A stretch of 64,000 nt of DNA, taken from Clostridia bacterium. Its GTDB lineage: Bacteria > Bacillota > Clostridia > UBA1212 > UBA1255. Of the stretch, positions 1-64,000 are shown one piece after another. The stretch's first letter is position 1; each line of letters begins with the position of its first letter. The position numbers and the translations under genes are program-made. The notes below the pieces were generated by a model. It had not been told where the DNA came from, ran no database searches, and was given only the letters and a program-made list of their open reading frames with translations. Location: assembly GCA_016287565.1 (NCBI GenBank), contig JAEFAM010000004.1, forward strand, positions 33,703-97,702. Reading direction: 5' to 3'.

Positions 1-1136
1 GATTGTCCAGCTGCAACAGCAGCAAAGACAGCTTCAAGATCGGCGTCATCCTGCTTCACGATGAATCTTCCACTTACGACAAGAACTTCATCAACGGCAT
101 CAACGACGCTCAGAAAGCGCTTGGACTGAAGGACAGCCAGGTCATCATCAAAAAGGGCATTCCCGAAGGCAACGAGTGCTATGAAGCCGCTGCCGAGCTC
201 GTAGCGGAAGGCTGCAAGATCGTGTTCGCCGACAGCTTCGGCCACGAGGACTACATGATCAAAGCCGCTAAGGAATTCAAGGACGTTCAGTTCTGCCACG
301 CTACCGGTACGAAAGCCCACACCGAAGGCCTTGACAACTATCACAACGCTTTCGCGTCCATCTACGAAGGCAGATACCTTGCCGGTATCGCCGCCGGCCT
401 CAAACTTAAGGCCATGATGGAAGCTGACAGCACGATCGTTCCGAAGATCGGCTACGTCGGCGCCTTCACCTACGCCGAAGTTATTTCCGGTTACACCTCT
501 TTCTACCTTGGCGTTAAAGAGATCGTTCCCAACGTCACCATGGACGTTCAGTTCACCGGTTCCTGGTACGACGAGAACGAAGAGCGCAACGCCGCTCTCG
601 CTCTGATCAACGGCGGCTGCGTGCTTATCAGCCAGCATGCCGACTCCATGGGCGCTCCCTCCGTCTGCGAGGACAAGAACGTTCCCAACGTATCCTACAA
701 CGGCTCTACGCTCAGCTCCTGCCCCAACACCTTCATCGTTTCTTCCAGGATCGACTGGGCTCCTTACTTCGAGTACATCTGCAACCAGGTCATCAACGGC
801 AAGAAGATCGATACCGACTGGACCGGAACTATCGAGACCGCTTCCGTCAGACTTACCGACGTCAACGACAAAGCCGCGGCTGCCAATACCCAGGCCACTA
901 TCGACCAGTATAAGGCCGAGCTCATCGCCGGTACCCGCCACGTATTCGACACCAACAACTTCACTGTTGACGGCCAGAAGCTGACCTCCTACAAGGCTGA
1001 CGTTGACACCGACGCCAACTACGAGGGCGACACCGAAGTTATCAAAGACGGATATTTCCACGAGTCTGAATACAGATCCGCTCCTTACTTCGATCTTGCT
1101 ATCGACGGTATCACCAGGATTAACGTTGCGTTCTGA
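1..1136 (+). CDS. BMP-family (PnrA-like) substrate-binding lipoprotein, 5' truncated
   Basis: The reading frame is open to the left edge, so the start lies outside the window; the TTG used by the ORF track at base 3 is not a credible start. The visible protein begins ..LSSC-NSSKDSFKIGVILL, which looks like a lipobox cysteine followed by the mature N-terminus. The IGVILLHDE start, the GYVGAF stretch and ISQHADSMGAP are typical of the Bmp/PnrA fold (Pfam Bmp), extracellular receptors for nucleosides or related compounds. The three following genes encode the matching ATPase and two permeases in the order of the B. subtilis yufNOPQ (nupNOPQ) system. The exact ligand is not readable from sequence. 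The family call is secure; only the signal peptide is missing. Confidence 0.93.
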   Translation, partial: LSSCNSSKDSFKIGVILLHDESSTYDKNFINGINDAQKALGLKDSQVIIKKGIPEGNECYEAAAELVAEGCKIVFADSFGHEDYMIKAAKEFKDVQFCHATGTKAHTEGLDNYHNAFASIYEGRYLAGIAAGLKLKAMMEADSTIVPKIGYVGAFTYAEVISGYTSFYLGVKEIVPNVTMDVQFTGSWYDENEERNAALALINGGCVLISQHADSMGAPSVCEDKNVPNVSYNGSTLSSCPNTFIVSSRIDWAPYFEYICNQVINGKKIDTDWTGTIETASVRLTDVNDKAAAANTQATIDQYKAELIAGTRHVFDTNNFTVDGQKLTSYKADVDTDANYEGDTEVIKDGYFHESEYRSAPYFDLAIDGITRINVAF

Positions 1137-1160
1137 TAACACGACGATCCAGGATCCACG

Positions 1161-1194
1161 GAAAGGCAGGCGGCTGCCTGCCTTTCTGTTTTTT
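1161..1194 (+). terminator. Intrinsic terminator or attenuator between BMP gene and ATPase gene
   Basis: Perfect 11-bp stem GAAAGGCAGGC/GCCTGCCTTTC with loop GGCT, followed by TGTTTTTT. It sits between the binding-protein gene and the transporter genes, a common arrangement that lets the receptor be made in excess while read-through feeds the ATPase and permeases. Confidence 0.85.
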
Positions 1195-1225
1195 CCCAAA
1201 AACATTGTTGCGGAGGGAGCGACAG

Positions 1226-2824
1226 ATGACTGACCCTGCAGAAAAAACGCGGGACCTGACGGAGAACGCGAATCGGCCGTATGCTCTTGAACTTAAAGGC
1301 GTTTCGAAGGCGTTCGGCTCGATACAGGCGAATTATAAAGTTGATCTTCAGCTGAAACACGGCGAGATCCTTGCCCTTCTGGGCGAAAACGGATCCGGAA
1401 AGACCACGCTCATGAATATGGTCGCCGGCATCTATTTCCCGGACGAAGGGCAGATATTTGTTGACGGAGAAGAAGTTGTAATAGGTTCTCCGAGAGACGC
1501 GTACAAGTATAAGATCGGTATGATCCACCAGCATTTCAAGCTGGTAGATCTGTTTTCCGCTGCGGAAAACGTTGTCCTGGGCGTCAACGACGGCTCCAGG
1601 TACAGCATTAAAGAAGTCAACGAGCGCGTACGGCAGATAGCTGACCGGTACGGTTTTAATATAAATCCCAAAGACAAGATCCACGAGATGTCCGTTTCCC
1701 AGAAACAGACCGTGGAGATACTTAAAGTCCTTTACAGAGGCGCGGAGATACTGATCCTGGACGAACCCACCGCGGTGTTGACGCCCCAGGAGACGGAAGT
1801 GCTGTTTTCGGTGCTGCGCCAGATGAAGGCGGACGGCAAATCAATCGTTATAATCACCCACAAGCTTCACGAGGTGCTGGCGATCTCCGACAGAGTCGCG
1901 GTGCTGAGGAAGGGCGAACATATTGCCACGGTCAACACGGCGGAGAGTACGGAGAGTTCTCTTACCGAGATGATGGTGGGCAAAAAGGTGTCGCTGAACA
2001 TTGACCGCACCGAGCCCCACGATACCGCTGAGCGGCTGGTGGTGAAAGGCCTTTCCGGGCACAATCCCGAGGGGCTAAAGGTCCTTGACGACGTTTCGTT
2101 TACGGCGTTCGGCGGCGAGATACTGGGCATCGCGGGTATCGCGGGCAGTGGTCAAAGGGAACTGCTGGAGGCCGTGGCAGGCATATACAGCCCGGACGAA
2201 GGCGAGATCACCTACATAGAGCCCAAGAACGGGGACCGGGTCAATCTCCGCAAAAAGACGCCTCTTCAGATACGCGAGCTGGGAGTGCGGCTTTCCTTCG
2301 TGCCCGAGGACCGTCTGGGCATGGGCCTGGTGGGCAGCATGGACATCACGGACAACGTCATGCTCCGCAGCTACCGTTCCGGCCGCACGATATTGCTGAA
2401 CCGCAACGATCCCAAAAAACTGGCCGAAGATATTGTCCGCGACCTCGAAGTTGCTACGCCGAACCTCCGGACTCCCGTCAGGAGATTGTCCGGCGGCAAC
2501 GTACAGAAAGTGCTGGTGGGGCGTGAGATCGCCTCCGCTCCTTCAGTACTCATGGCCGCGTACCCCGTGAGAGGCCTTGACATAAACTCCTCCTACGCCA
2601 TCTACAACCTGCTCAACGATCAGAAAGAGCGGGGAGTGGCCGTGATCTTCGTAGGAGAAGACCTGGACGTGCTGATCGAGCTGTGCGATCGGATACTGGT
2701 CATCAACTCCGGCAGGGTCACCGGGATCGTCGACGCCCGCACCACCGACAAGGAGACCGTGGGCTTCCTTATGACCAAGTCGGACGACAGGCCGAAATCG
2801 GATGAGAGGGGTGGAAACAGCTGA
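1226..2824 (+). CDS. ABC transporter ATP-binding protein, two NBDs, BMP/nucleoside importer
   Basis: Tandem NBD protein of about 532 aa that powers the BMP-dependent importer. First NBD: Walker A GENGSGKTT, signature SVSQKQ, Walker B ILILDEPTAVL. Second NBD: degenerate Walker A GIAGSGQRELL without the Lys and signature LSGGNVQK, as is usual in the sugar/nucleoside (RbsA/MglA/YufO-like) class. Walker B of the second NBD reads VLMAAYPVRGLD, also the expected 'P.RGLD' variant. The track starts at TTG 1205, but ATG 1226 is preferred because CGGAGGGA ends 8 nt upstream. The stop TGA overlaps the ATG of the next permease by one base, showing translational coupling. Related to B. subtilis YufO/NupO. 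Confidence 0.95.
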   Translation: MTDPAEKTRDLTENANRPYALELKGVSKAFGSIQANYKVDLQLKHGEILALLGENGSGKTTLMNMVAGIYFPDEGQIFVDGEEVVIGSPRDAYKYKIGMIHQHFKLVDLFSAAENVVLGVNDGSRYSIKEVNERVRQIADRYGFNINPKDKIHEMSVSQKQTVEILKVLYRGAEILILDEPTAVLTPQETEVLFSVLRQMKADGKSIVIITHKLHEVLAISDRVAVLRKGEHIATVNTAESTESSLTEMMVGKKVSLNIDRTEPHDTAERLVVKGLSGHNPEGLKVLDDVSFTAFGGEILGIAGIAGSGQRELLEAVAGIYSPDEGEITYIEPKNGDRVNLRKKTPLQIRELGVRLSFVPEDRLGMGLVGSMDITDNVMLRSYRSGRTILLNRNDPKKLAEDIVRDLEVATPNLRTPVRRLSGGNVQKVLVGREIASAPSVLMAAYPVRGLDINSSYAIYNLLNDQKERGVAVIFVGEDLDVLIELCDRILVINSGRVTGIVDARTTDKETVGFLMTKSDDRPKSDERGGNS

Positions 2825-4104
2825 TGAGTTCATATAACGTAATAAAACACGAGGTTTCTAAAGAACCGCTTATCCACATTACGAAAAACAGCGCCATGCC
2901 TTTCTGGAAGTCGTTTCTGATCAGAGCCGCGGCGGTGGCCATCGCCTTCCTGCTCTGCTCGATATTGTCGTACCTGATGATCGGCGCCAATCCGCTGGAG
3001 TTCCTGAAGACCTTCTGGGACGGCAACTTCGGCATCAACGCGGCGGCCAGCAAGATCGTTATCTGGAAGCTGGCGAAAGACACGGCGGTGCTGCTGTGCA
3101 TTGCCCTGGCAATAACTCCCGCGTTCCGCATGAAATTCTGGAACATCGGCGCCGAAGGCCAGGTGCTCATCGGGGCGCTGGCGGCGGTGGCCGTGGTATA
3201 TTACAGCGGCGACAAGTTCCCTGACTGGCTCCTCTTCCTGTTTATGCTACTGGCTGCGGTGGCCGCGGGCATCGTCTGGGCCGTGATCCCGGCAATATTC
3301 AAAGCCATCTGGAACTCAAACGAGACGCTGTTCACCCTGATGATGAACTACGCCGCCACGTATTTCGTAGCGTTCTGCCTGGTGAAATGGACTCCCGACG
3401 GCTCCAGCACACTGGGCGAACTTAAGAGAGGCCACCTGCCCTCCATAGGCCACCCGTACCTTCTGCTGATCCTGACGGTGCTGCTCATCACGGGACTGCT
3501 GTTCGTCTACCTGTATTACAGCAAGCAGGGCTACGAGATTTCGGTGGTAGGTGAGAGCCAGCGCACCGCCAAATATATCGGCATCAACGTTAAGAAAGTC
3601 ATCATCCGGACCATGACGCTGTCCGGCGCCCTTTGCGGCCTCACCGGTTTCATGATCGTTGCCGCGCTGGACCATTCCGTTACCACCACCACGGTGGGCG
3701 GCCGCGGATTTACGGCAATAATCGTTTCCTGGATGGCCAAGTTCAACCCGCTGGTGATGATCGGCGTGGCGTTCCTGATCGTTTTCCTGAACCAGGGCGC
3801 GAACCGCCTGGCAACGAATTTCCGCGTGGGCAAGGCGTTCCCGGATCTCGTAGTCGGCGTGATCATTTTCTTCGTGATCGGCTGCGAATTCTTCATCAGA
3901 TATAAGGTGCACATCCGCAGGAAGGCTCCCGCGGCTGCGTCTGTTTCGGGCAACGTCGCCGAAGGCATATCGGAAAGCGGCGAAGGGTCCGGCGGCGGAG
4001 GCGGAGACGGAAGCGGAGTCGTCGAAGCTTCCGGAGAGGCCCGTTCGGACGAGGCCGTCAACGAGACCGTCAATGATACCGAAAAGGAGGGCAACGCAAA
4101 ATGA
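2824..4104 (+). CDS. ABC transporter permease (BMP/nucleoside importer), subunit 1
   Basis: Polytopic membrane protein of the BPD_transp_2 family (YufP/RbsC-like), pairing with the next gene. Hydrophobic segments run through the first 350 residues, with the family sequence FWNIGAEGQVLIGALAA near residue 105. The last 60 or so residues are an unusual Gly/Ser/Glu-rich cytoplasmic tail (EGSGGGGGDGSG) absent from typical homologues and probably disordered. The start overlaps the ATPase stop, and the stop overlaps the next start (ATGA), so all four genes form one operon. Confidence 0.93.
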   Translation: MSSYNVIKHEVSKEPLIHITKNSAMPFWKSFLIRAAAVAIAFLLCSILSYLMIGANPLEFLKTFWDGNFGINAAASKIVIWKLAKDTAVLLCIALAITPAFRMKFWNIGAEGQVLIGALAAVAVVYYSGDKFPDWLLFLFMLLAAVAAGIVWAVIPAIFKAIWNSNETLFTLMMNYAATYFVAFCLVKWTPDGSSTLGELKRGHLPSIGHPYLLLILTVLLITGLLFVYLYYSKQGYEISVVGESQRTAKYIGINVKKVIIRTMTLSGALCGLTGFMIVAALDHSVTTTTVGGRGFTAIIVSWMAKFNPLVMIGVAFLIVFLNQGANRLATNFRVGKAFPDLVVGVIIFFVIGCEFFIRYKVHIRRKAPAAASVSGNVAEGISESGEGSGGGGGDGSGVVEASGEARSDEAVNETVNDTEKEGNAK

Positions 4105-5057
4105 TCGTTTTTGAATTCCTTTTAAACGCGCTCGCCATCGGCATCACGTTCCTCTACGGCTCAATGGGTGAGACCATCACCGAAAAAGCCGGCCACCTGA
4201 ACCTCGGTATCCCCGGCATCATGTCCGTAGGTTCCGCCTGCGGCTGCGCCGTGCTCAACGTACTGTGCCGCGACGGCTGCCCGGTGCATCCCGTCCTTAT
4301 CGTAATACTCGCCCTGCTGGCCACCCTTGCGGGCGGAGCGCTGATGGGGCTGCTGTACAGCTTCCTTGCCGTATCACTCCGTTCGAACCAGAACGTGACC
4401 GGTCTGGCAATGACCATTTTCGGCGTGGGCCTGGCCAAGTTCATATTCGCGAAGCTGGAAGTCGACGGCGTGTTCTACACCCGCTCCACCAAATATTTCC
4501 GCTTCCCCTTCGCCAACACCACCTCTTCGCTCCAGTACATCGGCATACTGGTGTTCCTGGGGATCGCGCTGGCAATAGTATCCTCCGTCGTGTTGTCCCG
4601 CACCCGCGTGGGGCTGCACCTGAGGGCCGTGGGCGAGAGCCCGGCAACTGCGGACGCGGCGGGCATCAACGTAACGAAATACAAATATATTGCCACTATA
4701 ATCGGTTCGGCCATTGCCGCGCTGGGCGGCCTGTTCTACATCGTGGACTTCCAGGGCTCCCAGGAAGCGTATCTGACGGTGGAAGCGATGGGCTGGCTGA
4801 GCGTTGCCCTGGTCATATTCTCCACCTGGAGGCCCTACGTGAGCATTTTCGGATCTTTCGTGTTCGGCGTGCTCTACATCCTCGGCTCCTACCTGCCGTC
4901 CTTCGGGCTTAAGGTGGATATGGCAACGTCGAACCTCATCAAGACGCTGCCTTACGTCGTGACGATAATCGTTCTGATCATCACCAGTATCCGGAACAGG
5001 CCCGAGAACCAGCCTCCGGCCTCGCTGGGCGTGTCATATTTCAGAGAGGACAGATGA
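4101..5057 (+). CDS. ABC transporter permease (BMP/nucleoside importer), subunit 2
   Basis: Second permease of the importer, YufQ-like, 318 aa. It has the early conserved patch GSMGETITEKAGHLNLGIPG and multiple membrane segments, followed by the GESPATADAAGINV cytoplasmic loop that contacts the ATPase. ATGA overlaps at both ends couple it to the first permease and to the downstream glycosidase. Length and motifs are normal for the family. Confidence 0.93.
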   Translation: MIVFEFLLNALAIGITFLYGSMGETITEKAGHLNLGIPGIMSVGSACGCAVLNVLCRDGCPVHPVLIVILALLATLAGGALMGLLYSFLAVSLRSNQNVTGLAMTIFGVGLAKFIFAKLEVDGVFYTRSTKYFRFPFANTTSSLQYIGILVFLGIALAIVSSVVLSRTRVGLHLRAVGESPATADAAGINVTKYKYIATIIGSAIAALGGLFYIVDFQGSQEAYLTVEAMGWLSVALVIFSTWRPYVSIFGSFVFGVLYILGSYLPSFGLKVDMATSNLIKTLPYVVTIIVLIITSIRNRPENQPPASLGVSYFREDR

Positions 5058-7534
5058 CATTGAAATCGACCTTTATAGTCAGAAAAGCTGCGGCGCTGTT
5101 TTTATGCGCCGCTTTGTTTCTCACGGTCGCCTCCGTTTCCGCGGCGGACGATCTTCCGAAGCTCAGCGGCGAATCTGCCCGCACCGTGAAAGAGCTGTAC
5201 AACGGCGTGACGCTGACCTCCGTGACAACGCCTTCGGGTTCCGCGTACGGATACCAGAACTTCAACATCGTCAGTTTCGACCTGGCCCAGCGCGATCTGT
5301 ACCTGGAGACGTTCTACTACAACAATGACGCCAGGCGGCTCAATACGGTTGCCAACGACATCACCCAGTACAACCAGACGCACCCGGGGAAGACGGCTAT
5401 CGCGGCGGTCAACGGCGATATGTGGATGGTTGCCTACGCCCATGCCCGGATCGAGGGCAGCGGCACGTCCTACGGCGGGTACAGCGACGCGGTGGTCAAA
5501 AAAGAATTGACCGTATCCCGGTCCTACAACGTAGTCGACGGCGAGATATTCACTTCCGGCACCATCGAGCAGGAAACGCCTTACGCCGGAACGGCCTGGG
5601 CTTTCGGTATCACCGACGATTTTGTCCCGCTGCTGGGCCAGCCGGTGGTGGATATCAAGGCCACGGACCTTACGAATTCCGCCACGATGAATATTGACGG
5701 AGTGAACCGCCTGCCCGCAAACAACGCCATCGTTATGTACACCGACCGGGTCATGAGCACCTACACCGGGTTCGCCCTGGACGACGCATACGAGATCCTG
5801 CTGGAATTCGACAGCGACTATAAACCTGCCCACGGCATGGACGTGACCGGCACGGTGAAGGCGATATACAGCCCCGAAAACGGCGTAAATCCCGGCAAGA
5901 TCAATGAAAAGCAGATGGTGTTGACCGCCAGAGGTTCGGCCAAGATCGCCGCCATCAAGAAGTTCGCCGTGGGAGACAGGATCAACATAACGTTGTCCGT
6001 CACCGACCTTCAGGGCAATACCGAGCAGTGGCGCCGGGTGACCAACTCCGTGGGCGGCAATATCGTTTACGTCCAGAACGGCGTGCTTACGGGCGCCGGG
6101 CTGGAGAGCGGCTATCCCACCACGCTGCTGGGCTACGACAATTCCGGAAAGCTCATCATGCTTACGATGAACGGCCGGGGCCAGGGAGGCACCGGTGGCA
6201 GCGGAGCGAGGCTGGCGCAGCTGTGCAGAGATCTGAACCTCTACAACGCGTTCATTCTTGACGGAGGCGGGTCCATGACGATGGTGGTGAACGACGGCAC
6301 CAAATACACGCCGGTGAGCCACGCCGTTGACAGCAACGGAACGTCCTACCGCACGGTGAACAACGCGGTCATTCTTGCCCACGGCCCGGAGCGCGCGGCC
6401 CAGGGCGAGTTCGAGATCGAGCTGCCCATCGAAGTGACTGACCCGCTGAACATCAGCTTCCCGTCTTCGGGGTACGTGAAGTCGCTGATCTCCGGGGAGA
6501 ACCAGGCCATGTCGGGCTGGGAGGACGGCTGCCTGAAGCTGACGGGTTACAAGATGAACCAGACGGCGGGGATGGCGGATCCGTACGTGAGCCTGAGCTA
6601 TCAGAACATCAAGAAGACCGTCAGCGCGGGTACGTACAAGTACATCACGCTGGTGTACAAGATGCCTACGACCAACGCGGGCAAAAGCTATTATACGGAG
6701 CTGTTCTGCCAGTGCGAGGGCAGGGGAGCCGAGGGGGGCCAGAGCGTGCTTGCTGCAACCCGGGCAACGGACCGGTACGAGTACGTGACCTTTAATGCTT
6801 CTACGCTGAGCAAGTGGAAGGGGACGATCACCGGGCTGCGCATCGACTTTTTCGCGGGCAACAGTCCGAATTTGAGGGACGGGGACGTTATGTACGTGCA
6901 CAACGTCATCCTTTCGAAGACCGCGTCGGATGCCAAGGCCGAGGCGTCGGCCATCGTGAACGAGCTCAACGGCGACGAACCGGCGACTCCCACGCCTACG
7001 GTTAAGCCTACCGCGACGCCTACGCCTGCGCCTACGGCTACTCCGACTCCTGCTCCGACCCGGACTCCTACAAAGGCGCCTACCGAGGTGCCCACGGCAA
7101 CGCCGGCTCTCACTAAAGCGCCTACCGCAACGCCTACGGCCGAACCTACGGCGACACCCACTTTAGAGCCAACAGCCACGCCTACCGAGGAACCCACGGC
7201 CGAGCCCACGGCAATTCCGACCGAGACGCCTACCGAGGAGCCTGCCGCCGAACCCACCGAAGTCCCGACAGAGGAACCCCCGGCAACGGCCGTTCCCACC
7301 GCCGATCCCACCGAAATTCCACCTACCGAGGCGCCTTCGCCCGTCGTTACCATGGACAATGTCACGGCAGTTCCGGAGCCCACCGATCCGCCTGAAGACA
7401 AGTCGGAAAAGTCCTCCGGCAAGCTTCTCTCCGACGCCGCCTCCATTGCCATCGCAGTCGGTGCGGTCCTGATCCTGGCAATGATCCTGGTCACCCTCGT
7501 TATCGTCCGCAGGAACAGGAAGAACAAAAAATAA
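5054..7534 (+). CDS. Surface-anchored phosphodiester glycosidase family protein (NAGPA-like)
   Basis: 826-aa secreted protein. A signal peptide (basic start, hydrophobic core, cut near VSAADD) leads into a domain with AAVNGDMW and ILDGGGSMTMVVND, the hallmark patches of the NAGPA/phosphodiester glycosidase fold (Pfam PF09992), which cleaves GlcNAc-phosphodiesters and related links. Residues of about 470-640 look like a beta-rich accessory region. A Thr/Pro/Ala/Glu linker of about 125 residues follows. A final membrane helix (IAIAVGAVLILAMILVTLVIV) and RRNRKNKK tail anchor it to the membrane. The start overlaps the permease stop by ATGA, so it is translated with the importer. This suggests, as inference, that it trims phosphodiester glycosides whose product is imported. 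Fold call sure; substrate unknown. Confidence 0.88.
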   Translation: MTLKSTFIVRKAAALFLCAALFLTVASVSAADDLPKLSGESARTVKELYNGVTLTSVTTPSGSAYGYQNFNIVSFDLAQRDLYLETFYYNNDARRLNTVANDITQYNQTHPGKTAIAAVNGDMWMVAYAHARIEGSGTSYGGYSDAVVKKELTVSRSYNVVDGEIFTSGTIEQETPYAGTAWAFGITDDFVPLLGQPVVDIKATDLTNSATMNIDGVNRLPANNAIVMYTDRVMSTYTGFALDDAYEILLEFDSDYKPAHGMDVTGTVKAIYSPENGVNPGKINEKQMVLTARGSAKIAAIKKFAVGDRINITLSVTDLQGNTEQWRRVTNSVGGNIVYVQNGVLTGAGLESGYPTTLLGYDNSGKLIMLTMNGRGQGGTGGSGARLAQLCRDLNLYNAFILDGGGSMTMVVNDGTKYTPVSHAVDSNGTSYRTVNNAVILAHGPERAAQGEFEIELPIEVTDPLNISFPSSGYVKSLISGENQAMSGWEDGCLKLTGYKMNQTAGMADPYVSLSYQNIKKTVSAGTYKYITLVYKMPTTNAGKSYYTELFCQCEGRGAEGGQSVLAATRATDRYEYVTFNASTLSKWKGTITGLRIDFFAGNSPNLRDGDVMYVHNVILSKTASDAKAEASAIVNELNGDEPATPTPTVKPTATPTPAPTATPTPAPTRTPTKAPTEVPTATPALTKAPTATPTAEPTATPTLEPTATPTEEPTAEPTAIPTETPTEEPAAEPTEVPTEEPPATAVPTADPTEIPPTEAPSPVVTMDNVTAVPEPTDPPEDKSEKSSGKLLSDAASIAIAVGAVLILAMILVTLVIVRRNRKNKK

Positions 7535-7566
7535 GGGGACAATATAAATAAGCTAACAGATCAAAG

Positions 7567-7608
7567 TCATCGGCAATCACGTTTTTCAGCGGGTTGCCGA
7601 TGATTTTT
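7567..7608 (+). terminator. Intrinsic terminator of the BMP importer operon
   Basis: Stem TCATCGGCAA/TTGCCGATGA (10 bp, perfect) followed by TTTTT. It closes the operon 33 bp after the glycosidase stop. The first palindrome of the repeat element starts 19 bp beyond the U tract. Confidence 0.9.
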
Positions 7609-7626
7609 ATAAAGTAACTCGAGCCT

Positions 7627-7942
7627 GCAACGGGGGACAGACCCCGGTTGCCGAACCGGCCGCGAACGAGGGACAGACTTGCGTTCGCCGCTTTTCCCGG
7701 AATTTTCGAAAAATTACAGGCATATTTCGAATATTTACGGGGAAATTCTACGGGCGGTAGAATTTCGGCAACCGGGGTCTGTCCCCCGTTGCAGGTTTAG
7801 CTCGCACGCCAGTGCGGATTTAGCTTGCCCGAAGGGCAAATTTAGCTGCGTGCCGTGCACGCAATTTAGCTCGCACGCCAGTGCGGATTTAGCTTGCCCG
7901 AAGGGCAAATTTCGCTTAAGAACGGGGACCTGTCCCCCGTTC
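7627..7942. repeat. Composite palindromic element, type A, with hairpin chain
   Basis: This element fills the 7535-8025 spacer. It starts with palindrome P1 (GCAACGGGGGACAGACCCCG..) at 7627-7651. Nested inverted repeats follow: GCGAACG..CGTTCGC, then GAAATTCTAC-GGGCG-GTAGAATTTC. P1 in reverse complement lies at 7768-7792. Next comes a chain of five small hairpins joined by ATTTAGCT: CGCAC/GTGCG, TTGCCC/GGGCAA, TGCGTGC/GCACGCA, CGCAC/GTGCG, TTGCCC/GGGCAA. The end is the palindrome AACGGGGACCTGTCCCCCGTT. The track ORFs crossing it are artefacts of the repeat. A sister copy of the long P1-P1 segment lies at 43580-43930. Confidence 0.9.
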
Positions 7943-7952
7943 GCGGCCCGGT

Positions 7953-7981
7953 TTGCGCGGCACGGCCCGAGGTGGTATAAT
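7953..7981 (+). promoter_or_regulatory. Sigma-A promoter for the 8.0 kb ABC exporter genes
   Basis: TTGCGC, 17-bp spacer, TATAAT. It begins 11 bp after the end of the repeat element and about 45 bp upstream of the ATG. The same TTGCGC-17-TATAAT layout occurs at 43936. Confidence 0.75.
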
Positions 7982-8025
7982 TGACCCAGGACAAGCGTCG
8001 TTGACGCGCTGGAGGTAAAATCAAT

Positions 8026-8727
8026 ATGCTGAAAATCGAGAAATTGACCAAAATGTACGGCGACAAGGCAGCCGTGAAAGACCTTGACCTTCACATCGCA
8101 CCGGGCGAGATATACGGCTTTATCGGCCACAACGGCGCGGGCAAGACCACCACGCTGAAGAGCGTTGCCGGCATCCTGAAATTCGACAGCGGCACGATCA
8201 CCGTCTGCGGAAAATCCATCGTGGACGATCCGGTGGAATGCAAGCGGCACATGGCGTACATCCCGGACAACCCGGACCTTTACGAGTTTATGACGGGCAT
8301 TAAATATCTGAATTTCGTTGCCGACGTTTACGGCGTCAGCGCCGCCGACAGGCAGGAGCGGATCCGCAAATACTCCGAAGCGCTGGAGCTCACCGGGTCG
8401 CTGGCACAGGGCGTGTCCGAATACTCCCACGGAATGAAGCAGAAGCTTGCCGTGATCGGAGCGCTGATCCACGAACCCGACCTGATCCTGCTGGATGAGC
8501 CCTTCGTGGGACTTGACCCGCTGGCCTCCCACACGCTCAAACAGATCATGCGAGACATATGCGACCGGGGCGGAGCAATATTCTTCTCCACCCACGTGCT
8601 GGAAGTGGCCGAAAAGCTCTGCGACAAGGTCGCCATCATCAAGAACGGACAACTCGTCAGGTCGGGGACCATGGACGAGGTGCGCGGCGACACGTCTCTT
8701 GAAGAAGTCTTCCTTGAACTGAAATGA
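8026..8727 (+). CDS. ABC transporter ATP-binding protein (ABC-2 exporter type)
   Basis: 233-aa single NBD that drives an exporter with the next gene. Walker A GHNGAGKTTT, signature YSHGMKQ (instead of LSGGQ, a normal variant), Walker B LILLDEPFVGLDP, H-loop STHVLE. ATG 8026 has GGAGGT nine bases upstream. It resembles the EcsA/YxlF group, whose members export peptides or act in membrane homeostasis. The substrate cannot be told. Confidence 0.93.
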   Translation: MLKIEKLTKMYGDKAAVKDLDLHIAPGEIYGFIGHNGAGKTTTLKSVAGILKFDSGTITVCGKSIVDDPVECKRHMAYIPDNPDLYEFMTGIKYLNFVADVYGVSAADRQERIRKYSEALELTGSLAQGVSEYSHGMKQKLAVIGALIHEPDLILLDEPFVGLDPLASHTLKQIMRDICDRGGAIFFSTHVLEVAEKLCDKVAIIKNGQLVRSGTMDEVRGDTSLEEVFLELK

Positions 8728-8745
8728 CAGGACCGGTGCGAAAAA

Positions 8746-10482
8746 ATGCTGAAAATATTACTTAAAAAACAACTTGCCGGACTGATGGCCGGCATAGTGA
8801 CAAACCGCCGCACCGGCAAGCGCCGTTCCAAAGGCGCCCTGATCGGCTACCTGGTGCTGCTCCTGTTCTGCGGCCTGATGACCATGGTCTCCATTGCCGC
8901 CATGCTGTATCTATTCGCCCAGATGCTCCTCCAGGGAGATCCGCAGATCCTTACCGGTTCCGGGCAGTCCGGCGAAGAAGGCACGATACTGACGTTTTCC
9001 CAGATCCTGAAAAACGCGGAAGGCTATTCCATCCTCACGGGCAATATCGGCAAATATCCCCTCATCGACTGGGCCGGGGGCATCTATTTCATAATCGTGG
9101 GCGTCTTCACCGCCGCCATCGGCCTCATCGGAGGCATGTTCAGCACCTACTCCATACTGTACTGCGCCAAGGACAACGAGACGCTCCTGGCTATGCCTTT
9201 CAAGCCCTCGGACATCCTGCTCTCCCGCATGCTCAGCGTCTACCTGCTGCTCCTGATGTACACGCTGATCGTATTCATCCCCGGCATCGTGATCTTCTTC
9301 ATATTCGTGGGATTCAGCATCCTGGTGCTGCTGAAAGCCCTGGCGATGTACCTTATGTTCACGCTGCTGATGCTGGCCATATCCTGCCTGCTGGGCTGGC
9401 TGCTGGAGATCGTTGCCGCGAAGCTGGGCGGAAAAAAGGCAGTCACCGTGATCTCCATCATCGTTGCCATGGGCGTGTATCTTCTGTTCAATCTCGGCAG
9501 GATGAAACTGATGGAAGCGTTGACCGGCGACCTGTTCGGGTTCGACGAAAAGGTCAAGACCTTCGGCTATCCCCTGTACGCCTACGCTCGCGGCTCGGTC
9601 AACGACACGGTCTCGTTCCTGCTGTTCTGCGTCATTGCCCTGGCATGCGCGGCCCTCACGTGCTTCCTCTTGTCCCGCAGCTTTATCTCGCTGATCACTT
9701 CCAAAAAGAGCTTCAAGAAAAAAGTTTACGTGGAAAAAGCGGCCAGGACCAGATCCGTGTTCACCGCACTGTTCCGCCGCGATCTACGGCTCTACCTCAC
9801 CAACCCGATGTATCTGATGAACACCGCGCTGCTTTCGCTGCTGCTGGCGGTGGCCGCGGTAGTGCTGCTCTTCAATTACAACCAGCTCCACTATTTCAAC
9901 GCCTGGGCCTCCGAAAGCTCCGGAGAATACCTGTTCCCGCTGCTTGCCCTGCCCCTCGTCGGATTGAGCGCGTCAATGATAACCATTTCTTCCGCCTCCA
10001 TCTCCATCGAGGGCAAGACGCTCTGGCTGCTCCAGAGTTTCCCCGTGGCGGGCAATCAGGTCCTCGGCTCCAAGATGCTCCTCCATATGCTGTTCGCCGG
10101 GATACCGTCTCTTATGATGGCCGTGTGCATGTCCATCGCGTTCGGATTCTCCGTTGTCGTTTCCATCGTGATCTCCGTGTCCGCGGTGCTGTTCAACCTG
10201 TTCGTGTGCTGCGTGGGTCTCACGCTGGAAGCCCGCAATCCCAAACTCGACTGGGTGGATGAATCGATGGCCGTCAAGCAGAATACGAACACGCTGTTCT
10301 CCTTCTTTGCGGGCGGCGGCCTGGCGCTGGCAATGGGAGGCATCTCCATGGTGCTCTACCTTAAATTCCACGTCCCCGGCCCGGCGCTGCTGGCGTTCCA
10401 GGCGGTGGTCACCGCGGGGCTGGCGTTCTGGTTCACCAGAGTGGCGCTCCGTCAATGGCCTCGGCTCACCGAGATAAAATAA
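8746..10482 (+). CDS. ABC exporter membrane subunit (ABC_tran_2 / putative ABC exporter family)
   Basis: 578-aa polytopic protein starting 19 nt after the ATPase stop. A basic N-terminal stretch (RRTGKRRSKG) precedes about 12 hydrophobic segments in two halves, split by a basic loop (ITSKKSFKKKVYVEKAARTR) around residue 330. This matches the large 'putative ABC exporter' membrane proteins of Clostridia that partner a single short ATPase. The RBS is weak (AGGA at long spacing), so translation probably depends on coupling to the upstream gene. The family assignment rests on topology and context more than on a diagnostic motif. Confidence 0.8.
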   Translation: MLKILLKKQLAGLMAGIVTNRRTGKRRSKGALIGYLVLLLFCGLMTMVSIAAMLYLFAQMLLQGDPQILTGSGQSGEEGTILTFSQILKNAEGYSILTGNIGKYPLIDWAGGIYFIIVGVFTAAIGLIGGMFSTYSILYCAKDNETLLAMPFKPSDILLSRMLSVYLLLLMYTLIVFIPGIVIFFIFVGFSILVLLKALAMYLMFTLLMLAISCLLGWLLEIVAAKLGGKKAVTVISIIVAMGVYLLFNLGRMKLMEALTGDLFGFDEKVKTFGYPLYAYARGSVNDTVSFLLFCVIALACAALTCFLLSRSFISLITSKKSFKKKVYVEKAARTRSVFTALFRRDLRLYLTNPMYLMNTALLSLLLAVAAVVLLFNYNQLHYFNAWASESSGEYLFPLLALPLVGLSASMITISSASISIEGKTLWLLQSFPVAGNQVLGSKMLLHMLFAGIPSLMMAVCMSIAFGFSVVVSIVISVSAVLFNLFVCCVGLTLEARNPKLDWVDESMAVKQNTNTLFSFFAGGGLALAMGGISMVLYLKFHVPGPALLAFQAVVTAGLAFWFTRVALRQWPRLTEIK

Positions 10483-10583
10483 GCTTCGCCCGAGACCCGG
10501 CTGCAGGCCGGCGGGCACGTACCTTAAAACTGCCGAAACCACATAAAACGGCTGAAACGGCCCCGAATACAGGAGGGAAGATT

Positions 10584-13500
10584 ATGAAACGCCTTGCACT
10601 TACATTAAGAAAAGCGCTCTGCGCAGGCCTCTCCGCCGCCTTGCTGGGCACCTGGGCAGGAGGCGCCGCCTCCGCGGTTCCTGCCGGCGCGGCCGCTTCC
10701 TCCGGGGGCGACGTAACGACGGAAGTGTTCAAGACTTCCTCCGCATACGATCTGGGGATCGACCCGGACAACGTACGGCTGGGATGGAAGATATTGACCG
10801 AGAAACGCGGCGTATACCAGACGGCGTACGACCTTGTCGTCACTGACGAGGCGGGCAACGTGGCCTGGGACAGCGGCTGGGTGGAAAGCGGCGCCCAGAC
10901 CGGAATAAAGGCGGAAAATCTGCTCCCCGAGACCGTCTACAAAGCGAAAGTAAGTGTCAAGACACTGGACGGCGTTGCCACCGGCTTCGGAAAAGAGCTC
11001 TGTTTCGAGACCGCTCCCTCCAAAGTCGAGGGAGACTGGATCGCCACCGGACGCCTTCTTCGAAAGGTCTTCAAGCTTCAGCAGCCCCTGGCCAACGTGG
11101 AACGGGCGCGCTGCTACCTGGCCAGCACCGGCATCATCGAGATCCGCCTAAACGGCGGCAAGGTCGGAGACCTCATCTGGGGGCCCCGCAAAGGCGTTTC
11201 GGACAAAGTGGCATACTACAACACTTACGACGTCACTTCGATGCTGCTTGACGGCGACAACTGCGTAGGCGCCTACGTAGGCGGCAGTTCGTATTTCGAC
11301 CACGACCTGTGCGGGATGCTCAGGATCAGATACAAGGACGGCACGGTCCAGACCGTAAAGACCGGCCCGGACTGGAGCGCCTGCTCGAGCTCCGAGATCG
11401 TCACAGAAAACTTAAGCAAGGGCGAAGACATCAACCTGGGCAAGAAGACCGACTGGGACACGCCGGGCTTTAAGGAAGGCTCCGGCTGGAAGAGCGCCGA
11501 AACCGTGGTATTCTCCTCCGTCAACGGCGAGCTGACCATCCCCGCCAACGCCGGCACCTTCAAAACCTACAAAAAATTCAGCGGCGACTACACCATTGAA
11601 GCCGTCGTCACCGTAAAACAGGGCGTGGCGGCCATCGAATTCGGCGTCACGAACAGCGACTCCAACTGCCTCCTGTGGCAGGTGGGCGCCTCCGGACTGA
11701 GACTTCACAAAGTAGGCTGGACGGATATCGACACGCCTTCCGTAAAAGGGCTGGGGCTCAACAAAAAAGTGACCATGCGCGTGGAGATCGTCAAAGGCAC
11801 GGTCACCACCTACATCAACGACGAAAAAGTGCATACCGTCGACCTCCCCGCAAGCCAGACGAAAGGCTCCCTGGGGATCCGCGCCGCCCAGGATGAGATC
11901 GCCACGTACGACCGGATAACCGTCATCCAGAACGGAGAAGTCATCTGGGAAGACAACTTCGACACAGTTGACACGACCAAATGGAACTTCCCGGGCTCCG
12001 AAGTCGAGATCGTGCCCGCCACCTGCGGCACCAAAGTGTTAAAAGAGATCAAGCCCGTATCCTGCAGCGAGATCACCGTCAACAAAAAGACCGCCTATAT
12101 AATCGATTTCGGCGTCAATATGCAGGGCTACGTGAAGCTGGAAACGGCGGGCAATGCCAAGGATAAATACAAGATCGAATACGCAGAGATGCTTGACGAA
12201 AACGGTGACATCTGGGCCAATACCACGGCTCACAAACCCGTGTCCACCTATACGCTGTCCGGCGGCAGCGACGTGTTCGAGCCACGTTTCTTCTACACCG
12301 GCTTCCGCTATATCCGCGTGACGCCTCCCGAAGGCACGGAATTCGATCCCGGCATATTCACCGCCTGCTTCACCAGCGACGACGTGCCCCAGACAGGCTT
12401 CTTCGAATCCTCGAACGACCGGCTGAACCAGGTGTTCGAGATGTACAACGTGTCCCAGCGGTCCAATATGATGGGCAACTACACCGATTGCCCCCAGCGT
12501 GAGAAAAACGGCTGGCTGGGCGACGCGGCGGTGACGAAAGAAGCCTGCGCCATGCTGCTGGCGGACTGGTCAACGGCGGAGGCGTTCCTTGACGCTATGC
12601 TGATGGACGTAAAGGAAGACGGGAGGCCGGAGATCGTTGTCCCCAGGCCCACGGGCACGGACAGCGGCGCCGCCTACGACATCACCTGGGCCAGCGCCAT
12701 ATTCATTTTCCCTTACGAACTTTATATGCAGACCGGGGACAAATACTATATCGAGCGCAGCTTAGACACGCTCATAAAGGTGTTCGAGTACGCCAGGACC
12801 TACGAGGAGAATTATATCGTCACCCACAACGTTTACGGAGACTGGGTGGGACTTGACGACTACGGCGCCGGGCTCGTCGACCGCAGCTTCCTTTCCGCGT
12901 CCACGTATTATTATTGCGGCACGCTGCTGTCGGAGATGAAGCGCATCGTCGGACGTGACGATTCCGAACTCAGAGCTTATCTGAGCAAGGTGTACGACGC
13001 CATCCAGAAGAAATATTTCCACTCCGACCGCTACGGAACCAGGAGCCAGACCAACAACGCCATGGCGCTTGACCTGGGGCTGGTGCCTTCGGACAAAAAG
13101 AATACCGTACTGGATACGCTTAGGCAGATCTGCGACGAGAAGGGCCGCGTGCTGGGCACCGGCGTGCTGGGCACCAAATCGCTCTACGACGCTCTCAGCG
13201 CGGCGGGCGAGCACAAGCTGCTGCTGGATATGACGATCTCGGACCAGAAGGGTTCCTACGGCTTTATGATCGACCACGGCGCCACCTCGTTGTGGGAATA
13301 CTGGGACACGCCGGGCAACAATTTCAACTCTCACGCAGGCGATTTTCTTGCCTTCTTCGATTCCCTGAATCACGTGATGCTGGGCGGCGGCCCCGCGTGC
13401 TGGATGTTCCAGGGTCTGGGTGGCATCCGGGAGACCGTGGCAGGCTACGCCGGCGTACTTATGCGTCCCGGCATCGAAAGCGGCCTTTCTTCCGTCAAGT

Positions 13501-13919
13501 GTTCCATTGATTCGGTGATCGGAACGTTCGTTTCCAACTGGGGCTATTCTGAAGGGAAGCTTATGTGGGAGATACGTGTCCCGGCCAATTCCACCGCCAC
13601 CGTCGTGATCCCGGTCTCCGGCATTAATACGCTGTACGAGTCCGGAAAAGACGTGTTCGAAAAGGACGGCGACGGGATCAGATACGTGGGCAGAGGGGAC
13701 AACGGAGAACTCGTCTACAGCGTCGGAGGCGGCACGTATTATTTCTATGTGGGCGGAGAGGGGATCGTCGACAACGACGGTTCATACGCCAGGGAAGCGG
13801 CGCGGAAGAAATTGTCCGACGGCCTGATCATCGCGGCGGAGATCGCGGTGGCCGCGCTTGCCATTGCCGGCATCGCCGTGGCGGGAGTATTGATCGTCAA
13901 GAAGAACAAAAAGAAGTGA
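10584..13919 (+). CDS. Secreted, membrane-anchored GH78 alpha-L-rhamnosidase
   Basis: Hydrolyses terminal alpha-L-rhamnose from plant or bacterial glycans. The track start (10455) is too early; ATG 10584 follows AGGAGGG and gives a signal peptide (MKRLALTLRKALCAGLSAAL). Fibronectin-like and Bac_rhamnosid_N-type beta domains come first. The catalytic (alpha/alpha)6 barrel carries DCPQREKNGWLGD and GATSLWEYWD, the acidic patches of GH78; the Glu of WEYWD corresponds to the family's general base. An extra module at about residues 325-455 (SGDYTIEAVVTVKQG ... VIWEDNFDT) looks like a LamG/DUF1080-type concanavalin-like domain inserted in the N-terminal region. The C-terminus is a membrane helix plus KKNKKK. 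At 1,111 aa it is longer than most GH78 because of the insert and anchor. Confidence 0.93.
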   Translation: MKRLALTLRKALCAGLSAALLGTWAGGAASAVPAGAAASSGGDVTTEVFKTSSAYDLGIDPDNVRLGWKILTEKRGVYQTAYDLVVTDEAGNVAWDSGWVESGAQTGIKAENLLPETVYKAKVSVKTLDGVATGFGKELCFETAPSKVEGDWIATGRLLRKVFKLQQPLANVERARCYLASTGIIEIRLNGGKVGDLIWGPRKGVSDKVAYYNTYDVTSMLLDGDNCVGAYVGGSSYFDHDLCGMLRIRYKDGTVQTVKTGPDWSACSSSEIVTENLSKGEDINLGKKTDWDTPGFKEGSGWKSAETVVFSSVNGELTIPANAGTFKTYKKFSGDYTIEAVVTVKQGVAAIEFGVTNSDSNCLLWQVGASGLRLHKVGWTDIDTPSVKGLGLNKKVTMRVEIVKGTVTTYINDEKVHTVDLPASQTKGSLGIRAAQDEIATYDRITVIQNGEVIWEDNFDTVDTTKWNFPGSEVEIVPATCGTKVLKEIKPVSCSEITVNKKTAYIIDFGVNMQGYVKLETAGNAKDKYKIEYAEMLDENGDIWANTTAHKPVSTYTLSGGSDVFEPRFFYTGFRYIRVTPPEGTEFDPGIFTACFTSDDVPQTGFFESSNDRLNQVFEMYNVSQRSNMMGNYTDCPQREKNGWLGDAAVTKEACAMLLADWSTAEAFLDAMLMDVKEDGRPEIVVPRPTGTDSGAAYDITWASAIFIFPYELYMQTGDKYYIERSLDTLIKVFEYARTYEENYIVTHNVYGDWVGLDDYGAGLVDRSFLSASTYYYCGTLLSEMKRIVGRDDSELRAYLSKVYDAIQKKYFHSDRYGTRSQTNNAMALDLGLVPSDKKNTVLDTLRQICDEKGRVLGTGVLGTKSLYDALSAAGEHKLLLDMTISDQKGSYGFMIDHGATSLWEYWDTPGNNFNSHAGDFLAFFDSLNHVMLGGGPACWMFQGLGGIRETVAGYAGVLMRPGIESGLSSVKCSIDSVIGTFVSNWGYSEGKLMWEIRVPANSTATVVIPVSGINTLYESGKDVFEKDGDGIRYVGRGDNGELVYSVGGGTYYFYVGGEGIVDNDGSYAREAARKKLSDGLIIAAEIAVAALAIAGIAVAGVLIVKKNKKK

Positions 13920-13971
13920 TTTAAAAGGGGAGCGGCGGGGGAGACCGGCCTCCGTATCAGCTGACCGAATC

Positions 13972-14005
13972 GGGGGAGGCCTGCCGCAGGGCCCCTCCGA
14001 TTTTT
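13972..14005 (+). terminator. Probable intrinsic terminator of the rhamnosidase gene
   Basis: GGAGG-CCTG pairs with CAGG-(GCC)-CCTCC around a short CCG loop, with a bulge on the 3' arm, then GATTTTT. The U tract is directly next to the following -35 box. Confidence 0.65.
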
Positions 14006-14006
14006 C

Positions 14007-14035
14007 TTTACAACCCCCTCCGGGCATGGTATAAT
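14007..14035 (+). promoter_or_regulatory. Sigma-A promoter of the flotillin gene
   Basis: TTTACA, 17-bp spacer, TATAAT. It lies about 130 bp upstream of the flotillin ATG, leaving a long 5' leader (see next entry). Confidence 0.75.
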
Positions 14036-14040
14036 TAAAC

Positions 14041-14123
14041 CGTCCCGAGGCCGGAACACATCTGTGTTGTGTCGTGTCGGAGTTCCTGCTGATCGGATCT
14101 CCGGCGCGGTTTTTTGCGGGACG
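14041..14123 (+). other. Possible structured 5' leader of the flotillin mRNA
   Basis: CGTCCCG at 14041-14047 is complementary to CGGGACG at 14117-14123. Inside lie two local hairpins, AACAC-ATCT-GTGTT (14055-14068) and CGGAG..CTCCG (14078-14103), giving a three-way-junction-like layout. A GGTTTTTT run precedes the closing strand. I recognise no known riboswitch consensus; this could be chance pairing. Confidence 0.3.
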
Positions 14124-14162
14124 AAAAGACATGAAGAAAATTTGGTCTAAGGAGGTAGAAAG

Positions 14163-15815
14163 ATGAAAATTTTCGGAATCGGTACCATTTTAATTGCCGC
14201 GGCAGAGTCGTCCGGCGGAGTCCCGGTGGGAGTGATCATCGGGATCATTGCAGCAGTCGTACTTATTATAATTGCCGCGGCCTGTTACAAAAAAGCGCCC
14301 CCGACTGAAGCGCTCGTCATCACCGGTGTGGGTCACCGCGAACCGAAAGTCATTTCCGGTAAGGGAGCGGTCGTGATACCTGTTCTGCAGCGCGTCGACC
14401 ATCTTCTTATGCGGATAATGAAAGTCGACGTCAAAACTCCGCAGACCGGTGTTAAGACCCTCGAAGGCGTGCCGCTGTGGCTGGACGCCGTGGTCACCAT
14501 CCAGGTGTACGCGAACAGCTCTACAGTGAGCCAGAAGGAGATCGAAGCTGCAGGGTGCAAGAACCGCAAGGAGTTCATCACCATGCGCCAGCAGGCGGCC
14601 ATCTCCAACTTCCTGGGATATAATGAGGACGCCATCTCCAGCAAGGTCAACGACGTGCTGCAGGGCAACCTCCGCGAGATCGTCGCTACAATGACCGTCA
14701 TCGACGTGCTCACCAAGCGCAAGGAATTCGCAGAGAGCGTCATCGAGAACGCCCGGCCCGACCTGGCCAAGATGGGCCTGGAAGTCGTTACGTTCAACAT
14801 CCAGGACATCCAGGACGCGGTGGACAACTGTGGCGAGCGCCACGGTGTCGTCGAGGCCATCGGCGTGCAGCGCGAGATGGAAGTCAAGCGCGACGCGGAG
14901 CAGGCCAGGGCAACGGCCATGAGAGACATCGAAGTGGCCAAGGCCAACGCGGCCCGGGAGACTGCAGAGAAGAGAGCCGAGGCTGAGAAGCTCACCGCCG
15001 AGGCGAACACTGCGCTGGCTCTGAAGAAAGCCGAACTGAAGGCTCAGGCGGACAAGGCTGCCGCCGACGCCGCTGCGGCCGGACGGATCCAGGAGCAGCT
15101 GCAGGAAAAGATCAGGAAGCAGGCCGAAGCGGACGTAGCTATCGCGGCTCAGGAGAAAGAGATACTCAGAGCCGAGAAAGAGGCGGAAGTCAAGCAGCGC
15201 AAACTCGACGCTGAAGTCCGTAAAAAGGCTGACGCGGACAAATACCAGGCGGAGAAGCTGGCGGACGCCCAGAAGTACGCGGCGGAACAGAGGGCTGCGG
15301 CCCAGAAGATCCAGCGGCAGCTGGAGGCCGAGGCCAAACTGATCGAGGTCCAGAGGGAGGCCGAGGCGAAGAAAGTGGCGGCCGAAGCCGAGCTGGTGGA
15401 AGCTACCAAGAGAGCGGAAGGTATCAGAGCGGTCGGCGAGGCCGAAGCTACGGCAACGAGAGCGAAGGCGCTGGCCGAGGCGGAGGGTATCGATAAGAAG
15501 GCTGAGGCTATGAAGAAGTACGGCGAGGCCGCCGTTATCGAGATGGTGATGAAGGCGCTGCCCGAGATCGCCAAGAACGTTGCGGAGCCTCTGTCGAAGG
15601 TCAACAAGATCACGATGTACGGCGAGGGCAACAGCGCCAAGCTGGTGAACGACATCGTCAACAGCACCAACCAGATCACCAACGGCATCACCGAGGGCAT
15701 GGGCATCGACCTTAAGAGCCTGCTGTACGGAATGCTGGGCGGCAAGCTTGCCGCTTCCGGCCCGAAGTTCGAAGTGCCTGCGGAGCCGGTGGACGACGCG
15801 GACATTGACGAATAA
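14163..15815 (+). CDS. Flotillin-like SPFH/band 7 membrane scaffold protein
   Basis: 550-aa flotillin of the FloT/YuaG type, which organises fluid membrane microdomains. One N-terminal membrane segment (VGVIIGIIAAVVLIIIAAACY) is followed by the SPFH domain (about 50-235; ALVITGVGHREPKVISGKGA). A long Ala/Glu/Lys coiled coil (about 235-460) carries the typical EA-rich repeats. The C-terminal end, with its ALPEIAKNVAEPLSKVNKI patch, is the flotillin oligomerisation region. AAGGAGG precedes ATG 14163. It stands alone between terminators; no NfeD partner gene is adjacent. Confidence 0.93.
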   Translation: MKIFGIGTILIAAAESSGGVPVGVIIGIIAAVVLIIIAAACYKKAPPTEALVITGVGHREPKVISGKGAVVIPVLQRVDHLLMRIMKVDVKTPQTGVKTLEGVPLWLDAVVTIQVYANSSTVSQKEIEAAGCKNRKEFITMRQQAAISNFLGYNEDAISSKVNDVLQGNLREIVATMTVIDVLTKRKEFAESVIENARPDLAKMGLEVVTFNIQDIQDAVDNCGERHGVVEAIGVQREMEVKRDAEQARATAMRDIEVAKANAARETAEKRAEAEKLTAEANTALALKKAELKAQADKAAADAAAAGRIQEQLQEKIRKQAEADVAIAAQEKEILRAEKEAEVKQRKLDAEVRKKADADKYQAEKLADAQKYAAEQRAAAQKIQRQLEAEAKLIEVQREAEAKKVAAEAELVEATKRAEGIRAVGEAEATATRAKALAEAEGIDKKAEAMKKYGEAAVIEMVMKALPEIAKNVAEPLSKVNKITMYGEGNSAKLVNDIVNSTNQITNGITEGMGIDLKSLLYGMLGGKLAASGPKFEVPAEPVDDADIDE

Positions 15816-15833
15816 TAACGGTTAGATCAGGTT

Positions 15834-15923
15834 CTCGCCTGAGCGCCGCCCGGCCCGATGTTCGGGCGGCGCCTCCGGCGAGAGACAGGGGAGACAGGAT
15901 CCCGAGATCCTGCCTCCTTTTTT
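15834..15923 (+). terminator. Double hairpin and intrinsic terminator after flotillin
   Basis: First a large hairpin TCTCGCC..GCGCCGCCCG / CGGGCGGCGC..GGCGAGA, then CAGGATC-CCGA-GATCCTG followed by CCTCCTTTTTT. The second is the likely terminator. The next palindrome starts 17 bp after the U tract. Confidence 0.85.
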
Positions 15924-15939
15924 ATTTGTCCAAAAGCCT

Positions 15940-16120
15940 GCAACGGGGGACAGACCCCGGTTGCGGAGCGAAATAGAACGGGGGACAGGTACCCGTTTCG
16001 CTTGCCCGAAGGGCAAATTTAGCTGCGTGCCCGGCACGCAATTTAGCTCGCACGTTAGTGCGAATTTAGCTTGCCCGAAGGGCAAATTTCGCTCCATAAC
16101 CGGGGTCTGTCCCCCGTTGC
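15940..16120. repeat. Composite palindromic element with hairpin chain
   Basis: P1 at 15940-15964, then palindrome P2 (AACGGGGGACAGGTACCCGTT). A four-hairpin chain follows: TTGCCC/GGGCAA, TGCGTGC/GCACGCA, CGCAC/GTGCG, TTGCCC/GGGCAA, with AATTTAGCT linkers. P1 in reverse complement ends at 16120. The two P1 copies therefore act as terminal inverted repeats. Confidence 0.92.
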
Positions 16121-16135
16121 GCTGCAAGTTTTTGC

Positions 16136-16164
16136 TTGCTTCGGGCGGAAGAGTATTCTATAAT
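16136..16164 (+). promoter_or_regulatory. Sigma-A promoter of the ThuA/oxidoreductase operon
   Basis: TTGCTT, 17-bp spacer, TATAAT, 15 bp after the repeat element. The TATAATTGACCC sequence around the -10 box is the same as at 7976. Confidence 0.75.
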
Positions 16165-16213
16165 TGACCCATGACGAACGTTCGACATTTTGGATACAGG
16201 GGGAGACGCTGCC

Positions 16214-16939
16214 ATGGAGAAGAAAGTGCTGATCTTTCAGGGAGGCTGGGACGGACACGAGCCGAAATTGACATCCGCGCGGTTTGCGAGGCTTATGGAG
16301 GAGGCCGGGTACAGGGCCGAAATTTACGATAACCAGGATTGCCTGGCGGACAGGGAGAAATTGTGCGAGTATTCGCTGATCGTTGCCTGCTGGACCATGG
16401 GGACGATCCCGGGAGAGTATTGCCGCAACGTTTCTTATGCGGTGGGCAAGGGCACGGGCCTGGCGGGTTGCCACGGCGGCATGTGCGACGCTTTCCGGAC
16501 GGATACGGAGTGGCAGTTTATGACGGGCGGACAATGGGTGAGCCACCCTGGCGGGGACGGCGTGGAGTACGTTGTGAACGTGCGGCGAGGCTCAAGCCCG
16601 ATAGTGGAAGGGATCGAGGACTTCGTTGTCCGCAGCGAGCATTATTATCTGCACGTTGACCCGTCCATCGAAGTGCTGGCGACGACCCGCTTCCCGCTGG
16701 TGAATTATTATCACTCTTCCAACAAGCCCGTGGACATGCCTGTGGCCTGGACGAAATTCTGGGGCCTGGGGCGCGTCTTCTACACCTCGCTGGGCCACCA
16801 CGACGACGTGTTCGACAAATTCCCCTCTTCTCAGGAGATCATGCGCCGGGGAATGATATGGGCCGCCGAGGGCAAACAGTACGCCGTTGACAACGGCCTC
16901 ACGGACGAGCGGTTTATGAACAACGCTAAAATGTATTGA
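16214..16939 (+). CDS. ThuA-domain protein (trehalose-utilisation family)
   Basis: 241-aa class I glutamine-amidotransferase-like fold of the ThuA family, which usually acts beside Gfo/Idh oxidoreductases in 3-keto-sugar or other sugar catabolism. Motifs: LIFQGGWDGHEP at the N-terminus, GTGLAGCHGGMCDAF at the nucleophile-elbow position, YYLHVD, and RVFYTSLGHHDDVF near the C-terminus. ATG 16214 with GGGGGA upstream is chosen over the track TTG 16190. It is co-directional with the next gene (92-bp gap). Confidence 0.9.
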   Translation: MEKKVLIFQGGWDGHEPKLTSARFARLMEEAGYRAEIYDNQDCLADREKLCEYSLIVACWTMGTIPGEYCRNVSYAVGKGTGLAGCHGGMCDAFRTDTEWQFMTGGQWVSHPGGDGVEYVVNVRRGSSPIVEGIEDFVVRSEHYYLHVDPSIEVLATTRFPLVNYYHSSNKPVDMPVAWTKFWGLGRVFYTSLGHHDDVFDKFPSSQEIMRRGMIWAAEGKQYAVDNGLTDERFMNNAKMY

Positions 16940-17031
16940 CGGCGGAACGGCCGGGGCAATTTGAACGGCGCGGGAAATATGAATGACGCGCACAATTTGA
17001 ATAAAGCGTGCAAAACGAAAGAAGGGGCAAT

Positions 17032-18132
17032 ATGAAAGAGAACAAAACGGTCAAGATCGGTTTCGTCGGCGTGGGCGCCATCTCTGGCATCTACCTTGAA
17101 AACATCACCAAACGGTTCGACAACGTGGAAGTCATCGGCGTGTGCGACCTGATCCGGGAGCGCGCGGAGAACGCGGTGCAGCGGTATAACATCCCCAGGC
17201 TGTACGACGATATGTACGAGCTTTTCGCGGACCCGGAAGTGGACGTGGTGCTGAACATCACGCGCCCCGACGAGCATTACGAAGTGACCAAAGCGGCGCT
17301 GAAGGCGGGCAAGCACGTTTACAGCGAAAAACCGCTGGCGTCAACGCTGGAGCAGGGCCGGGAGCTGGTGAAGCTTGCCGCGGACAAGGGCCTTTTGCTG
17401 GGCGGAGCGCCTGACACCTACCTGGGCGCCGGGATCCAGACCTGCCGCAAACTCATCGAAGACGGCGTGATCGGCGACATCGTCGGCGCCGCGGGATGGA
17501 TGCTTTGCCCTGGCCACGAAAGCTGGCATCCGGATCCGGAGTTCTATTACAAGCGGGGCGGCGGCCCCATGATGGATATGGGCCCTTACTACGTCACCTG
17601 CCTGGTGAACCTGGTGGGCAACGCCGCCCAGGTCTCTGCTATGACGAAGCGCACGTTCCTGAAGCGCACCATCACCAGCGCGCCCCACAGAGGAGAGATC
17701 ATCGACGTTGACGTGCCTACCTTCTACGCCGGTACGATCCGGTTCGAGAACGGCGCCATCGGCACGCTGATCACCACTTTTGACGTGTACAATTCCGCCA
17801 ACAACAACTGCCTGGAGATCTACGGCACCAAGGGCACGCTGTACGTTCCGGACCCGAATATGTTCGACGGGCCCGTCAGGGTGATGCTGGCGGGAGAGGG
17901 CAAGAAGGACGTGGAGCTGGCGTTCGACAACCGCGAAAACAGCCGCGGCCTCGGCCTGTCGGATATGGCAAGGGCGGTGGCGGACGGTTCCGGGAAGTTC
18001 CGGGCAAACTGCAGCCAGACGCTGCACGTGCTGGAGATCATGGAGGGGTTCGCGGTGAGCGGCGAGACCCACAGGGAAGTGGAGATACGGTCAAGGTTCG
18101 ACAGGACCGAAATGATGCCGCTGAAGAAGTGA
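17032..18132 (+). CDS. Gfo/Idh/MocA family oxidoreductase
   Basis: 366-aa NAD(P)-dependent sugar or inositol dehydrogenase-like enzyme. Rossmann start IGFVGVGAISGIYL, VCDLIRERAENA after beta 2, NITRPDEHYEV, and the EKPLA motif carrying the family's key lysine. The C-terminal GFO_IDH_MocA_C-like domain contains YYKRGGGPMMDMGPYYV. ATG 17032 (AAGGGG just upstream) is preferred over GTG 17008. It is paired with the ThuA gene and ends 2 bp from the end of the convergent GH36 gene. The substrate is unknown. Confidence 0.92.
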   Translation: MKENKTVKIGFVGVGAISGIYLENITKRFDNVEVIGVCDLIRERAENAVQRYNIPRLYDDMYELFADPEVDVVLNITRPDEHYEVTKAALKAGKHVYSEKPLASTLEQGRELVKLAADKGLLLGGAPDTYLGAGIQTCRKLIEDGVIGDIVGAAGWMLCPGHESWHPDPEFYYKRGGGPMMDMGPYYVTCLVNLVGNAAQVSAMTKRTFLKRTITSAPHRGEIIDVDVPTFYAGTIRFENGAIGTLITTFDVYNSANNNCLEIYGTKGTLYVPDPNMFDGPVRVMLAGEGKKDVELAFDNRENSRGLGLSDMARAVADGSGKFRANCSQTLHVLEIMEGFAVSGETHREVEIRSRFDRTEMMPLKK

Positions 18133-18134
18133 CT

Positions 18135-19832
18135 TTACCGGATCGACAGCCTGCCGCCTTTCGGCACGTCCAGCTTTAGAGCCTGCGCTCCCAACAGAGC
18201 CGTTCCCGAACCCGTCAGATGGCCGTACAGATCGTATATCTCGTATTCGAACGGATCGCCTGTTCCGCCCGCGCAAACTATATAGTCGCAAGAAGTATTG
18301 TTAAACACGTCCTCGGTTTTTCCGCAGGCCTCGAACAGAGGCTCGCCGCTGAGGACGGTTATTTTTTTGTTGTCCGATTCCGAAGACATAACGGTGTAGT
18401 TGGCGTCTGGATGGATCGCGCGGAACCGGCCGTGGAGCAGCAGGTCCCGGTTGGCGGTCCAGTATTTGATATAATTGTCCAGCACCGCGAGCTGGGCGGC
18501 GTCGATCTCGGTGAGGCGCACGGAGATCTGGGGCACGGAGAACATTATATTCATCAACTGGCGGGCGCAGTTCAGGGGAGACTCGCGCTTGCCCCAGAGG
18601 AGCATATCGGAATGGATGGCCGTGCCGCCGTTGACCAGGCGAAGTGCCGCGATACCTACGCGGTTGGTGGCGGAGTCCGCGGCGCAGTCGGCTACACGGA
18701 GCATGTTGCAGCGGTTGACAATGGCGGCGCCTATATAGCATTGACGGAATTCGAACAGAAAATCCGGATCTGCCGCCGTCAATTTCGCGTAGATCTCGTC
18801 CATCAATATCACCGCGGCGTCGTCAAGGTCCTCCACGTCCATCCCCTCGGCGAAGGGCGCCACGTTGGCCGGGTCGGTCCGGAACGCGTCAATAAAGTCC
18901 AGCTTCAGCCCGTCGATCCCGTATTCTTTCACGAACCTCTCGTAAATGCCTATGATGTACGCCCGGACCTCGGGGTAGCGGATGTCAAGCACCCCCGCCC
19001 GGAAGGCATCCGAGTTGTATGCGATCTTGTCCTTCAGCCGCCTGTAGTCTTCGGTGGCGTATCCGGCGAAGGGCACGGGGAACCATAGCAGCATTTTTAT
19101 GCCAAAACTGTGGACCTTGTCGCAAAAACGCTTAAAATCCGGGAACTTGTCCCGGGCAACGCTCCAGTCGCCGCACTTGTAATAGTCGCCGGTGTTCTTG
19201 CCCTCGAACTGCCAGCCGTCGTCAAGTATGAACGTCCGGAAGCCCATCTGAGCCGCCAGTTCCAGCTCTTTTTTCAGCAATTGCCCGTCCGGCTCCTGGT
19301 GGAAATTGTACCACGACGAATAGAGAGGGAGCTCGGCGTTGTCCGGCACCCGCACCTGGCCTCCGGGCAGGAACGACCGCATCCATTCTCCGGCTTCGCT
19401 GATGGCGCGGCAATAGTCGATCTTCCTCCGGTCGATCCGCAGCAGCACTTCCTCGCCCCGCTTCACCCGGGAGCTTTCCTCGATACGGACCGAGAAAAGG
19501 ATCTCGTCCTTCTGGCTGAGGTCGTCAACGCTGACGGTGAGCTTCGACCGGGAAACCGTGTCCGACAACGCCGCCGTGACGCAGTTTCTGTCTTCCGGGT
19601 CGACCGTTGCGATCAGCGGCGATCCGAACTGGTACATGGCCTCCGCCGCGTTGGGGAACCACCACTGCCTGATGCTGTGGTCCCTGCCTCCCAGCGGCGT
19701 CCAGCTGTAAAACACGTCCCTGAGCTCCTCCGTCCACCTGTACGTGCCGGCTCCGGTCAATCTGTATATCTCGATCCCGTTTTCCGCCGAGACCGGCGTC
19801 AACGTCTTTTTGCTCTCTTCGTGTGTTATCAT
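18135..19832 (-). CDS. Glycoside hydrolase family 36-type alpha-galactosidase
   Basis: About 565 aa with the GH36/melibiase barrel: FRTFILDDGWQ, GIKMLLWFPVPFAG and GLKLDFIDAF, in which the Asp of KLDF is the expected nucleophile. No signal peptide, so probably cytoplasmic. The track ORF begins further upstream inside a repeat, giving a false N-terminus with NRGLSPVA. The correct start is ATG at 19832, preceded by GGAGGGAG on the minus strand and giving MITHEESKK. It is convergent with the Gfo/Idh gene and divergent from the PdaA-like gene. Shorter than classic 700-aa GH36 enzymes, so the N-terminal beta domain is reduced; other alpha-linked substrates are possible. Confidence 0.87.
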   Translation of the reverse strand: MITHEESKKTLTPVSAENGIEIYRLTGAGTYRWTEELRDVFYSWTPLGGRDHSIRQWWFPNAAEAMYQFGSPLIATVDPEDRNCVTAALSDTVSRSKLTVSVDDLSQKDEILFSVRIEESSRVKRGEEVLLRIDRRKIDYCRAISEAGEWMRSFLPGGQVRVPDNAELPLYSSWYNFHQEPDGQLLKKELELAAQMGFRTFILDDGWQFEGKNTGDYYKCGDWSVARDKFPDFKRFCDKVHSFGIKMLLWFPVPFAGYATEDYRRLKDKIAYNSDAFRAGVLDIRYPEVRAYIIGIYERFVKEYGIDGLKLDFIDAFRTDPANVAPFAEGMDVEDLDDAAVILMDEIYAKLTAADPDFLFEFRQCYIGAAIVNRCNMLRVADCAADSATNRVGIAALRLVNGGTAIHSDMLLWGKRESPLNCARQLMNIMFSVPQISVRLTEIDAAQLAVLDNYIKYWTANRDLLLHGRFRAIHPDANYTVMSSESDNKKITVLSGEPLFEACGKTEDVFNNTSCDYIVCAGGTGDPFEYEIYDLYGHLTGSGTALLGAQALKLDVPKGGRLSIR

Positions 19833-19908
19833 CTTTCTCCCTCCGGTCTCGTCTGCCGCTCGTTCGTTGAGACAATTTTGACATACGCGCCGCAGAATTT
19901 CAAGTGGT

Positions 19909-19985
19909 GCAACGGGGGACAGACCCCGGTTGGCGACCCGTTTGCAGAGCGAAATTTGCCCTTCGGGCAAGCGCGGAACGGGGCT
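19909..19985. repeat. Short palindromic element in a divergent promoter region
   Basis: P1 (19909-19933) followed by one reverse-oriented chain hairpin, AATTTGCCCTTCGGGCAAGC, and GGAACGGGG. It looks like a reduced copy of the composite elements, lacking the closing P1. Confidence 0.85.
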
Positions 19986-19996
19986 TCTGCGTTGCC

Positions 19997-20025
19997 TTGA
20001 ATTTTTGCGCGGGATTTGGTATTAT
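19997..20025 (+). promoter_or_regulatory. Putative promoter of the PdaA-like gene
   Basis: TTGAAT, 17-bp spacer, TATTAT. It starts about 12 bp after the repeat element. Confidence 0.55.
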
Positions 20026-20088
20026 ATAGGCGGCAGGAGAGTTGTTAAGGCAGATGATCCCGCTGACCGGGACAGGGAGGAAAAGCAA

Positions 20089-21102
20089 ATGAAGCGCAGC
20101 AATGTCATATCACTTTTCATAATGTTCGCCGCGGTGTCGGTGTTTATTATTGTCATGGCATTCCTGGGGAAAAGCCCGAAGAAGAGCATTGCCGCGCCCA
20201 CAGCCACCAACCAGGTCGTAGTGCTGCCCACGCCTGTTGCCACCGACGCGCCGGAAGCCACCGAGGCGCCTACCGGCGAACCTGTCGTGACGCCTACCGC
20301 TGCGCCTACCGAGGAGCCTACCGCGGAGGCCGTCGTGCGGCCCGTGATCAATGCGTCGGACTTCAGCGACCTGTCCACCAAATCCGTGTCCTGGGGCATT
20401 ACCGGGAACTGGAGCGACGACAAGGACCGGGAGTCCGTTAAATACGATATCGACAGCGCCGCCCAGAAGGCCGCTGAAGGGACCGATTATATCTACCGCG
20501 CCGTTGACGGGCCGGAAAAAACGATCTATTTGACTTTCAATCTCGGCTACGAAGACACCGCCGGAAGCACCGCGAAAATACTTGATCTGCTGAAGAGCAA
20601 CAACGTTAAAGCCACGTTCTTCGTGTCCAAAAACTACATAGAAGAGAACGAGAGTATTGTCCGCAGGATCATCGAAGAGGGCCACACCGTGGGTTCCAGA
20701 GGAGACATCAACGCCAAGTCCGGGTCAAACCGCGGCATGGTCTACCTGGGGACGAAAGAGTTCGCCGACACGATGTGGAGCGTTGAGGAACTGTACCAGG
20801 CCATCGCGGGGGACAACACCAGGACGTACTTCTACCGTCCGGAGAGTTATTCCGCCAGAGATATGGCGCTGGCCGAGGCCATGGGCTACACGGTGGTGTT
20901 CCGCACCTTCGACTACCGCGACTGGGACGACTATTATTCCAATTCCAAGGCGCTGCAGAAATTGAAGGACAATACCGCCTCCGGCGCCATCTATCAGCTC
21001 TCCTCGTCGAAGTACAACGTTGCCGTCCTCGAAAACTACATCCTCTGGGCAAAAGACCAGGGATACGGCTTCGCGGCGATCGACGCGGCGGTGAAACAGT
21101 AA
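20089..21102 (+). CDS. PdaA-like polysaccharide deacetylase homologue lacking catalytic residues
   Basis: 337-aa protein with an N-terminal membrane anchor (SLFIMFAAVSVFIIVMAFLG), a short Thr/Pro/Glu linker and a NodB fold at about 110-335. It aligns well with peptidoglycan N-deacetylase PdaA: TIYLTFNLGYE where PdaA has TVYLTFDNGYE; GHTVGSRGDIN where the HSxxHP zinc ligands should be; YFYRPESYSA for the RPPRG region; GAIYQLSSSKYN where PdaA has GAIYLLHTVS. The base Asp, metal ligands and late His are all replaced, so it is probably non-catalytic. The track start (19930) runs through the repeat; ATG 20089 has GGGAGG upstream. Confidence 0.85.
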   Translation: MKRSNVISLFIMFAAVSVFIIVMAFLGKSPKKSIAAPTATNQVVVLPTPVATDAPEATEAPTGEPVVTPTAAPTEEPTAEAVVRPVINASDFSDLSTKSVSWGITGNWSDDKDRESVKYDIDSAAQKAAEGTDYIYRAVDGPEKTIYLTFNLGYEDTAGSTAKILDLLKSNNVKATFFVSKNYIEENESIVRRIIEEGHTVGSRGDINAKSGSNRGMVYLGTKEFADTMWSVEELYQAIAGDNTRTYFYRPESYSARDMALAEAMGYTVVFRTFDYRDWDDYYSNSKALQKLKDNTASGAIYQLSSSKYNVAVLENYILWAKDQGYGFAAIDAAVKQ

Positions 21103-21154
21103 AAGATATTGACGGGCGCCGTGCCTGCGGACCGGGTCCGGGGAGGACAAATTA

Positions 21155-21427
21155 ATGATAAAAGGCGTATTGACCGTGATCGGCAAGGACAGGGTAGGCA
21201 TCATCGCCGCTCTGTCCCGTATTTTAGCAGAAGCAAACTGCAACATCCTTGACATCAGCCAGACCACCATGGACGACATTTTCACCATGACTATGCTGGT
21301 AGACGTCACCGACGTGAAGGGCGGTTTCGGGCCTCTGGCGGAGACGCTCCGGCAGGAAGGCGAGAACATGGGCCTCCGGGTGCAGCTCTGCCACGTGGAC
21401 ATTTTCAACGCGATGCACAAGATCTGA
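21155..21427 (+). CDS. ACT domain protein, UPF0237 family
   Basis: 90-aa single ACT domain: GVLTVIGKDRVGIIAALSRIL at the start and NCNILDISQT for strand 2, the usual layout of this amino-acid- or ligand-binding family. The next gene, a PFL/UPF0210 protein, starts 10 bp later. This two-gene pair is widely conserved in Firmicutes and archaea, and its role is still unclear. Confidence 0.93.
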   Translation: MIKGVLTVIGKDRVGIIAALSRILAEANCNILDISQTTMDDIFTMTMLVDVTDVKGGFGPLAETLRQEGENMGLRVQLCHVDIFNAMHKI

Positions 21428-21436
21428 GGTGCCGCC

Positions 21437-22807
21437 GTGTTTATTTCGACTGACGAAATCATCCAGACCGTGACAATGATACAGCAGGAGCACCTGGACA
21501 TCCGCACCGTTACCATGGGCGTGAGCCTGCTCTCCTGCGCCAGGGGCAATATCGACGCCACCTGCGCCGCAGTCTACGACAAGATAACATCCTGCGCCGG
21601 CAGGCTGGTGGAAGTCTGCCGGGAGATCGAGCTGGAGCTGGGCATCCCCATCGTCAACAAGCGCGTTGCCGTCACTCCCGTCTCCCTGATCGCCCCGGAC
21701 GACCCCGAGGGCTGCGTAAAACTGGCCGTGACGCTGGAGCGCGCCGCCGCTGCCGTGGGGATCAACTTCCTGGGAGGCTATTCCGCCCTTGTCCATAAAG
21801 GCTTTACCCCTGCCGAAAGGGCGCTGATCAGGTCCATACCCGAAGCGCTCAACAGCACCACTAAAGTGTGCGCCAGCGTCAACGTCGCCACCACCAAGGC
21901 GGGCATCAATATGGACGCCGTAGGGGAGATGGGGCGCGTGATCAAGGCTGCTGCCGAATTGTCCGCAGCTACCGGCGGGTCCAACTGCGCCAGGCTGGTG
22001 GTCCTGTGCAACGCTCCCGAGGACAATCCATTTATGGCAGGCGCTTTCCACGGCGTCGGGGAGCCTGACTGCGTGATCAACGTAGGCGTCAGTGGCCCGG
22101 GCGCGGTGAGGAGCGCCATCGAGCACGTGCGCGGCAAGGACTTTACTGTGCTGGCGGAGACGGTGAAAAAGACGGCGTTCAAGATCACCCGGGCCGGTCA
22201 GCTGGTGGCCGAACTGGCAAGCGAACGGCTGGGAGTACCTTCGGGGATCGTTGACCTGTCACTGGCGCCGACACCGGCGGTAGGGGACAGCGTTGCCCGG
22301 ATAATAGAAGAGATGGGTGTGGGACGCTGCGGCGCTCCCGGCACCACCGCCGCGCTTGCCCTGCTGAACGACGCGGTCAAAAAGGGAGGTCTGATGGCGT
22401 CTTCCCACGTGGGAGGCCTTTCCGGCGCGTTCATCCCCGTGAGCGAGGACGAAGGCATGATCGACGCCGTGCGCCGCGGCAGCCTGTGCATCGAGAAACT
22501 GGAGGCAATGACCTGCGTCTGCTCCGTCGGGCTCGACATGATCGTTGTCCCCGGTGACACCGAGGCGCACACCATTTCCGCCATCATCGCCGACGAAGCG
22601 GCGGTGGGCATGGTCAATTCCAAAACTACCGCGGTGAGGATCATTCCCGCCCCGGGCAAAGTCGTGGGAGACACGGTGGAATTCGGCGGACTGCTTGGCT
22701 CCGGTCCGGTCATGAGCGTGCGTCAATACGGCGGCGCCGACAGCAGCCTGGCTTTCGTGGAGCGCGGCGGAAGGATCCCGGCGCCCATGCAGAGCCTTAA
22801 AAACTGA
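21437..22807 (+). CDS. PFL family protein, UPF0210 (DUF711)
   Basis: 456-aa soluble protein of the UPF0210 family with [25 protein letters not shown] and [16 protein letters not shown] patches. The start is GTG 21437 with GAGGTG just before it. It is coupled to the ACT-domain gene, as in many genomes. The family is structurally related to pyruvate formate-lyase barrels, but no biochemical role can be assigned from sequence. Confidence 0.93.
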
Positions 22808-22925
22808 GAAATATCACCCGGGAAATACCGGGAAAAGCCGGGAAATATCCGGTGATAACGTGTAAATTTGAGTAATACCGGGAAATATGCGGGAAATATC
22901 TGAAAACATCCGAAAATACGCCGAA
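22808..22925. repeat. Decamer-phased CCGGGAAATA array
   Basis: CGGGAAATA-type units start at 22819, 22829, 22839, 22879 and 22890, with degenerate decamers (GAGTAATA, TCTGAAAAC, TCCGAAAAT) between and after. The spacing is close to one helical turn. The array covers the spacer and the first dozen codons of the YqeK-RsfS gene. Confidence 0.7.
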
Positions 22926-23843
22926 AAGACCCTCAGCATAGGCAGATACGAGCACAGCCTGAGCGTGGCTGAAGAGGCGGTCCGCATAGGCAATATGACG
23001 GGCGCAGACCCGGAAAAATGCTATCTCGCGGGGATACTCCACGATATATGCAGAGAATATACTAAAGAGCAGTACGAGGCCCTCGGCCTCACGGAAGAAC
23101 CGGGGGCGCTGGACCCGGAACAGGGCCGCTACGACCACGTGCTGATGCACGGAGCCGGAGCGGCGGAAGAAGGCAAAAAACGGTTCGGGATCGTTGACCC
23201 GGACGTGCTGGAGGCAGTGAGCTGGCACACCACGGGAAAAGCCGGGATGGGAGAACTGGCCCGGATCATTTTCGTGGCGGATTATACGGAACCGGGACGG
23301 AAAGGGACCCATTTCGATATTGTCCGGGCCGAACTGGCGGAAAACGGGCTGATGGCCGCCGTGGAGAAAGAGGCGGAGCTGTCCACGAACTACTGGCTGG
23401 GGAAAAAGGGCATCGACCCGGCGGATATAAGGGATCCGGAAGGATTGCCCCCGAACTGCCGCTGGTCGTATGAAACGATGATATGGGCAAAAAACGAACT
23501 CAGAAGGGAGAGAAAGATGAACAAGGAAAACAGCAAGAAGTACACTGACATCATCGTCAAGGCGATGGAGGACCGCAAGGCGAAAGCGATAGAAGTTATC
23601 GACATTTCGGAGAAGACGCCGATCACCGACGCGTTCATACTGTGCAGCGGAACTTCCTCCACGCACCTCAGAGGTATCGCCGACGAGATCGAGGAAAAGA
23701 TGAAGGAAGCCGGCGTGGCATGCGCGCATCTCGAAGGCTACGACACGGCCCGCTGGATCCTGCTGGATTTCATTGACGTGGTGGTGCACGTATTTTTAGA
23801 GGAAGAGCGCCAGTTCTACAATATAGAACGGCTCTGGAGATAA
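22887..23843 (+). CDS. yqeK-rsfS: YqeK (HD-domain Ap4A hydrolase) fused to ribosomal silencing factor RsfS
   Basis: 318 aa with two normally separate proteins in one frame. Residues 1-210 are YqeK: YEHSLSVAEEAVRIG, LAGILHDICREY with the HD pair, and VSWHTTGKAGMGELARIIFVADY; the family hydrolyses diadenosine tetraphosphate symmetrically. Residues 211-318 are RsfS/YbeB: DRKAKAIEVIDISEKTPITDAFI and the C-terminal DVVVHVFLEEERQFYNIERLW; RsfS binds L14 and blocks subunit joining. In most Firmicutes they are adjacent genes after nadD; nadD is not present here. An internal RBS and ATG (next entry) may also give free RsfS. The first codons lie in the decamer repeat. Confidence 0.9.
   Translation: MREISENIRKYAEKTLSIGRYEHSLSVAEEAVRIGNMTGADPEKCYLAGILHDICREYTKEQYEALGLTEEPGALDPEQGRYDHVLMHGAGAAEEGKKRFGIVDPDVLEAVSWHTTGKAGMGELARIIFVADYTEPGRKGTHFDIVRAELAENGLMAAVEKEAELSTNYWLGKKGIDPADIRDPEGLPPNCRWSYETMIWAKNELRRERKMNKENSKKYTDIIVKAMEDRKAKAIEVIDISEKTPITDAFILCSGTSSTHLRGIADEIEEKMKEAGVACAHLEGYDTARWILLDFIDVVVHVFLEEERQFYNIERLWR
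23502..23519 (+). promoter_or_regulatory. Internal RBS and start codon for free RsfS
   Basis: AGAAGGGAG, six bases, then in-frame ATG 23517 giving MNKENSKKYTD, exactly where a normal RsfS begins. The ORF from here would be 108 aa, the usual RsfS length. This suggests a recent stop-codon loss between the two genes, with retained independent initiation. Confidence 0.6.
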
Positions 23844-23940
23844 TTCCGGAAATTCAAACTTTTTTCATAAATTTATTCTCAGAAACTGTAAAAATTTCCG
23901 CAGTTGTCGTCTGTATCAGTGAAGGGAGGTCTCAAGCGGA

Positions 23941-24540
23941 ATGCAACCGGGCAAATCACCTGATACGGCAGCGACTTTTGCGGCAACGGACGAGGAACTC
24001 GTCGAGCTTTATTTTGCCAGAAGCGAGCGCGCCATCGAGGCGACCGAGGCAAAATACGGCAGATATCTTCGCGCCGTCCTGGACAACGTCCTTGACAGCG
24101 CCGAGGATCGCGACGAGTGCCTGAACGACGCTTATCTGTCGGCCTGGAACCACATCCCGCCGGACCGCCCCCGCAGTTTTCCGGCATACCTGACAAAGAT
24201 CGTCAGGAACATCGCGCTTGACCGGCGCAAGGAAATGAACCGCAAAAAACGCGCGCCCGCAGAGGGCTTCGACAGCTACGACGAGCTGGATGAAGTCCTG
24301 GAGAGCGGCAGGACCGTGGAGTCAGAAGTGGATTCCAGGCTGCTTTCCGAATATCTCTCCGGCTTCGCGCGCAGGCTTCCAAAGGAGCAGCGGTACGTTT
24401 TCCTGTGCCGGTATTATTATTCAGACAGCGTAAACACCATTGCCGCGAGACTGGGCCTGAGCCCCTCGGCGGTCTACCAGATGCTGGCCGTGATCAAAGG
24501 AAAGCTGCGCGACGGACTTGAAGCGGAGGGTTTTGTATGA
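23941..24540 (+). CDS. ECF-type RNA polymerase sigma factor (first system)
   Basis: 199 aa with sigma-70 region 2 (DRDECLNDAYLSAWNHIPPDRP) and region 4 (LPKEQRYVFLCRYYYSDSVNTIAARLGLSPSAVYQML). ATG 23941 has GGGAGGT ten bases upstream. The stop overlaps the next gene's ATG (ATGA), the standard coupling of an ECF sigma with its membrane-bound regulator. Similar in build to the second sigma at 29.7 kb. Confidence 0.93.
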   Translation: MQPGKSPDTAATFAATDEELVELYFARSERAIEATEAKYGRYLRAVLDNVLDSAEDRDECLNDAYLSAWNHIPPDRPRSFPAYLTKIVRNIALDRRKEMNRKKRAPAEGFDSYDELDEVLESGRTVESEVDSRLLSEYLSGFARRLPKEQRYVFLCRYYYSDSVNTIAARLGLSPSAVYQMLAVIKGKLRDGLEAEGFV

Positions 24541-26882
24541 AAAAAGAGACGTTCGAACGGGCAATGCTTGATATTGACGACGACCTGCTGGACGAGGTGG
24601 GTCAATTGCGTTTTGACCAGTTCGCGGCGGAGGAAGCGGCGACGGTGGCCTCGGCGGCTGACAAAACCGCCTTGCCTTCGAAAGCAGCGGAAACGTCCTC
24701 CGAGACTCGCAAAAAAGGGCGGAACCGCAGCGGCTCTTCCGGCAGCAGGGCAGGCGTCATCGGCTCCGTGGCATTGATCACCGCAGGACTGGTGGCCACG
24801 ATTGCCGTCGTCAGCGTGATCAGGCACAGGAACCGCAGCCTTACACCGGCGGGCGAGACCGATATACCTTCGTACGTCACCGCAGACCCTCTGGCGGCGC
24901 TTCCCGATATCACCGACTTCTCCCTTTGGCCGAGTTACCACTGCGTCGATTCCGGCAGCAGCATGCTTCCCGAACAGGAGGCCTCCGGCTGGAACGACTT
25001 CCTTTTAAGGGAGGAAGAATACGATCTGACGAAAGCGGAAGAGGCTGCATATCACGCACGGCTGGAAGCCGCGGGATTCACGGTAGAAAAGGAGAAATAC
25101 GGCGCGTTTATCTACTCCGATTCCGCGTATATATTCCAGAGCGGCACCGCCTCCGCCAATACCGGCGATTCCGAAAAGACCCGGATCGAACTGGTATGTT
25201 TCGAACGTTCCCCGTCGCACAGCGGCAGCGTCAGCGAAGAAGAGGCCGCAGATATCATATCCGCCTTGCCGGACTGGGATCACAAGCCCCTGGACGTTAC
25301 TCCCCGGGGTCTTTTCGAAGAGACAGGCATACAGGTTTTCCTGGCGCCTCACAGATATACCGTTTCCGACGCCCAGGACGGAGTTGACCGGGAATGCGTC
25401 TCCACCAGATTCTGCTACATATACGGCGGCAAGGTCATCCGGGCCGACGCCTATCCCGCGCTCTCTATGATAGCCGCGGCGGATATCGACAGCGACGGCA
25501 CCCGGGAGGTCGTCATGCTGAGCTTTGGGCCCCTTGCGGTCTCTTCCGTCTCGTCTTTTTCGGCGGAGGTTTTCCGGCAGGGACACCTGGTTTACACGTC
25601 CACTTTCATAAGCCGCGACTACTGGTATTTTTCGCTTGTCCGGGACGAGGGCGGCTGCCTGAAAGTGCTGCTCAGGGACTACCTGACGTACCCTGACGTT
25701 CCCGCTGAATCTTATAACTGGATCACGCGGGAGGAGTCGCTCTCCATCGGCTTATCGGAGGGAGACCTGGTATTGTCCGACGGCATACGGCTGTACAGGA
25801 ACGGAGACATTGTGCCCTTTAGGGAAAACGGGCAGAACGTTCCGCCGGAGGGGGCAACGGCGTCGCCCACATTGACGCCCACGGAATATCCCACGGAGTC
25901 CGGCACGCGCAAACCTTCGCCCACCGAAACTCCCGAACCCACCGCTCCGGCAACGGCGCCGCAATTGCCCACCGCCACCGCCGGGATCATCGACTCTCCG
26001 TACAAGCGGATGAACGAGATCACGTTCACGAGGCAGGTGATCGTTGACGACGAAAACATTTACGCCGCCATCGAGAGCATCTCTCTGGACAAGCTGGGCG
26101 CCTACCAGCTTAAGGTGTACGTGGAGAACAAGACGAAGCAGTCCGCCATGAAGATCGACGTCAATAACGTTGCCGTCAATGGCCTTTACGTGCGGATCGA
26201 CCGCCGTCTGAACTATTATGACACCACCAAAAAAGGCTACTTGTACGTGACGCTTTCGGAATGCACCCCGAAGGAGCTCCTCAAGGAGAGCGGCATGGTG
26301 GATCCCACCGTGATCACTATGGATATGATCTTCTCGCTGGGCACCGGAAACGGAAAGTACTCGGAAGTGGCTCGGGAGCAGGTGACGGTCTATCCCTTCG
26401 GCCCGGACAAAGTGACGCTTTACGACTACACCCGGAAAGACAGACTGGTGCAGCTGGCGGACAACGAATATTTCTCTCTGTACCTCTTCGACGTGGCCGC
26501 AATGAATTACACGGGGGATCTTATCGTCGCGCCTAAACTGTACATGTTCCTGATCAACAAGACCGGCGGCGACCTGGTGCTTTCGGGAGAGGATCTGACG
26601 GTCAACGGCATCCGGATCTTCGAAGGTTCGGACATGTATCTCCAGACGTCTCCTTCGCTGTTCTGCAGTTTCCCTGCCGGAGCCGTGAACGTGCTGGAGC
26701 TCAGCTGGCCTCTTTATCCGGCGCTGCAGGAGTATTCCGACAGACTGCAGGCGGACGCTTTCAGGGACGTGCGCACGATGCAGTTCGACCTGGTGGTCTG
26801 CGACCGGTACCACCTGACGGAGCATGAGGAGCTGCTCAGGCAGACCGTGACGGTAGACATAGAGGAGTTTTTCAGATATTGA
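24537..26882 (+). CDS. Large single-pass membrane protein, probable anti-sigma/sensor partner of the upstream ECF sigma
   Basis: 781 aa. A short cytoplasmic N-terminus (about 75 residues, acidic, DIDDDLLDEVGQ) is followed by one membrane helix (AGVIGSVALITAGLVATIAVVSVI). The long outside part has a globular region to about residue 430, a Thr/Pro linker (SPTETPEPTAPATAP), then a beta-rich C-terminal region. I recognise no named domain. The position (ATGA overlap with a sigma gene) and topology are those of ECF anti-sigma factors; the large two-part ectodomain suggests a ligand or stress sensor. The function is inferred from context only. Confidence 0.7.
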   Translation: MKKETFERAMLDIDDDLLDEVGQLRFDQFAAEEAATVASAADKTALPSKAAETSSETRKKGRNRSGSSGSRAGVIGSVALITAGLVATIAVVSVIRHRNRSLTPAGETDIPSYVTADPLAALPDITDFSLWPSYHCVDSGSSMLPEQEASGWNDFLLREEEYDLTKAEEAAYHARLEAAGFTVEKEKYGAFIYSDSAYIFQSGTASANTGDSEKTRIELVCFERSPSHSGSVSEEEAADIISALPDWDHKPLDVTPRGLFEETGIQVFLAPHRYTVSDAQDGVDRECVSTRFCYIYGGKVIRADAYPALSMIAAADIDSDGTREVVMLSFGPLAVSSVSSFSAEVFRQGHLVYTSTFISRDYWYFSLVRDEGGCLKVLLRDYLTYPDVPAESYNWITREESLSIGLSEGDLVLSDGIRLYRNGDIVPFRENGQNVPPEGATASPTLTPTEYPTESGTRKPSPTETPEPTAPATAPQLPTATAGIIDSPYKRMNEITFTRQVIVDDENIYAAIESISLDKLGAYQLKVYVENKTKQSAMKIDVNNVAVNGLYVRIDRRLNYYDTTKKGYLYVTLSECTPKELLKESGMVDPTVITMDMIFSLGTGNGKYSEVAREQVTVYPFGPDKVTLYDYTRKDRLVQLADNEYFSLYLFDVAAMNYTGDLIVAPKLYMFLINKTGGDLVLSGEDLTVNGIRIFEGSDMYLQTSPSLFCSFPAGAVNVLELSWPLYPALQEYSDRLQADAFRDVRTMQFDLVVCDRYHLTEHEELLRQTVTVDIEEFFRY

Positions 26883-26963
26883 CGCAAGACCGCGGCGGTA
26901 TGGTTATGATCGGTCCAGGGAGCGTTTGCGCAGCCAGCCGCCCTGCCGCAGCGCCCGGATATA

Positions 26964-26992
26964 TTGACGCGAAAACGAAAAAGTGGTAAAAT
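26964..26992 (+). promoter_or_regulatory. Sigma-A promoter of yebC
   Basis: TTGACG, 17-bp spacer, TAAAAT, 75 bp upstream of the yebC ATG. The -35 box is one of the best matches in the window. Confidence 0.8.
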
Positions 26993-27066
26993 TTCCTTGT
27001 CCGCGGCAGAAAACGGATGGTTTTTGACGAAAAACGCTGCCGATGGACGGGAGGAGTTTGAAATTT

Positions 27067-27792
27067 ATGTCCGGACATTCGAAATGGGCGAATATTAAGA
27101 ATAAAAAGGGCAAGACTGACGCGGCGCGCGGCAATCTTTTCACCAAGATCGGCAAGGAACTGCAGATCGCCGTCAAGGCCGGCGGCCCCAACCCCGACGC
27201 CAACAGCAAGCTGAAAGACGTGATCGCCAAGGCAAAGGCTGCCAATATGCCTAACGACAACATCATGCGCAGCATCAAGCGTGCCAGCGGCGAGGGCGCC
27301 AACGAAGTCATCGAAGAGATCGTGTACGAAGGCTACGGACCCGCGGGCGTTGCCATCATCGCCGAATGTGCTACCGACAACCGCAACCGCACCGGCGCCG
27401 AAGTACGCCACGTGTTCGACAAGTTCGGCGGCAATCTCGGAACTCCCGGCTGCGTTTCCTTTATGTTCGACCAGAAGGGCATAATCGTCATCGAGAACGA
27501 CGGCGACAAGAGCGAAGATGAAGTTATGATGGACGCGCTTGACGCGGGGGCCCAGGATTTCAGCGCCGACGAGGACGTTTTCGAGATCGAGACCACTCCC
27601 GGCGATTTCAGCGCGGTGCGCGAGGCGCTGGAAGCGAAAGGGTACAATTTCCTGGAAGCCGACGTGCGTATGGTGCCTCAGAGCTACGTGAAGCTTACGG
27701 ACGAGGCTCAGCTGGAGCAGATCGAGAAGCTGATCGACGGGCTCGAGGACAACGACGACGTGATGAACGTATACCACAACTGGGAAGAATGA
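27067..27792 (+). CDS. yebC: YebC/PmpR family protein
   Basis: 241-aa TACO1/YebC family protein, known as a transcription regulator in some bacteria and as a translation factor for hard-to-make proline stretches in others. It begins with the invariant [15 protein letters not shown] and has [16 protein letters not shown] and [20 protein letters not shown]. The track start at 27043 is 24 nt too early; GGGAGGAG lies upstream of ATG 27067. It has its own promoter and terminator. Confidence 0.96.
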
Positions 27793-27851
27793 TATTGTCC
27801 GCGCCTGTGTAAGCACGGCAAAGGCGGCCCGGCAACGGCCCGGCAGAATTG

Positions 27852-27881
27852 ACCTTCGGGCGCGTGGTCCGAAGGTTTTTT
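27852..27881 (+). terminator. Intrinsic terminator of yebC
   Basis: ACCTTCGG / CCGAAGGT stem with a 9-nt loop and TTTTTT, 60 bp after the stop. Confidence 0.85.
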
Positions 27882-27912
27882 CGTAGGGCGGAGAACGGCG
27901 GCACAGCCGGCG

Positions 27913-27965
27913 GCCGAAGGCGGCAACGGTCGGCGGAGCGCGGGCAGCAGCCGAAGGCGGCAACG
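27913..27965. repeat. 16-bp direct repeat upstream of the HAD gene
   Basis: GCCGAAGGCGGCAACG occurs at 27913-27928 and again at 27950-27965, 37 bp apart, directly before the HAD phosphatase start. The role is unknown. Confidence 0.7.
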
Positions 27966-27983
27966 CCATTTTGGGAACGAGAT

Positions 27984-28643
27984 ATGAAATACAAATTAGC
28001 GATATTCGATCTGGACGGCACGCTGCTCGACACGTTGACGGACCTTATGAACAGCGCCAACTACGCCCTCAGGCAGCAGGGCCTGAAGGAGCGTACATAT
28101 AAGGAGATCCGGGCGATCGTGGGGCACGGGATCAAGAACCTGATCGACAGGGCGGTGCCCGAAGGAACTTCGGAGGAATTGACCTCGGAGGTCTTCCGGG
28201 GTTTTCGGGAGCACTACAAAGTCCATTGCGCTGACGCCACGGCGCCTTATCCCGGGGTGCGCGAGCTGCTGGAGAAGCTCCGGGGGGCCGGTGTGAAGAT
28301 CGGTGTGATCTCCAACAAGGCGGATCCGGCGGTGCAGGACCTGATGAAGATATATTTCGACGGGCTCGTGGATATTGCCCGGGGAGAACTTCCCGGAGTG
28401 CCTAAAAAACCTGCGCCTGACGGCGTGTGGAAAATGATAGACGAATTCGGCGTTGACCGGAAAGACGCCGTTTATATAGGCGATTCGGAAGTGGACGTGG
28501 AGACCGCGGCTAATTCAGGCCTGGACTGCGTTACCGTGACCTGGGGATTCAGGGACCGGGACGTGCTCACGGCCGCCGGGGCAACCGTTTTGGCGGACTG
28601 CGTGGGAGAGGTATACGACCTGATAGCAGGCGAGGAGCAATAA
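27984..28643 (+). CDS. gph: HAD family hydrolase, phosphoglycolate phosphatase-like
   Basis: 219 aa with HAD motif I DLDGTLLDT, motif II GVISNKA, motif III Lys in PKKPAPDG and motif IV YIGDSEVDVETA. Closest in style to Gph, which removes phosphate from 2-phosphoglycolate made during DNA repair, though HAD substrates are hard to predict. ATG 27984 (MKYKLAIFDLDG) is chosen over the track start at 27849, which runs through GC-rich repeat sequence. It is followed after 19 bp by the MscS gene. Confidence 0.88.
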   Translation: MKYKLAIFDLDGTLLDTLTDLMNSANYALRQQGLKERTYKEIRAIVGHGIKNLIDRAVPEGTSEELTSEVFRGFREHYKVHCADATAPYPGVRELLEKLRGAGVKIGVISNKADPAVQDLMKIYFDGLVDIARGELPGVPKKPAPDGVWKMIDEFGVDRKDAVYIGDSEVDVETAANSGLDCVTVTWGFRDRDVLTAAGATVLADCVGEVYDLIAGEEQ

Positions 28644-28662
28644 CCGATCGGAGGTTTTGATT

Positions 28663-29472
28663 ATGTCCTGGGACGAGATCTGGCAAACCATAGTAAGCTG
28701 GGCGCTCAGCACCGGCATCAAGCTGGTCATCACGCTGGTGCTTATGTACGTGCTGTTCAGGTTCATCAACCTGATCGCCCGGCGCATAATGAAGCGCAAC
28801 GAAAAGACGAAAAAATTCGATTACACCACCGTGAAAACGCTCGTCTATATAGGCAAGATCATTGCCAAGTGCGTGGTGGTGGCCGCGGCGGTAAGCTTCC
28901 TGGGCATTGACACCAGCAGCATCAGCGCCCTCATCGCCTCCGTGGGAGTGACCATCGGGCTGGCGGTCAACGGGGCGTTGTCCAACGTTGCCGGCGGAGT
29001 GCTGATCGCCGTGACGAAACCGTTCAAGATCGACGATTATATATCGGTCAACGGCGTTGACGGCACCGTGATGGACATCCGCCTGATCACCGTCAAGCTG
29101 CGCACGCCGGACAACAAGATCGTGTACATACCCAACAGCGTTTTTCCCTCCAACAACATCACCAACTACTCGGAAAGCGGCACCCGGCGTGTGGAATACA
29201 AGTTCTCCGTGGCCTATTCCACCGACTTCGCCAAGGCCAGGGACATTCTGCTGGGCGTTATGCGGGGCAACGAAAAAGTGCTCAAGACTCCGGAACCCAC
29301 CGTCAATATGAGCGACCACGGCGAAAGCGCCGTTATCCTCACCGCCCGCTGCTGGGTCAACAGCGAGGATTACTGGACCGTCTACTTTAACATGATCGAG
29401 GCCGCCAAGGCGGAGTTCGATAAAGAAGGCGTGTCCATACCGTTTCAGCAGATCGACGTGCATATGAAATAA
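28663..29472 (+). CDS. Small-conductance mechanosensitive channel (MscS family)
   Basis: 269 aa. Three membrane helices are followed by the conserved pore and beta-domain junction: ALSNVAGGVLIAVTKPFKIDDYI, then VNGVDGTVMDIRLITVKLRTPDN and VYIPNSVFPSNNITNYS. This is the minimal three-helix MscS form that vents solutes on osmotic downshock. GGAGG lies 8 nt before ATG 28663; the track's TTG is two codons earlier. Confidence 0.95.
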   Translation: MSWDEIWQTIVSWALSTGIKLVITLVLMYVLFRFINLIARRIMKRNEKTKKFDYTTVKTLVYIGKIIAKCVVVAAAVSFLGIDTSSISALIASVGVTIGLAVNGALSNVAGGVLIAVTKPFKIDDYISVNGVDGTVMDIRLITVKLRTPDNKIVYIPNSVFPSNNITNYSESGTRRVEYKFSVAYSTDFAKARDILLGVMRGNEKVLKTPEPTVNMSDHGESAVILTARCWVNSEDYWTVYFNMIEAAKAEFDKEGVSIPFQQIDVHMK

Positions 29473-29610
29473 AAACGAACCGGAATAAAAACGGCCGGAT
29501 ATATTTCCCGGGCGGGAAATATTATGTAAATTCGCGTAAATTTTCGAAAACGGCGTAAATAACGTGGATCGCGCCGTTAATTATACCGAAAAATAGTTAC
29601 TGTATTATTG
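29473..29610. repeat. AT-rich decamer-like spacer with a perfect palindrome
   Basis: ATATTTCCCG-GG-CGGGAAATAT (29501-29522) is a 10-bp perfect inverted repeat using the same CGGGAAATAT word as the array at 22.8 kb. Roughly 10-bp-spaced TGTAAATTCG, CGTAAATTTT, CGTAAATAAC units follow. Confidence 0.5.
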
Positions 29611-29677
29611 TCAGAGCGGCAAAGCGACGCAGCGATGCGCGGCGGAACCGTTTCAGGCAGCGAAAGGAGTCCCTTCC

Positions 29678-30238
29678 GTGGAAGATGCGGATATCATCGC
29701 TCTCTATTGGGCGCGGGATGAGAAGGCAATAGAAGCCTCATATCAGAAATATTCGCGCTACTGCATGTCCATCGCCCGGAACATCGTTCAGACGGACGAG
29801 GATGCGGAAGAATGCCTGAATGACACGTGGATGGGAGCCTGGGAAGCGATCCCTCCTGCGAGACCCACGGTATTGTCCGTGTTTCTGGGGAAGATCACCA
29901 GGAATATTGCCCTGAACAAAGTGCGCGCCGGCAAATGCCTGAAGCGAGGCGGAGAGAAGGCGATGCTGCCCTTCGACGAACTGAGCGACACCATTTGCGA
30001 CGGCCGGAGCGTGGAGGAGAAAGCGGAAAGTTCCGAGATCACGGCGGTGATGAACGCCTTCCTGGCGGAGCTTCCCGAGGAGAAGCGCAAGATATTCGTC
30101 AGCCGCTACTGGTACGGCGAAGAGTACGGCGAGATCGCCGGGCGCTATGGGTACAGCCGCGGCAAGGTCGCGATGATGCTTGAAAGGCTGAAGGCCAAGC
30201 TCCGTGACAGACTGATGAAAGAGGGGATCCTGCAATGA
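29678..30238 (+). CDS. ECF-type RNA polymerase sigma factor (second system)
   Basis: 186 aa with region 2 (DEDAEECLNDTWMGAWEAIPPARP) and region 4 (LPEEKRKIFVSRYWYGEEYGEIAGRYGYSRGKVAMML). GTG start 29678 after AAAGGAG. The stop overlaps the next start by ATGA. It shares the CLND..WxAW..IPPxRP pattern with the first sigma, so the two systems belong to the same ECF group common in gut Clostridia. Confidence 0.93.
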   Translation: MEDADIIALYWARDEKAIEASYQKYSRYCMSIARNIVQTDEDAEECLNDTWMGAWEAIPPARPTVLSVFLGKITRNIALNKVRAGKCLKRGGEKAMLPFDELSDTICDGRSVEEKAESSEITAVMNAFLAELPEEKRKIFVSRYWYGEEYGEIAGRYGYSRGKVAMMLERLKAKLRDRLMKEGILQ

Positions 30239-31098
30239 GCAAATACGATGACGCGGGACGCAAAAAGATCGAAGAGGCGTGGAACGCCATTGACGATAAA
30301 TATATTCTTGAAGCGGCGGATCATACGGCGGAGCAGACGGAGGCCGCGGGCCGGAACAGGGGCGAGCTCAAAGTCGTGCGTGGTTCACGGAACGGTTCGG
30401 GCCGGTCGAGGATCGTGGCCTGGATGGGCGCCGGTATCGCGGCAGTTGTCGTCCTCGTGGTGGCGGGGATCGGCACCGTGTCTTTCCTGAACGGGAATAT
30501 GACCAACAAAAGCAGCGACGCAGTAAACTCGGGCAATTACGGCACTGTCCTCGATAACTACCGTCCGGCAGCTGAGCAGGAAAACGCTCCGGACAATTAC
30601 GGCGGAGAGCCTGCCGTCACCGTTATAGATAAAGACGGCCTTTCCGAAGATGCCACTTTTGAGCCCGGCGGCCCCAACAAGGCGACGTACGTCGACGACA
30701 ACGGGTACGCGACGGAACTGACGCCTTCCCACATCGGAGAAGATCCGAAGAACGAAGCGGGCGAGCGTGACGACGGCGGGTCTGCCCGGGTCAATATTTA
30801 CGCCTGGAAAGAGGGCGGCGAGTACATGTTCGTCGTGCTGATGAACGCCCGGCGATATGCGGCGGACAACGGCGAACGTACGGCTGAATCCGGCGCGGTC
30901 CTGGAGAACGTTCTGGGAGAGGAAGAGGTGCTGGCGTATCTGAAGATGGCCAGGGTCCTGGACAAGGATGATTTTTCTTTCGAAGTGCTGCCGGTCTCTG
31001 AGCTGGAGGAGCTGCTGGGAGTTTCGACGGGAGGCGAGGACGTTTCCGACGCGGAGCTTTGGCAGATCGAGGCAGGCCTGGAGGAAGCGCTGGGTTGA
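30235..31098 (+). CDS. Single-pass membrane protein, probable anti-sigma partner of the second ECF sigma
   Basis: 287 aa: cytoplasmic N-terminus (about 60 residues, acidic helix KKIEEAWNAIDDKYILEAA), one membrane helix (WMGAGIAAVVVLVVAGIGTVSFL), and an outside region of about 190 residues rich in Asp/Asn/Gly. No zinc-binding HxxxCxxC motif of ZAS anti-sigmas is visible. Coupling by ATGA to the sigma gene is the main evidence for function. The extracellular part has no recognised domain. Confidence 0.72.
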   Translation: MSKYDDAGRKKIEEAWNAIDDKYILEAADHTAEQTEAAGRNRGELKVVRGSRNGSGRSRIVAWMGAGIAAVVVLVVAGIGTVSFLNGNMTNKSSDAVNSGNYGTVLDNYRPAAEQENAPDNYGGEPAVTVIDKDGLSEDATFEPGGPNKATYVDDNGYATELTPSHIGEDPKNEAGERDDGGSARVNIYAWKEGGEYMFVVLMNARRYAADNGERTAESGAVLENVLGEEEVLAYLKMARVLDKDDFSFEVLPVSELEELLGVSTGGEDVSDAELWQIEAGLEEALG

Positions 31099-31163
31099 GC
31101 GCAGGGCGAAGCGGTTCGAACGCCGGGCGTCCGACTGTGGCGCGGGCAGTTTAGAGGCGAAAA

Positions 31164-31228
31164 ACGGACTCAAAATCTCGTAGGGCGTTAACAGCGCTGC
31201 GTGGATTCAAATCCCACATTCTCCGCCA
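31164..31228 (+). pseudogene. 3' remnant of a class II tRNA (Ser-like end)
   Basis: The sequence has an anticodon-loop-like ACTCAAAATC, a long variable arm, a T arm GTGGATTCAAATCCCAC with one mispair, a 3' acceptor strand ATTCTCC, discriminator G and an encoded CCA. Discriminator G and the long variable arm fit tRNA-Ser. No matching 5' acceptor strand (GGAGAAT) or D arm is found in the 100 bp upstream, and the anticodon stem is mispaired. It is probably a truncated tRNA left by integration or deletion. Confidence 0.5.
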
Positions 31229-31230
31229 CT

Positions 31231-31264
31231 ACGGGGTTGGAATCAATCGTTCCAGCCCCGTTTT
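31231..31264 (+). terminator. Intrinsic terminator after the tRNA remnant
   Basis: ACGGGGTTGGAA / TTCCAGCCCCGT stem (one G-T pair) with an ATCAATCG-type loop and TTTT, directly after the CCA. It matches the usual tRNA-terminator layout. Confidence 0.8.
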
Positions 31265-31331
31265 AAGTAAAAAAACGTGTTCGATGTGACATAATCATAT
31301 CGACAAACCGGGATTTGAGGAGGTGTTCTTT

Positions 31332-32231
31332 ATGAAAAAAATGTTCATTTTCGTGTTGGCGGTCATCTTCGCCGCATTACCTCTTGCCGGCTGTAAAATG
31401 CAAGAACCGATGCTTACGGCTGATATGGATATCGTGTATATCTATGTGGAGGCTTATGGCGACGATTGGATTTACGGCAATGACACAAAGGTTATCTGCG
31501 GCAAGAATCACGGATATAAAATTTACAACACCGTTAAAGTCGAGTATTACAAAACAGATCTTGTAGAAGAACACGGCACGATAACCGTAAATCAGTTCGG
31601 CGATCCGTATGAGGACGAGTACAATAGAATCATAAAGAAGGTCGTCTTCTCCCGTATTTCGAAACCGGAGGCAGGCGAGCCGGTTTTCGACAAGCCTGTC
31701 ATCTACCTTTATCCCGAAAAGATGATCGATGTTTTCGTTAAACTTGACTTCGACGGATATCTCACCGAAACTATTCCATCCTACCGTGACGGCTGGCGCG
31801 TAACCGCCTGTCCCGACGGTCAACTCATTGCCGAAGACGGAGAAAAATATCCGTATCTGTTCTGGGAGGGCATTCCGAATATCGAATTATCGATCACCGA
31901 AGGATTCTGCGTTGCGGGAAGTCAAACCCGTGAATTCCTTGAAAAGATACTGCCGGAAATAGGTCTTTTGGAGAACGAATATACCGAATTTATCGACTAT
32001 TGGCTCCCGCACATGGAGAACAACGAGTACAATCTCATTCAGTTCTTCGGCAAAGAATATACCGAGGCTGCCAAGCTTGAGATTACTCCAACGCCGGATT
32101 CTATGCTTCGTGTGTTCATGGCATACCGTTCCTCCAGTGAATACGTTCAGTTGACGGAGCAAACATTTACGCCATTTGTCCGTGAAGGATTTACCGTTGT
32201 GGAATGGGGCGGCACTTGTCTCGGTAAATGA
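31332..32231 (+). CDS. Lipoprotein with KPVIYLYPE-type domain, unknown function
   Basis: 299 aa from ATG 31332 (GGAGGTG upstream; the track GTG is three codons earlier). Lipoprotein signal peptide MKKMFIFVLAVIFAALPLAGC. The mature protein holds FDKPVIYLYPEKMIDVFVKLDF and YPYLFWEG, a recurrent pattern I associate with conserved uncharacterised proteins of gut Clostridia. Codon use is visibly more AT-rich than the neighbours. It is probably a newcomer together with the next gene. Confidence 0.75.
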   Translation: MKKMFIFVLAVIFAALPLAGCKMQEPMLTADMDIVYIYVEAYGDDWIYGNDTKVICGKNHGYKIYNTVKVEYYKTDLVEEHGTITVNQFGDPYEDEYNRIIKKVVFSRISKPEAGEPVFDKPVIYLYPEKMIDVFVKLDFDGYLTETIPSYRDGWRVTACPDGQLIAEDGEKYPYLFWEGIPNIELSITEGFCVAGSQTREFLEKILPEIGLLENEYTEFIDYWLPHMENNEYNLIQFFGKEYTEAAKLEITPTPDSMLRVFMAYRSSSEYVQLTEQTFTPFVREGFTVVEWGGTCLGK

Positions 32232-32256
32232 ATAAAAAAAACAAGGTGGATCGGTC

Positions 32257-32907
32257 ATGAAACAAACAAGAATATTAGTGATTACGATCATTGCATTCCT
32301 TATGCTTGTTCTAGCTTCAGGATGCGGTAAGACTTATGAATTGCCTTGGGATCAGTTTTGTGTCAAGATTGATGGCAATAAAGAAATCGTTCTCAGCGCC
32401 GAGGACAAAAACTTTATTATTGACCTTTTAAACAAAGGCAGCTGGGTTAGTGATATGACAGAATGTGAAAGTGATTATGTGTTTTTCACGCAGAAACAGG
32501 AAGTTAGATATCATTCGGCGTGCGGAACGTTTAACGATTATACCAATAAAAGAAGTTTCACCGTGTCCGAAGAACAGCGCCAAAGGATCAATGAGATGCT
32601 GAACGTTGGAAACGAAAATATTATGGACAAAAAAACGATTATACTGACCATTGCAGAAACGCAACCCAGTCATGCGGTATTTGAATACAAGGATGGTAAG
32701 CCGTATTGCTTCTATGCGTATGATTCTGAAGGATTCCCATACCGTGTTTTCCTGACAGATTTTGGTGATCTGAAAGAAAAAGATATTGTTACAGTCTATT
32801 TCAGCAACGAAATCCAAGAGCTGAACGAAATCAATCCTCCTGGAGAGTGGAGCGTCAAATATGAAATAAACGCGGAAAGTGTCACGAAAAAAAGTCAATA
32901 CGACTAG
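32257..32907 (+). CDS. Lipoprotein, unknown function
   Basis: 216 aa. Lipoprotein signal MKQTRILVITIIAFLMLVLASGC, then a small soluble domain of about 190 residues with no motif I recognise. The sequence is near 40% GC in places (about 38% in one 60-bp line counted), against the high 50s in the chromosome around it. It is 25 bp after the previous lipoprotein and probably co-transcribed. Confidence 0.75.
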   Translation: MKQTRILVITIIAFLMLVLASGCGKTYELPWDQFCVKIDGNKEIVLSAEDKNFIIDLLNKGSWVSDMTECESDYVFFTQKQEVRYHSACGTFNDYTNKRSFTVSEEQRQRINEMLNVGNENIMDKKTIILTIAETQPSHAVFEYKDGKPYCFYAYDSEGFPYRVFLTDFGDLKEKDIVTVYFSNEIQELNEINPPGEWSVKYEINAESVTKKSQYD

Positions 32908-33127
32908 TCTCGCCAGACATATAAGCATATCTTCCGGCACGTCAACAATAAATCCATTTTCGTGTTTAGGTTGGTCGAGAGTAGATAACGGAAATACCGG
33001 TTCTTTGGAGGGACAGTTCTAATGAGTTTTGCTTTTTCATAAAAAATGAATTGACTCGAAATGAGGCGCACTAATATTTGAAAATCGATTTCCGAAAATT
33101 TACAAACTTGCGTGAATTTACGTAATA

Positions 33128-33176
33128 TCCCCGGGGAACGCTCTCAGATCGAGTGATCCGCGGGGACGTTTTTTCC
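33128..33176 (+). terminator. Possible terminator after the lipoprotein pair
   Basis: TCCCCG..CGGGGA pairing with a long, loosely structured loop, followed by CGTTTTTT. Between the lipoprotein stop (32907) and here I see only AT-rich sequence with GAAAATTTACNN-type words. Confidence 0.4.
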
Positions 33177-33197
33177 CGCCCTTATTTTTTGAGAAGA

Positions 33198-33478
33198 TTA
33201 TTCCGCGGCGCCGCTGTTCCAGAAATTGTCCGTGGCAGGCAGGCCCAGGGCAAGGAACGCGCCGGTGCGGTAGGTGATGGAACGGCCGATGGCGGGGAAG
33301 GTGCCGTCAGGGGCTATCAGAGCCTCCTGTAAGGCCGCGTACCTTGTCCCCCTCGTAGATACGTACCGAGGCGCTTCCTGCCCGTATCGGCCTCAGGAAA
33401 GGCCTCAGCGAAGGTCCTGGCGATATCTATCATCATAGGCTGGATCACGTAGCTGTTATAGTAGTCCCCGGATCATTG
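33198..33478 (-). pseudogene. DUF2264 family pseudogene, C-terminal fragment
   Basis: Reading the minus strand, one frame gives DYYNSYVIQPMMIDIAR, and after a frame break another gives IAPDGTFPAIGRSITYRTGAF ending at TAA 33198-33200. Both pieces match, in order, the conserved C-terminal part of the DUF2264 (COG4289) family, often found in carbohydrate loci. There are at least one frameshift and no upstream part, so this is a decayed 3' end. It is GC-rich like the chromosome, so it predates the AT-rich island next to it. It is not in the ORF track. Confidence 0.75.
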
Positions 33479-33544
33479 CCGTCAATCCTTTCGCTTTTGC
33501 TGCTCCCAATATATCATCTTTTCCCCTTATTAGGAAGCGCGTGT

Positions 33545-33569
33545 GCAACGGGGGACAGACCCTGGTTGC
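33545..33569. repeat. Solo P1 palindrome
   Basis: A single P1 with one change (CCCTGG for CCCCGG). It lies 16 bp beyond the U tract of the minus-strand terminator at 33586-33616, the same offset as other copies. Confidence 0.85.
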
Positions 33570-33585
33570 AGGGGAGCTCCATGCG

Positions 33586-33616
33586 AAAAAAAGACGCGCC
33601 CTCGCGGGGCGCGCCT
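33586..33616 (-). terminator. Intrinsic terminator of the large cell-wall protein gene
   Basis: On the minus strand, AGGCGCGCCC-CGCGA-GGGCGCGTCT then TTTTTTT. The same stem, with loop CGCAA, ends the related gene at 45.4 kb. Confidence 0.9.
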
Positions 33617-33655
33617 TGAAATCTTTAACAGGATTTTAGTTCACTTGACCGAAGA

Positions 33656-36600
33656 TCAGAAGGATCTCTTCTTCGCGAAGACGACCGCGGCACCCATTGC
33701 CAGGACGGCGATCACTGCGAACAGCGCCACAGCGGCGTCACCGGTCTGAGTGTTAGGCTCGGTGGTGGGTTCGGTAACAGGCACGGTGCCGGGCTGGATG
33801 GGTACCTGCTCGGGATCAAGCTCGACGAAAGCACCTTCGTCAACGAGGGTCAGAGTGAATCTGACGGCCTCCTGGAAGGACTCGGTATCGCTCGTGTTGA
33901 AGTACTTGATGTAATCGGTGCCGTAGGTGATAGCAGCGGCGTCGCCGGTAGAAGGAAGCACTACGTAGCTGCCAGCGCCCGCGTCGTTGGTGATGACCAC
34001 GACGTACTGGCCGGCCTCTGCGGCGTTGTCAAGGATGAGGCTGAAGCCCTTGTTGGCGGCGTTATAGTTGGTGAGCTTAGCGCCGGTGCCTTCCGCGGTG
34101 AACGGATTATTGACGTTGTTGTCGCCAAGGTTCTCAACGTACTTAGCGGTGGCAACGGGAGTTCCGGCAAGAGTGGTCTCAAGGTTCGTGTCGAACTTGT
34201 AGAGAGACACTTCGATGTTGGCCTTCAGATCGCCGAACTGAGGAGGATTGCTGGCCCAGTATTCAGGAATGTTGAACTGGGTGAACGCCTGGTTCGTCTT
34301 GAACAGGATCTTCATCGACTCGGAGTCGGAAGGTCTGAGCCACACGCTCCCTACGCCGCCTGCGGTCGCGGATTCGATCTCGACGGAAGTGTCAGCGTTT
34401 TCATCCTTGTTGAAGGTGATGGACTCGATGATGAAGGTACCGCCGGCAGAGCAGGCAACGAAGCGTACGCCTGTAAGTTTCTGTCCGACCATAGCCGGGA
34501 ACTCGTCGGCAATGACGAACGTTCTCTCGGTCTTGCCGTTCATATCGGGACCGTGCCAGGTGCCGCTTTCACCGGAGTAACCGGGGTTGAAATCCTTGGC
34601 GCGCAGATAAACGTTGTTGCCCGCGAATCCGCTCTCACCTACCAGTTTGTACTTGATGGTGAAGGAAGTGTAGACGGAAGTGTCGATGTTGTCCAGCGGG
34701 ATGGAGATCCAGGGATCGCTTGCGGTGGCAATGGTTTCGACAGCCAGACCGCCTTCGTTCATGGACAGGTTGACCTGAGATACGGCGTCGGGAGTAAGGT
34801 CAAACTCTTCGGTGCCAACGATCACTTTTACAGTGGGCTCAACTTCCGCGATGTTGAGGTTGTAGGTCCTGACGTGGATCTCTTCGCCGTTGATGTAGGC
34901 AACGAGCTCTACGGTATGCTCTCCGCCGGTAAGCGGGATGGCATCCTGGACCAGGAAGCGGTAGCCGGTGCCGTTTGCGGCAAAGCCGAAGAGGTTGGCG
35001 GCAGCGTCCATAATGCCGGTGTAGTCCGCGTCTTCAGTTACTTTCTTGAAGCTTTCGTCATAAACGGTCTCGCCGCCGTCGATCTTGTATCCGTACTTCT
35101 CAATAGGGAAGTTGGAAGCGACCCAGCCATTGAAGGACATTGCAGTCGCGTCAACAGGAAGATTGGTGGTGGAACCGTCGTTCTTGTCGATAGGGTTGGA
35201 GCCGGCATTGACGCCGTCAACGTTGACTCTGATCACGACTTCGCGAGGAATGAAGCCGATGCCTTCCTCCTTGGTAAGGAGTTCGAAAGCGGCTCTTCCG
35301 TGGGAATTCAGAACGTATTCGTCACCCAGCGGGTCGGTAGCGTAACCGTAAACGGCATAGCACTGATACTGACCGTCGGTCACCAGCGTTTCGTCGGTGA
35401 TCTTGAACTTGATGACGTACTGTCCGGCAGGGATCTCCTGACCGAATTCTACGATGAAGCCGCCGTCGCCGGGACGCACGATCTCGCCGGTGTAAACGAT
35501 GCCGTCGTCGAAATGTCCGTCCTGAGCCAGGGTGACTTTAAGAGGAGTTCCGGGGAAAGCGAAAGCAGACGGGAAATTGATCCCGGTGAAGCTCACGTCG
35601 GTATTGAACGCGGCCTGCCACTTAAGCGCTCCGGAAGTGTGCCCGGTCCATGCGGAGGTGCCGCCTGCGTCGCCGGCAGCTACAGTGCCGGTATAGTTCT
35701 TGTAAACGTTAGAGATCTTAATGGTCCAGACAAGGACGTCCTGACCGTCGATCTTAGCGAACGCGCGGATCTCATCGCAAACTGTGTCAAAAGGAACGTA
35801 GATGTTGTATCTGATTCCTCCGCCGTAAGGTCCGCAGCCCCAGTTCTGAGCAAGGTTGGCAACGTCGGCATCGGGATACAGGAAAGCAGTGTCGTATACA
35901 ATATCGCCGCCATCTATAGAATAACCGTAGCTTTCAATAGGTCTCTTGGAAACGACCCAACCCCAGACTCTGACCTGGGCTCCGGCTTTATCCATAAGCG
36001 CAGGGCAGATCGTAACAGCGGAGTTGCCGCCAACCAGAGCAACGTCGGCTTCGTCGGCAAGAAGCTGGTCGCGGGCGATCACGTATTCCATCGGCACGTA
36101 GGCAGGGGTCCCGTTTTCGGAATCGTTTACATAATTTCCGTAAACTTCCAATTCGCCGAAACCGGAATAGTACGCGTTGGCGTCAGCCCAGCCGCCGGCG
36201 TGGCTCGAAACGTGAAGGCGTACGTAATTCGCTTCAACAGGATCGAACGTGTAAGTGTCGGTCCCGTTGGGGGTGGCTTCTCCGACGGCGCACGCGCCAA
36301 CCTGGGTCCAGGTCGTGCCGTCCGTAGAAACGCTGAGCTCGTAAGCGCCGGGGAACGTATTGTCGCCCGACCACTTCATATTGACAACGTTTATGGAGTC
36401 GATCTCATAGACAGCGCCGAGATCGACATAGGCGTCGGCATTGCAGGCCAGACCGTTGGCAACGAGAGTGGCAAAAGCCCATCCAAGATTGTTGCCATTG
36501 TTGGTATCCTGAACTACTCCGTCGGTAAGCATTTCGGGAGCCCAGTATCCGCTCCGGATCGCGATTCCGCCGTTGAGCGTTTCGGATACGGCTTTCCCAA

Positions 36601-37153
36601 GGGCAACGTTCTTATAGGGGAGCAGTTCGAGTTTAACGACAAGCGCTTCGTTGCCGGAAGAGTTGAAGTGAGAAAGGTAAACTTCACCGTTGTAATCAAC
36701 ATCTTTAAGATCGATAACGGCAGCGCGCTCGCCTTTGCCCCAGTTCACTCCCTCCGGATTGACCTCGGAAGCGTCAACGCAATCTGCGGAAGCGATAAGG
36801 CCTTCGGTGTTGGGACCGACGTTGGCGTAACCGATCGTCGTAGCGTTGCTCTTCAAAGCAAACATAGCAGTAGCGGTCATACCATCCTGATACGCTTTAT
36901 AGCCCATATCGGTAGCATACGTAACTTTGAGCGCTCCGTACTGGGAAAGGTCATAGGATCCGAGATCGACGACCGTGCCGTAACCGAACATCAATCCGGT
37001 CACTCCGGCATATCCGTGCGGCGTATACGACTGGCTGCCGCCGAGCGCGGCAAGGTCGAGCGTTACAGTATCTGACTCTTCTGCAGACGCGAAAAACGTA
37101 GACAGAGAGATGACCATGACAATCGCCAAAAGTATCTGAACGATTCTCTTCAT
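33656..37153 (-). CDS. Large secreted cell-wall protein with F5/8 type C domain and NxQTGD sorting-like tail
   Basis: 1,165 aa from ATG 37153 (AGGAGG upstream); the track start is 20 codons too early. Signal peptide MKRIVQILLAIVMVISLSTFFASA. A first beta domain leads to a discoidin-like F5/8C domain (about 205-355; NVALGKAVSET .. GFGELEVYG) that usually binds glycans. Two copies of an about 90-residue repeat follow (VWGWVVSKRPIESYGYSIDG and FNGWVASNFPIEKYGYKIDG). A C-terminal beta domain is shared with the 44.0 kb protein. The tail is NTQTGD, a hydrophobic helix and KKRSF, which resembles a sortase signal with QTGD in place of LPxTG. Probably a surface glycan-binding protein; no catalytic domain seen. 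Confidence 0.85.
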   Translation of the reverse strand: MKRIVQILLAIVMVISLSTFFASAEESDTVTLDLAALGGSQSYTPHGYAGVTGLMFGYGTVVDLGSYDLSQYGALKVTYATDMGYKAYQDGMTATAMFALKSNATTIGYANVGPNTEGLIASADCVDASEVNPEGVNWGKGERAAVIDLKDVDYNGEVYLSHFNSSGNEALVVKLELLPYKNVALGKAVSETLNGGIAIRSGYWAPEMLTDGVVQDTNNGNNLGWAFATLVANGLACNADAYVDLGAVYEIDSINVVNMKWSGDNTFPGAYELSVSTDGTTWTQVGACAVGEATPNGTDTYTFDPVEANYVRLHVSSHAGGWADANAYYSGFGELEVYGNYVNDSENGTPAYVPMEYVIARDQLLADEADVALVGGNSAVTICPALMDKAGAQVRVWGWVVSKRPIESYGYSIDGGDIVYDTAFLYPDADVANLAQNWGCGPYGGGIRYNIYVPFDTVCDEIRAFAKIDGQDVLVWTIKISNVYKNYTGTVAAGDAGGTSAWTGHTSGALKWQAAFNTDVSFTGINFPSAFAFPGTPLKVTLAQDGHFDDGIVYTGEIVRPGDGGFIVEFGQEIPAGQYVIKFKITDETLVTDGQYQCYAVYGYATDPLGDEYVLNSHGRAAFELLTKEEGIGFIPREVVIRVNVDGVNAGSNPIDKNDGSTTNLPVDATAMSFNGWVASNFPIEKYGYKIDGGETVYDESFKKVTEDADYTGIMDAAANLFGFAANGTGYRFLVQDAIPLTGGEHTVELVAYINGEEIHVRTYNLNIAEVEPTVKVIVGTEEFDLTPDAVSQVNLSMNEGGLAVETIATASDPWISIPLDNIDTSVYTSFTIKYKLVGESGFAGNNVYLRAKDFNPGYSGESGTWHGPDMNGKTERTFVIADEFPAMVGQKLTGVRFVACSAGGTFIIESITFNKDENADTSVEIESATAGGVGSVWLRPSDSESMKILFKTNQAFTQFNIPEYWASNPPQFGDLKANIEVSLYKFDTNLETTLAGTPVATAKYVENLGDNNVNNPFTAEGTGAKLTNYNAANKGFSLILDNAAEAGQYVVVITNDAGAGSYVVLPSTGDAAAITYGTDYIKYFNTSDTESFQEAVRFTLTLVDEGAFVELDPEQVPIQPGTVPVTEPTTEPNTQTGDAAVALFAVIAVLAMGAAVVFAKKRSF

Positions 37154-37211
37154 TTTAAAAACCTCCTGATTATTGACTGGCGGCTTACACAAGAAGCCGA
37201 GATTCATATAC

Positions 37212-37241
37212 ATTATAACATAGCCGGGCTTTGGATTACAA
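37212..37241 (-). promoter_or_regulatory. Sigma-A promoter of the large cell-wall protein gene
   Basis: On the minus strand TTGTAA, 18-bp spacer, TATAAT, about 60 bp upstream of the ATG. Confidence 0.7.
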
Positions 37242-37245
37242 CAGC

Positions 37246-37314
37246 AAAAAGCGGAAAAAATCGTAAAAACAACCGTTTTTCGGCAGTTTGCTGCGATTCT
37301 TTCCGCTTTTTTTT
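37246..37314 (-). terminator. Intrinsic terminator of the esterase gene
   Basis: AAAAGCGGAAAGAATCG / CGATTTTTTCCGCTTTTT stem on the minus strand with a long loop, flanked by A and T runs, so it may work in both directions. Confidence 0.7.
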
Positions 37315-37331
37315 CGTAATTATTCGGCCCG

Positions 37332-39029
37332 TCAATCGAATTCCACGCAGAACGGGACGGCGATGTTGCCCGTGCCGGAGCAGAGATTGGCCTCGTCGGT
37401 GGAGAAGTAGCGGATCTCGGGCGCGTACCTCACGCCTTTGGCGTTGTCAACGGCGATCCGGATCCGGTTGCCCTCGATGACCGGTTCGGCCTTCTGCCAC
37501 TTGCCCCCGACCTTGACCTCGAACCCGGCCAGCGCCGCACCGTCGACCGTCTTGAGTCCGCCGCCTGCGTAGCTGAATTCCACGAGGATCTCCTTGTCGT
37601 TGTAACCGATCTTGGAGGGGACAGGGAACCCGGCGTTTTCCATATCGCCGATGCCGTAGACGATCGCCGCGGCCATCTGGGCGCCTCTCTGGCCCAGCTC
37701 CAGCTTGTAGTAAGGATGGGCTCCGTCTCCGTCTCCGTCTTTCCAGCCCACGTCGATGGAAGGAATGACTTCGTAATTGGAGATGCTGCCGTCGATCTTG
37801 ACCGCGGACTGGGCGTAGCGCATTTCGGGCACCGTATCCCAGACGCCTTCGAGCTTGACGCCGCCGCTCTCGTATCCGTAGGACGTGAGTTGCACGTTGA
37901 GGAACAGCAGGTCGGAACCGAATTTTGCCCGGTAATCTTCCACGGTGGCCTTGAGCGCTATAGTGTAGTCATCCGACTCGTCCGTGTCGGATTCGCCCTG
38001 GTAAAAGATCATGCCGGTGATGCCTACTTTGGTCAACGGCGCCATGAACGCGTTGTAGATCCCGGCGGGTGGCATATTTATGTTGTTCAGCGTGAGCGAC
38101 CGGTTCCTGAGGGAAGCTGGGAATTTTTGCAGCGCGTCTTCGGAGACCAGCAGGGACAACGGCGCGCCTCCGCAGGCGGCCATTATGATGCCGATGGGCA
38201 CGTCGGGGTTCAGCGTGTAGAGCTCTTTTGCGAAGAAGTAGCCCAGCATGGAGAAACTGGTGCCGGAGCCGCCGTACACTCTCTTGCGCTCCCCGATCTG
38301 CCATTTGGTGGCTTTGGGCACGTCCGTCTGAGGTGTCGCCATACGCTTCTGGCCCGTTTTGTTAAGCAGATCCCAGTTGATCTGGCGCATTATGCGGATG
38401 TTGTCCTCCGCGGTGGCGCCGTCAAGGTATTCTCCGTAGAGTTTTCTGAGGTCCGTGGTGGATTGAGCCACCGTGCCCGTAAAGGTGAGGTCCGCGTTGC
38501 TCTGCCCGGACACTACCCAGATGTCTCCCACGAGCACGTCGGTGTATTCCTTGACAACGCCTTCCGCTCCCTTTACTGTGAGCGTGTGGCCTTTCTCGCC
38601 GCTGGCGGGCAACGTTCCCGCGAGCGCAAAGCAGAATTCTCCGTTCTCGATCGTGCCGGATCCTTTCAGCCCCTTGAATTCCGCGGCAACGACTTTTCCG
38701 TTTTCGGATTCGGGGGCCGTTCCCCAGATGACGATCTTGCGGTCCCTGGGTACCACCATGTCGTTGTTGAAGTAGTTGGCCACGGTGAATTCCTGCGCTG
38801 TTCCGGCCACGGGCTCGTACTGCTCGGGCACTTTAGTGGTGTCGGTGAAGGCTTCTCCCGCTTCCCGGCCCGACGTCCAGATCGTGTAATCCTTCCATTC
38901 GTCTGGTTCTTCGGTGGCTTTGGCGGGGTCGTCCCCGGATTGGCCGTTTTGCGATGTTCCGGCGCATGAGGAGCAGACTGCCATTATCAGGGCAAGTATC
39001 AGAAGCAGCGCGCGTGTGTGTTTTTTCAT
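37332..39029 (-). CDS. Lipoprotein SGNH esterase, sialate O-acetylesterase-like
   Basis: 565 aa. Signal peptide with a CSSC lipobox-like end (ALIMAVCSSC), then a beta-sandwich part and an SGNH hydrolase of the sialate O-acetylesterase (SASA) type: WVVSGQSN with the block I serine, IIMAACGGAPLSLL, MIFYQGESD, and the late Asp-His in DGDGAHPYYK. It removes acetyl groups from sugars such as sialic acid, xylan or pectin; which one cannot be told. CGGAGG precedes the ATG. It is next to the large cell-wall protein and preceded by three repeated GTTGACG motifs. Confidence 0.88.
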   Translation of the reverse strand: MKKHTRALLLILALIMAVCSSCAGTSQNGQSGDDPAKATEEPDEWKDYTIWTSGREAGEAFTDTTKVPEQYEPVAGTAQEFTVANYFNNDMVVPRDRKIVIWGTAPESENGKVVAAEFKGLKGSGTIENGEFCFALAGTLPASGEKGHTLTVKGAEGVVKEYTDVLVGDIWVVSGQSNADLTFTGTVAQSTTDLRKLYGEYLDGATAEDNIRIMRQINWDLLNKTGQKRMATPQTDVPKATKWQIGERKRVYGGSGTSFSMLGYFFAKELYTLNPDVPIGIIMAACGGAPLSLLVSEDALQKFPASLRNRSLTLNNINMPPAGIYNAFMAPLTKVGITGMIFYQGESDTDESDDYTIALKATVEDYRAKFGSDLLFLNVQLTSYGYESGGVKLEGVWDTVPEMRYAQSAVKIDGSISNYEVIPSIDVGWKDGDGDGAHPYYKLELGQRGAQMAAAIVYGIGDMENAGFPVPSKIGYNDKEILVEFSYAGGGLKTVDGAALAGFEVKVGGKWQKAEPVIEGNRIRIAVDNAKGVRYAPEIRYFSTDEANLCSGTGNIAVPFCVEFD

Positions 39030-39064
39030 AACGTCCTCCGATTAAGTATCTTTTTTCGTTTTTC

Positions 39065-39133
39065 GTCAACGATCTGCGTGTCGTTTTGGGTCAACGTTGT
39101 ATTCGTCGTTTTTCGTATCGTTTTGCGTCAACG
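39065..39133 (-). promoter_or_regulatory. Three direct repeats upstream of the esterase gene
   Basis: On the minus strand the motif CGTTGACNNAAAACGANACG occurs three times (core CGTTGAC at 39065-39071, 39090-39096, 39127-39133; the last core carries the best flanks). The TTGAC part could serve as -35 boxes or the whole as an operator. No clear -10 box stands out. Confidence 0.45.
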
Positions 39134-39217
39134 ATCGTTTGTTTTTGCGTTTGATTGCCGGTTTTCAGTATAGGCTTTTCGGCGGGATTAGTCAATAAAA
39201 AAGGAAGCGGCAACGAA

Positions 39218-39369
39218 AGTGATATTCGTGCTGGGGCACGAGTGATATTCCGCTGCGCGGAGTGATATTCGCCTGCGGCGAGTGATATTGTGCTGCGCAC
39301 AGCTAAATTCGGCCTGGCAGCTGAGCTAAATTGAAAGCCGATAGCTTTCAGCTAAATTCCGCTGCGCGG
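39218..39369. repeat. Hairpin chain with AGTGATATT and AGCTAAATT linkers
   Basis: Seven small hairpins in a row: GTGC/GCAC, CCGC/GCGG, CGCC/GGCG, GTGC/GCAC, a CAGCTG-type imperfect one, GAAAGC/GCTTTC, CCGC/GCGG. The first four follow the linker AGTGATATT, the last three AGCTAAATT, which is the reverse complement of the AATTTAGCT linker in the composite elements. No P1 palindromes flank it. Confidence 0.9.
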
Positions 39370-39372
39370 AAC

Positions 39373-39429
39373 GAAGGTGGATCATTTTTGCTTTGCACTC
39401 ATTCTGGGCTTCGAAGCAGCGCCACCTTC
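39373..39429. repeat. Inverted repeat GAAGGTGG..CCACCTTC
   Basis: An 8-bp inverted repeat spaced by 41 bp, placed at the end of the hairpin chain. From here to 39628 I see no gene; the track ORFs there are continuations of shadow frames. Confidence 0.5.
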
Positions 39430-39628
39430 TTTAAAACGCCCATTATTTTGAAAAAAGCGGCAAAATGTGGGTGTTTCTCGCTCGATTCAAGCGCACAGAC
39501 AGCGCCGTCTTCTCCCTAACTGGGAAGGAAAGCGACAGATTGCCGTTTGCACCTTCTTCCAAACGTCGAATGGCTGCGGCGGTACGCTGTTTCCGCCTCG
39601 TTGACGCTTCACTTCCCCCTTGCTGCCG

Positions 39629-39683
39629 CCTCGCTCTGACCTCGCTCTGGCCTCATTCCAGCCTCGCTCCGGCCTCACTCCAG
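39629..39683. repeat. 11-bp tandem repeat at the 3' end of an ABC gene
   Basis: Five units of CCTCRYTCYRR type (CCTCGCTCTGA, CCTCGCTCTGG, CCTCATTCCAG, CCTCGCTCCGG, CCTCACTCCAG). The last unit contains the stop codon of the minus-strand exporter gene. Confidence 0.8.
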
Positions 39684-41582
39684 CTCGAAGGCGCCGGTGT
39701 ACAGCTGGTAGTACGTGCCGCGCTGCGCGATGAGCTGGTCGTGATTGCCCCGCTCGATGATCCGCCCGTGGTCCAGCACCATAATGACGTCGGAATTCAT
39801 GACAGTCGACAGGCGGTGCGCGATGACGAAAACGGTGCGGCCTTCCATAAGTTTGTCCATGCCCCGCTGCACGATGCTCTCGGTCCTGGTGTCGATGGAG
39901 GAGGTGGCCTCGTCGAGGATCATTACAGGCGGATCCGCCACCGCCGCTCTGGCGATGGACAGGAGCTGCCTCTGGCCCTGGGACAGGTTGGAACCGCTGC
40001 CGGACAATTGCGTCTGGTACCCCTCGGGCAGTCGCGTTATGAAGCCGTCGGCGCCGGAAAGTTTTGCCGCGGCAATACATTCCTCGTCGGTGGCGTCAAG
40101 GCGGCCGTAACGGATGTTGTCCATGACGGTGCCGGTGAACAGGTTGGTCTCCTGGAGCACCAGGCCCAGCGAGCGGCGCAGGTCGCTCTTTTTGATCTTG
40201 TTTATATTGATCCCGTCGTAGCGGATCTTGCCGTCTGCGATGTCGTAGAAGCGGTTAAGCAGGTTGGTGATGGTGGTCTTGCCGGCGCCGGTGGCTCCCA
40301 CGAAGGCTACTTTCTGGCCGGGCTTTGCGTACAGCGATATGTCGTGGAGCACCTGCTTGTCCGGGTCGTAGCCGAAGTCCACGTCGAACATGCGGACGTC
40401 GCCCCGGAGAGGCGTGTAGGTGAGGGTGCCGTCGCCGTGGGGGTGCTTCCAGGCCCACTGGCCGGTCTTGACGTCGCTCTCGGTGACGTTGCCCTCGCTG
40501 TCGATCACTGCGTTCACCAGCGTCACGTAGCCGTCGTCGGTCTCCGGCGCCTCGTCGGTCAGGGAGAATACGCGCTGGGCGCCCGCCATTGCCATGGCAA
40601 TAAAGTTGACCTGCTGGGACACCTGGTTGATGTTGCCGGTGAACTGCTTGGTCATATTAAGGAAGGGGATGAGGATGCTGATGCCGAAAGCCAGGCCGGA
40701 CAACGACAGGTTGGGCACGTTGTTGATCATCAGGATGCCGCCGATCAGCGCCACCAGCACGTACAATACGTTGCCCAGGTTTATTATGATGGGGCCGAGC
40801 ATGTTGGCGAAAGCGTGGGCGCGGAAACTGTCCTCGAAAAGGGCGTCGTTGACCGCGTCGAAATCCCTGCCGCTCTGCTCTTCGTGGCAGAAGACCTTGA
40901 CCACTTTCTGGCCGTTCATCATTTCCTGGATGTAGCCCTCGGTCTTGCCCATGGCCTTCTGCTGGCGCACGAAATATTTGGAAGAATTGCCGCCCACCGT
41001 TTTCGATACCAGCAGCATGACGACGACGCCCAGCAGCACCAGCAGCATCATCCAGACGCTGAAATACGCCATTATGAACAGCACGGTCAATACTATCACG
41101 CCGGACTGCAGCACCACCGGCAGCGTCTCGGATACCACCTGGCGGATGGCGTCAATATCGTTGGTGTAGTAGCTCATTATATCGCCGTAGCTGTTGCGAT
41201 CGAAGTAGCGGATGGGCAGGTTCTGCATGTTGTTGAACATCTGCTTGCGCATCTGGAACAGGAATGCCTGGGTTATATAGGCGGACAACTGTCTGTATAC
41301 GAGTATGGCGATGACGCTCAGGGTGTAGAGCACGATGAGCAGCGTGACCTGGGGCACGATCTCCTGCTTGGCGGCGGCCCAGTCGCCGGATTCGTAATAT
41401 TTGCCGATGGTGGCGATGACCTTCTGGAGGAACATGGAGGGGATGGAGCTGACGACGGCGGAGAATATGATGAATACGGCGGTCAGCGTGGACAGGCCGG
41501 GGTAGTACTTGAAGAGGAGCTTGATGATGCGGCCGAGGACTTTGAAGTCGATGCGGCGGGTCTTTTTTTTGTTGTCAGGCAT
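39675..41582 (-). CDS. ABC exporter half-transporter, catalytically complete NBD
   Basis: About 635 aa: six-helix exporter domain, then an NBD with Walker A GATGAGKTT, signature LSQGQRQ and Walker B VMILDEATSSID with the catalytic Glu. A small insert (DVKTGQWAWKHPHGDGTL) lies between the halves. I choose ATG 41582 because AAGGAGG sits 9 nt upstream; the track start and an ATG at 41588 are less well placed. It overlaps the end of the upstream partner gene, so the two form one operon and probably a heterodimeric exporter of the BmrCD/TM287-288 class. Confidence 0.92.
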   Translation of the reverse strand: MPDNKKKTRRIDFKVLGRIIKLLFKYYPGLSTLTAVFIIFSAVVSSIPSMFLQKVIATIGKYYESGDWAAAKQEIVPQVTLLIVLYTLSVIAILVYRQLSAYITQAFLFQMRKQMFNNMQNLPIRYFDRNSYGDIMSYYTNDIDAIRQVVSETLPVVLQSGVIVLTVLFIMAYFSVWMMLLVLLGVVVMLLVSKTVGGNSSKYFVRQQKAMGKTEGYIQEMMNGQKVVKVFCHEEQSGRDFDAVNDALFEDSFRAHAFANMLGPIIINLGNVLYVLVALIGGILMINNVPNLSLSGLAFGISILIPFLNMTKQFTGNINQVSQQVNFIAMAMAGAQRVFSLTDEAPETDDGYVTLVNAVIDSEGNVTESDVKTGQWAWKHPHGDGTLTYTPLRGDVRMFDVDFGYDPDKQVLHDISLYAKPGQKVAFVGATGAGKTTITNLLNRFYDIADGKIRYDGININKIKKSDLRRSLGLVLQETNLFTGTVMDNIRYGRLDATDEECIAAAKLSGADGFITRLPEGYQTQLSGSGSNLSQGQRQLLSIARAAVADPPVMILDEATSSIDTRTESIVQRGMDKLMEGRTVFVIAHRLSTVMNSDVIMVLDHGRIIERGNHDQLIAQRGTYYQLYTGAFELE

Positions 41583-43446
41583 TGTCATCAGCCTCCTTTC
41601 CTTCGGAGGATGCGGCGGGGGAGTCATTGACGGTCCGGTCGACGGATGCGGTTTCGTCGGCGGTTTCGTTGACGCATTCGCTGACGGTCTCGCCGGCCGC
41701 GCTTGCGGCTGCGTTGCTTCCGCGGTTCTGCTGCTCGTACGTCTCTCTGTAGGCCGCGTTGTTCTTCATAAGTTCGTCGTGGGTCCCCACCGCCGTTATC
41801 CTGCCGTGGTCCAGCAGCACGATCATATCCGCATCCATAACGGAAGCCACCCGCTGGGCGATTATGATCTTGGTAGTCTCGGGGATGTATTTGCGGAAAC
41901 CTTCGCGTATCAGCGCGTCAGTGCGCGTGTCCACGGCGCTGGTGGAGTCGTCGAGGATCAGTATCTTCGGTTTTTTAAGCAGGGCGCGGGCAATGCACAG
42001 CCTCTGCCTCTGGCCGCCGGACACGTTGGTGCCGCCCTGGTCGATCTGGGTCTCGTACCCGTCGGGGAAGGACAATATGAAATCTTCCGCCTGGGCCAGC
42101 CTGCAGGCCTCAGAGATCTCCTCCTGAGTTGCCCCCGGATCGCCCCAGCGCAGGTTTTCGTTGATCGTGCCGGAGAAAAGCAGGTTCTTCTGGAGGACCA
42201 TTGCCACGCCGTCACGGAGCGTGTTCAGGTCGTAGTCCCTTACGTCCACGCCGCCTACGGTCACGCACCCGCCGGTCACGTCGTAAAGCCGCGGGATCAG
42301 CTGGACGAGGGAAGTCTTGCCCGCGCCGGTGATGCCCAGGATGCCTACCGTGCTTCCCGAGGGGACGTCAAGATCGATGCCGGACAGCGTGGCGTTTTCC
42401 GCCCGTTTGGAATAGCTGAATTCCACGTTTTCGAACCTGATGGAGCCGTCCTTCAGTTCGCGGACCGGTTCCGCCGGGTTTTTAAGGGCGGATTCTTCGG
42501 TCAGCACCTCGTCGATGCGCCGGGCGGATTCCGCAGACATGGTCAACGTCACGTAGATGAGCGAGATCATCATTAAAGATATCAATATCTGGAAGCCGTA
42601 GGTGAGCATGGCGGAGAGCTGGCCTACGTTGATGTAGTGCTGGGTGATGACGAGCTTCGAGCCGAACAGCAGCACGAAGACCATGTTGAAGTACAGGCAG
42701 ACCTGCATAAGGGGCCCGGTGAGGGCAACGATGCGCTCGGCTTTGGTGAAGTCGACCCGTATGTCGTCAGACGCAGCGTTGAACTTGTCCTTTTCGTACT
42801 GCTCCCGGGCAAAACCTTTGACCACCCGCATGGCCATCACGTTTTCTTCCACCGATTCGTTGAGCCGGTCGTATTTCCGGAAGACGCGGCGGAAGGCGGG
42901 CATGGCGTGGCGGGCAACTCCGATGAGTCCTGCGATGAGGACCGGTACGACGACAACGAACATGGTCGCCAGCACGCCTGCCATCCTGTAGGCCATTATG
43001 ATGGCGAACAGGAACATAAGGGGCGCCCTGATGGCGATGCGGATGATCATCATATATGACATCTGGACGTTGGCCACGTCGGTGGTGAGGCGGGTCACCA
43101 GCGAAGACGAGGAGAACCGGTCGATGTTGGAGAAGGAGTAGGTCTGGATCCTGAAAAACAGGTCGTGGCGCAGATTTTTTGCGAATCCCGCCGAAGCTTT
43201 GGCCGCCGTAAAACCGGCCAGGCCGCCGCAGGTGAGTGACAACACCGCCATTATCACCAGGATCAGCCCGTTTTTGGCGATGACGTCAATGCCGCAGCCG
43301 TCGTTTATGTCGTTGGTGAGGTTCGCGACAATAAACGGTATGATGCATTCTATTATGACTTCGCCGACAATGAATATCATGGTCAATATCGACGGTTTTT
43401 TGTATTCGCGCACCGATCTTGCCAGTTGCTTCAGGATCTTCAGCAT
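41575..43446 (-). CDS. ABC exporter half-transporter with degenerate NBD site
   Basis: About 623 aa: exporter membrane domain and NBD with Walker A GITGAGKTS and signature VSGGQRQ. Walker B reads ILILDDSTSAVD: the catalytic Glu is Asp, the mark of the degenerate half in heterodimeric exporters. The C-terminus is a low-complexity Ala/Ser/Glu tail. The track ORF starts 64 codons too early, in the repeat element (giving NRGLSPVA); ATG 43446 starts MLKILKQLARSVRE. Confidence 0.92.
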   Translation of the reverse strand: MLKILKQLARSVREYKKPSILTMIFIVGEVIIECIIPFIVANLTNDINDGCGIDVIAKNGLILVIMAVLSLTCGGLAGFTAAKASAGFAKNLRHDLFFRIQTYSFSNIDRFSSSSLVTRLTTDVANVQMSYMMIIRIAIRAPLMFLFAIIMAYRMAGVLATMFVVVVPVLIAGLIGVARHAMPAFRRVFRKYDRLNESVEENVMAMRVVKGFAREQYEKDKFNAASDDIRVDFTKAERIVALTGPLMQVCLYFNMVFVLLFGSKLVITQHYINVGQLSAMLTYGFQILISLMMISLIYVTLTMSAESARRIDEVLTEESALKNPAEPVRELKDGSIRFENVEFSYSKRAENATLSGIDLDVPSGSTVGILGITGAGKTSLVQLIPRLYDVTGGCVTVGGVDVRDYDLNTLRDGVAMVLQKNLLFSGTINENLRWGDPGATQEEISEACRLAQAEDFILSFPDGYETQIDQGGTNVSGGQRQRLCIARALLKKPKILILDDSTSAVDTRTDALIREGFRKYIPETTKIIIAQRVASVMDADMIVLLDHGRITAVGTHDELMKNNAAYRETYEQQNRGSNAAASAAGETVSECVNETADETASVDRTVNDSPAASSEGKEADDNA

Positions 43447-43579
43447 GGGAGGGTTCCTTTCGTCTAAAGGCCGCCCGGGCCTCTTCGCGGCCTCGTCTGG
43501 CAACGCGTTCCCGGGCGATTTGCTAATTTTACGTTTCCCTGCGGGAAAATGCAAGTGCAACGGGATGGACTTGGAGGCT

Positions 43580-43930
43580 GCAACGGGGGACACCGCAACG
43601 GGGGACAGACCCCGGTTGCACCCGCGGTTGCCGGACACGCCGCGAACGGGGGACAGACTTGCGTTCGCGGCTTTTCCCGGGATTTTTGAAAATTAACCGG
43701 CGATTTTCGTAAATTTTCGGCAAAATTCTACCGGCGGTAGAAATACGGCGACCGTGGAACGTCATCCTTTGGCGATGATCCCGCTTGCCCGAAGGGCAAA
43801 TTTAGCTGCGTGCAATGCACGCAATTTCGCTCGCACGCCAGTGCGAATTTCGCTTGCCCCCAGGGCAAATTTAGCTGAGCAACCGGGGTCTGTCCCCCGT
43901 TGCACCCCCCGTTGCACTGTCCCCCGTTGC
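43580..43930. repeat. Composite palindromic element, type A, with hairpin chain
   Basis: Fills the spacer between divergent genes (43447-44044). Partial P1, full P1 (43595-43619), GCGAACG..CGTTCGC, a TTTTCCCGGGA stretch and TTCTACC-GGCGGTAGAA follow as in the 7.6 kb copy. A four-hairpin chain comes next (TTGCCC/GGGCAA, TGCGTGC/GCACGCA, CGCAC/GTGCG, TTGCCC-CCA-GGGCAA). P1 in reverse complement lies at 43879-43903, plus another partial copy. Sequence drift relative to the 7.6 kb copy keeps the stems. Confidence 0.9.
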
Positions 43931-43935
43931 ACCGC

Positions 43936-43964
43936 TTGCGCAACTTGACCTTATATGATATAAT
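43936..43964 (+). promoter_or_regulatory. Sigma-A promoter of the 44 kb cell-wall protein gene
   Basis: TTGCGC, 17-bp spacer, TATAAT, 5 bp after the repeat element and about 80 bp before the ATG. Confidence 0.75.
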
Positions 43965-44044
43965 CTTCACGATGTGCGGGAGAGGCGTTGTTTCGTTGCC
44001 CTTGCCGCGTGTTGTGAATTCAAAAAATCATGGAGGAGATTTCT

Positions 44045-45388
44045 ATGAAGAAATTTGTTGCCCTTTTCCTCGTTATAGCGATGACGGTGGCTCTGTTCGG
44101 CATGGCTGCTTTTGCCGAAGACACCAATATTGCGCTTGGTAAAAACGTGGAAGTTGAAATGACGGAAGGCGCCGGCGACCCCAATATGGACGTGGGTTTC
44201 TGGGATAAAAACTACCTTACCGACGGCATTAACCCCGATAACGAAGCCGGCGTGTTCAATCACCTCGGCTGGTACGCCGGGACCACGACCCAGGAGGTCA
44301 ACATTGCCCTGACCATCGACCTTGAGATGGTGGCGGTAGTGTCCAGGATCGACCTTGTCCCTCAGAAGTTCCTTGTCGGACAGAGCGCTCCCAGCGACTT
44401 CACCGTGGCGGTATCCACCGACGGTTCCAGCTGGGACGTTGTAGGCGACATCCAGGGTAACGCGGGCGAGAGGACCGAGCCCTTCAGCTTCGGCGTTGAC
44501 AAGGACGTGCGTTTCGTCAAAGTTACGGTCACCAAAGCCAGCGGCATTGCCGACAACAGCTATTACTACAGCGGATTCGGCGAGATCGAAGTTTACGGCA
44601 CTGAGAAATCCGAAGTCGTTGTCGACACCCGCAAGAAAGAGGAATTCACCTGCGACAACGGTGGTATCGTCTGGGAAGGCAATTACTGGCTTTCCAACGA
44701 CACTTCCACTTCCCGCGCCACCGTGACCACCGGTATCGTTATCAACGCTTCCGATGCTGTCGAGGCGATGGGCGTTGTCAACTTCTGGGCCAGCAACCCC
44801 ACTAACGGAGATACTCCTCCCGCTGCGGCTGCGATCACCGTTTCCGTTTACAAGTACAATAAAGACTACGCCACCTCCAAGGCCGGCGGCGCCGTTGCCG
44901 AAGGTACCTTCATTCCTGCCGGTGACGACAACCTGAACCAGGAATTCGACGCCGAGGGCACGAACTGCAGATTTAAGAACTACAACGGTTCCAAGACCGG
45001 CATCATGATCGTTTTCAATTCCGCTCTTGAAGCAGGCCAGTACCTGATCGAGATCGCCGAGACCACCGATACTTCCGCCGAGCCCAAGGATCACTACCTC
45101 GTCATCCCCATGACTCAGCAGGAGTGGCCCAACGAGAAAGCTGCTTACTATATGAACGGCGAGCTCGACGAGGGCATCACCACCAGACTGGGAGTCATCT
45201 TCGCCGACAAGGGCAACCTCCTCGCCGTTGACCTCGACGCCACTTCCGGCAACGCTCAGACCGAGCCCGGCACCACCGAGCCCGAGACCAACGTCCAGAC
45301 CGGCGACGCCACCGTGGCAACCTTCGTTGTCCTGGCCGTCCTGGCAATGGGTGCCGCAGTCGTTCTCCTGAAGAAGAGAGCTTTCTGA
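44045..45388 (+). CDS. Secreted cell-wall protein with F5/8 type C domain and NVQTGD sorting-like tail
   Basis: 447 aa from ATG 44045 (GGAGGAG upstream). Signal peptide MKKFVALFLVIAMTVALFGMAAFA. Residues of about 25-195 form an F5/8C discoidin-like domain (NIALGKNVEVEM .. GFGEIEVYG). Residues of about 205-400 are a beta domain that aligns with the end of the 1,165-aa protein (VSVYKYNKDYATSKAGG / VSLYKFDTNLETTLAGT, and AEGTNCRFKNYN / AEGTGAKLTNYN). The tail NVQTGD, a hydrophobic helix with VLAMGAAVV and KKRAF match that protein almost exactly. It is probably a small paralogue with a glycan-binding role. Confidence 0.87.
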   Translation: MKKFVALFLVIAMTVALFGMAAFAEDTNIALGKNVEVEMTEGAGDPNMDVGFWDKNYLTDGINPDNEAGVFNHLGWYAGTTTQEVNIALTIDLEMVAVVSRIDLVPQKFLVGQSAPSDFTVAVSTDGSSWDVVGDIQGNAGERTEPFSFGVDKDVRFVKVTVTKASGIADNSYYYSGFGEIEVYGTEKSEVVVDTRKKEEFTCDNGGIVWEGNYWLSNDTSTSRATVTTGIVINASDAVEAMGVVNFWASNPTNGDTPPAAAAITVSVYKYNKDYATSKAGGAVAEGTFIPAGDDNLNQEFDAEGTNCRFKNYNGSKTGIMIVFNSALEAGQYLIEIAETTDTSAEPKDHYLVIPMTQQEWPNEKAAYYMNGELDEGITTRLGVIFADKGNLLAVDLDATSGNAQTEPGTTEPETNVQTGDATVATFVVLAVLAMGAAVVLLKKRAF

Positions 45389-45427
45389 TATACGGCAAAC
45401 TAAGCTAAGATCTTGTTAATGATCTCA

Positions 45428-45458
45428 AGGCGCGCCCCGCAAGGGCGCGTCTTTTTTT
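45428..45458 (+). terminator. Intrinsic terminator of the 44 kb cell-wall protein gene
   Basis: AGGCGCGCCC-CGCAA-GGGCGCGTCT then TTTTTT. The stem is identical to the terminator of the large paralogue at 33.6 kb. Confidence 0.92.
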
Positions 45459-45474
45459 GCCTCGGACAAGCCCT

Positions 45475-45678
45475 GCAACGGGGGACAGACCCCGGTTGCA
45501 CGCGTACCTGTCCCCCGTTTCACGCTGCCGTGAAGCGGCAATTTCGCTGCGTGCAAGGCACGCAATTTAGCTCGCACGCCAGTGCGAATTTCGCTTGCCT
45601 GCAGGGCAAATTTCGCTGTGCAACCGGTACCTGTCCCCCGTTCGAAGGACTCTGCAACCGGGGTCTGTCCCCCGTTGC
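45475..45678. repeat. Composite palindromic element with hairpin chain
   Basis: P1, reversed P2, a GCTGCCG/CGGCAATTT hairpin in place of the first TTGCCC one, then TGCGTGC/GCACGCA, CGCAC/GTGCG, TTGCCT-GCA-GGGCAA, another reversed P2 and reversed P1. It starts 17 bp after a terminator and ends 18 bp before a -35 box. Confidence 0.92.
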
Positions 45679-45696
45679 AACCAGGGCCGAAGGCTC

Positions 45697-45726
45697 TTGC
45701 ACATATAAGCTATAGTAGTGTAAAAT
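45697..45726 (+). promoter_or_regulatory. Putative promoter of the PIG-L gene
   Basis: TTGCAC, 18-bp spacer, TAAAAT, about 65 bp before the start codon. Confidence 0.55.
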
Positions 45727-45789
45727 AAACGAAGAAAGAAAAAAGCCGTTGTCCGCGGTTGACGGCGGGGCGGCGGAGGATGAGGGAGT

Positions 45790-47415
45790 GTGCTGGCGCG
45801 GATGGCTGGCGGAAGAAAGGGCAAGGGAGAATTGACCGAGAGACCCGGGAGAAGGGCCGTTGTCAACGTTTTCGCGTTGGGCATTTTGTTGTGCTGCATC
45901 TGCCTGGCTGTTGCCGCGGCGGGTGGCCGGAGGGAGATCGGAGCTGAGGAGAAGAAGGCGAGCAACGTCAGCGAGAAGTTCGAGTTGACCGCCGATTCTG
46001 GGAAATCGCTGAAGAATCTCAAGGACACGGACCGGTACAGCAAAGTGACGTTCGGCGAAGAAGACGTCGTGCGGGCGAAATTGCCGGCGGACAGCGGGTA
46101 TTCCATCGGCGGCGTGTACGTCATATGGGACCTTGTCCCGGGAGAGTGGACGCTGGAGACCGGCGGCACCATACTGAAGCAGGGGCGCTTCGGTATGATA
46201 CACGAGTACGTCGACCTTGCGGGCAAGGCGGCGCCGGGGCAGGAGATCGTGTTCAGGATCCCGGCGGATGCGGTGCTGTGCGACCTGATCTTTTACACGG
46301 AGGGGAAGCTTCCGGATTCGGTCCAGGTGTGGCAGCCGCCGCTGGAAAGGGCGGATTTCCTGCTTTTCCCCACCCACGGGGACGACGAGCACCTGTTTTT
46401 CGGCGGCATCATGCCGTATTACGGCGCGGAGCTGGGCTACAAGGTCCAGGTAGCGTACATGACGAACCACGCATACACCGAGCCCTATAGAGTGCACGAG
46501 CAGCTTGACGGCCTCTGGACCGTCGGGATCCGGAATTATCCGGTGTTCGGCGATTTCGTTGACGAGTATTCCAAGACCTTCGAGGACGCGGCGGCGATGT
46601 ACGGCGAGGACAACGTGGAGGCCTGGCAGGTGGAGATGATCCGCCGGTTCAAGCCATACGTCATCGTCGGCCACGATTTCGAGGGCGAGTACGGCCACGG
46701 GGCGCACCGGATCAACGGGACAATGCTCCAGTTCAGCGTTCCGGCGGCGGCTGATCCGTCAAAATATCCGGATTCGGCGGAGAAATACGGCGTCTGGGAC
46801 ACGCAGAAGTTTTACAGCCACCTGTACAACAGGGACAACGGCGTCATCATAGACTGGGAGACCAAACTCCTGGACAAATTCGGCGGGCGTTCGGCGCTGG
46901 ACGTTGCCAAGGACGGGTACAAGTGCCACGAGTCGCAGGCCTGGACGTCTTTCAAGGTCAAGCAGAGCGGCTACGGCGACTGCCGTCAGTTCGGGCTTTT
47001 CCGGTCAACCGTGGGTGAGGACGTGGAGAAGAACGACCTTTTGGAGCACGTCGTTTTCGAGCCCGACCCGACCGAAGCACCCACCCCTTCGCCGACGGCA
47101 GAGCCTACGCCGTCTCCGTCGCCCGCCGCGACGGCTCTGCCGTCGGGCAGCGCCGGGCAGAGCGGCCCCGAGACCGAGCCCGGTGACCCGGCGCGAACTG
47201 CGGTGCCTCAAGAGACCGAAGGCGGCCAGGCGGGCGGCGCAACGGGGGACAGACCCCGGTTGCCCACGGACGATAAGACCGGGACCGTCAGCGGCAACGC
47301 CGGCAGCGACAACAGCATCGGATGGATCGTTGCCGTTCTGATAGCCGCAATCGTTGCCCTTGCGGTGATGCTGCTCTATATAAGGAAGCGGAAGAATACA
47401 GGGCGCAAGGGCTGA
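45790..47415 (+). CDS. Membrane-anchored PIG-L family deacetylase
   Basis: About 541 aa. N-terminal membrane segment (VVNVFALGILLCCICLAVAAAGG), then a beta domain, then a PIG-L/LmbE fold: FPTHGDDEHLFFGG for the zinc-binding HPDDE motif and YGHGAHR for the third ligand. Such enzymes remove N-acetyl groups from sugar amines. A Pro/Thr/Glu linker leads to a C-terminal membrane helix (IGWIVAVLIAAIVALAVMLLYI) and RKRKN tail. GTG 45790 (GGAGG ten bases upstream) is the likely start; ATG 45802 is an alternative. A P1 palindrome is read in frame in the linker (see 47239). Confidence 0.85.
   Translation: MLARMAGGRKGKGELTERPGRRAVVNVFALGILLCCICLAVAAAGGRREIGAEEKKASNVSEKFELTADSGKSLKNLKDTDRYSKVTFGEEDVVRAKLPADSGYSIGGVYVIWDLVPGEWTLETGGTILKQGRFGMIHEYVDLAGKAAPGQEIVFRIPADAVLCDLIFYTEGKLPDSVQVWQPPLERADFLLFPTHGDDEHLFFGGIMPYYGAELGYKVQVAYMTNHAYTEPYRVHEQLDGLWTVGIRNYPVFGDFVDEYSKTFEDAAAMYGEDNVEAWQVEMIRRFKPYVIVGHDFEGEYGHGAHRINGTMLQFSVPAAADPSKYPDSAEKYGVWDTQKFYSHLYNRDNGVIIDWETKLLDKFGGRSALDVAKDGYKCHESQAWTSFKVKQSGYGDCRQFGLFRSTVGEDVEKNDLLEHVVFEPDPTEAPTPSPTAEPTPSPSPAATALPSGSAGQSGPETEPGDPARTAVPQETEGGQAGGATGDRPRLPTDDKTGTVSGNAGSDNSIGWIVAVLIAAIVALAVMLLYIRKRKNTGRKG
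47239..47263. repeat. P1 palindrome inside the PIG-L coding region
   Basis: A perfect 25-bp P1 begins at the first base of codon 484 and encodes ATGDRPRL in the Pro/Glu linker before the C-terminal membrane helix. The reading frame stays open. Confidence 0.95.
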
Positions 47416-47427
47416 AGAAACCCTTGT

Positions 47428-47712
47428 GCAACGGGGGACAGACCCCAGTTGGCAAACCGTTTGACGGCATGAATTTTGGGAAAGACAAAATTCTTACCCG
47501 TTCAAACGGCTTCGCCTTCCCCCTAAATAAGGTTGGAGACAGTCATTCCATGGAACGCGTACCTGTCCCCCGTTCCACGCTGCCGCGAAGCGGCGAATTC
47601 GCTGCGTGCCCGGCACGCAATTTCGCTCGCACGCCAGTGCGAATTTCGCTTGCCCGAAGGGCATATTTAGCTGTGCAACACGGTTTCCCAACCGGGGTCT
47701 GTCCCCGGTTGC
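47428..47712. repeat. Composite palindromic element with hairpin chain
   Basis: P1 variant 12 bp after the stop, then a unique stretch with CGTTTGA..TTCAAACGG and GAATTTTGGG..CAAAATTC inverted repeats, reversed P2, and the chain CTGCCGCGAAGCGGCG, TGCGTGC/GCACGCA, CGCAC/GTGCG, TTGCCC/GGGCAT. It ends with reversed P1 and one more CCGGTTGCA half. It fills the 47416-47755 spacer; no clear promoter follows it. Confidence 0.88.
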
Positions 47713-47755
47713 ACCCCCGGTTGCACGGGGCACCTTTTAAGAAAGAAGTGATTGT

Positions 47756-49519
47756 ATGAACGGAAAACTCAGCAGGATCGACCAGATGAACATCAAGCGG
47801 AAGCGCAAGCAGATGCAGAAAGGCGACGCCGAAAAAGAAAGGGTGTTATCCGAGACGAAGAACGCCACGCTGCTGGATTACGTGCAGTGGATCGGGGATT
47901 TTGACTTCGACACGATGCCCTTCAGAGAGGCGGACGCGCTGGTGTTGTGCGTGGCAGTGTATTTCGAGATATTGCCGCTGTTCGCGGACGGCCGCAAGAG
48001 CGCGAAGTTCAGCGAGTGCGCGGGACTGCTTGACGCGGGGCGGGCGAAGCTGATGATCACCGGCGGCGATATGGGCAACGAGGGCATTTTCCGGGCGGCG
48101 GCGGAGTCGAAGCGGTTCGGGGAGTTGACGATCACGGATTACGTGGATAAATTGACCACGGACCCTCCGCTGCAGTTTGCGGCAATGTGCTTCAGGTATA
48201 AGGACGAGTTTTCTTTCATTGCCTACCGGGGCACCGACAGTTCGCTGGCGGGGTGGGAAGAGAACTTTATGATTTCGTTTACCAGGACAACGGCCCAGAA
48301 CCTTGCCGGCGAATACGCCTGCCAGCTCATCGAGCCGGGCTGCGACTGGTACATTGGGGGCCATTCGAAGGGGGGCAACCTGGCGCTGACCGCCGCGTGC
48401 GTGCTGCCGCCGGAGCAGATCGACCTGGTGAAGCGCATCTACATGCTCGACGGCCCCGGCCTTTGCCCGGAAGTGTTTGACGAGCAGCTGATCAGCAGCG
48501 TTGACGCGAAGACCACCCGGATCATTCCGGAATTCGACGTGATCGGCAAGCTTTTCGAGCCGCGGATCACCGATACGCGCATCGTCAAGAGCTACCGTAA
48601 GGGCATCGAGCAGCATTCGCTGGCGTCCTGGATGGTGGATCACGGAGATCTGTCTTCCGCGCCGACCAATGCCGCGGGCAGCCGCTGGATCAACGACCTT
48701 ACCGACGAGTGGATCGCGGGCCTGCCTTTAGAGGAGAGAGCCGTCTTCGTGGAGGAACTGTTCGACGCCATGGAAGAGGCGGGAGTCCAGGACCTTCAGG
48801 AGATCACGCCGGAGTATTTCGGCAACCTCATCATCCGCCTCAGCGGAAAGAGCGCCACCACCAGAAAAGTCATGACCAGCCTGCCCAGGAAGATGCTGCT
48901 GGATGACGTGGAAAAGCCAAAACTCAGCACCAGGATAGCCAACTTTTTCAAGAATTCCGTGCTGGTGATCGCCGTCATACTGGCACTTCTGGGCACGGGC
49001 ATCATAATCGCCAGGGGCAAGACGCTTGACATACTTTCCATCGCCCTGGTGTCGATCATCGCCGCGGTGGAGATATTTGTGATCATACGGCGCCTTATCA
49101 AGGCGAAAGGGCGGCTGGACGGCATGCGGGAGAGGATAGTGATCGCCATCGCGCTGCTGGCCGTGATCCCGGTGCTGATCTTTAAAGAGCACGCGCTGTT
49201 CGTACTTGGCAGCTTCATTTTCGGAGCGCTTTTCCTGGTCTTCGCCTACATTTCGATACAGCAGGCGGCAAAGGAGATACGCATATTTATGCGGGTGCTC
49301 AACATAATCGAGTTCGTGGCGTGCATTGCCGCGGGCATCGGCTTCCTGATCGTCAGCGGTTCCTGGCTCTCCGTGTTTACGCTGGTGGTGGGCATCGTGC
49401 TCGTCACCGACGCGGTGGTGCGGATAATCTATCTTATCTGGACCGCGGTCAAGCGCCGCAAGACCCGCCGGGGCCTTTCCGCCGCGTCAACTTCGGGCAA
49501 CGGCACAAGCGGGAATTAA
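47756..49519 (+). CDS. Lipase-like alpha/beta hydrolase (Mbeg1-like, DUF2974) with C-terminal membrane domain
   Basis: 587 aa. Residues of about 30-350 are a DUF2974/Mbeg1-like hydrolase: FIAYRGTDSSLAGWEENF and the nucleophile elbow GGHSKGGNLA (Ser in G-H-S-K-G). A catalytic Asp probably lies near EFDVIGKLF and a His near QHSLASWMV. Residues of about 395-575 contain five or six membrane helices arranged like the DUF308/HdeD family. Cytoplasmic hydrolase plus membrane domain in one chain is unusual for Mbeg1-like proteins, which are mostly soluble. The substrate is unknown (lipid or ester suspected). Confidence 0.82.
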   Translation: MNGKLSRIDQMNIKRKRKQMQKGDAEKERVLSETKNATLLDYVQWIGDFDFDTMPFREADALVLCVAVYFEILPLFADGRKSAKFSECAGLLDAGRAKLMITGGDMGNEGIFRAAAESKRFGELTITDYVDKLTTDPPLQFAAMCFRYKDEFSFIAYRGTDSSLAGWEENFMISFTRTTAQNLAGEYACQLIEPGCDWYIGGHSKGGNLALTAACVLPPEQIDLVKRIYMLDGPGLCPEVFDEQLISSVDAKTTRIIPEFDVIGKLFEPRITDTRIVKSYRKGIEQHSLASWMVDHGDLSSAPTNAAGSRWINDLTDEWIAGLPLEERAVFVEELFDAMEEAGVQDLQEITPEYFGNLIIRLSGKSATTRKVMTSLPRKMLLDDVEKPKLSTRIANFFKNSVLVIAVILALLGTGIIIARGKTLDILSIALVSIIAAVEIFVIIRRLIKAKGRLDGMRERIVIAIALLAVIPVLIFKEHALFVLGSFIFGALFLVFAYISIQQAAKEIRIFMRVLNIIEFVACIAAGIGFLIVSGSWLSVFTLVVGIVLVTDAVVRIIYLIWTAVKRRKTRRGLSAASTSGNGTSGN

Positions 49520-49687
49520 GCGGCCGTCAACGAGGCGGCGTTTGCCGAGCTATTAAATGATTTAACAATTAAACAAACGTAAAATTGAACGGCCAAACGG
49601 GATTTTTGAAAATTTACGCGATCCGTATTTCCCGTGTAATAAACGGTCCGGACGGGCTGAAATACGTTATTTATCCAGGAGCATTTT

Positions 49688-51709
49688 ATGGAATTCGATT
49701 ACCGACCTGATTTTTACCTGATCATCAACGCCCAGAACAACTGCTACTACTTCTCCGGCAACGGAGGCAGGGAGGGAGCGGAAGAGACCGGCCCCGGAAC
49801 GTTCAGATTGACCGACCCTACCGGAACTACGGAGACGTTGACGGAAGTGCGCGTCGAGACGGTCGACGAGGGCAGGAACTGGCGGCGGGTGCGCACGGTA
49901 TTGACCAACGCAGGCAGCGTGCCCGTGAGAGTCGAACTGCTCAGCGCGTCGTACCTGGCAGGCATCGGCCGCAGCGGGGGAGAGCCCTGGAAAAAACACC
50001 GTTTCGTGCTGCATTTCGCCCACAGCGCCTGGACCGGGGAGGCCCAGTGGCGCCATACGTTTGCGGAGGATGCGGGGCTTTATAAAACGTACAATCACGG
50101 GTCCCAGACTTCGTTCAGGCTGGCGTCCCAGAGCAGCTGGAGCACATGTTATCACGAGCCCGTGCTGATCGTGGAGGACACGTTGACCGGGCTCAGCTGG
50201 TTCACGCGCATCGAGTGCGGCCACGGGTGGTGCATTGACGCGGGCATCCGCGGGTACAGGGACGATACCGAGATCACAGTGATGGCAACGGACTGCATGG
50301 AGCGCAACGACGGCTGGCACGTGGAACTGGCGCCGGGCGAGTCCGTGGCAACGGCCTATGCCGTGGTGGGCTGCGTGGAAGGTGGATTCGAAGAGGCCGC
50401 GGCTGAATTGACGAAGGCCGCGAGGGCCGCGATGGCTGCTCAGTTCCCGAAGGGCGTGCCGCCGCTTTGCTACAACGACTATATGAACGCGCTCTGGGCG
50501 CTTCCCACGAGGGAAAAGACGCTGCGCCTGGTGGAGGCCGCCGCCGAGGGCGGCTGCGAGTATTACGTGATCGACGCGGGCTGGTACGGTGTCAGCGGCA
50601 ACGAGGAGCAGGACCTGGGGATGTGGGAGGTCAACGACGCCGTTTTCGGCGAAGGCGGGTACCGGGAGATCGCCGGCCGGATCAGGGCCGCGGGGATGCT
50701 GCCGGGCATCTGGTTCGAGATCGAATCCGCTGGCATCGAGTCTAAGATCGTGCGTGAACATCCGGAATACGTGCTGCGGCGCCGCGGAGACCCCGTCGGC
50801 GGGAGGCGTCTGCTGCTGGATTTCAGGCAGGAAGGCGTCAGGCAACATATTATGGGCCGGATCCGCGCCCTGTACGATATGGGCGTGAGGTATATCAAAA
50901 ACGATTACAACGCAAACACCGGGCCGGGGATCGATCCCGACGGCGCCTCCTCGCTGCACGGGCACAGCCAGGCGTTCAGCTCGTTTATTGACGCGGTCAG
51001 AGCCGAATTTCCCGACCTCCTCGTCGAAAACTGCGGTTCCGGGGCAATGCGTTCGGACATCGGTACGTTGTCCCGCTTCCACCTGCAGTCCGTCAGCGAC
51101 CAGGAGGACTATTTCCGGCTGCCTTCGATCGTTTCCGGCTCCGCCGCCTGCATTCCGCCGGAGCGGCTGGGCATCTGGGCCTATCCGTACCCCGTTCGCA
51201 TCGACTACCGGCAGAGCTTTACGCCCTCGCCCGAGTTCACGGCCCAATTCACCGACGGCCGCGTCACCGCGTACAACTGCGTGACCGGGCTCATGGGGCT
51301 CATGTACCTGTCTGGCCGCATCGACTGCGCCGACTTGCTGAACCGCCGCCTTATTAAGGACGCCTGCGCGCTGTACAAACGGTACCGGTCTGTCACCGCC
51401 TCCGCCTTCCCGCTGTATCCCACCGGCACCTTCGACATCGACTCCGACACCGTCAACACCTTCGCTCTCCGCGATCCTTCGTCCGGGACCGTTTTGCTGG
51501 CGGTGTGGAACAACGGCGACGGCCCGGCTTCGGCGACGGTCCCCCTGTCAAAACTATTCCCCGGCCTTTCCGGGGACAACGCCTTCGCTTCCTGCCGGAT
51601 CTCGGACGTGTACCCGAAGCTCCTGGGCTACACCGCCCGGCTCGACGGCGGCGCGGTCAAAGTCTCTCTGCCCTCCGGCAAAACAGCTCTTTTCGTCGCG
51701 CTGTACTAA
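49688..51709 (+). CDS. GH36 alpha-galactosidase
   Basis: 673 aa, no signal peptide. Classic GH36 layout: N-terminal beta-sandwich, then the barrel with CYNDYMNALW, YYVIDAGWYG, GMLPGIWFEIES, RYIKNDYN (nucleophile Asp) and SVSDQEDYF (acid/base Asp), then a C-terminal beta domain. It hydrolyses alpha-galactosides such as melibiose or raffinose-type sugars, probably in the cytoplasm. AGGAG precedes ATG 49688. It is a more typical GH36 than the shorter one at 18-19.8 kb. Confidence 0.93.
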   Translation: MEFDYRPDFYLIINAQNNCYYFSGNGGREGAEETGPGTFRLTDPTGTTETLTEVRVETVDEGRNWRRVRTVLTNAGSVPVRVELLSASYLAGIGRSGGEPWKKHRFVLHFAHSAWTGEAQWRHTFAEDAGLYKTYNHGSQTSFRLASQSSWSTCYHEPVLIVEDTLTGLSWFTRIECGHGWCIDAGIRGYRDDTEITVMATDCMERNDGWHVELAPGESVATAYAVVGCVEGGFEEAAAELTKAARAAMAAQFPKGVPPLCYNDYMNALWALPTREKTLRLVEAAAEGGCEYYVIDAGWYGVSGNEEQDLGMWEVNDAVFGEGGYREIAGRIRAAGMLPGIWFEIESAGIESKIVREHPEYVLRRRGDPVGGRRLLLDFRQEGVRQHIMGRIRALYDMGVRYIKNDYNANTGPGIDPDGASSLHGHSQAFSSFIDAVRAEFPDLLVENCGSGAMRSDIGTLSRFHLQSVSDQEDYFRLPSIVSGSAACIPPERLGIWAYPYPVRIDYRQSFTPSPEFTAQFTDGRVTAYNCVTGLMGLMYLSGRIDCADLLNRRLIKDACALYKRYRSVTASAFPLYPTGTFDIDSDTVNTFALRDPSSGTVLLAVWNNGDGPASATVPLSKLFPGLSGDNAFASCRISDVYPKLLGYTARLDGGAVKVSLPSGKTALFVALY

Positions 51710-51724
51710 AGTGCAACGGTGGGT

Positions 51725-51884
51725 GCAACGGGGGACAGACCCCGGTTGGCGGACCGTTGGAACGGGGGACAGGTACCCGTTCTACGCTTGCCCGAAGGGC
51801 AAATTTCGCTGCGTGCCTGGCACGCAATTTAGCTCGCACGCCAGTGCGAATTTCGCTGTGCAACCGGGGTCTGTCCCCCGTTGC
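51725..51884. repeat. Composite palindromic element with hairpin chain
   Basis: P1, P2, the chain TTGCCC/GGGCAA, TGCGTGC/GCACGCA, CGCAC/GTGCG, then reversed P1. A partial GTGCAACGG precedes it. It begins about 15 bp after the GH36 stop and ends 29 bp before the -35 of the SRP RNA. Confidence 0.92.
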
Positions 51885-51913
51885 ACCACGTTGCAGGCGG
51901 CCCTGTGTTGCAC

Positions 51914-51942
51914 TTGAAAACGGGCGGCGCTTGGGTTATAAT
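51914..51942 (+). promoter_or_regulatory. Sigma-A promoter of the SRP RNA
   Basis: TTGAAA, 17-bp spacer, TATAAT; the RNA's long stem begins 6-7 bp later. Confidence 0.85.
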
Positions 51943-51948
51943 GGCGTT

Positions 51949-52085
51949 ACGCCGGCTCGTAAAAGTGCCGCCGGGTCTTACGCAACGGAATTTTGTGAAC
52001 CCCGTCAGGTCCGGGAGGAAGCAGCGGTAAGCGAACCCTTTCGTGTGCCGTAAGTCCCCCGACGGTACTTTTAGGAGCCGGCGTT
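51949..52085 (+). ncRNA. ffs: Signal recognition particle RNA, small bacterial type
   Basis: The conserved domain IV tip is present (GTCAGGTCCGGGAGGAAGC, AGCGGTAAGC). The ends pair over more than 20 bp: ACGCCGGCTC-GTAAAAGTGCCG with CGGTACTTTTAGGAGCCGGCGT. A U run at 52085-52088 makes the terminal stem a terminator. At about 137 nt it has no Alu domain, so it is the short bacterial form. Its place directly upstream of dnaX is the common Firmicutes arrangement. Confidence 0.93.
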
Positions 52086-52121
52086 TTAGTTGCCGGAAGG
52101 AGCGGGAAGGAGCGCGATACT

Positions 52122-54074
52122 ATGTCTTATATGGCACTCTACCGAAAATGGCGGCCTCAGACGTTTGACGAGGTCGTGGAGCAGGAGGGCGTTGTCAACA
52201 TCCTGAGGAACGCGGTGGTTCAGAACAGGATCGCCCACGCGTATCTTTTTTCCGGTACGAGGGGCACGGGCAAGACGACGCTGGCCAAGATCTTTGCCAG
52301 GGCGGTGAACTGCCTTCACCCGCGGGGCGGCAATCCGTGCAACGAGTGCGAGATATGCCGGGGGATAATGAACAGGCAGATACTTGACGTGTCGGAGATC
52401 GACGCGGCGTCAAACAACGGCGTTGACAACATCCGCACGGTCATCGACGATTCGGCGTATTCTTCGTCGGTGGCGCGGTACCGGGTGTACATAATCGACG
52501 AGGTGCATATGTTGTCGCTGGCGGCGTTCAACGCGCTGCTGAAGACGCTGGAGGAGCCGCCGGAAAACGTCATTTTTATACTTGCCACCACGGAGCCGCA
52601 GAAATTGCCCGTGACGGTGCTGTCGCGCTGCCAGAGGTACGAGTTTAAACGAATTTCCAGGGACGGGATCGTTGCCCGGCTGAAATATATCTGCGGCGAA
52701 TCGGGGATCGACGCCACGGACGAGGCGCTGGGATTCCTGGCGGAGAAAGCGGACGGGGCTTTAAGAGACGCCATTAGCCTGCTGGACCAGACTTCCGCAG
52801 CCTCCGAAGGCAGGATCACGCTTGCCACCGCCAGAGCCGCCACCGGATCGCTTGACCGGGAGTTCCTCTGGGATTTCGTCTCCGGCATATTGAATTCGGA
52901 CAGCGAAAAACTGCTGCGGCTCAGCAACCGCATCTTCCGGGACGGCCGGGACCCTTCCACCTTCTTAAAGGAACTCATAGAAGTGCTCCGGAATATGATG
53001 ATCGTCACGTCGGTCAAGGACCCTTCGGACCTCATTTTCGAGGATGCCGAGGGCATAAAACAGCTTAAAAATCTGGCAAAAGGCCTGCGTGTGAGAGAGA
53101 TCGGAATGCTCATCCGCGAACTGTCGGGACTGGACAACAACCTTCGCTGGGCCGTGTCGAGGCAGATCGTTTTCGAAGCCGGGATCCTGGCGGCGTCCGA
53201 CAGGCGCTGGCGGGAAGAGACTGCGTCCGTGGAGACGAGGCTTTCGGAACTGGAAGACAGGATCGCGGATATTGCCGCGGGAGGGATAGTTTATCGGGAA
53301 AAGTCCGTAAACGACGGTCTTTCCGGGAGTTTTGCCGAGGCAGTGGTCAACGAAACGGCTGAAGTCGACCGCGGGGAGAGTTCGGGAAATATCGGGAAAT
53401 ATGAGGAAATTCCCGAAAACAAAGCGGAAAAGCCGTCAACGGCGCCTGTTGCAGCGGAGGCGGCCAACGAACCGGCGGAACCGAAAGCAGAAACTGCAGC
53501 TGAGGCTGCTGTCGGGACCGGCCCGGACGCCGTGTCCGGTGGCTGCAGAAAATTGACTGCGGCCGAATGGCAGGACATTTGCAGCGAAATGGAACACAGA
53601 GGCCAGATGTCGATGTTGACCTGGTACTCCGACAGCACCGCCCAGTACGAGCTGTCCGGAGACAGGCTGCTGATCGCTTTCGACGACGACATGACCGTCA
53701 GCATTTTGAAAAAATCCACCGCGGCCAATCTCAAGGTGGTGAACGAGGCCATTGCCGCCAGATTCGGCAGGAAAATGGAGCAGGTGGTCGCCGAAACGGG
53801 AGAGGCGCAGAAGATGATCGACGCGGCGAAAGGGACCTCTGCGGCCTTTGCAGCCCCGGTTGCATCGGTTGCTACGGTTGCCACGGCTGAACCGGCGGCC
53901 TCGGCGGCGACCGCGGACAGCAGGCCTGCAAAAAATGAAGAGCCGGCGCTTCCCGACGAAAGACCCGCAGAGACCGGATCCGAAAGACCCGACGATAAAT
54001 TCGACTCCGCAGTGGATTATTTCAAAAATCTTGCGGGAAAAATGAATTTTTCAGTAGATTTCAAGAAAGATTGA
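52122..54074 (+). CDS. dnaX: DNA polymerase III subunits gamma/tau
   Basis: 650-aa clamp-loader ATPase. It opens with ALYRKWRPQTFDEVV, then Walker A GTRGTGKTT, the four-Cys zinc site (NCLHPRGGNPCNECEIC), Walker B YIIDEVHML, sensor ATTEP and the SRC arginine-finger motif. The C-terminal third is a low-complexity Ala/Glu/Pro linker around a conserved tau-like segment. AAGGAG precedes ATG 52122. The usual neighbours ybaB and recR are missing; an exporter pair follows. The linker holds CGGGAAATAT decamers (53383-53402). Confidence 0.97.
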   Translation: MSYMALYRKWRPQTFDEVVEQEGVVNILRNAVVQNRIAHAYLFSGTRGTGKTTLAKIFARAVNCLHPRGGNPCNECEICRGIMNRQILDVSEIDAASNNGVDNIRTVIDDSAYSSSVARYRVYIIDEVHMLSLAAFNALLKTLEEPPENVIFILATTEPQKLPVTVLSRCQRYEFKRISRDGIVARLKYICGESGIDATDEALGFLAEKADGALRDAISLLDQTSAASEGRITLATARAATGSLDREFLWDFVSGILNSDSEKLLRLSNRIFRDGRDPSTFLKELIEVLRNMMIVTSVKDPSDLIFEDAEGIKQLKNLAKGLRVREIGMLIRELSGLDNNLRWAVSRQIVFEAGILAASDRRWREETASVETRLSELEDRIADIAAGGIVYREKSVNDGLSGSFAEAVVNETAEVDRGESSGNIGKYEEIPENKAEKPSTAPVAAEAANEPAEPKAETAAEAAVGTGPDAVSGGCRKLTAAEWQDICSEMEHRGQMSMLTWYSDSTAQYELSGDRLLIAFDDDMTVSILKKSTAANLKVVNEAIAARFGRKMEQVVAETGEAQKMIDAAKGTSAAFAAPVASVATVATAEPAASAATADSRPAKNEEPALPDERPAETGSERPDDKFDSAVDYFKNLAGKMNFSVDFKKD

Positions 54075-54093
54075 CCCGAAGCAGACCGGTGAA

Positions 54094-55980
54094 ATGAGCG
54101 CAGCAAAAGCAGGAAACGCGGAAAACGCAGAAAAAAGCGCAAACCTAAAAGGCGCAAACCAGGTGCTCGCCTCCGCCAAAAAATACAGAAAATGGTTCTT
54201 GATAGGGCCGTTTTTCAAACTGGTGGAGGCGGTTTTCGAACTGCTCATCCCCACGCTGATGGTGTACGTGATCGACCGAGGCGTCACCGGCAGAGACGGC
54301 GTATACGTGATGCGCATGATCCCCCTGATGCTGGGGATCGCGGCCGCCGGCTATCTGAGCGCCCTGGTCTGCCAGTACGTCGCCTCGCTGTCCTCCCAGG
54401 GTTTCGGCACGGAGCTTCGGTCAAGGCTGTTTTCCCACCTTTTAAGGATCTCCCAGAAAGACGCGGATCGGATCGGCACTTCCGGCATGGTCAACCGCGT
54501 CACCAACGACGTCAACATCCTTCAGCAGGCCGTTGCCATGCTCATACGCCTTGCCATCCGCGCCCCGTTCATCTGCGTCGGCAGCCTGGTGATGGCCGCG
54601 CTCCTCAACCTGAAACTCACCCTGGTCATACTCTGTGCGTTGCCCCTGCTGGTCGCCGTCGTGGTGCTGATCACCCGCCGCGGCGTGCCGCTGTTTGCAA
54701 AAGTGCAGAAAAAACTGGACAATATTGCCGTTATTTCCCGGGAAAACATGTCGGGAGCGCGGGTCATCCGTGCTTTTACCCGTTCCGAGAAGGAAAAACA
54801 GCGCTTCGAGGAGGAATGCGACGGGTATAACAAGGCAGTTGTCCGGGTCAACCGCGTTTCTGCGGTGCTGAATCCCCTCACGACGCTCATTATGAACCTG
54901 GCGGTCATCGCCGTGCTGTGGTTCGGCGGCAAAATGATCGCTTCGAACGATATGTCCGGCGGCCAGATCGTGGCGTTCATCAATTACATTTCGTATATGG
55001 TCACGGCACTGCTGGTGGTGGCCAATCTCGTTACGCTTTTCACGAAGGCGGCGGCCTCGTACAAGCGGGTGATGGAAGTGTTCGCGGTACCGGAAGCGGG
55101 GGAAACCGGAGAAAAGGCGGAGTCAAACGATGAGGCGAACGCGGAGGGAACTGGTGAAAGCGATGACGCGGGCGGAACGGAAAACGCTGACGGAACGGCT
55201 GAGATGGACGCAGCCGGCGGCATCGCCGTTGAGCTCAAAAATGTGAGCCTCAGATACATCGACGACGAAAACGTGCCCAACGCGCTGGAAAAGATCGACC
55301 TCCGGATCCCGCGGGGCTCCGTGCTGGGGATCGTGGGCGTCACGGGCAGCGGCAAGACCAGCCTGGTGAATCTGTTGACCGGCCTCTACGACCCCACCGA
55401 AGGCGAAATACTGATCCTCGGACGAAACATAAACAATATTGACCGTGCGGAGCTCCACCGGACCGTCGGCGTGGCGTCGCAGCAGAGCACGCTGTTTTCC
55501 GGAACGGTCAGGGACAATATCACCGCCGGGCGCAGGGATATTGACGACGGGCGGTGCCTGGAGGCGCTGAAGATCGCCCAGGCGGACGGGTTCGTGGCGG
55601 AAAAAGGCGGGCTGGACGCGCCGGTGGAGCGGGGAGGCGTCAATTTCTCCGGCGGCCAGAGGCAGAGGCTCAGCGTGGCCAGGGCCGTAGCCGGCAGGCC
55701 GGAAGTGCTGATCCTGGACGACAGTTTCAGCGCCCTTGACAACGCCACCGCGGCTTCCATGTTCCGTTCCATCCGCAATTCCGGAATCGAGACTATGATC
55801 ATCGTGTCCCAGCGGGTTGGCAGCGTGCGCCAGGCAGATCTCATACTGGTCCTGGACGACGGCAGGCCTGCGGGGCTCGGCACTCATAAGGAACTTTTGA
55901 GCGTGTCTCCGGTGTACGCGGAGATATGCAGGCTGTCCGGGGAAGCGGAACCCAAAGAAGGGGGCGATGCGGCATGCTGA
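54094..55980 (+). CDS. ABC exporter half-transporter with degenerate NBD and acidic linker
   Basis: 628 aa: exporter membrane domain, an acidic Glu/Asp/Gly linker at about 330-365 (ESNDEANAEGTGESDDAGG), then an NBD with Walker A GVTGSGKTS, signature FSGGQRQ and Walker B VLILDDSFSALD, where Asp replaces the catalytic Glu. This marks it as the degenerate half of a heterodimer with the next gene. The acidic linker between the two domains is not typical. The start codon has only a weak RBS (CCGGTGA) 20 bp after dnaX, so coupling to dnaX translation is possible. Confidence 0.92.
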   Translation: MSAAKAGNAENAEKSANLKGANQVLASAKKYRKWFLIGPFFKLVEAVFELLIPTLMVYVIDRGVTGRDGVYVMRMIPLMLGIAAAGYLSALVCQYVASLSSQGFGTELRSRLFSHLLRISQKDADRIGTSGMVNRVTNDVNILQQAVAMLIRLAIRAPFICVGSLVMAALLNLKLTLVILCALPLLVAVVVLITRRGVPLFAKVQKKLDNIAVISRENMSGARVIRAFTRSEKEKQRFEEECDGYNKAVVRVNRVSAVLNPLTTLIMNLAVIAVLWFGGKMIASNDMSGGQIVAFINYISYMVTALLVVANLVTLFTKAAASYKRVMEVFAVPEAGETGEKAESNDEANAEGTGESDDAGGTENADGTAEMDAAGGIAVELKNVSLRYIDDENVPNALEKIDLRIPRGSVLGIVGVTGSGKTSLVNLLTGLYDPTEGEILILGRNINNIDRAELHRTVGVASQQSTLFSGTVRDNITAGRRDIDDGRCLEALKIAQADGFVAEKGGLDAPVERGGVNFSGGQRQRLSVARAVAGRPEVLILDDSFSALDNATAASMFRSIRNSGIETMIIVSQRVGSVRQADLILVLDDGRPAGLGTHKELLSVSPVYAEICRLSGEAEPKEGGDAAC

Positions 55981-57707
55981 AATGGCTCCTTTCATATCTC
56001 AAAAAATACCGCTTCAAACTGTTGTTGTCATCGCTGTTCGCCGCGGCATCCGGGGCGCTCCTGCTGGTGGGACCGCTGTTCCTGGGGAAGGCGATAGACG
56101 CGTTGACCGCATCCGGCGGCGTCAGGTGGGACGAACTGTATAAAAATCTCGGATTTTTGCTGATATTCTACTTAAGCGGCGCGGCATTGTCCTATATTTC
56201 GCCGGTATTGTCAGGAGAAGTCGCCGCCAGAGCCGTAACAGACATACGTTCTGACGTTTTTAAGCATATTTTGCGGCTGCCGCTAAGGTTCTTTGACACC
56301 AGGCCCCACGGAGACGTGATCGCGCGGATCACCACCGACTGCGAAAACATTTATGACGGCCTGGGGCAGAGCTTCGTGCAGCTATTTTCCGGCATCGTCA
56401 CCGTGGTCGGGACAATGATCGCCATGTTCGTGATCAGCCCCGTGATCGCTGCCGCGGTCCTGTGCCTCACGCCCCTGTCTCTGATCATCGCCCGGTTCGT
56501 GGTCATCCGCACGGCGCGGCTGTTCGCGGCTCAGCAGGCGAAGATGGGGGAGCTGGGCGCCCATACGGAAGAGATGCTTTCGGGGATCCGCACGGTCCAC
56601 GACTACTCTATGGAGGAGACGGCGGAGCAGGAATTCAGGCGGGTCAACGCCGAACTGTATAAGGTGGGCAAGAACGCCCAGTTCGGAGGGGCGCTGGTCA
56701 ATCCTTCCACGCGGCTGGTCAACAACGTGGCCTACATCTCCGTGGGGCTGATGGGTGCGTTGTTCGCGGTCAATAACGTCACTGCGGGGGGCTGGCCCAT
56801 GACCGTGGGCGTCATCGCGACGCTGTTGTCCTACGCCACCCAGTTTGCACGGCCCATAAACGAGATCGCCGGCGTCACCACCCACATCCAGAACGCGTTT
56901 GCCTCCGCCGCCAGGCTCAAGGAGATCCGCGAGGAAGCGCCCGAGAGCGACGAGACCGGCCTTGCGCGGCTGGAGCGGCCTCTGGGCGACATTTCCGCGG
57001 AGCATATCGAATTTTCGTACGTGCCCGAAAAGCCGCTGATACGCGACCTGAGCTTTTCCGCCCGGCCCGGAAGCGTCATTGCCATCGTGGGCCCCACCGG
57101 CGGCGGCAAGACTACCATCGTGAACCTGCTGATGCGGTTTTACGATCCCTTGTCCGGGACCATCCGCGTTGACGGGACCGATACGCTGACGGTGACCCGC
57201 GACAGCCTGCGCGAGGCGTTTTCCATGGTGCTTCAGGAGACCTGGCTGTTTACGGGCACGGTGCGGGACAACATCGCCTACGGCCTTCCCGGGGCGACCG
57301 ACGGGCAGATCGAGAAGGCTGCCAGGGCGGCCTGCGCGCACAATTTCATCAAGCGCCTTCCCAACGGTTACGACACGGTGGTCAGCGACGGCGGCGGCAA
57401 CCTCTCCGGCGGCCAGCGCCAGCTCATCACCATCGCCCGGGCAATGCTCTCCGACGCTCCGGTGCTGATCCTGGACGAGGCAACGAGCTCCGTCGACATC
57501 GTTACCGAGCAGTACGTGCGTCAGGGTTTCGCCAACCTTATGAGCGGCCGCACCTCCTTCATTATCGCCCACCGGCTGGCAACGGTCCGGCACGCCGACC
57601 TTATTTTGGTGGTGGACGGGGGCAACATAGTGGAGCAGGGCACTTACGCGGAGCTGATGGCGAGGCGGGGCCGCTACTGGGAGCTTGAGATGGCGGGCGC
57701 AACCTGA
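55974..57707 (+). CDS. ABC exporter half-transporter, catalytically complete NBD
   Basis: 577 aa from ATG 55974 (MLKWLLSYLKKYRFK), overlapping the partner's stop; the track start is 16 codons too early. Six-helix exporter domain, Walker A GPTGGGKTT, signature LSGGQRQ, Walker B VLILDEATSSVD with catalytic Glu, and H-loop IAHRLAT. Together with the previous gene it forms a second heterodimeric exporter, organised like the 39.7-43.4 kb pair on the other strand. Confidence 0.93.
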   Translation: MLKWLLSYLKKYRFKLLLSSLFAAASGALLLVGPLFLGKAIDALTASGGVRWDELYKNLGFLLIFYLSGAALSYISPVLSGEVAARAVTDIRSDVFKHILRLPLRFFDTRPHGDVIARITTDCENIYDGLGQSFVQLFSGIVTVVGTMIAMFVISPVIAAAVLCLTPLSLIIARFVVIRTARLFAAQQAKMGELGAHTEEMLSGIRTVHDYSMEETAEQEFRRVNAELYKVGKNAQFGGALVNPSTRLVNNVAYISVGLMGALFAVNNVTAGGWPMTVGVIATLLSYATQFARPINEIAGVTTHIQNAFASAARLKEIREEAPESDETGLARLERPLGDISAEHIEFSYVPEKPLIRDLSFSARPGSVIAIVGPTGGGKTTIVNLLMRFYDPLSGTIRVDGTDTLTVTRDSLREAFSMVLQETWLFTGTVRDNIAYGLPGATDGQIEKAARAACAHNFIKRLPNGYDTVVSDGGGNLSGGQRQLITIARAMLSDAPVLILDEATSSVDIVTEQYVRQGFANLMSGRTSFIIAHRLATVRHADLILVVDGGNIVEQGTYAELMARRGRYWELEMAGAT

Positions 57708-57720
57708 GTGCAACGGGCCT

Positions 57721-57857
57721 GCAACGGGGGACAGACCCCGGTTGCAGACCCGACTTGAGCAACCGGGAACAGACGCGGAACACAGAAAAACGGGGGTCTG
57801 TCCCCCGTTAACGGTTTATCTTTGACCTTGCCGTAACGGGGGTCTGTCCCCCGTTGC
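57721..57857. repeat. 137-bp palindromic element, type C, copy 1
   Basis: P1 at one end and its reverse complement type at the other. Inside are GCAACCGGGAACAGACGCGG and the perfect palindrome AACGGGGGTCTGTCCCCCGTT, with ACGGTTTATCTTTGACCTTG between it and the closing end. It differs from copy 2 at only two positions. Confidence 0.95.
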
Positions 57858-57879
57858 ACCGCAGAAAGCGAGGAAGAAA

Positions 57880-58518
57880 ATGGATGACAATTTGCCAATG
57901 CAGATCAGCGACAACGTAACTTTGGGCGAGGACGGAGTCTATCGCTGGAAGCATGAGATCAACCTGTTCAAGAACCCCTCGATCTTTTTCCTGGTCTGGA
58001 AGATCTTCTTTTTCATCTTCCTGGTCATCTTTTTGATGATCAACCTGGTTGACCTCATCCTATATCCCCAAAATTTGCGCGAAATGTTCGTCAACAACCT
58101 GAAATTTGCCGGATATTTCCTGATCGGGATGACAATTGTCGTGGGTCTCGGCTATCTGATCTACGCGGCAATGATGAAAGGGAAGTATGTTGTCCGGTTC
58201 GAGATGACGGAGAAGGGCGTCAACCACATTCAGGAGGAGTCTCAGGCGAAAAAGTCGAAGGCCGTAGGGCGCGCGGCAACCGTCTCGGGGCTTCTTTCCG
58301 GCCGTTTCAGCTCAGCCGGCGCAGGCATGGCAGCGCAGCGCACCGAAATGTATTCCGACTTCCAGCGGGTCCGCAAGGTCAAGGCCTATCCGCGCAAGTC
58401 GCTCATCAAATTGAACGGCTACCTGAGCAGGAACCAGGTCTACACCTCAAAGGAAGATTTCGAGCTCGTCAAAACGTTTATCATCGAGCATTGCCCCAAT
58501 CTTGACAGCAAAAACTAA
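57880..58518 (+). CDS. Membrane protein with two helices, unknown function
   Basis: 212 aa. Two membrane helices (FFLVWKIFFFIFLVIFLMINLVDLI and YFLIGMTIVVGLGYLIYAAM) and a basic cytoplasmic C-terminal domain that looks PH-like in outline (YVVRFEMTEKGVNHI .. VRKVKAYPRKSLIKLNGYL). No named family is recognised. AGGAAG precedes ATG 57880. The gene sits between two nearly identical 137-bp repeat copies. Confidence 0.8.
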   Translation: MDDNLPMQISDNVTLGEDGVYRWKHEINLFKNPSIFFLVWKIFFFIFLVIFLMINLVDLILYPQNLREMFVNNLKFAGYFLIGMTIVVGLGYLIYAAMMKGKYVVRFEMTEKGVNHIQEESQAKKSKAVGRAATVSGLLSGRFSSAGAGMAAQRTEMYSDFQRVRKVKAYPRKSLIKLNGYLSRNQVYTSKEDFELVKTFIIEHCPNLDSKN

Positions 58519-58524
58519 AGGTCT

Positions 58525-58661
58525 GCAACGGGGGACAGACCCCGGTTGCAGACCCGACCTGAGCAACCGGGAACAGACGCGGAACACAGAAAAACGGGGG
58601 TCTGTCCCCCGTTAACGGTTTATCTTTGAACTTGCCGTAACGGGGGTCTGTCCCCCGTTGC
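58525..58661. repeat. 137-bp palindromic element, type C, copy 2
   Basis: Same length and sequence as copy 1 apart from two substitutions. It begins 6 bp after the stop of the 212-aa membrane protein gene. Confidence 0.95.
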
Positions 58662-58701
58662 AGCCCCCTCAGCCTCATTGCAGCCACAAGGAACGAATAA
58701 A

Positions 58702-58756
58702 AAACGCCGGGACCTTGCCGCGGTCAGCGGTCCGGGTCCCGGCGTTACCTTTTTTT
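58702..58756. terminator. Bidirectional intrinsic terminator
   Basis: AACGCCGGGACC / GGTCCCGGCGTT, 12-bp perfect stem, with A run on the left and TTTTTTT on the right; it serves both convergent genes. From 58757 to 58877 there is an AT-rich stretch with the palindrome AACTAATTAGTT and TTAGTTAGTTAATTGG, no gene seen. Confidence 0.88.
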
Positions 58757-58877
58757 AACTAATTAGTTGTCTCTCATTAGCCAAATCGGTTAGTTAGTTA
58801 ATTGGTTATTGATTGTCAGACGCAACCTGTTCACAGACGTTGCCAGTCCAAAGGCGATTGACCGCCGTTGACCACCG

Positions 58878-60032
58878 TCAGATCTCGGGGATCTCGATCT
58901 CGATCTCGTGGCCGAGTTCGGCGGAGCGGCAGATGCCGTCGAGGATCGCCTGGTTGTAAATGATCTGGCTGGACGGCACGGGAGCGGGACGGCCGTACTT
59001 AACCGCGTCGAGGAAGGAGCGGATCTTGAGGTCGAACAGATCTGCGTCGGTGCGGAGGATCGGCACGGTGGTCTGAGTCTGAGTACCGCACAGATCGTGG
59101 TAGATCGTCATTGCCCCGCCGACGCTTCCGTTCCAGCAGTCGGTTGACGGGATCCGGAGCGAACCCTCGGTACCCATAATGATGGTGTCGCCGGGGGTGT
59201 CGAGGTGCATTGCCCACGCGATCCTGAAGTCCAGCACGATGCCGCCTTCGAGGCGCACGAATCCGGCCGCGAAGTCGTCAACTCCGAATGCTTCGGCGTA
59301 CTCTTTGCAGGGCATGTACTTGGGGTTGGTGCCGAAATACGCGGATTTGTATCCGGTGACGGTGAGGGGCTTCGGGTAGCCGATGGCGTTGAGGACCATG
59401 TCGAGGGAGTAGCAGCCGATGTCGCCAAGAGCGCCGATGCCGCCGGTGTCCTTCGCGATGAACGAGGTGCCGAAGGGGGTGGGTATGCCGCGCCTGCGGC
59501 CGCCGCCGGTCTGGATGTAGTAGATCTTGCCCAGGGTGCCGGACTCGACGATGCGCTTGATCATCTTCATATTGGCGTCGAAACGGGGCTGGAAGCCGAT
59601 CGAAAGCACTTTGCCGCTCTCTTTTTCGGCCCTGCAGATCTCGACGGCTTCGTCAAGCGTCACGCACATGGGTTTTTCGAGAAGGACGTTGACGCCGTGC
59701 TTGAGGGCGTAGATCGTGGGTTCGGCGTGCTGGCAATTGTATGTGCATACGCTGACCGCGTCAATATCGGGCTCGTTGTCGATGAGTTCGTCGCCGGACA
59801 GGTACACGCGGCCGGTCTGCTTCCACTTTTTCATGAACGCTTCGGCCTTGCCGGGGATCAGGTCGGCGTAGGCAACGATCTCTACGTCGGGCTGCTTCAG
59901 GTAGCTGTTCATATGGGCGTCGGCGATCCAGCCGGTGCCAATGATACCGACCTTGAGTTTGCGGTTCGTGTCGATCTTTTCCTCTGCGAGATGCGTGGTC
60001 TTGAATTCGTCAAGAATGGATGAATTTGCCAT
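58878..60032 (-). CDS. Gfo/Idh/MocA family oxidoreductase
   Basis: 384 aa. Rossmann start VGIIGTGWIADAHMNSYL, then EKPMC with the family lysine, and a C-terminal domain with GALGDIGCYSLDMVLNAIG. GGAGGT precedes the ATG at 60032. It follows the sugar isomerase gene on the same strand (253-bp gap), a frequent pairing in inositol and keto-sugar pathways. It differs from the 17-kb oxidoreductase in the EKP region and is not a close duplicate. Confidence 0.93.
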   Translation of the reverse strand: MANSSILDEFKTTHLAEEKIDTNRKLKVGIIGTGWIADAHMNSYLKQPDVEIVAYADLIPGKAEAFMKKWKQTGRVYLSGDELIDNEPDIDAVSVCTYNCQHAEPTIYALKHGVNVLLEKPMCVTLDEAVEICRAEKESGKVLSIGFQPRFDANMKMIKRIVESGTLGKIYYIQTGGGRRRGIPTPFGTSFIAKDTGGIGALGDIGCYSLDMVLNAIGYPKPLTVTGYKSAYFGTNPKYMPCKEYAEAFGVDDFAAGFVRLEGGIVLDFRIAWAMHLDTPGDTIIMGTEGSLRIPSTDCWNGSVGGAMTIYHDLCGTQTQTTVPILRTDADLFDLKIRSFLDAVKYGRPAPVPSSQIIYNQAILDGICRSAELGHEIEIEIPEI

Positions 60033-60124
60033 GATTTACCTCCAAATTGTTATGTATTTATACGTTTTCACACTACACTTATCAGTTTTTGCTTTGCACG
60101 GCTTTTTGTGTTGTTTGCCGGTTT

Positions 60125-60222
60125 ACGGGAATTTACTCGTATTTCCCGAAATTTCCCGGCGTTTTCCAAAATTTACGATCATTTCCCGGATATTTCCCGG
60201 ATAATCTACGGATGTTTTCCGT
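60125..60222. repeat. Decamer-phased ATTTCCCG array
   Basis: ATTTCCCG at 60141, 60151, 60181 and 60192, with degenerate decamers ATTTACTCGT (60131), GTTTTCCAAA (60161), ATTTACGATC (60171). It is the reverse complement of the CGGGAAAT word used at 22.8 kb. It lies between the sugar isomerase gene and the oxidoreductase gene. Confidence 0.7.
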
Positions 60223-60285
60223 GGGATTTCCGTAGCTCGTTTCTTTGTTTGTCCGTCCGGATCGTACCGTGCCGCGGCAATTGTT

Positions 60286-61113
60286 TTAAGCCATCAGGCC
60301 CTGAGTTTTCAGATAATCCGCCGAAAGCTTCGCGGATTCCATTGCCGTCTGACCCGGCGCCGGCCTGTCCTGCTCGACGATCACCCAGGCAGCTCCAGCC
60401 TCGATCGACGCGTTAAGTATCTCAGGGACGTTCTGCATGCCGTGTCCCACGGGCCTGAAGCCGAAGTTTTCGCCCTTGTCCTCGACTTTCTTGTCGATCC
60501 CGATGAGCTCGTAAAGCCCCTCTTTCTGGCGGCCGCGCATGAAAAAGTCTTTCAGGTGGACAATGGGCGCCCTTCCGGCATATTTGCGCAGGTACGCCGC
60601 CGGATCCTCACCGCCGACGTTGACCCAGCACGTGTCAAGCTCCGTCTGGAGCAGTTCGGCCGGGATCCTGCGGTAAAGCGTGTCAAGGTAGTATTCGCCG
60701 TCGATTTTGGTGAATTCGAAGTCGTGGTTGTGATAGAGGAGCTTGAATCCGGCCTCGTTCACTTTTTCGCCAATATAGGCAATGATCTTCAGCGTCTCTT
60801 CGAAATTCCCGGCTTCCGGCCTGTATTCCTCCGGCAGGTACGGGACAACGAGGTATTCGCACCCTATCTCCTTATATGTTTTCAGCGCTCCGTCAAGGTC
60901 CTCCAGCATTTCGGCCAGCGACACATGAGCGGATATCGGAATGATCCCGAGCTCGTCCGTCAATTCCCGCACTTCCTTAGCGGATCTGCCGTACAGGCCC
61001 GCGAACTCGACGCCTTCGTACCCCATGGCGGCAACAGCCCTTATGGTTCCTTCGAAGTCTGCGGCCAGATCTTCTCTCACGGTATAGAGCTGCAATCCAG
61101 TCTTCATTTTCAT
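60286..61113 (-). CDS. Sugar phosphate isomerase/epimerase, xylose isomerase-like TIM barrel
   Basis: 275 aa with the AP_endonuc_2/IolE-type barrel: GLQLYTVREDL at the start, YEGVEFAGLYG, the metal-site HNHDFEF, LDTCWVNVGGED, and GRAPIVHLKDF. A typical partner of Gfo/Idh oxidoreductases in inositol and rare-sugar breakdown. GGAG lies eight bases before ATG 61113. The true substrate is open. Confidence 0.93.
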   Translation of the reverse strand: MKMKTGLQLYTVREDLAADFEGTIRAVAAMGYEGVEFAGLYGRSAKEVRELTDELGIIPISAHVSLAEMLEDLDGALKTYKEIGCEYLVVPYLPEEYRPEAGNFEETLKIIAYIGEKVNEAGFKLLYHNHDFEFTKIDGEYYLDTLYRRIPAELLQTELDTCWVNVGGEDPAAYLRKYAGRAPIVHLKDFFMRGRQKEGLYELIGIDKKVEDKGENFGFRPVGHGMQNVPEILNASIEAGAAWVIVEQDRPAPGQTAMESAKLSADYLKTQGLMA

Positions 61114-61157
61114 GTGCTTTTCTCCTTTCGGAAGGTTTTGTTTTCTTGCCGGGTATA

Positions 61158-61186
61158 ATTTTACACTGGGGCGGCCGCTAATTCAA
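61158..61186 (-). promoter_or_regulatory. Sigma-A promoter of the isomerase gene
   Basis: On the minus strand TTGAAT, 17-bp spacer, TAAAAT. The repeat element begins 8 bp upstream of the -35 box. Confidence 0.7.
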
Positions 61187-61193
61187 GTGGGTT

Positions 61194-61330
61194 TTAACGG
61201 GGGACAGACCCCGGTTGCAGCATTGACCTGAGAAACCGGGAACAGACCCGGAACAAAGAAAAACGGGGGTCTGTCCCCCGTTAACGGTTTATCTTTGACC
61301 CTGCCGTAACGGGGTTCTGTCCCCCGTTAA
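61194..61330. repeat. 137-bp palindromic element, type C, copy 3
   Basis: Same 137-bp length as the copies at 57.7 and 58.5 kb but with more substitutions and TTAAC/GTTAA ends. It occupies nearly all the space between the stop of the carbohydrate-binding lipoprotein gene and the -35 of the isomerase gene. Confidence 0.93.
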
Positions 61331-61336
61331 AACCCC

Positions 61337-63703
61337 TTATGGCCGGCCGCCCGGTCCACCCCAGCCGCCGGGTCCGCCCCAGCTGCTGCCGGCAGAACCT
61401 TCGGTCGACGAGGATTGAGTCCACTCAAGAACGGAAGAGCCGTCGCGGGAGAGGGTGTATTGACCGTTGAGAACGAGCCCGTCGGAGGCGATCCAGACGG
61501 AACTGTAATTGGCCGAAAGCGAGAAGGAAAGGATGGTGTTGCCGGAGGAGTCGGTTAAAGTGTAGCTGCCGGACTGGAACGAAGTGCCGCGGCTTACATA
61601 GGTGTTGACGGAGCCGGAGGAGGGGGTCTCGCAGATGCCGCCGAGAGCGACCACGGTGCCGCCGGTCACTTTGATGGAGCCGTCAACGTCGATCGACCCG
61701 GCCATGCTGCCCGATGAACTGCCGCCCTTGACCAGCACGAAGCCGCCGCTGACGGTTATGCTGCCGTTAGAGTCGATGCCGTCGGTGTCGCCGGAGGGGG
61801 TCGTGACGTCGAGGTAGCCGCCGGTGACGTTGACCAGCGGCGAGGCGCTGCCTTTACAGGCGTTGATTCCGTCATCCTCGGCGTAAACGAGGGTGGAACC
61901 GCCGGCAACGTTGACGACGTTGCCTTCGAGGCCTTCGTGAGACTTGACCACGTTCACCGACCCGCCCGAGATCGTGAGGGTGCCGTCCGCGTGGATGCCG
62001 TCGTCGGCCGCCGTGATGGTGACCGTCCCGCCGGAAATGACAACGTTGCCCTTCCCGGTGCTCCCGTTTTCCAGTGCCGTGCCGGAGTTCGCGTGGATGC
62101 CGTCGTCGCCGCAGGAGACGTTGACCGTCCCGCCGCTTATAAGGACCTCGTTGTACGCCTTGATGCCCTTGGAAGAGTAAGTGGTCTTGTTCGAGTTGCC
62201 CGACCCCGACGTAAGGGTGACCCATTCGCCGTCAATGTTCGACGAGGACACGGACGTGAACAGGAACGCGTTCATCGAGGTGTTCAGCGGTTCGCCGGAC
62301 GTGGAGGCTGTGACAACGCTGCCGGACGGTGTCGAGCCTGCCTTCATAACGCAGAACCGCACTCCCGCGTAGCCGGAGGGCGCCTTGTAGACCAGGGCGT
62401 AGTAGGATGTGCGGCCGCTGTAGACCATGCACTCGTACGTGCATTTCACCCATTTTCTCGCCTGAGCGCCTTCGCCTGCGCCGTCAAACGACGGGTCTTC
62501 GCTGTAAAAATATGCGTAATAGTCGTTGGAAGTCGAGTAGCTGGAACGGGGGACAATAACGTATTTCTCTGCTCCGGCGGCTTCGTCCCCGTAATCCGAG
62601 TAGGATGCGGTGAAAACGTTCAGCGTCGCCCCGTCCGTCACGACAACGTCGTACGCCGCGCTGATCCCGTCCTTTGCGGCATAAACGTCAACCTGTCCTC
62701 CCGAGATCGTGATCGTTCCGCGCTGATTGCCCTTTTCCGAAACGTCCGTTTTCGACGTCTTGATAGCGTCCCCCGCCATCGAGATCAAGATCAGGCTCCC
62801 CGACTCGACGGTGACCGAATCATTGCCCTTCACCGCATTCCCCGTCGCCGTCACTTTAAGGGTCAACTCTTTTATCGTGACGTCGTCCTTGGATTTGATG
62901 CCGTTGTCGTAGCCGGAGCTCACGACAAGCGTGCCTTTTCCGCTGAGCTTCAGGTCGCATGCGGCAAAGATAGCTCCGTCCTCATCGACTTCGTCCTCGC
63001 TTTCGGTTTCTGCTGCAAGCTGCTGTAACTGTAACGGGGGACAGACCCCGGTTGCATCGGTTTCGGTTGCAGCGACCAAGGTTGCATCGGTTTCGTAATT
63101 GTCATTGATCGAAGAGGCAGAGGAAAGAGACAAAGCTGTAGACGTAGATTCAGATGATGACGTAGACGAAGAAGACTCTGCGCGTGCGTCGGTGATGACG
63201 TTATACGTCCCCTCGACCGCTTCGATGACGACTTTTGAGGCGTTGATCGCGGAAATTGGAGCGTTCGAATAGCAAGTTATTGACGACTCCGCAAGCAGAA
63301 TTTTGACGGTTCCGGAATCGGTTTTGGTGTCGGGGATGTTTATTACGATCCGACCGCCGTCCAGCAGGCCTTTGACCGTGTAATTTCCTGATGAAGTGAT
63401 GGTGTAGGTGCCGTTCGAAGCGGTGACAAGATTCCCGTCGCTTGAAGTAATGCTGAAGTTCTCTTCGGTGACCGAGTGATTTTTGGAGGGGTCAATTAAA
63501 GTTGTTGCCGACGGGGTCGACTGAGCCTGTGCCACTCTGTCGGTGACAACACCTTCTATGGGCGCGGTCTCGTTTGCGTTGTTATTATGTGTCCCGCAAG
63601 CGGTCATGGTTATTGCCAGGAGAAAAGACAACAGTCCGGCAAATCCGGCAACGGGGGACAGACCCCGGTTATTTTTCAAATGTGAGTGACTTTTCGTTTT
63701 CAT
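61337..63703 (-). CDS. Carbohydrate-binding lipoprotein of the Cthe_2159 (DUF4353) type
   Basis: 788 aa. Signal peptide with lipobox (LLSFLLAITMTACG). The body is built of repeated beta-helix strands such as DGIHADGTLTISGGSVNV, SKGIKAYNEVLISGGTVNV and DGIDSNGSITVSGGFVLV, typical of the Cthe_2159 family (PF14262), whose founder binds cellulose and pectin as a right-handed beta-helix. A Ser-rich insert is present at about 175-225. The tail is Gly/Trp/Pro-rich (GGPGGWGGPGG). Two P1 palindromes are read in frame, one in the signal peptide n-region and one in an acidic insert. Likely a surface pectin- or cellulose-binding protein. Confidence 0.87.
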   Translation of the reverse strand: MKTKSHSHLKNNRGLSPVAGFAGLLSFLLAITMTACGTHNNNANETAPIEGVVTDRVAQAQSTPSATTLIDPSKNHSVTEENFSITSSDGNLVTASNGTYTITSSGNYTVKGLLDGGRIVINIPDTKTDSGTVKILLAESSITCYSNAPISAINASKVVIEAVEGTYNVITDARAESSSSTSSSESTSTALSLSSASSINDNYETDATLVAATETDATGVCPPLQLQQLAAETESEDEVDEDGAIFAACDLKLSGKGTLVVSSGYDNGIKSKDDVTIKELTLKVTATGNAVKGNDSVTVESGSLILISMAGDAIKTSKTDVSEKGNQRGTITISGGQVDVYAAKDGISAAYDVVVTDGATLNVFTASYSDYGDEAAGAEKYVIVPRSSYSTSNDYYAYFYSEDPSFDGAGEGAQARKWVKCTYECMVYSGRTSYYALVYKAPSGYAGVRFCVMKAGSTPSGSVVTASTSGEPLNTSMNAFLFTSVSSSNIDGEWVTLTSGSGNSNKTTYSSKGIKAYNEVLISGGTVNVSCGDDGIHANSGTALENGSTGKGNVVISGGTVTITAADDGIHADGTLTISGGSVNVVKSHEGLEGNVVNVAGGSTLVYAEDDGINACKGSASPLVNVTGGYLDVTTPSGDTDGIDSNGSITVSGGFVLVKGGSSSGSMAGSIDVDGSIKVTGGTVVALGGICETPSSGSVNTYVSRGTSFQSGSYTLTDSSGNTILSFSLSANYSSVWIASDGLVLNGQYTLSRDGSSVLEWTQSSSTEGSAGSSWGGPGGWGGPGGRP
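63032..63055. repeat. P1 palindrome inside the carbohydrate-binding protein gene (internal)
   Basis: P1 with a T at the first base, read on the minus strand as ATGVCPPLQ in a Thr/Glu-rich insert. Next to it, GTTGCATCGGTTTC is present twice within 45 bp. Confidence 0.93.
63648..63670. repeat. P1 palindrome inside the signal peptide of the carbohydrate-binding protein
   Basis: 23 of 25 bp of P1, read as NNRGLSPVAG between the basic start (MKTKSHSHLK) and the hydrophobic core (FAGLLSFLLAITM). Confidence 0.93.
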
Positions 63704-63913
63704 AATCGCTGTATCTCCTTTCGATTTAGTTCCGTGCCGCTATAGTGACGGGGATAATGATCTGTACTTGTTATTATACTCTGACAATTGGCATTTTTTG
63801 TTACAAAATATGACAACTTTGTGAAAAGACGAGGTCGCAACGATGTAAAATAACAATTATGGCAAGGCAGCACAATAGCAGAGAAGTGATAGGGGATTGC
63901 TACGGCAACTGCC

Positions 63914-63963
63914 AGCAACTGGGGACAGACCCGAGTTGAGCAACCGGGGTCTGTCCCTAGTTG
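63914..63963. repeat. Diverged palindrome pair
   Basis: Two P1-like units head to head: GCAACTGGGGACAGACCCGA.. (63914-63937) and GCAACCGGGGTCTGTCCCTA.. (63940-63963). In 63704-64000 the only other visible items are a minus-strand TATAAT-like box (63773-63778) for the lipoprotein gene and a GGAGG beyond the repeat. Confidence 0.85.
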
Positions 63964-64000
63964 TCATGATTGATTACCTCCGTCGCACCAATTAACTTTT

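Follow-up and report, generated by a model that had tools for sequence, protein, structure and literature searches.

Six chains of short hairpins recur in a 64,000-nt window of contig JAEFAM010000004.1 from Clostridia bacterium GCA_016287565.1 (the source genome). We favor, with fair confidence, the interpretation that they are solo copies of a dispersed, modular and non-autonomous mobile "hairpin-array element," probably based on hairpins of single-stranded DNA (ssDNA), that has a bIVP protein as companion and is widespread in gut Clostridia. The unit of this element would consist of a short, perfect hairpin and, after it, a 9-nt linker, AATTT(A/C)GCT or AAYATCACT, with 7 nt unpaired. A full element would comprise two diverging arms with complementary linkers (AGCTAAATT ... 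AATTTAGCT) and would commonly lie directly upstream of a PF05635/TIGR02436 four-helix-bundle gene (bIVP).

Six hairpin chains and further arrays in the window

The first-pass annotation had placed a TGCGTGC-NNN-GCACGCA hairpin at six sites, and we found it at exactly those six, always on the + strand (starts at 7847, 16024, 43807, 45548, 47603 and 51810). With up to two mismatches allowed, six are found against 0.47 expected by chance, and none of 100 shuffles reached six. All six chains are intergenic (Table 1). Their modules keep the fixed order that had been described ([CGCAC-TTGCCC]-TGCGTGC-CGCAC-TTGCCC), the 51.8 kb chain being without the final hairpin. The swapped first hairpin attributed to a single copy is real but occurs in two, at 45.5 and 47.6 kb, where GCCG-type hairpins (GCCGTGAAGCGGC at 45527-45539, GCCGCGAAGCGGC at 47582-47594) take its place. 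Most linkers match the reported AATTT(A/C)GCT, but the variants GATTTAGCT, TATTTAGCT and GAATTCGCT also exist; the fixed length of 9 nt is correct, but base pairing across each hairpin takes up the first A and the last T, leaving only 7 nt (ATTTAGC or ATTTCGC) unpaired. Similarly, the stems are paired while loops vary, as had been claimed, but the six copies by themselves provide no covariation: no pair shows a double change and the sole variation is one U-G, so the constancy of these stems reflects conservation or recent copying. The chains are 70-91% alike over 125 nt (repeat family D1) with REP borders in common, and they appear to be recent copies of a single REP-flanked cassette. Across the window there are at least 17 GGGGGACAG palindromes in forward and 16 in inverted orientation, together with three 143-bp REP composites that carry no hairpin chains and are 89-98% identical (57716-57858, 58520-58662 and 61189-61331).

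Table 1. Positions of chains, arrays, REP palindromes and associated features (window coordinates unless a locus or contig is named; CM R1, covariance model of the six window copies)
Feature	Position	Strand	Details
Chain 1	7797..7916	+	CGCAC, TTGCCC, TGCGTGC, CGCAC, TTGCCC; linkers (G/A)ATTT(A/C)GCT; CM R1 84 bits
Chain 1, five hairpins	7802-7817, 7825-7838, 7847-7863, 7871-7886, 7894-7907	+	
Chain 2	16002..16093	+	TTGCCC-TGCGTGC-CGCAC-TTGCCC; CM R1 85 bits
Chain 3	43785..43876	+	TTGCCC-TGCGTGC-CGCAC-TTGCCC (CCA loop); CM R1 86 bits
Chain 4	45527..45617	+	GCCGT/GCGGC first hairpin, then TGCGTGC-CGCAC-TTGCCT; CM R1 88 bits
Chain 5	47582..47672	+	GCCGC/GCGGC first hairpin, then TGCGTGC-CGCAC-TTGCCC; CM R1 83 bits
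Chain 6	51788..51857	+	TTGCCC-TGCGTGC-CGCAC; last linker adjoins hairpin GTGCAACCGGGGTCTGTCCCCCGTTGCAC; CM R1 88 bits
Seventh array	39218..39363	-	AATTTAGCT linkers, then AATATCACT linkers; CM R1 48 and 31.5 bits
Single hairpin, a remnant	19948..19973	-	TTGCCCGAAGGGCAA with AATTTCGCT linker
Gut-1 RNA (RF01706) match	39217..39293	+	74.3 bits, cut-off 50; antisense to seventh array
REP palindrome, left of chain 1	7624..7655	+	GGGGACAGACCCC type; 100% complementary to 7764-7795
REP palindrome, inverted copy directly before chain 1	7764..7795	-	
Two REPs directly before chain 2	15939..15998	+	GGGGACAGACCCC and GGGACAGGTAC types
Inverted REP after chain 2	16097..16120	-	
Inverted REP after chain 3	43880..43903	-	
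Two inverted REPs after chain 4	45622..45677	-	
Inverted REP after chain 5	47689..47712	-	
Two REPs directly before chain 6	51724..51781	+	
Inverted REP adjoining chain 6	51858..51886	-	
RAYT-like Y1 transposase genes (L029-L031)	G000:C131:127375, C96:15767, C22:13434		REP types GGGACAGACTTGCGTT, GGGGACAGGTACC, GGGGACAGACCCC
~84 bp tandem-repeat centres	L100:9000-9590, L117:5540-6170, L103:9670-10180, L109:6420-6980		
Repeats ~200-400 nt upstream of PF05635 gene	L239, L254, L255, L257, L258, L338		

A seventh array and a lone hairpin in the window had been overlooked. The seventh array bears on the earlier statement that no named family has this design, which we now correct: the Rfam family Gut-1 RNA (RF01706) has it on the opposite strand and matches arrays of the source genome. 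The Rfam comparison that had been proposed thus succeeded in part. Gut-1 scores above its 50-bit gathering cut-off at the 39.2 kb array, and its model identifies 16 further sites in seven source-genome loci, with class-B arrays matching at 50-74 bits; the six chains themselves, however, stay below the cut-off: five score 23.4-30.9 bits, and for the one at 7.8 kb no match was reported. Like the arrays, Gut-1 has short hairpins, three in number, with a 7-nt linker of constant sequence between them (GUGAAAU, which is ATTTCAC in reverse complement); unlike them, it covers a three-hairpin slice only, on the opposite strand. Gut-1 RNA would be a fragment of the proposed hairpin-array elements. The main text of its 2010 description presents it as a likely non-coding RNA known exclusively from environmental (human gut) sequence, and is silent on dispersal, a two-armed form, bIVP linkage and location at hairpin feet (PMC2864571).

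Dispersal and structural conservation of the arrays

The window chains belong to a family that is spread over the whole genome, of which they are a local sample. The linker-hairpin-linker pattern AAYWTMRCT-N8-38-AAYWTMRCT matches the source genome 321 times, against none for its reversed control. A triple-linker pattern gave 191 hits, against none for its control. Parsed arrays carry 2 to 22 linkers of the form AATTT(A/C)GCT or AAYATCACT and draw on a vocabulary of tens of stems; they often occur as diverging pairs and contain higher-order tandem duplications. All 50 of 50 arrays are intergenic, and none interrupts an ORF. The 500-600 bp centres of several diverging source-genome arrays hold an ~84 bp tandem repeat (AAACGCCC..GGGCGTTT plus GGTGGCGCTGCCTCGAA..ATGAGCG). 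As the first-pass annotation had suggested, we built a covariance model (CM R1; matches counted at E ≤ 0.01) from the six copies in the window; it returned 104 matches in 795 kb of sampled source-genome DNA.

Relatives of the same order are mostly poor in arrays, and the wider class was examined for that reason. Arrays occur there in scattered other families of Clostridia (control ~0), with 63 CM R1 matches in 24 loci, most of the genomes being MAGs and the counts, from related copies, not being independent. At two source-genome array sites, several congeners have the same neighbors without the array. The arrays are therefore lineage-specific, and the congeners may have lost them rather than never gained them. 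The SRP locus, where a small bacterial SRP RNA gene occupies window positions 51969-52067 and the REP-chain block stops just upstream of the SRP promoter, was rejected as a clean empty site because congeners, besides lacking the array, also differ in the upstream gene.

The REP borders raise the possibility that the chains are parts of REP/BIME elements moved by the source genome's own RAYT (Y1) transposases. For each of its three Y1_Tnp genes, the flanking REP type also borders window chains, so the bordering GGGGACAG palindromes have a cognate Y1; chains and REPs have been copied together (repeat families D1 and D8); and the last two letters of each linker, immediately ahead of the following stem, are CT, comparable to the cleavage of TnpAREP at CT beside hairpins (PMC8266576). 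However, most source-genome arrays outside the window have no REPs at their ends, and the sampled 17-20 kb stretches around the Y1 genes (L120-L122) contain neither a parsed array nor a CM R1 match. Moreover, Y1_Tnp is absent from the array-rich genomes G116 (98% complete) and G376 (95%), because of which we rejected RAYT/Y1 as a universal mobilizer. Nor do the chains have the conserved palindrome with a tetranucleotide tag (GTAG type): the sampled source-genome DNA has 134 distinct units, and the linker is their constant part. We regard a REP/BIME origin as unlikely. Under our preferred model of a mobile hairpin-array element, the window chains would have joined RAYT-type REPs and then probably spread locally as REP-chain-REP cassettes. 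The source genome contains, in its own right, three REPtron-like systems in a single Clostridia genome.

The arrays are conserved at the level of structure. In the sampled source-genome stretches, 95 of the 134 distinct linker-to-linker units (71%) are perfect hairpins, compared with 19% if each half is exchanged for that of another segment of the same length and 3% after shuffling; the corresponding figures in relatives are 74%, 11% and 2%. Other Clostridia yielded 17 distinct right arms, in which 98% of cells are paired (slid controls, 34-56%), and 9 of 15 pairs contain double changes, which total 44 cells versus 15.8 in shuffles. These results uphold the earlier suggestion of selection or copying at the structure level, in RNA or ssDNA. 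A wider alignment lacking covariation had been named as the outcome that would speak against it, and covariation across the class is strong.

Covariation is weaker as proof of function, since template switching can keep stems perfect without selection (PMC8794818). The arrays could then be neutral by-products, palindromes made and kept perfect by template switching during replication and spread by local duplication, with no dedicated mobility or function. The capacity of template switching to make and repair perfect stems, the higher-order tandem duplications and the identical stems of the six window copies are all consistent with such an origin. It would nevertheless leave unexplained why one fixed linker recurs in unrelated families, why arrays are linked to bIVP genes, and why both the loops and the placement relative to tRNA terminators (described below) are polar, and we consider it very unlikely.

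The loops of the array hairpins, whose closing pairs are mostly C-G, have a strand polarity. On the strand with the AATTTAGCT linker, triloops read GNA 75 times versus TNC twice, and tetraloops GNNA 47 times versus TNNC never. Both C(GNA)G and C(GNNA)G form very stable DNA loops. Selection on RNA tetraloops would favor GNRA; those of the source genome are GNYA in 16 cases versus GNRA in 5. The occurrence of C(GNA)G and C(GNNA)G loops on a strand defined by the linker favors ssDNA over RNA.

Two-armed elements, bIVP genes and hairpin feet

In relatives, the complete element is compact, with AGCTAAATT linkers in its left arm, AATTTAGCT linkers in its right arm and ~45 nt between the two as its centre. 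Because the arms are complementary at their linkers, the whole element folds as a ladder with side hairpins. The relatives' elements (L199-L237) fall into subfamilies with matched ends that resemble short terminal inverted repeats (left hairpins GAATAGATTTAAC.., GCGGTGC.. or GCGTTGC..; right ends GCATCTAAATCGTTCACTGATTCTATAAT, ..TTATACAGTCTTTATAT or ..CCTTATGTGTCGCAAT).

A PF05635/TIGR02436 (bIVP) gene begins 40-48 nt after several of these two-armed elements, and arrays are linked to one PF05635 subclade. A scan of GTDB contigs with a bIVP alignment yielded 75 loci, nearly all from ruminant-gut Clostridia, and at least four linkers lie within 350 nt upstream of 51 of the 56 bIVP genes with at least 70% identity and enough flank (background, 0.2-0.3). 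PF05635 is present in 18/20 array-rich versus 3/9 array-poor genomes (Fisher p 0.004, kinship ignored), and the source genome has two such genes, one of which (C140:10833-11195) lies between two arrays. Across families of the class, array-linked bIVPs share 87-97% identity whereas their flanks are unrelated, implying recent horizontal spread. Beside inspected arrays we found the bIVP alone, sometimes with a further cargo ORF, and no transposase was found within or beside them. A viral origin was rejected, as viral contigs contained no relative of the array-linked bIVP. Reverse transcriptase acting in trans was likewise rejected, as several array-rich genomes have none; RVT_1 is missing from G116, G164, G376, G082, G108 and G134.

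To our knowledge, no function has been established for PF05635 "four helix bundle" proteins, and our literature search found no paper on PF05635 together with hairpins. The array-linked bIVPs are near neutral (pI 7.7-8.8), which speaks against our model to the extent that it has them bind nucleic acid, a role suggested by analogy. PF05635 genes lacking Gut-1-type arrays have other short repeats directly upstream in 5 of 20 cases versus 0.9% of control windows, among them AAATGGCAAATTGAA in tandem, TTCACTCTTCA in tandem and hairpins with ATGAATT linkers.

The position of arrays upstream of bIVP genes could also mean that they are structured RNAs, either non-coding, as proposed for Gut-1, or bIVP leader RNAs bound by their own protein, with solo arrays as decayed or re-used leaders. 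Where the gene starts 40-48 nt from the array there is no room for a promoter between them, the L264 leader folds well as RNA (z -4.8), and both the class-wide covariation and the filing of Gut-1 as a likely RNA (PMC2864571) are in keeping with this explanation. However, the unit lies on opposite strands in the two arms, so that both could not be displayed by a single transcript, and the source-genome tetraloops are GNYA rather than GNRA. Array orientation relative to neighboring genes is random in the source genome (24 same, 23 opposite), and for lack of such a bias we rejected a plain 5'-UTR role for all arrays. In L288 and L301, a promoter-like site separates the array from the start codon. 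Finally, the 7.8 kb chain adopts a rearranged fold as RNA (z -2.2, 9/200 shuffles), whereas as ssDNA it folds into separate hairpins (z -3.1, 0/200 shuffles). We judge a structured-RNA identity to be rather unlikely.

The elements are placed at the feet of hairpins. In 56% of 61 distinct two-armed elements, the left end falls precisely on the 3' foot of a perfect stem (6 bp or longer); right ends do so in 1.6% of cases, and positions drawn at random from the same loci in 0.4%. The window chains adjoin REP palindromes likewise. Of 60 bIVP elements, 13 lie just 3' of a tRNA or tmRNA (the tmRNA neighbors confirmed by Rfam), all on the same strand, with none opposite and none downstream. This placement after tRNA terminators could reflect retention, not targeting.

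We infer that, in the hairpin-array element we propose, hairpin and linker would be recognized strand-specifically on ssDNA during replication, with the loops following linker polarity, and that the feet of hairpins already present, such as terminators and REPs, may be the places where units are copied or joined. The bIVP would be a candidate nucleic-acid-binding partner, by analogy, alongside a host or element enzyme. More tentatively, and with some doubt on our part, bIVPs and interchangeable hairpins with a constant heptamer linker may be cognate partners that together insert at the 3' feet of hairpins already in place (terminators, REPs), or assemble there, without a known transposase or reverse transcriptase. 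Such a structure-addressed system, if true, would provide a function for the orphan PF05635 and Gut-1 families at once. Tying PF05635 and Gut-1, an orphan since 2010, to one dispersed hairpin element yields a protein-substrate pair open to testing, and an unusual system in which it would be structure that is copied, not sequence.

Relationship to known systems

The chains share with REP/BIME elements and their RAYT (TnpAREP) proteins the form of short intergenic palindromes in many copies, and genuine REPs with a cognate Y1 flank those in the window. In contrast to REPs, the stems of the chains vary freely while the linker is fixed, and no Y1 gene is linked to the chains, some array-rich genomes having none. 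IS200/IS605-type elements and PATE-like MITEs move as ssDNA in a hairpin-dependent manner and give rise to non-autonomous copies, a likeness that we take as a lead; they differ in that no transposase or guide/cleavage-site system was found at the arrays.

The nearest precedents are the intervening sequences (IVS) of 23S rRNA and Avd of diversity-generating retroelements. Avd resembles PF05635 (PMC10053308), but several array-rich genomes are without reverse transcriptase. The 23S rRNA IVS encode PF05635 (S23p/bIVP) proteins, sit on rRNA hairpins and have been proposed to spread horizontally (PMC4990558). A PF05635 ORF is found in the array-bIVP composites and not in the window's solo chains. 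In the Rfam-scanned array/bIVP loci there is no enclosing 23S rRNA, the neighbors being tRNA, tmRNA and one 16S rRNA. The arrays are modular and lie at the foot, not the tip, of hairpins, in which they differ from IVS; the two have in common a PF05635 ORF, terminal complementary sequences and a location at hairpins, and hairpin-array elements may offer a possible origin for rRNA intervening sequences.
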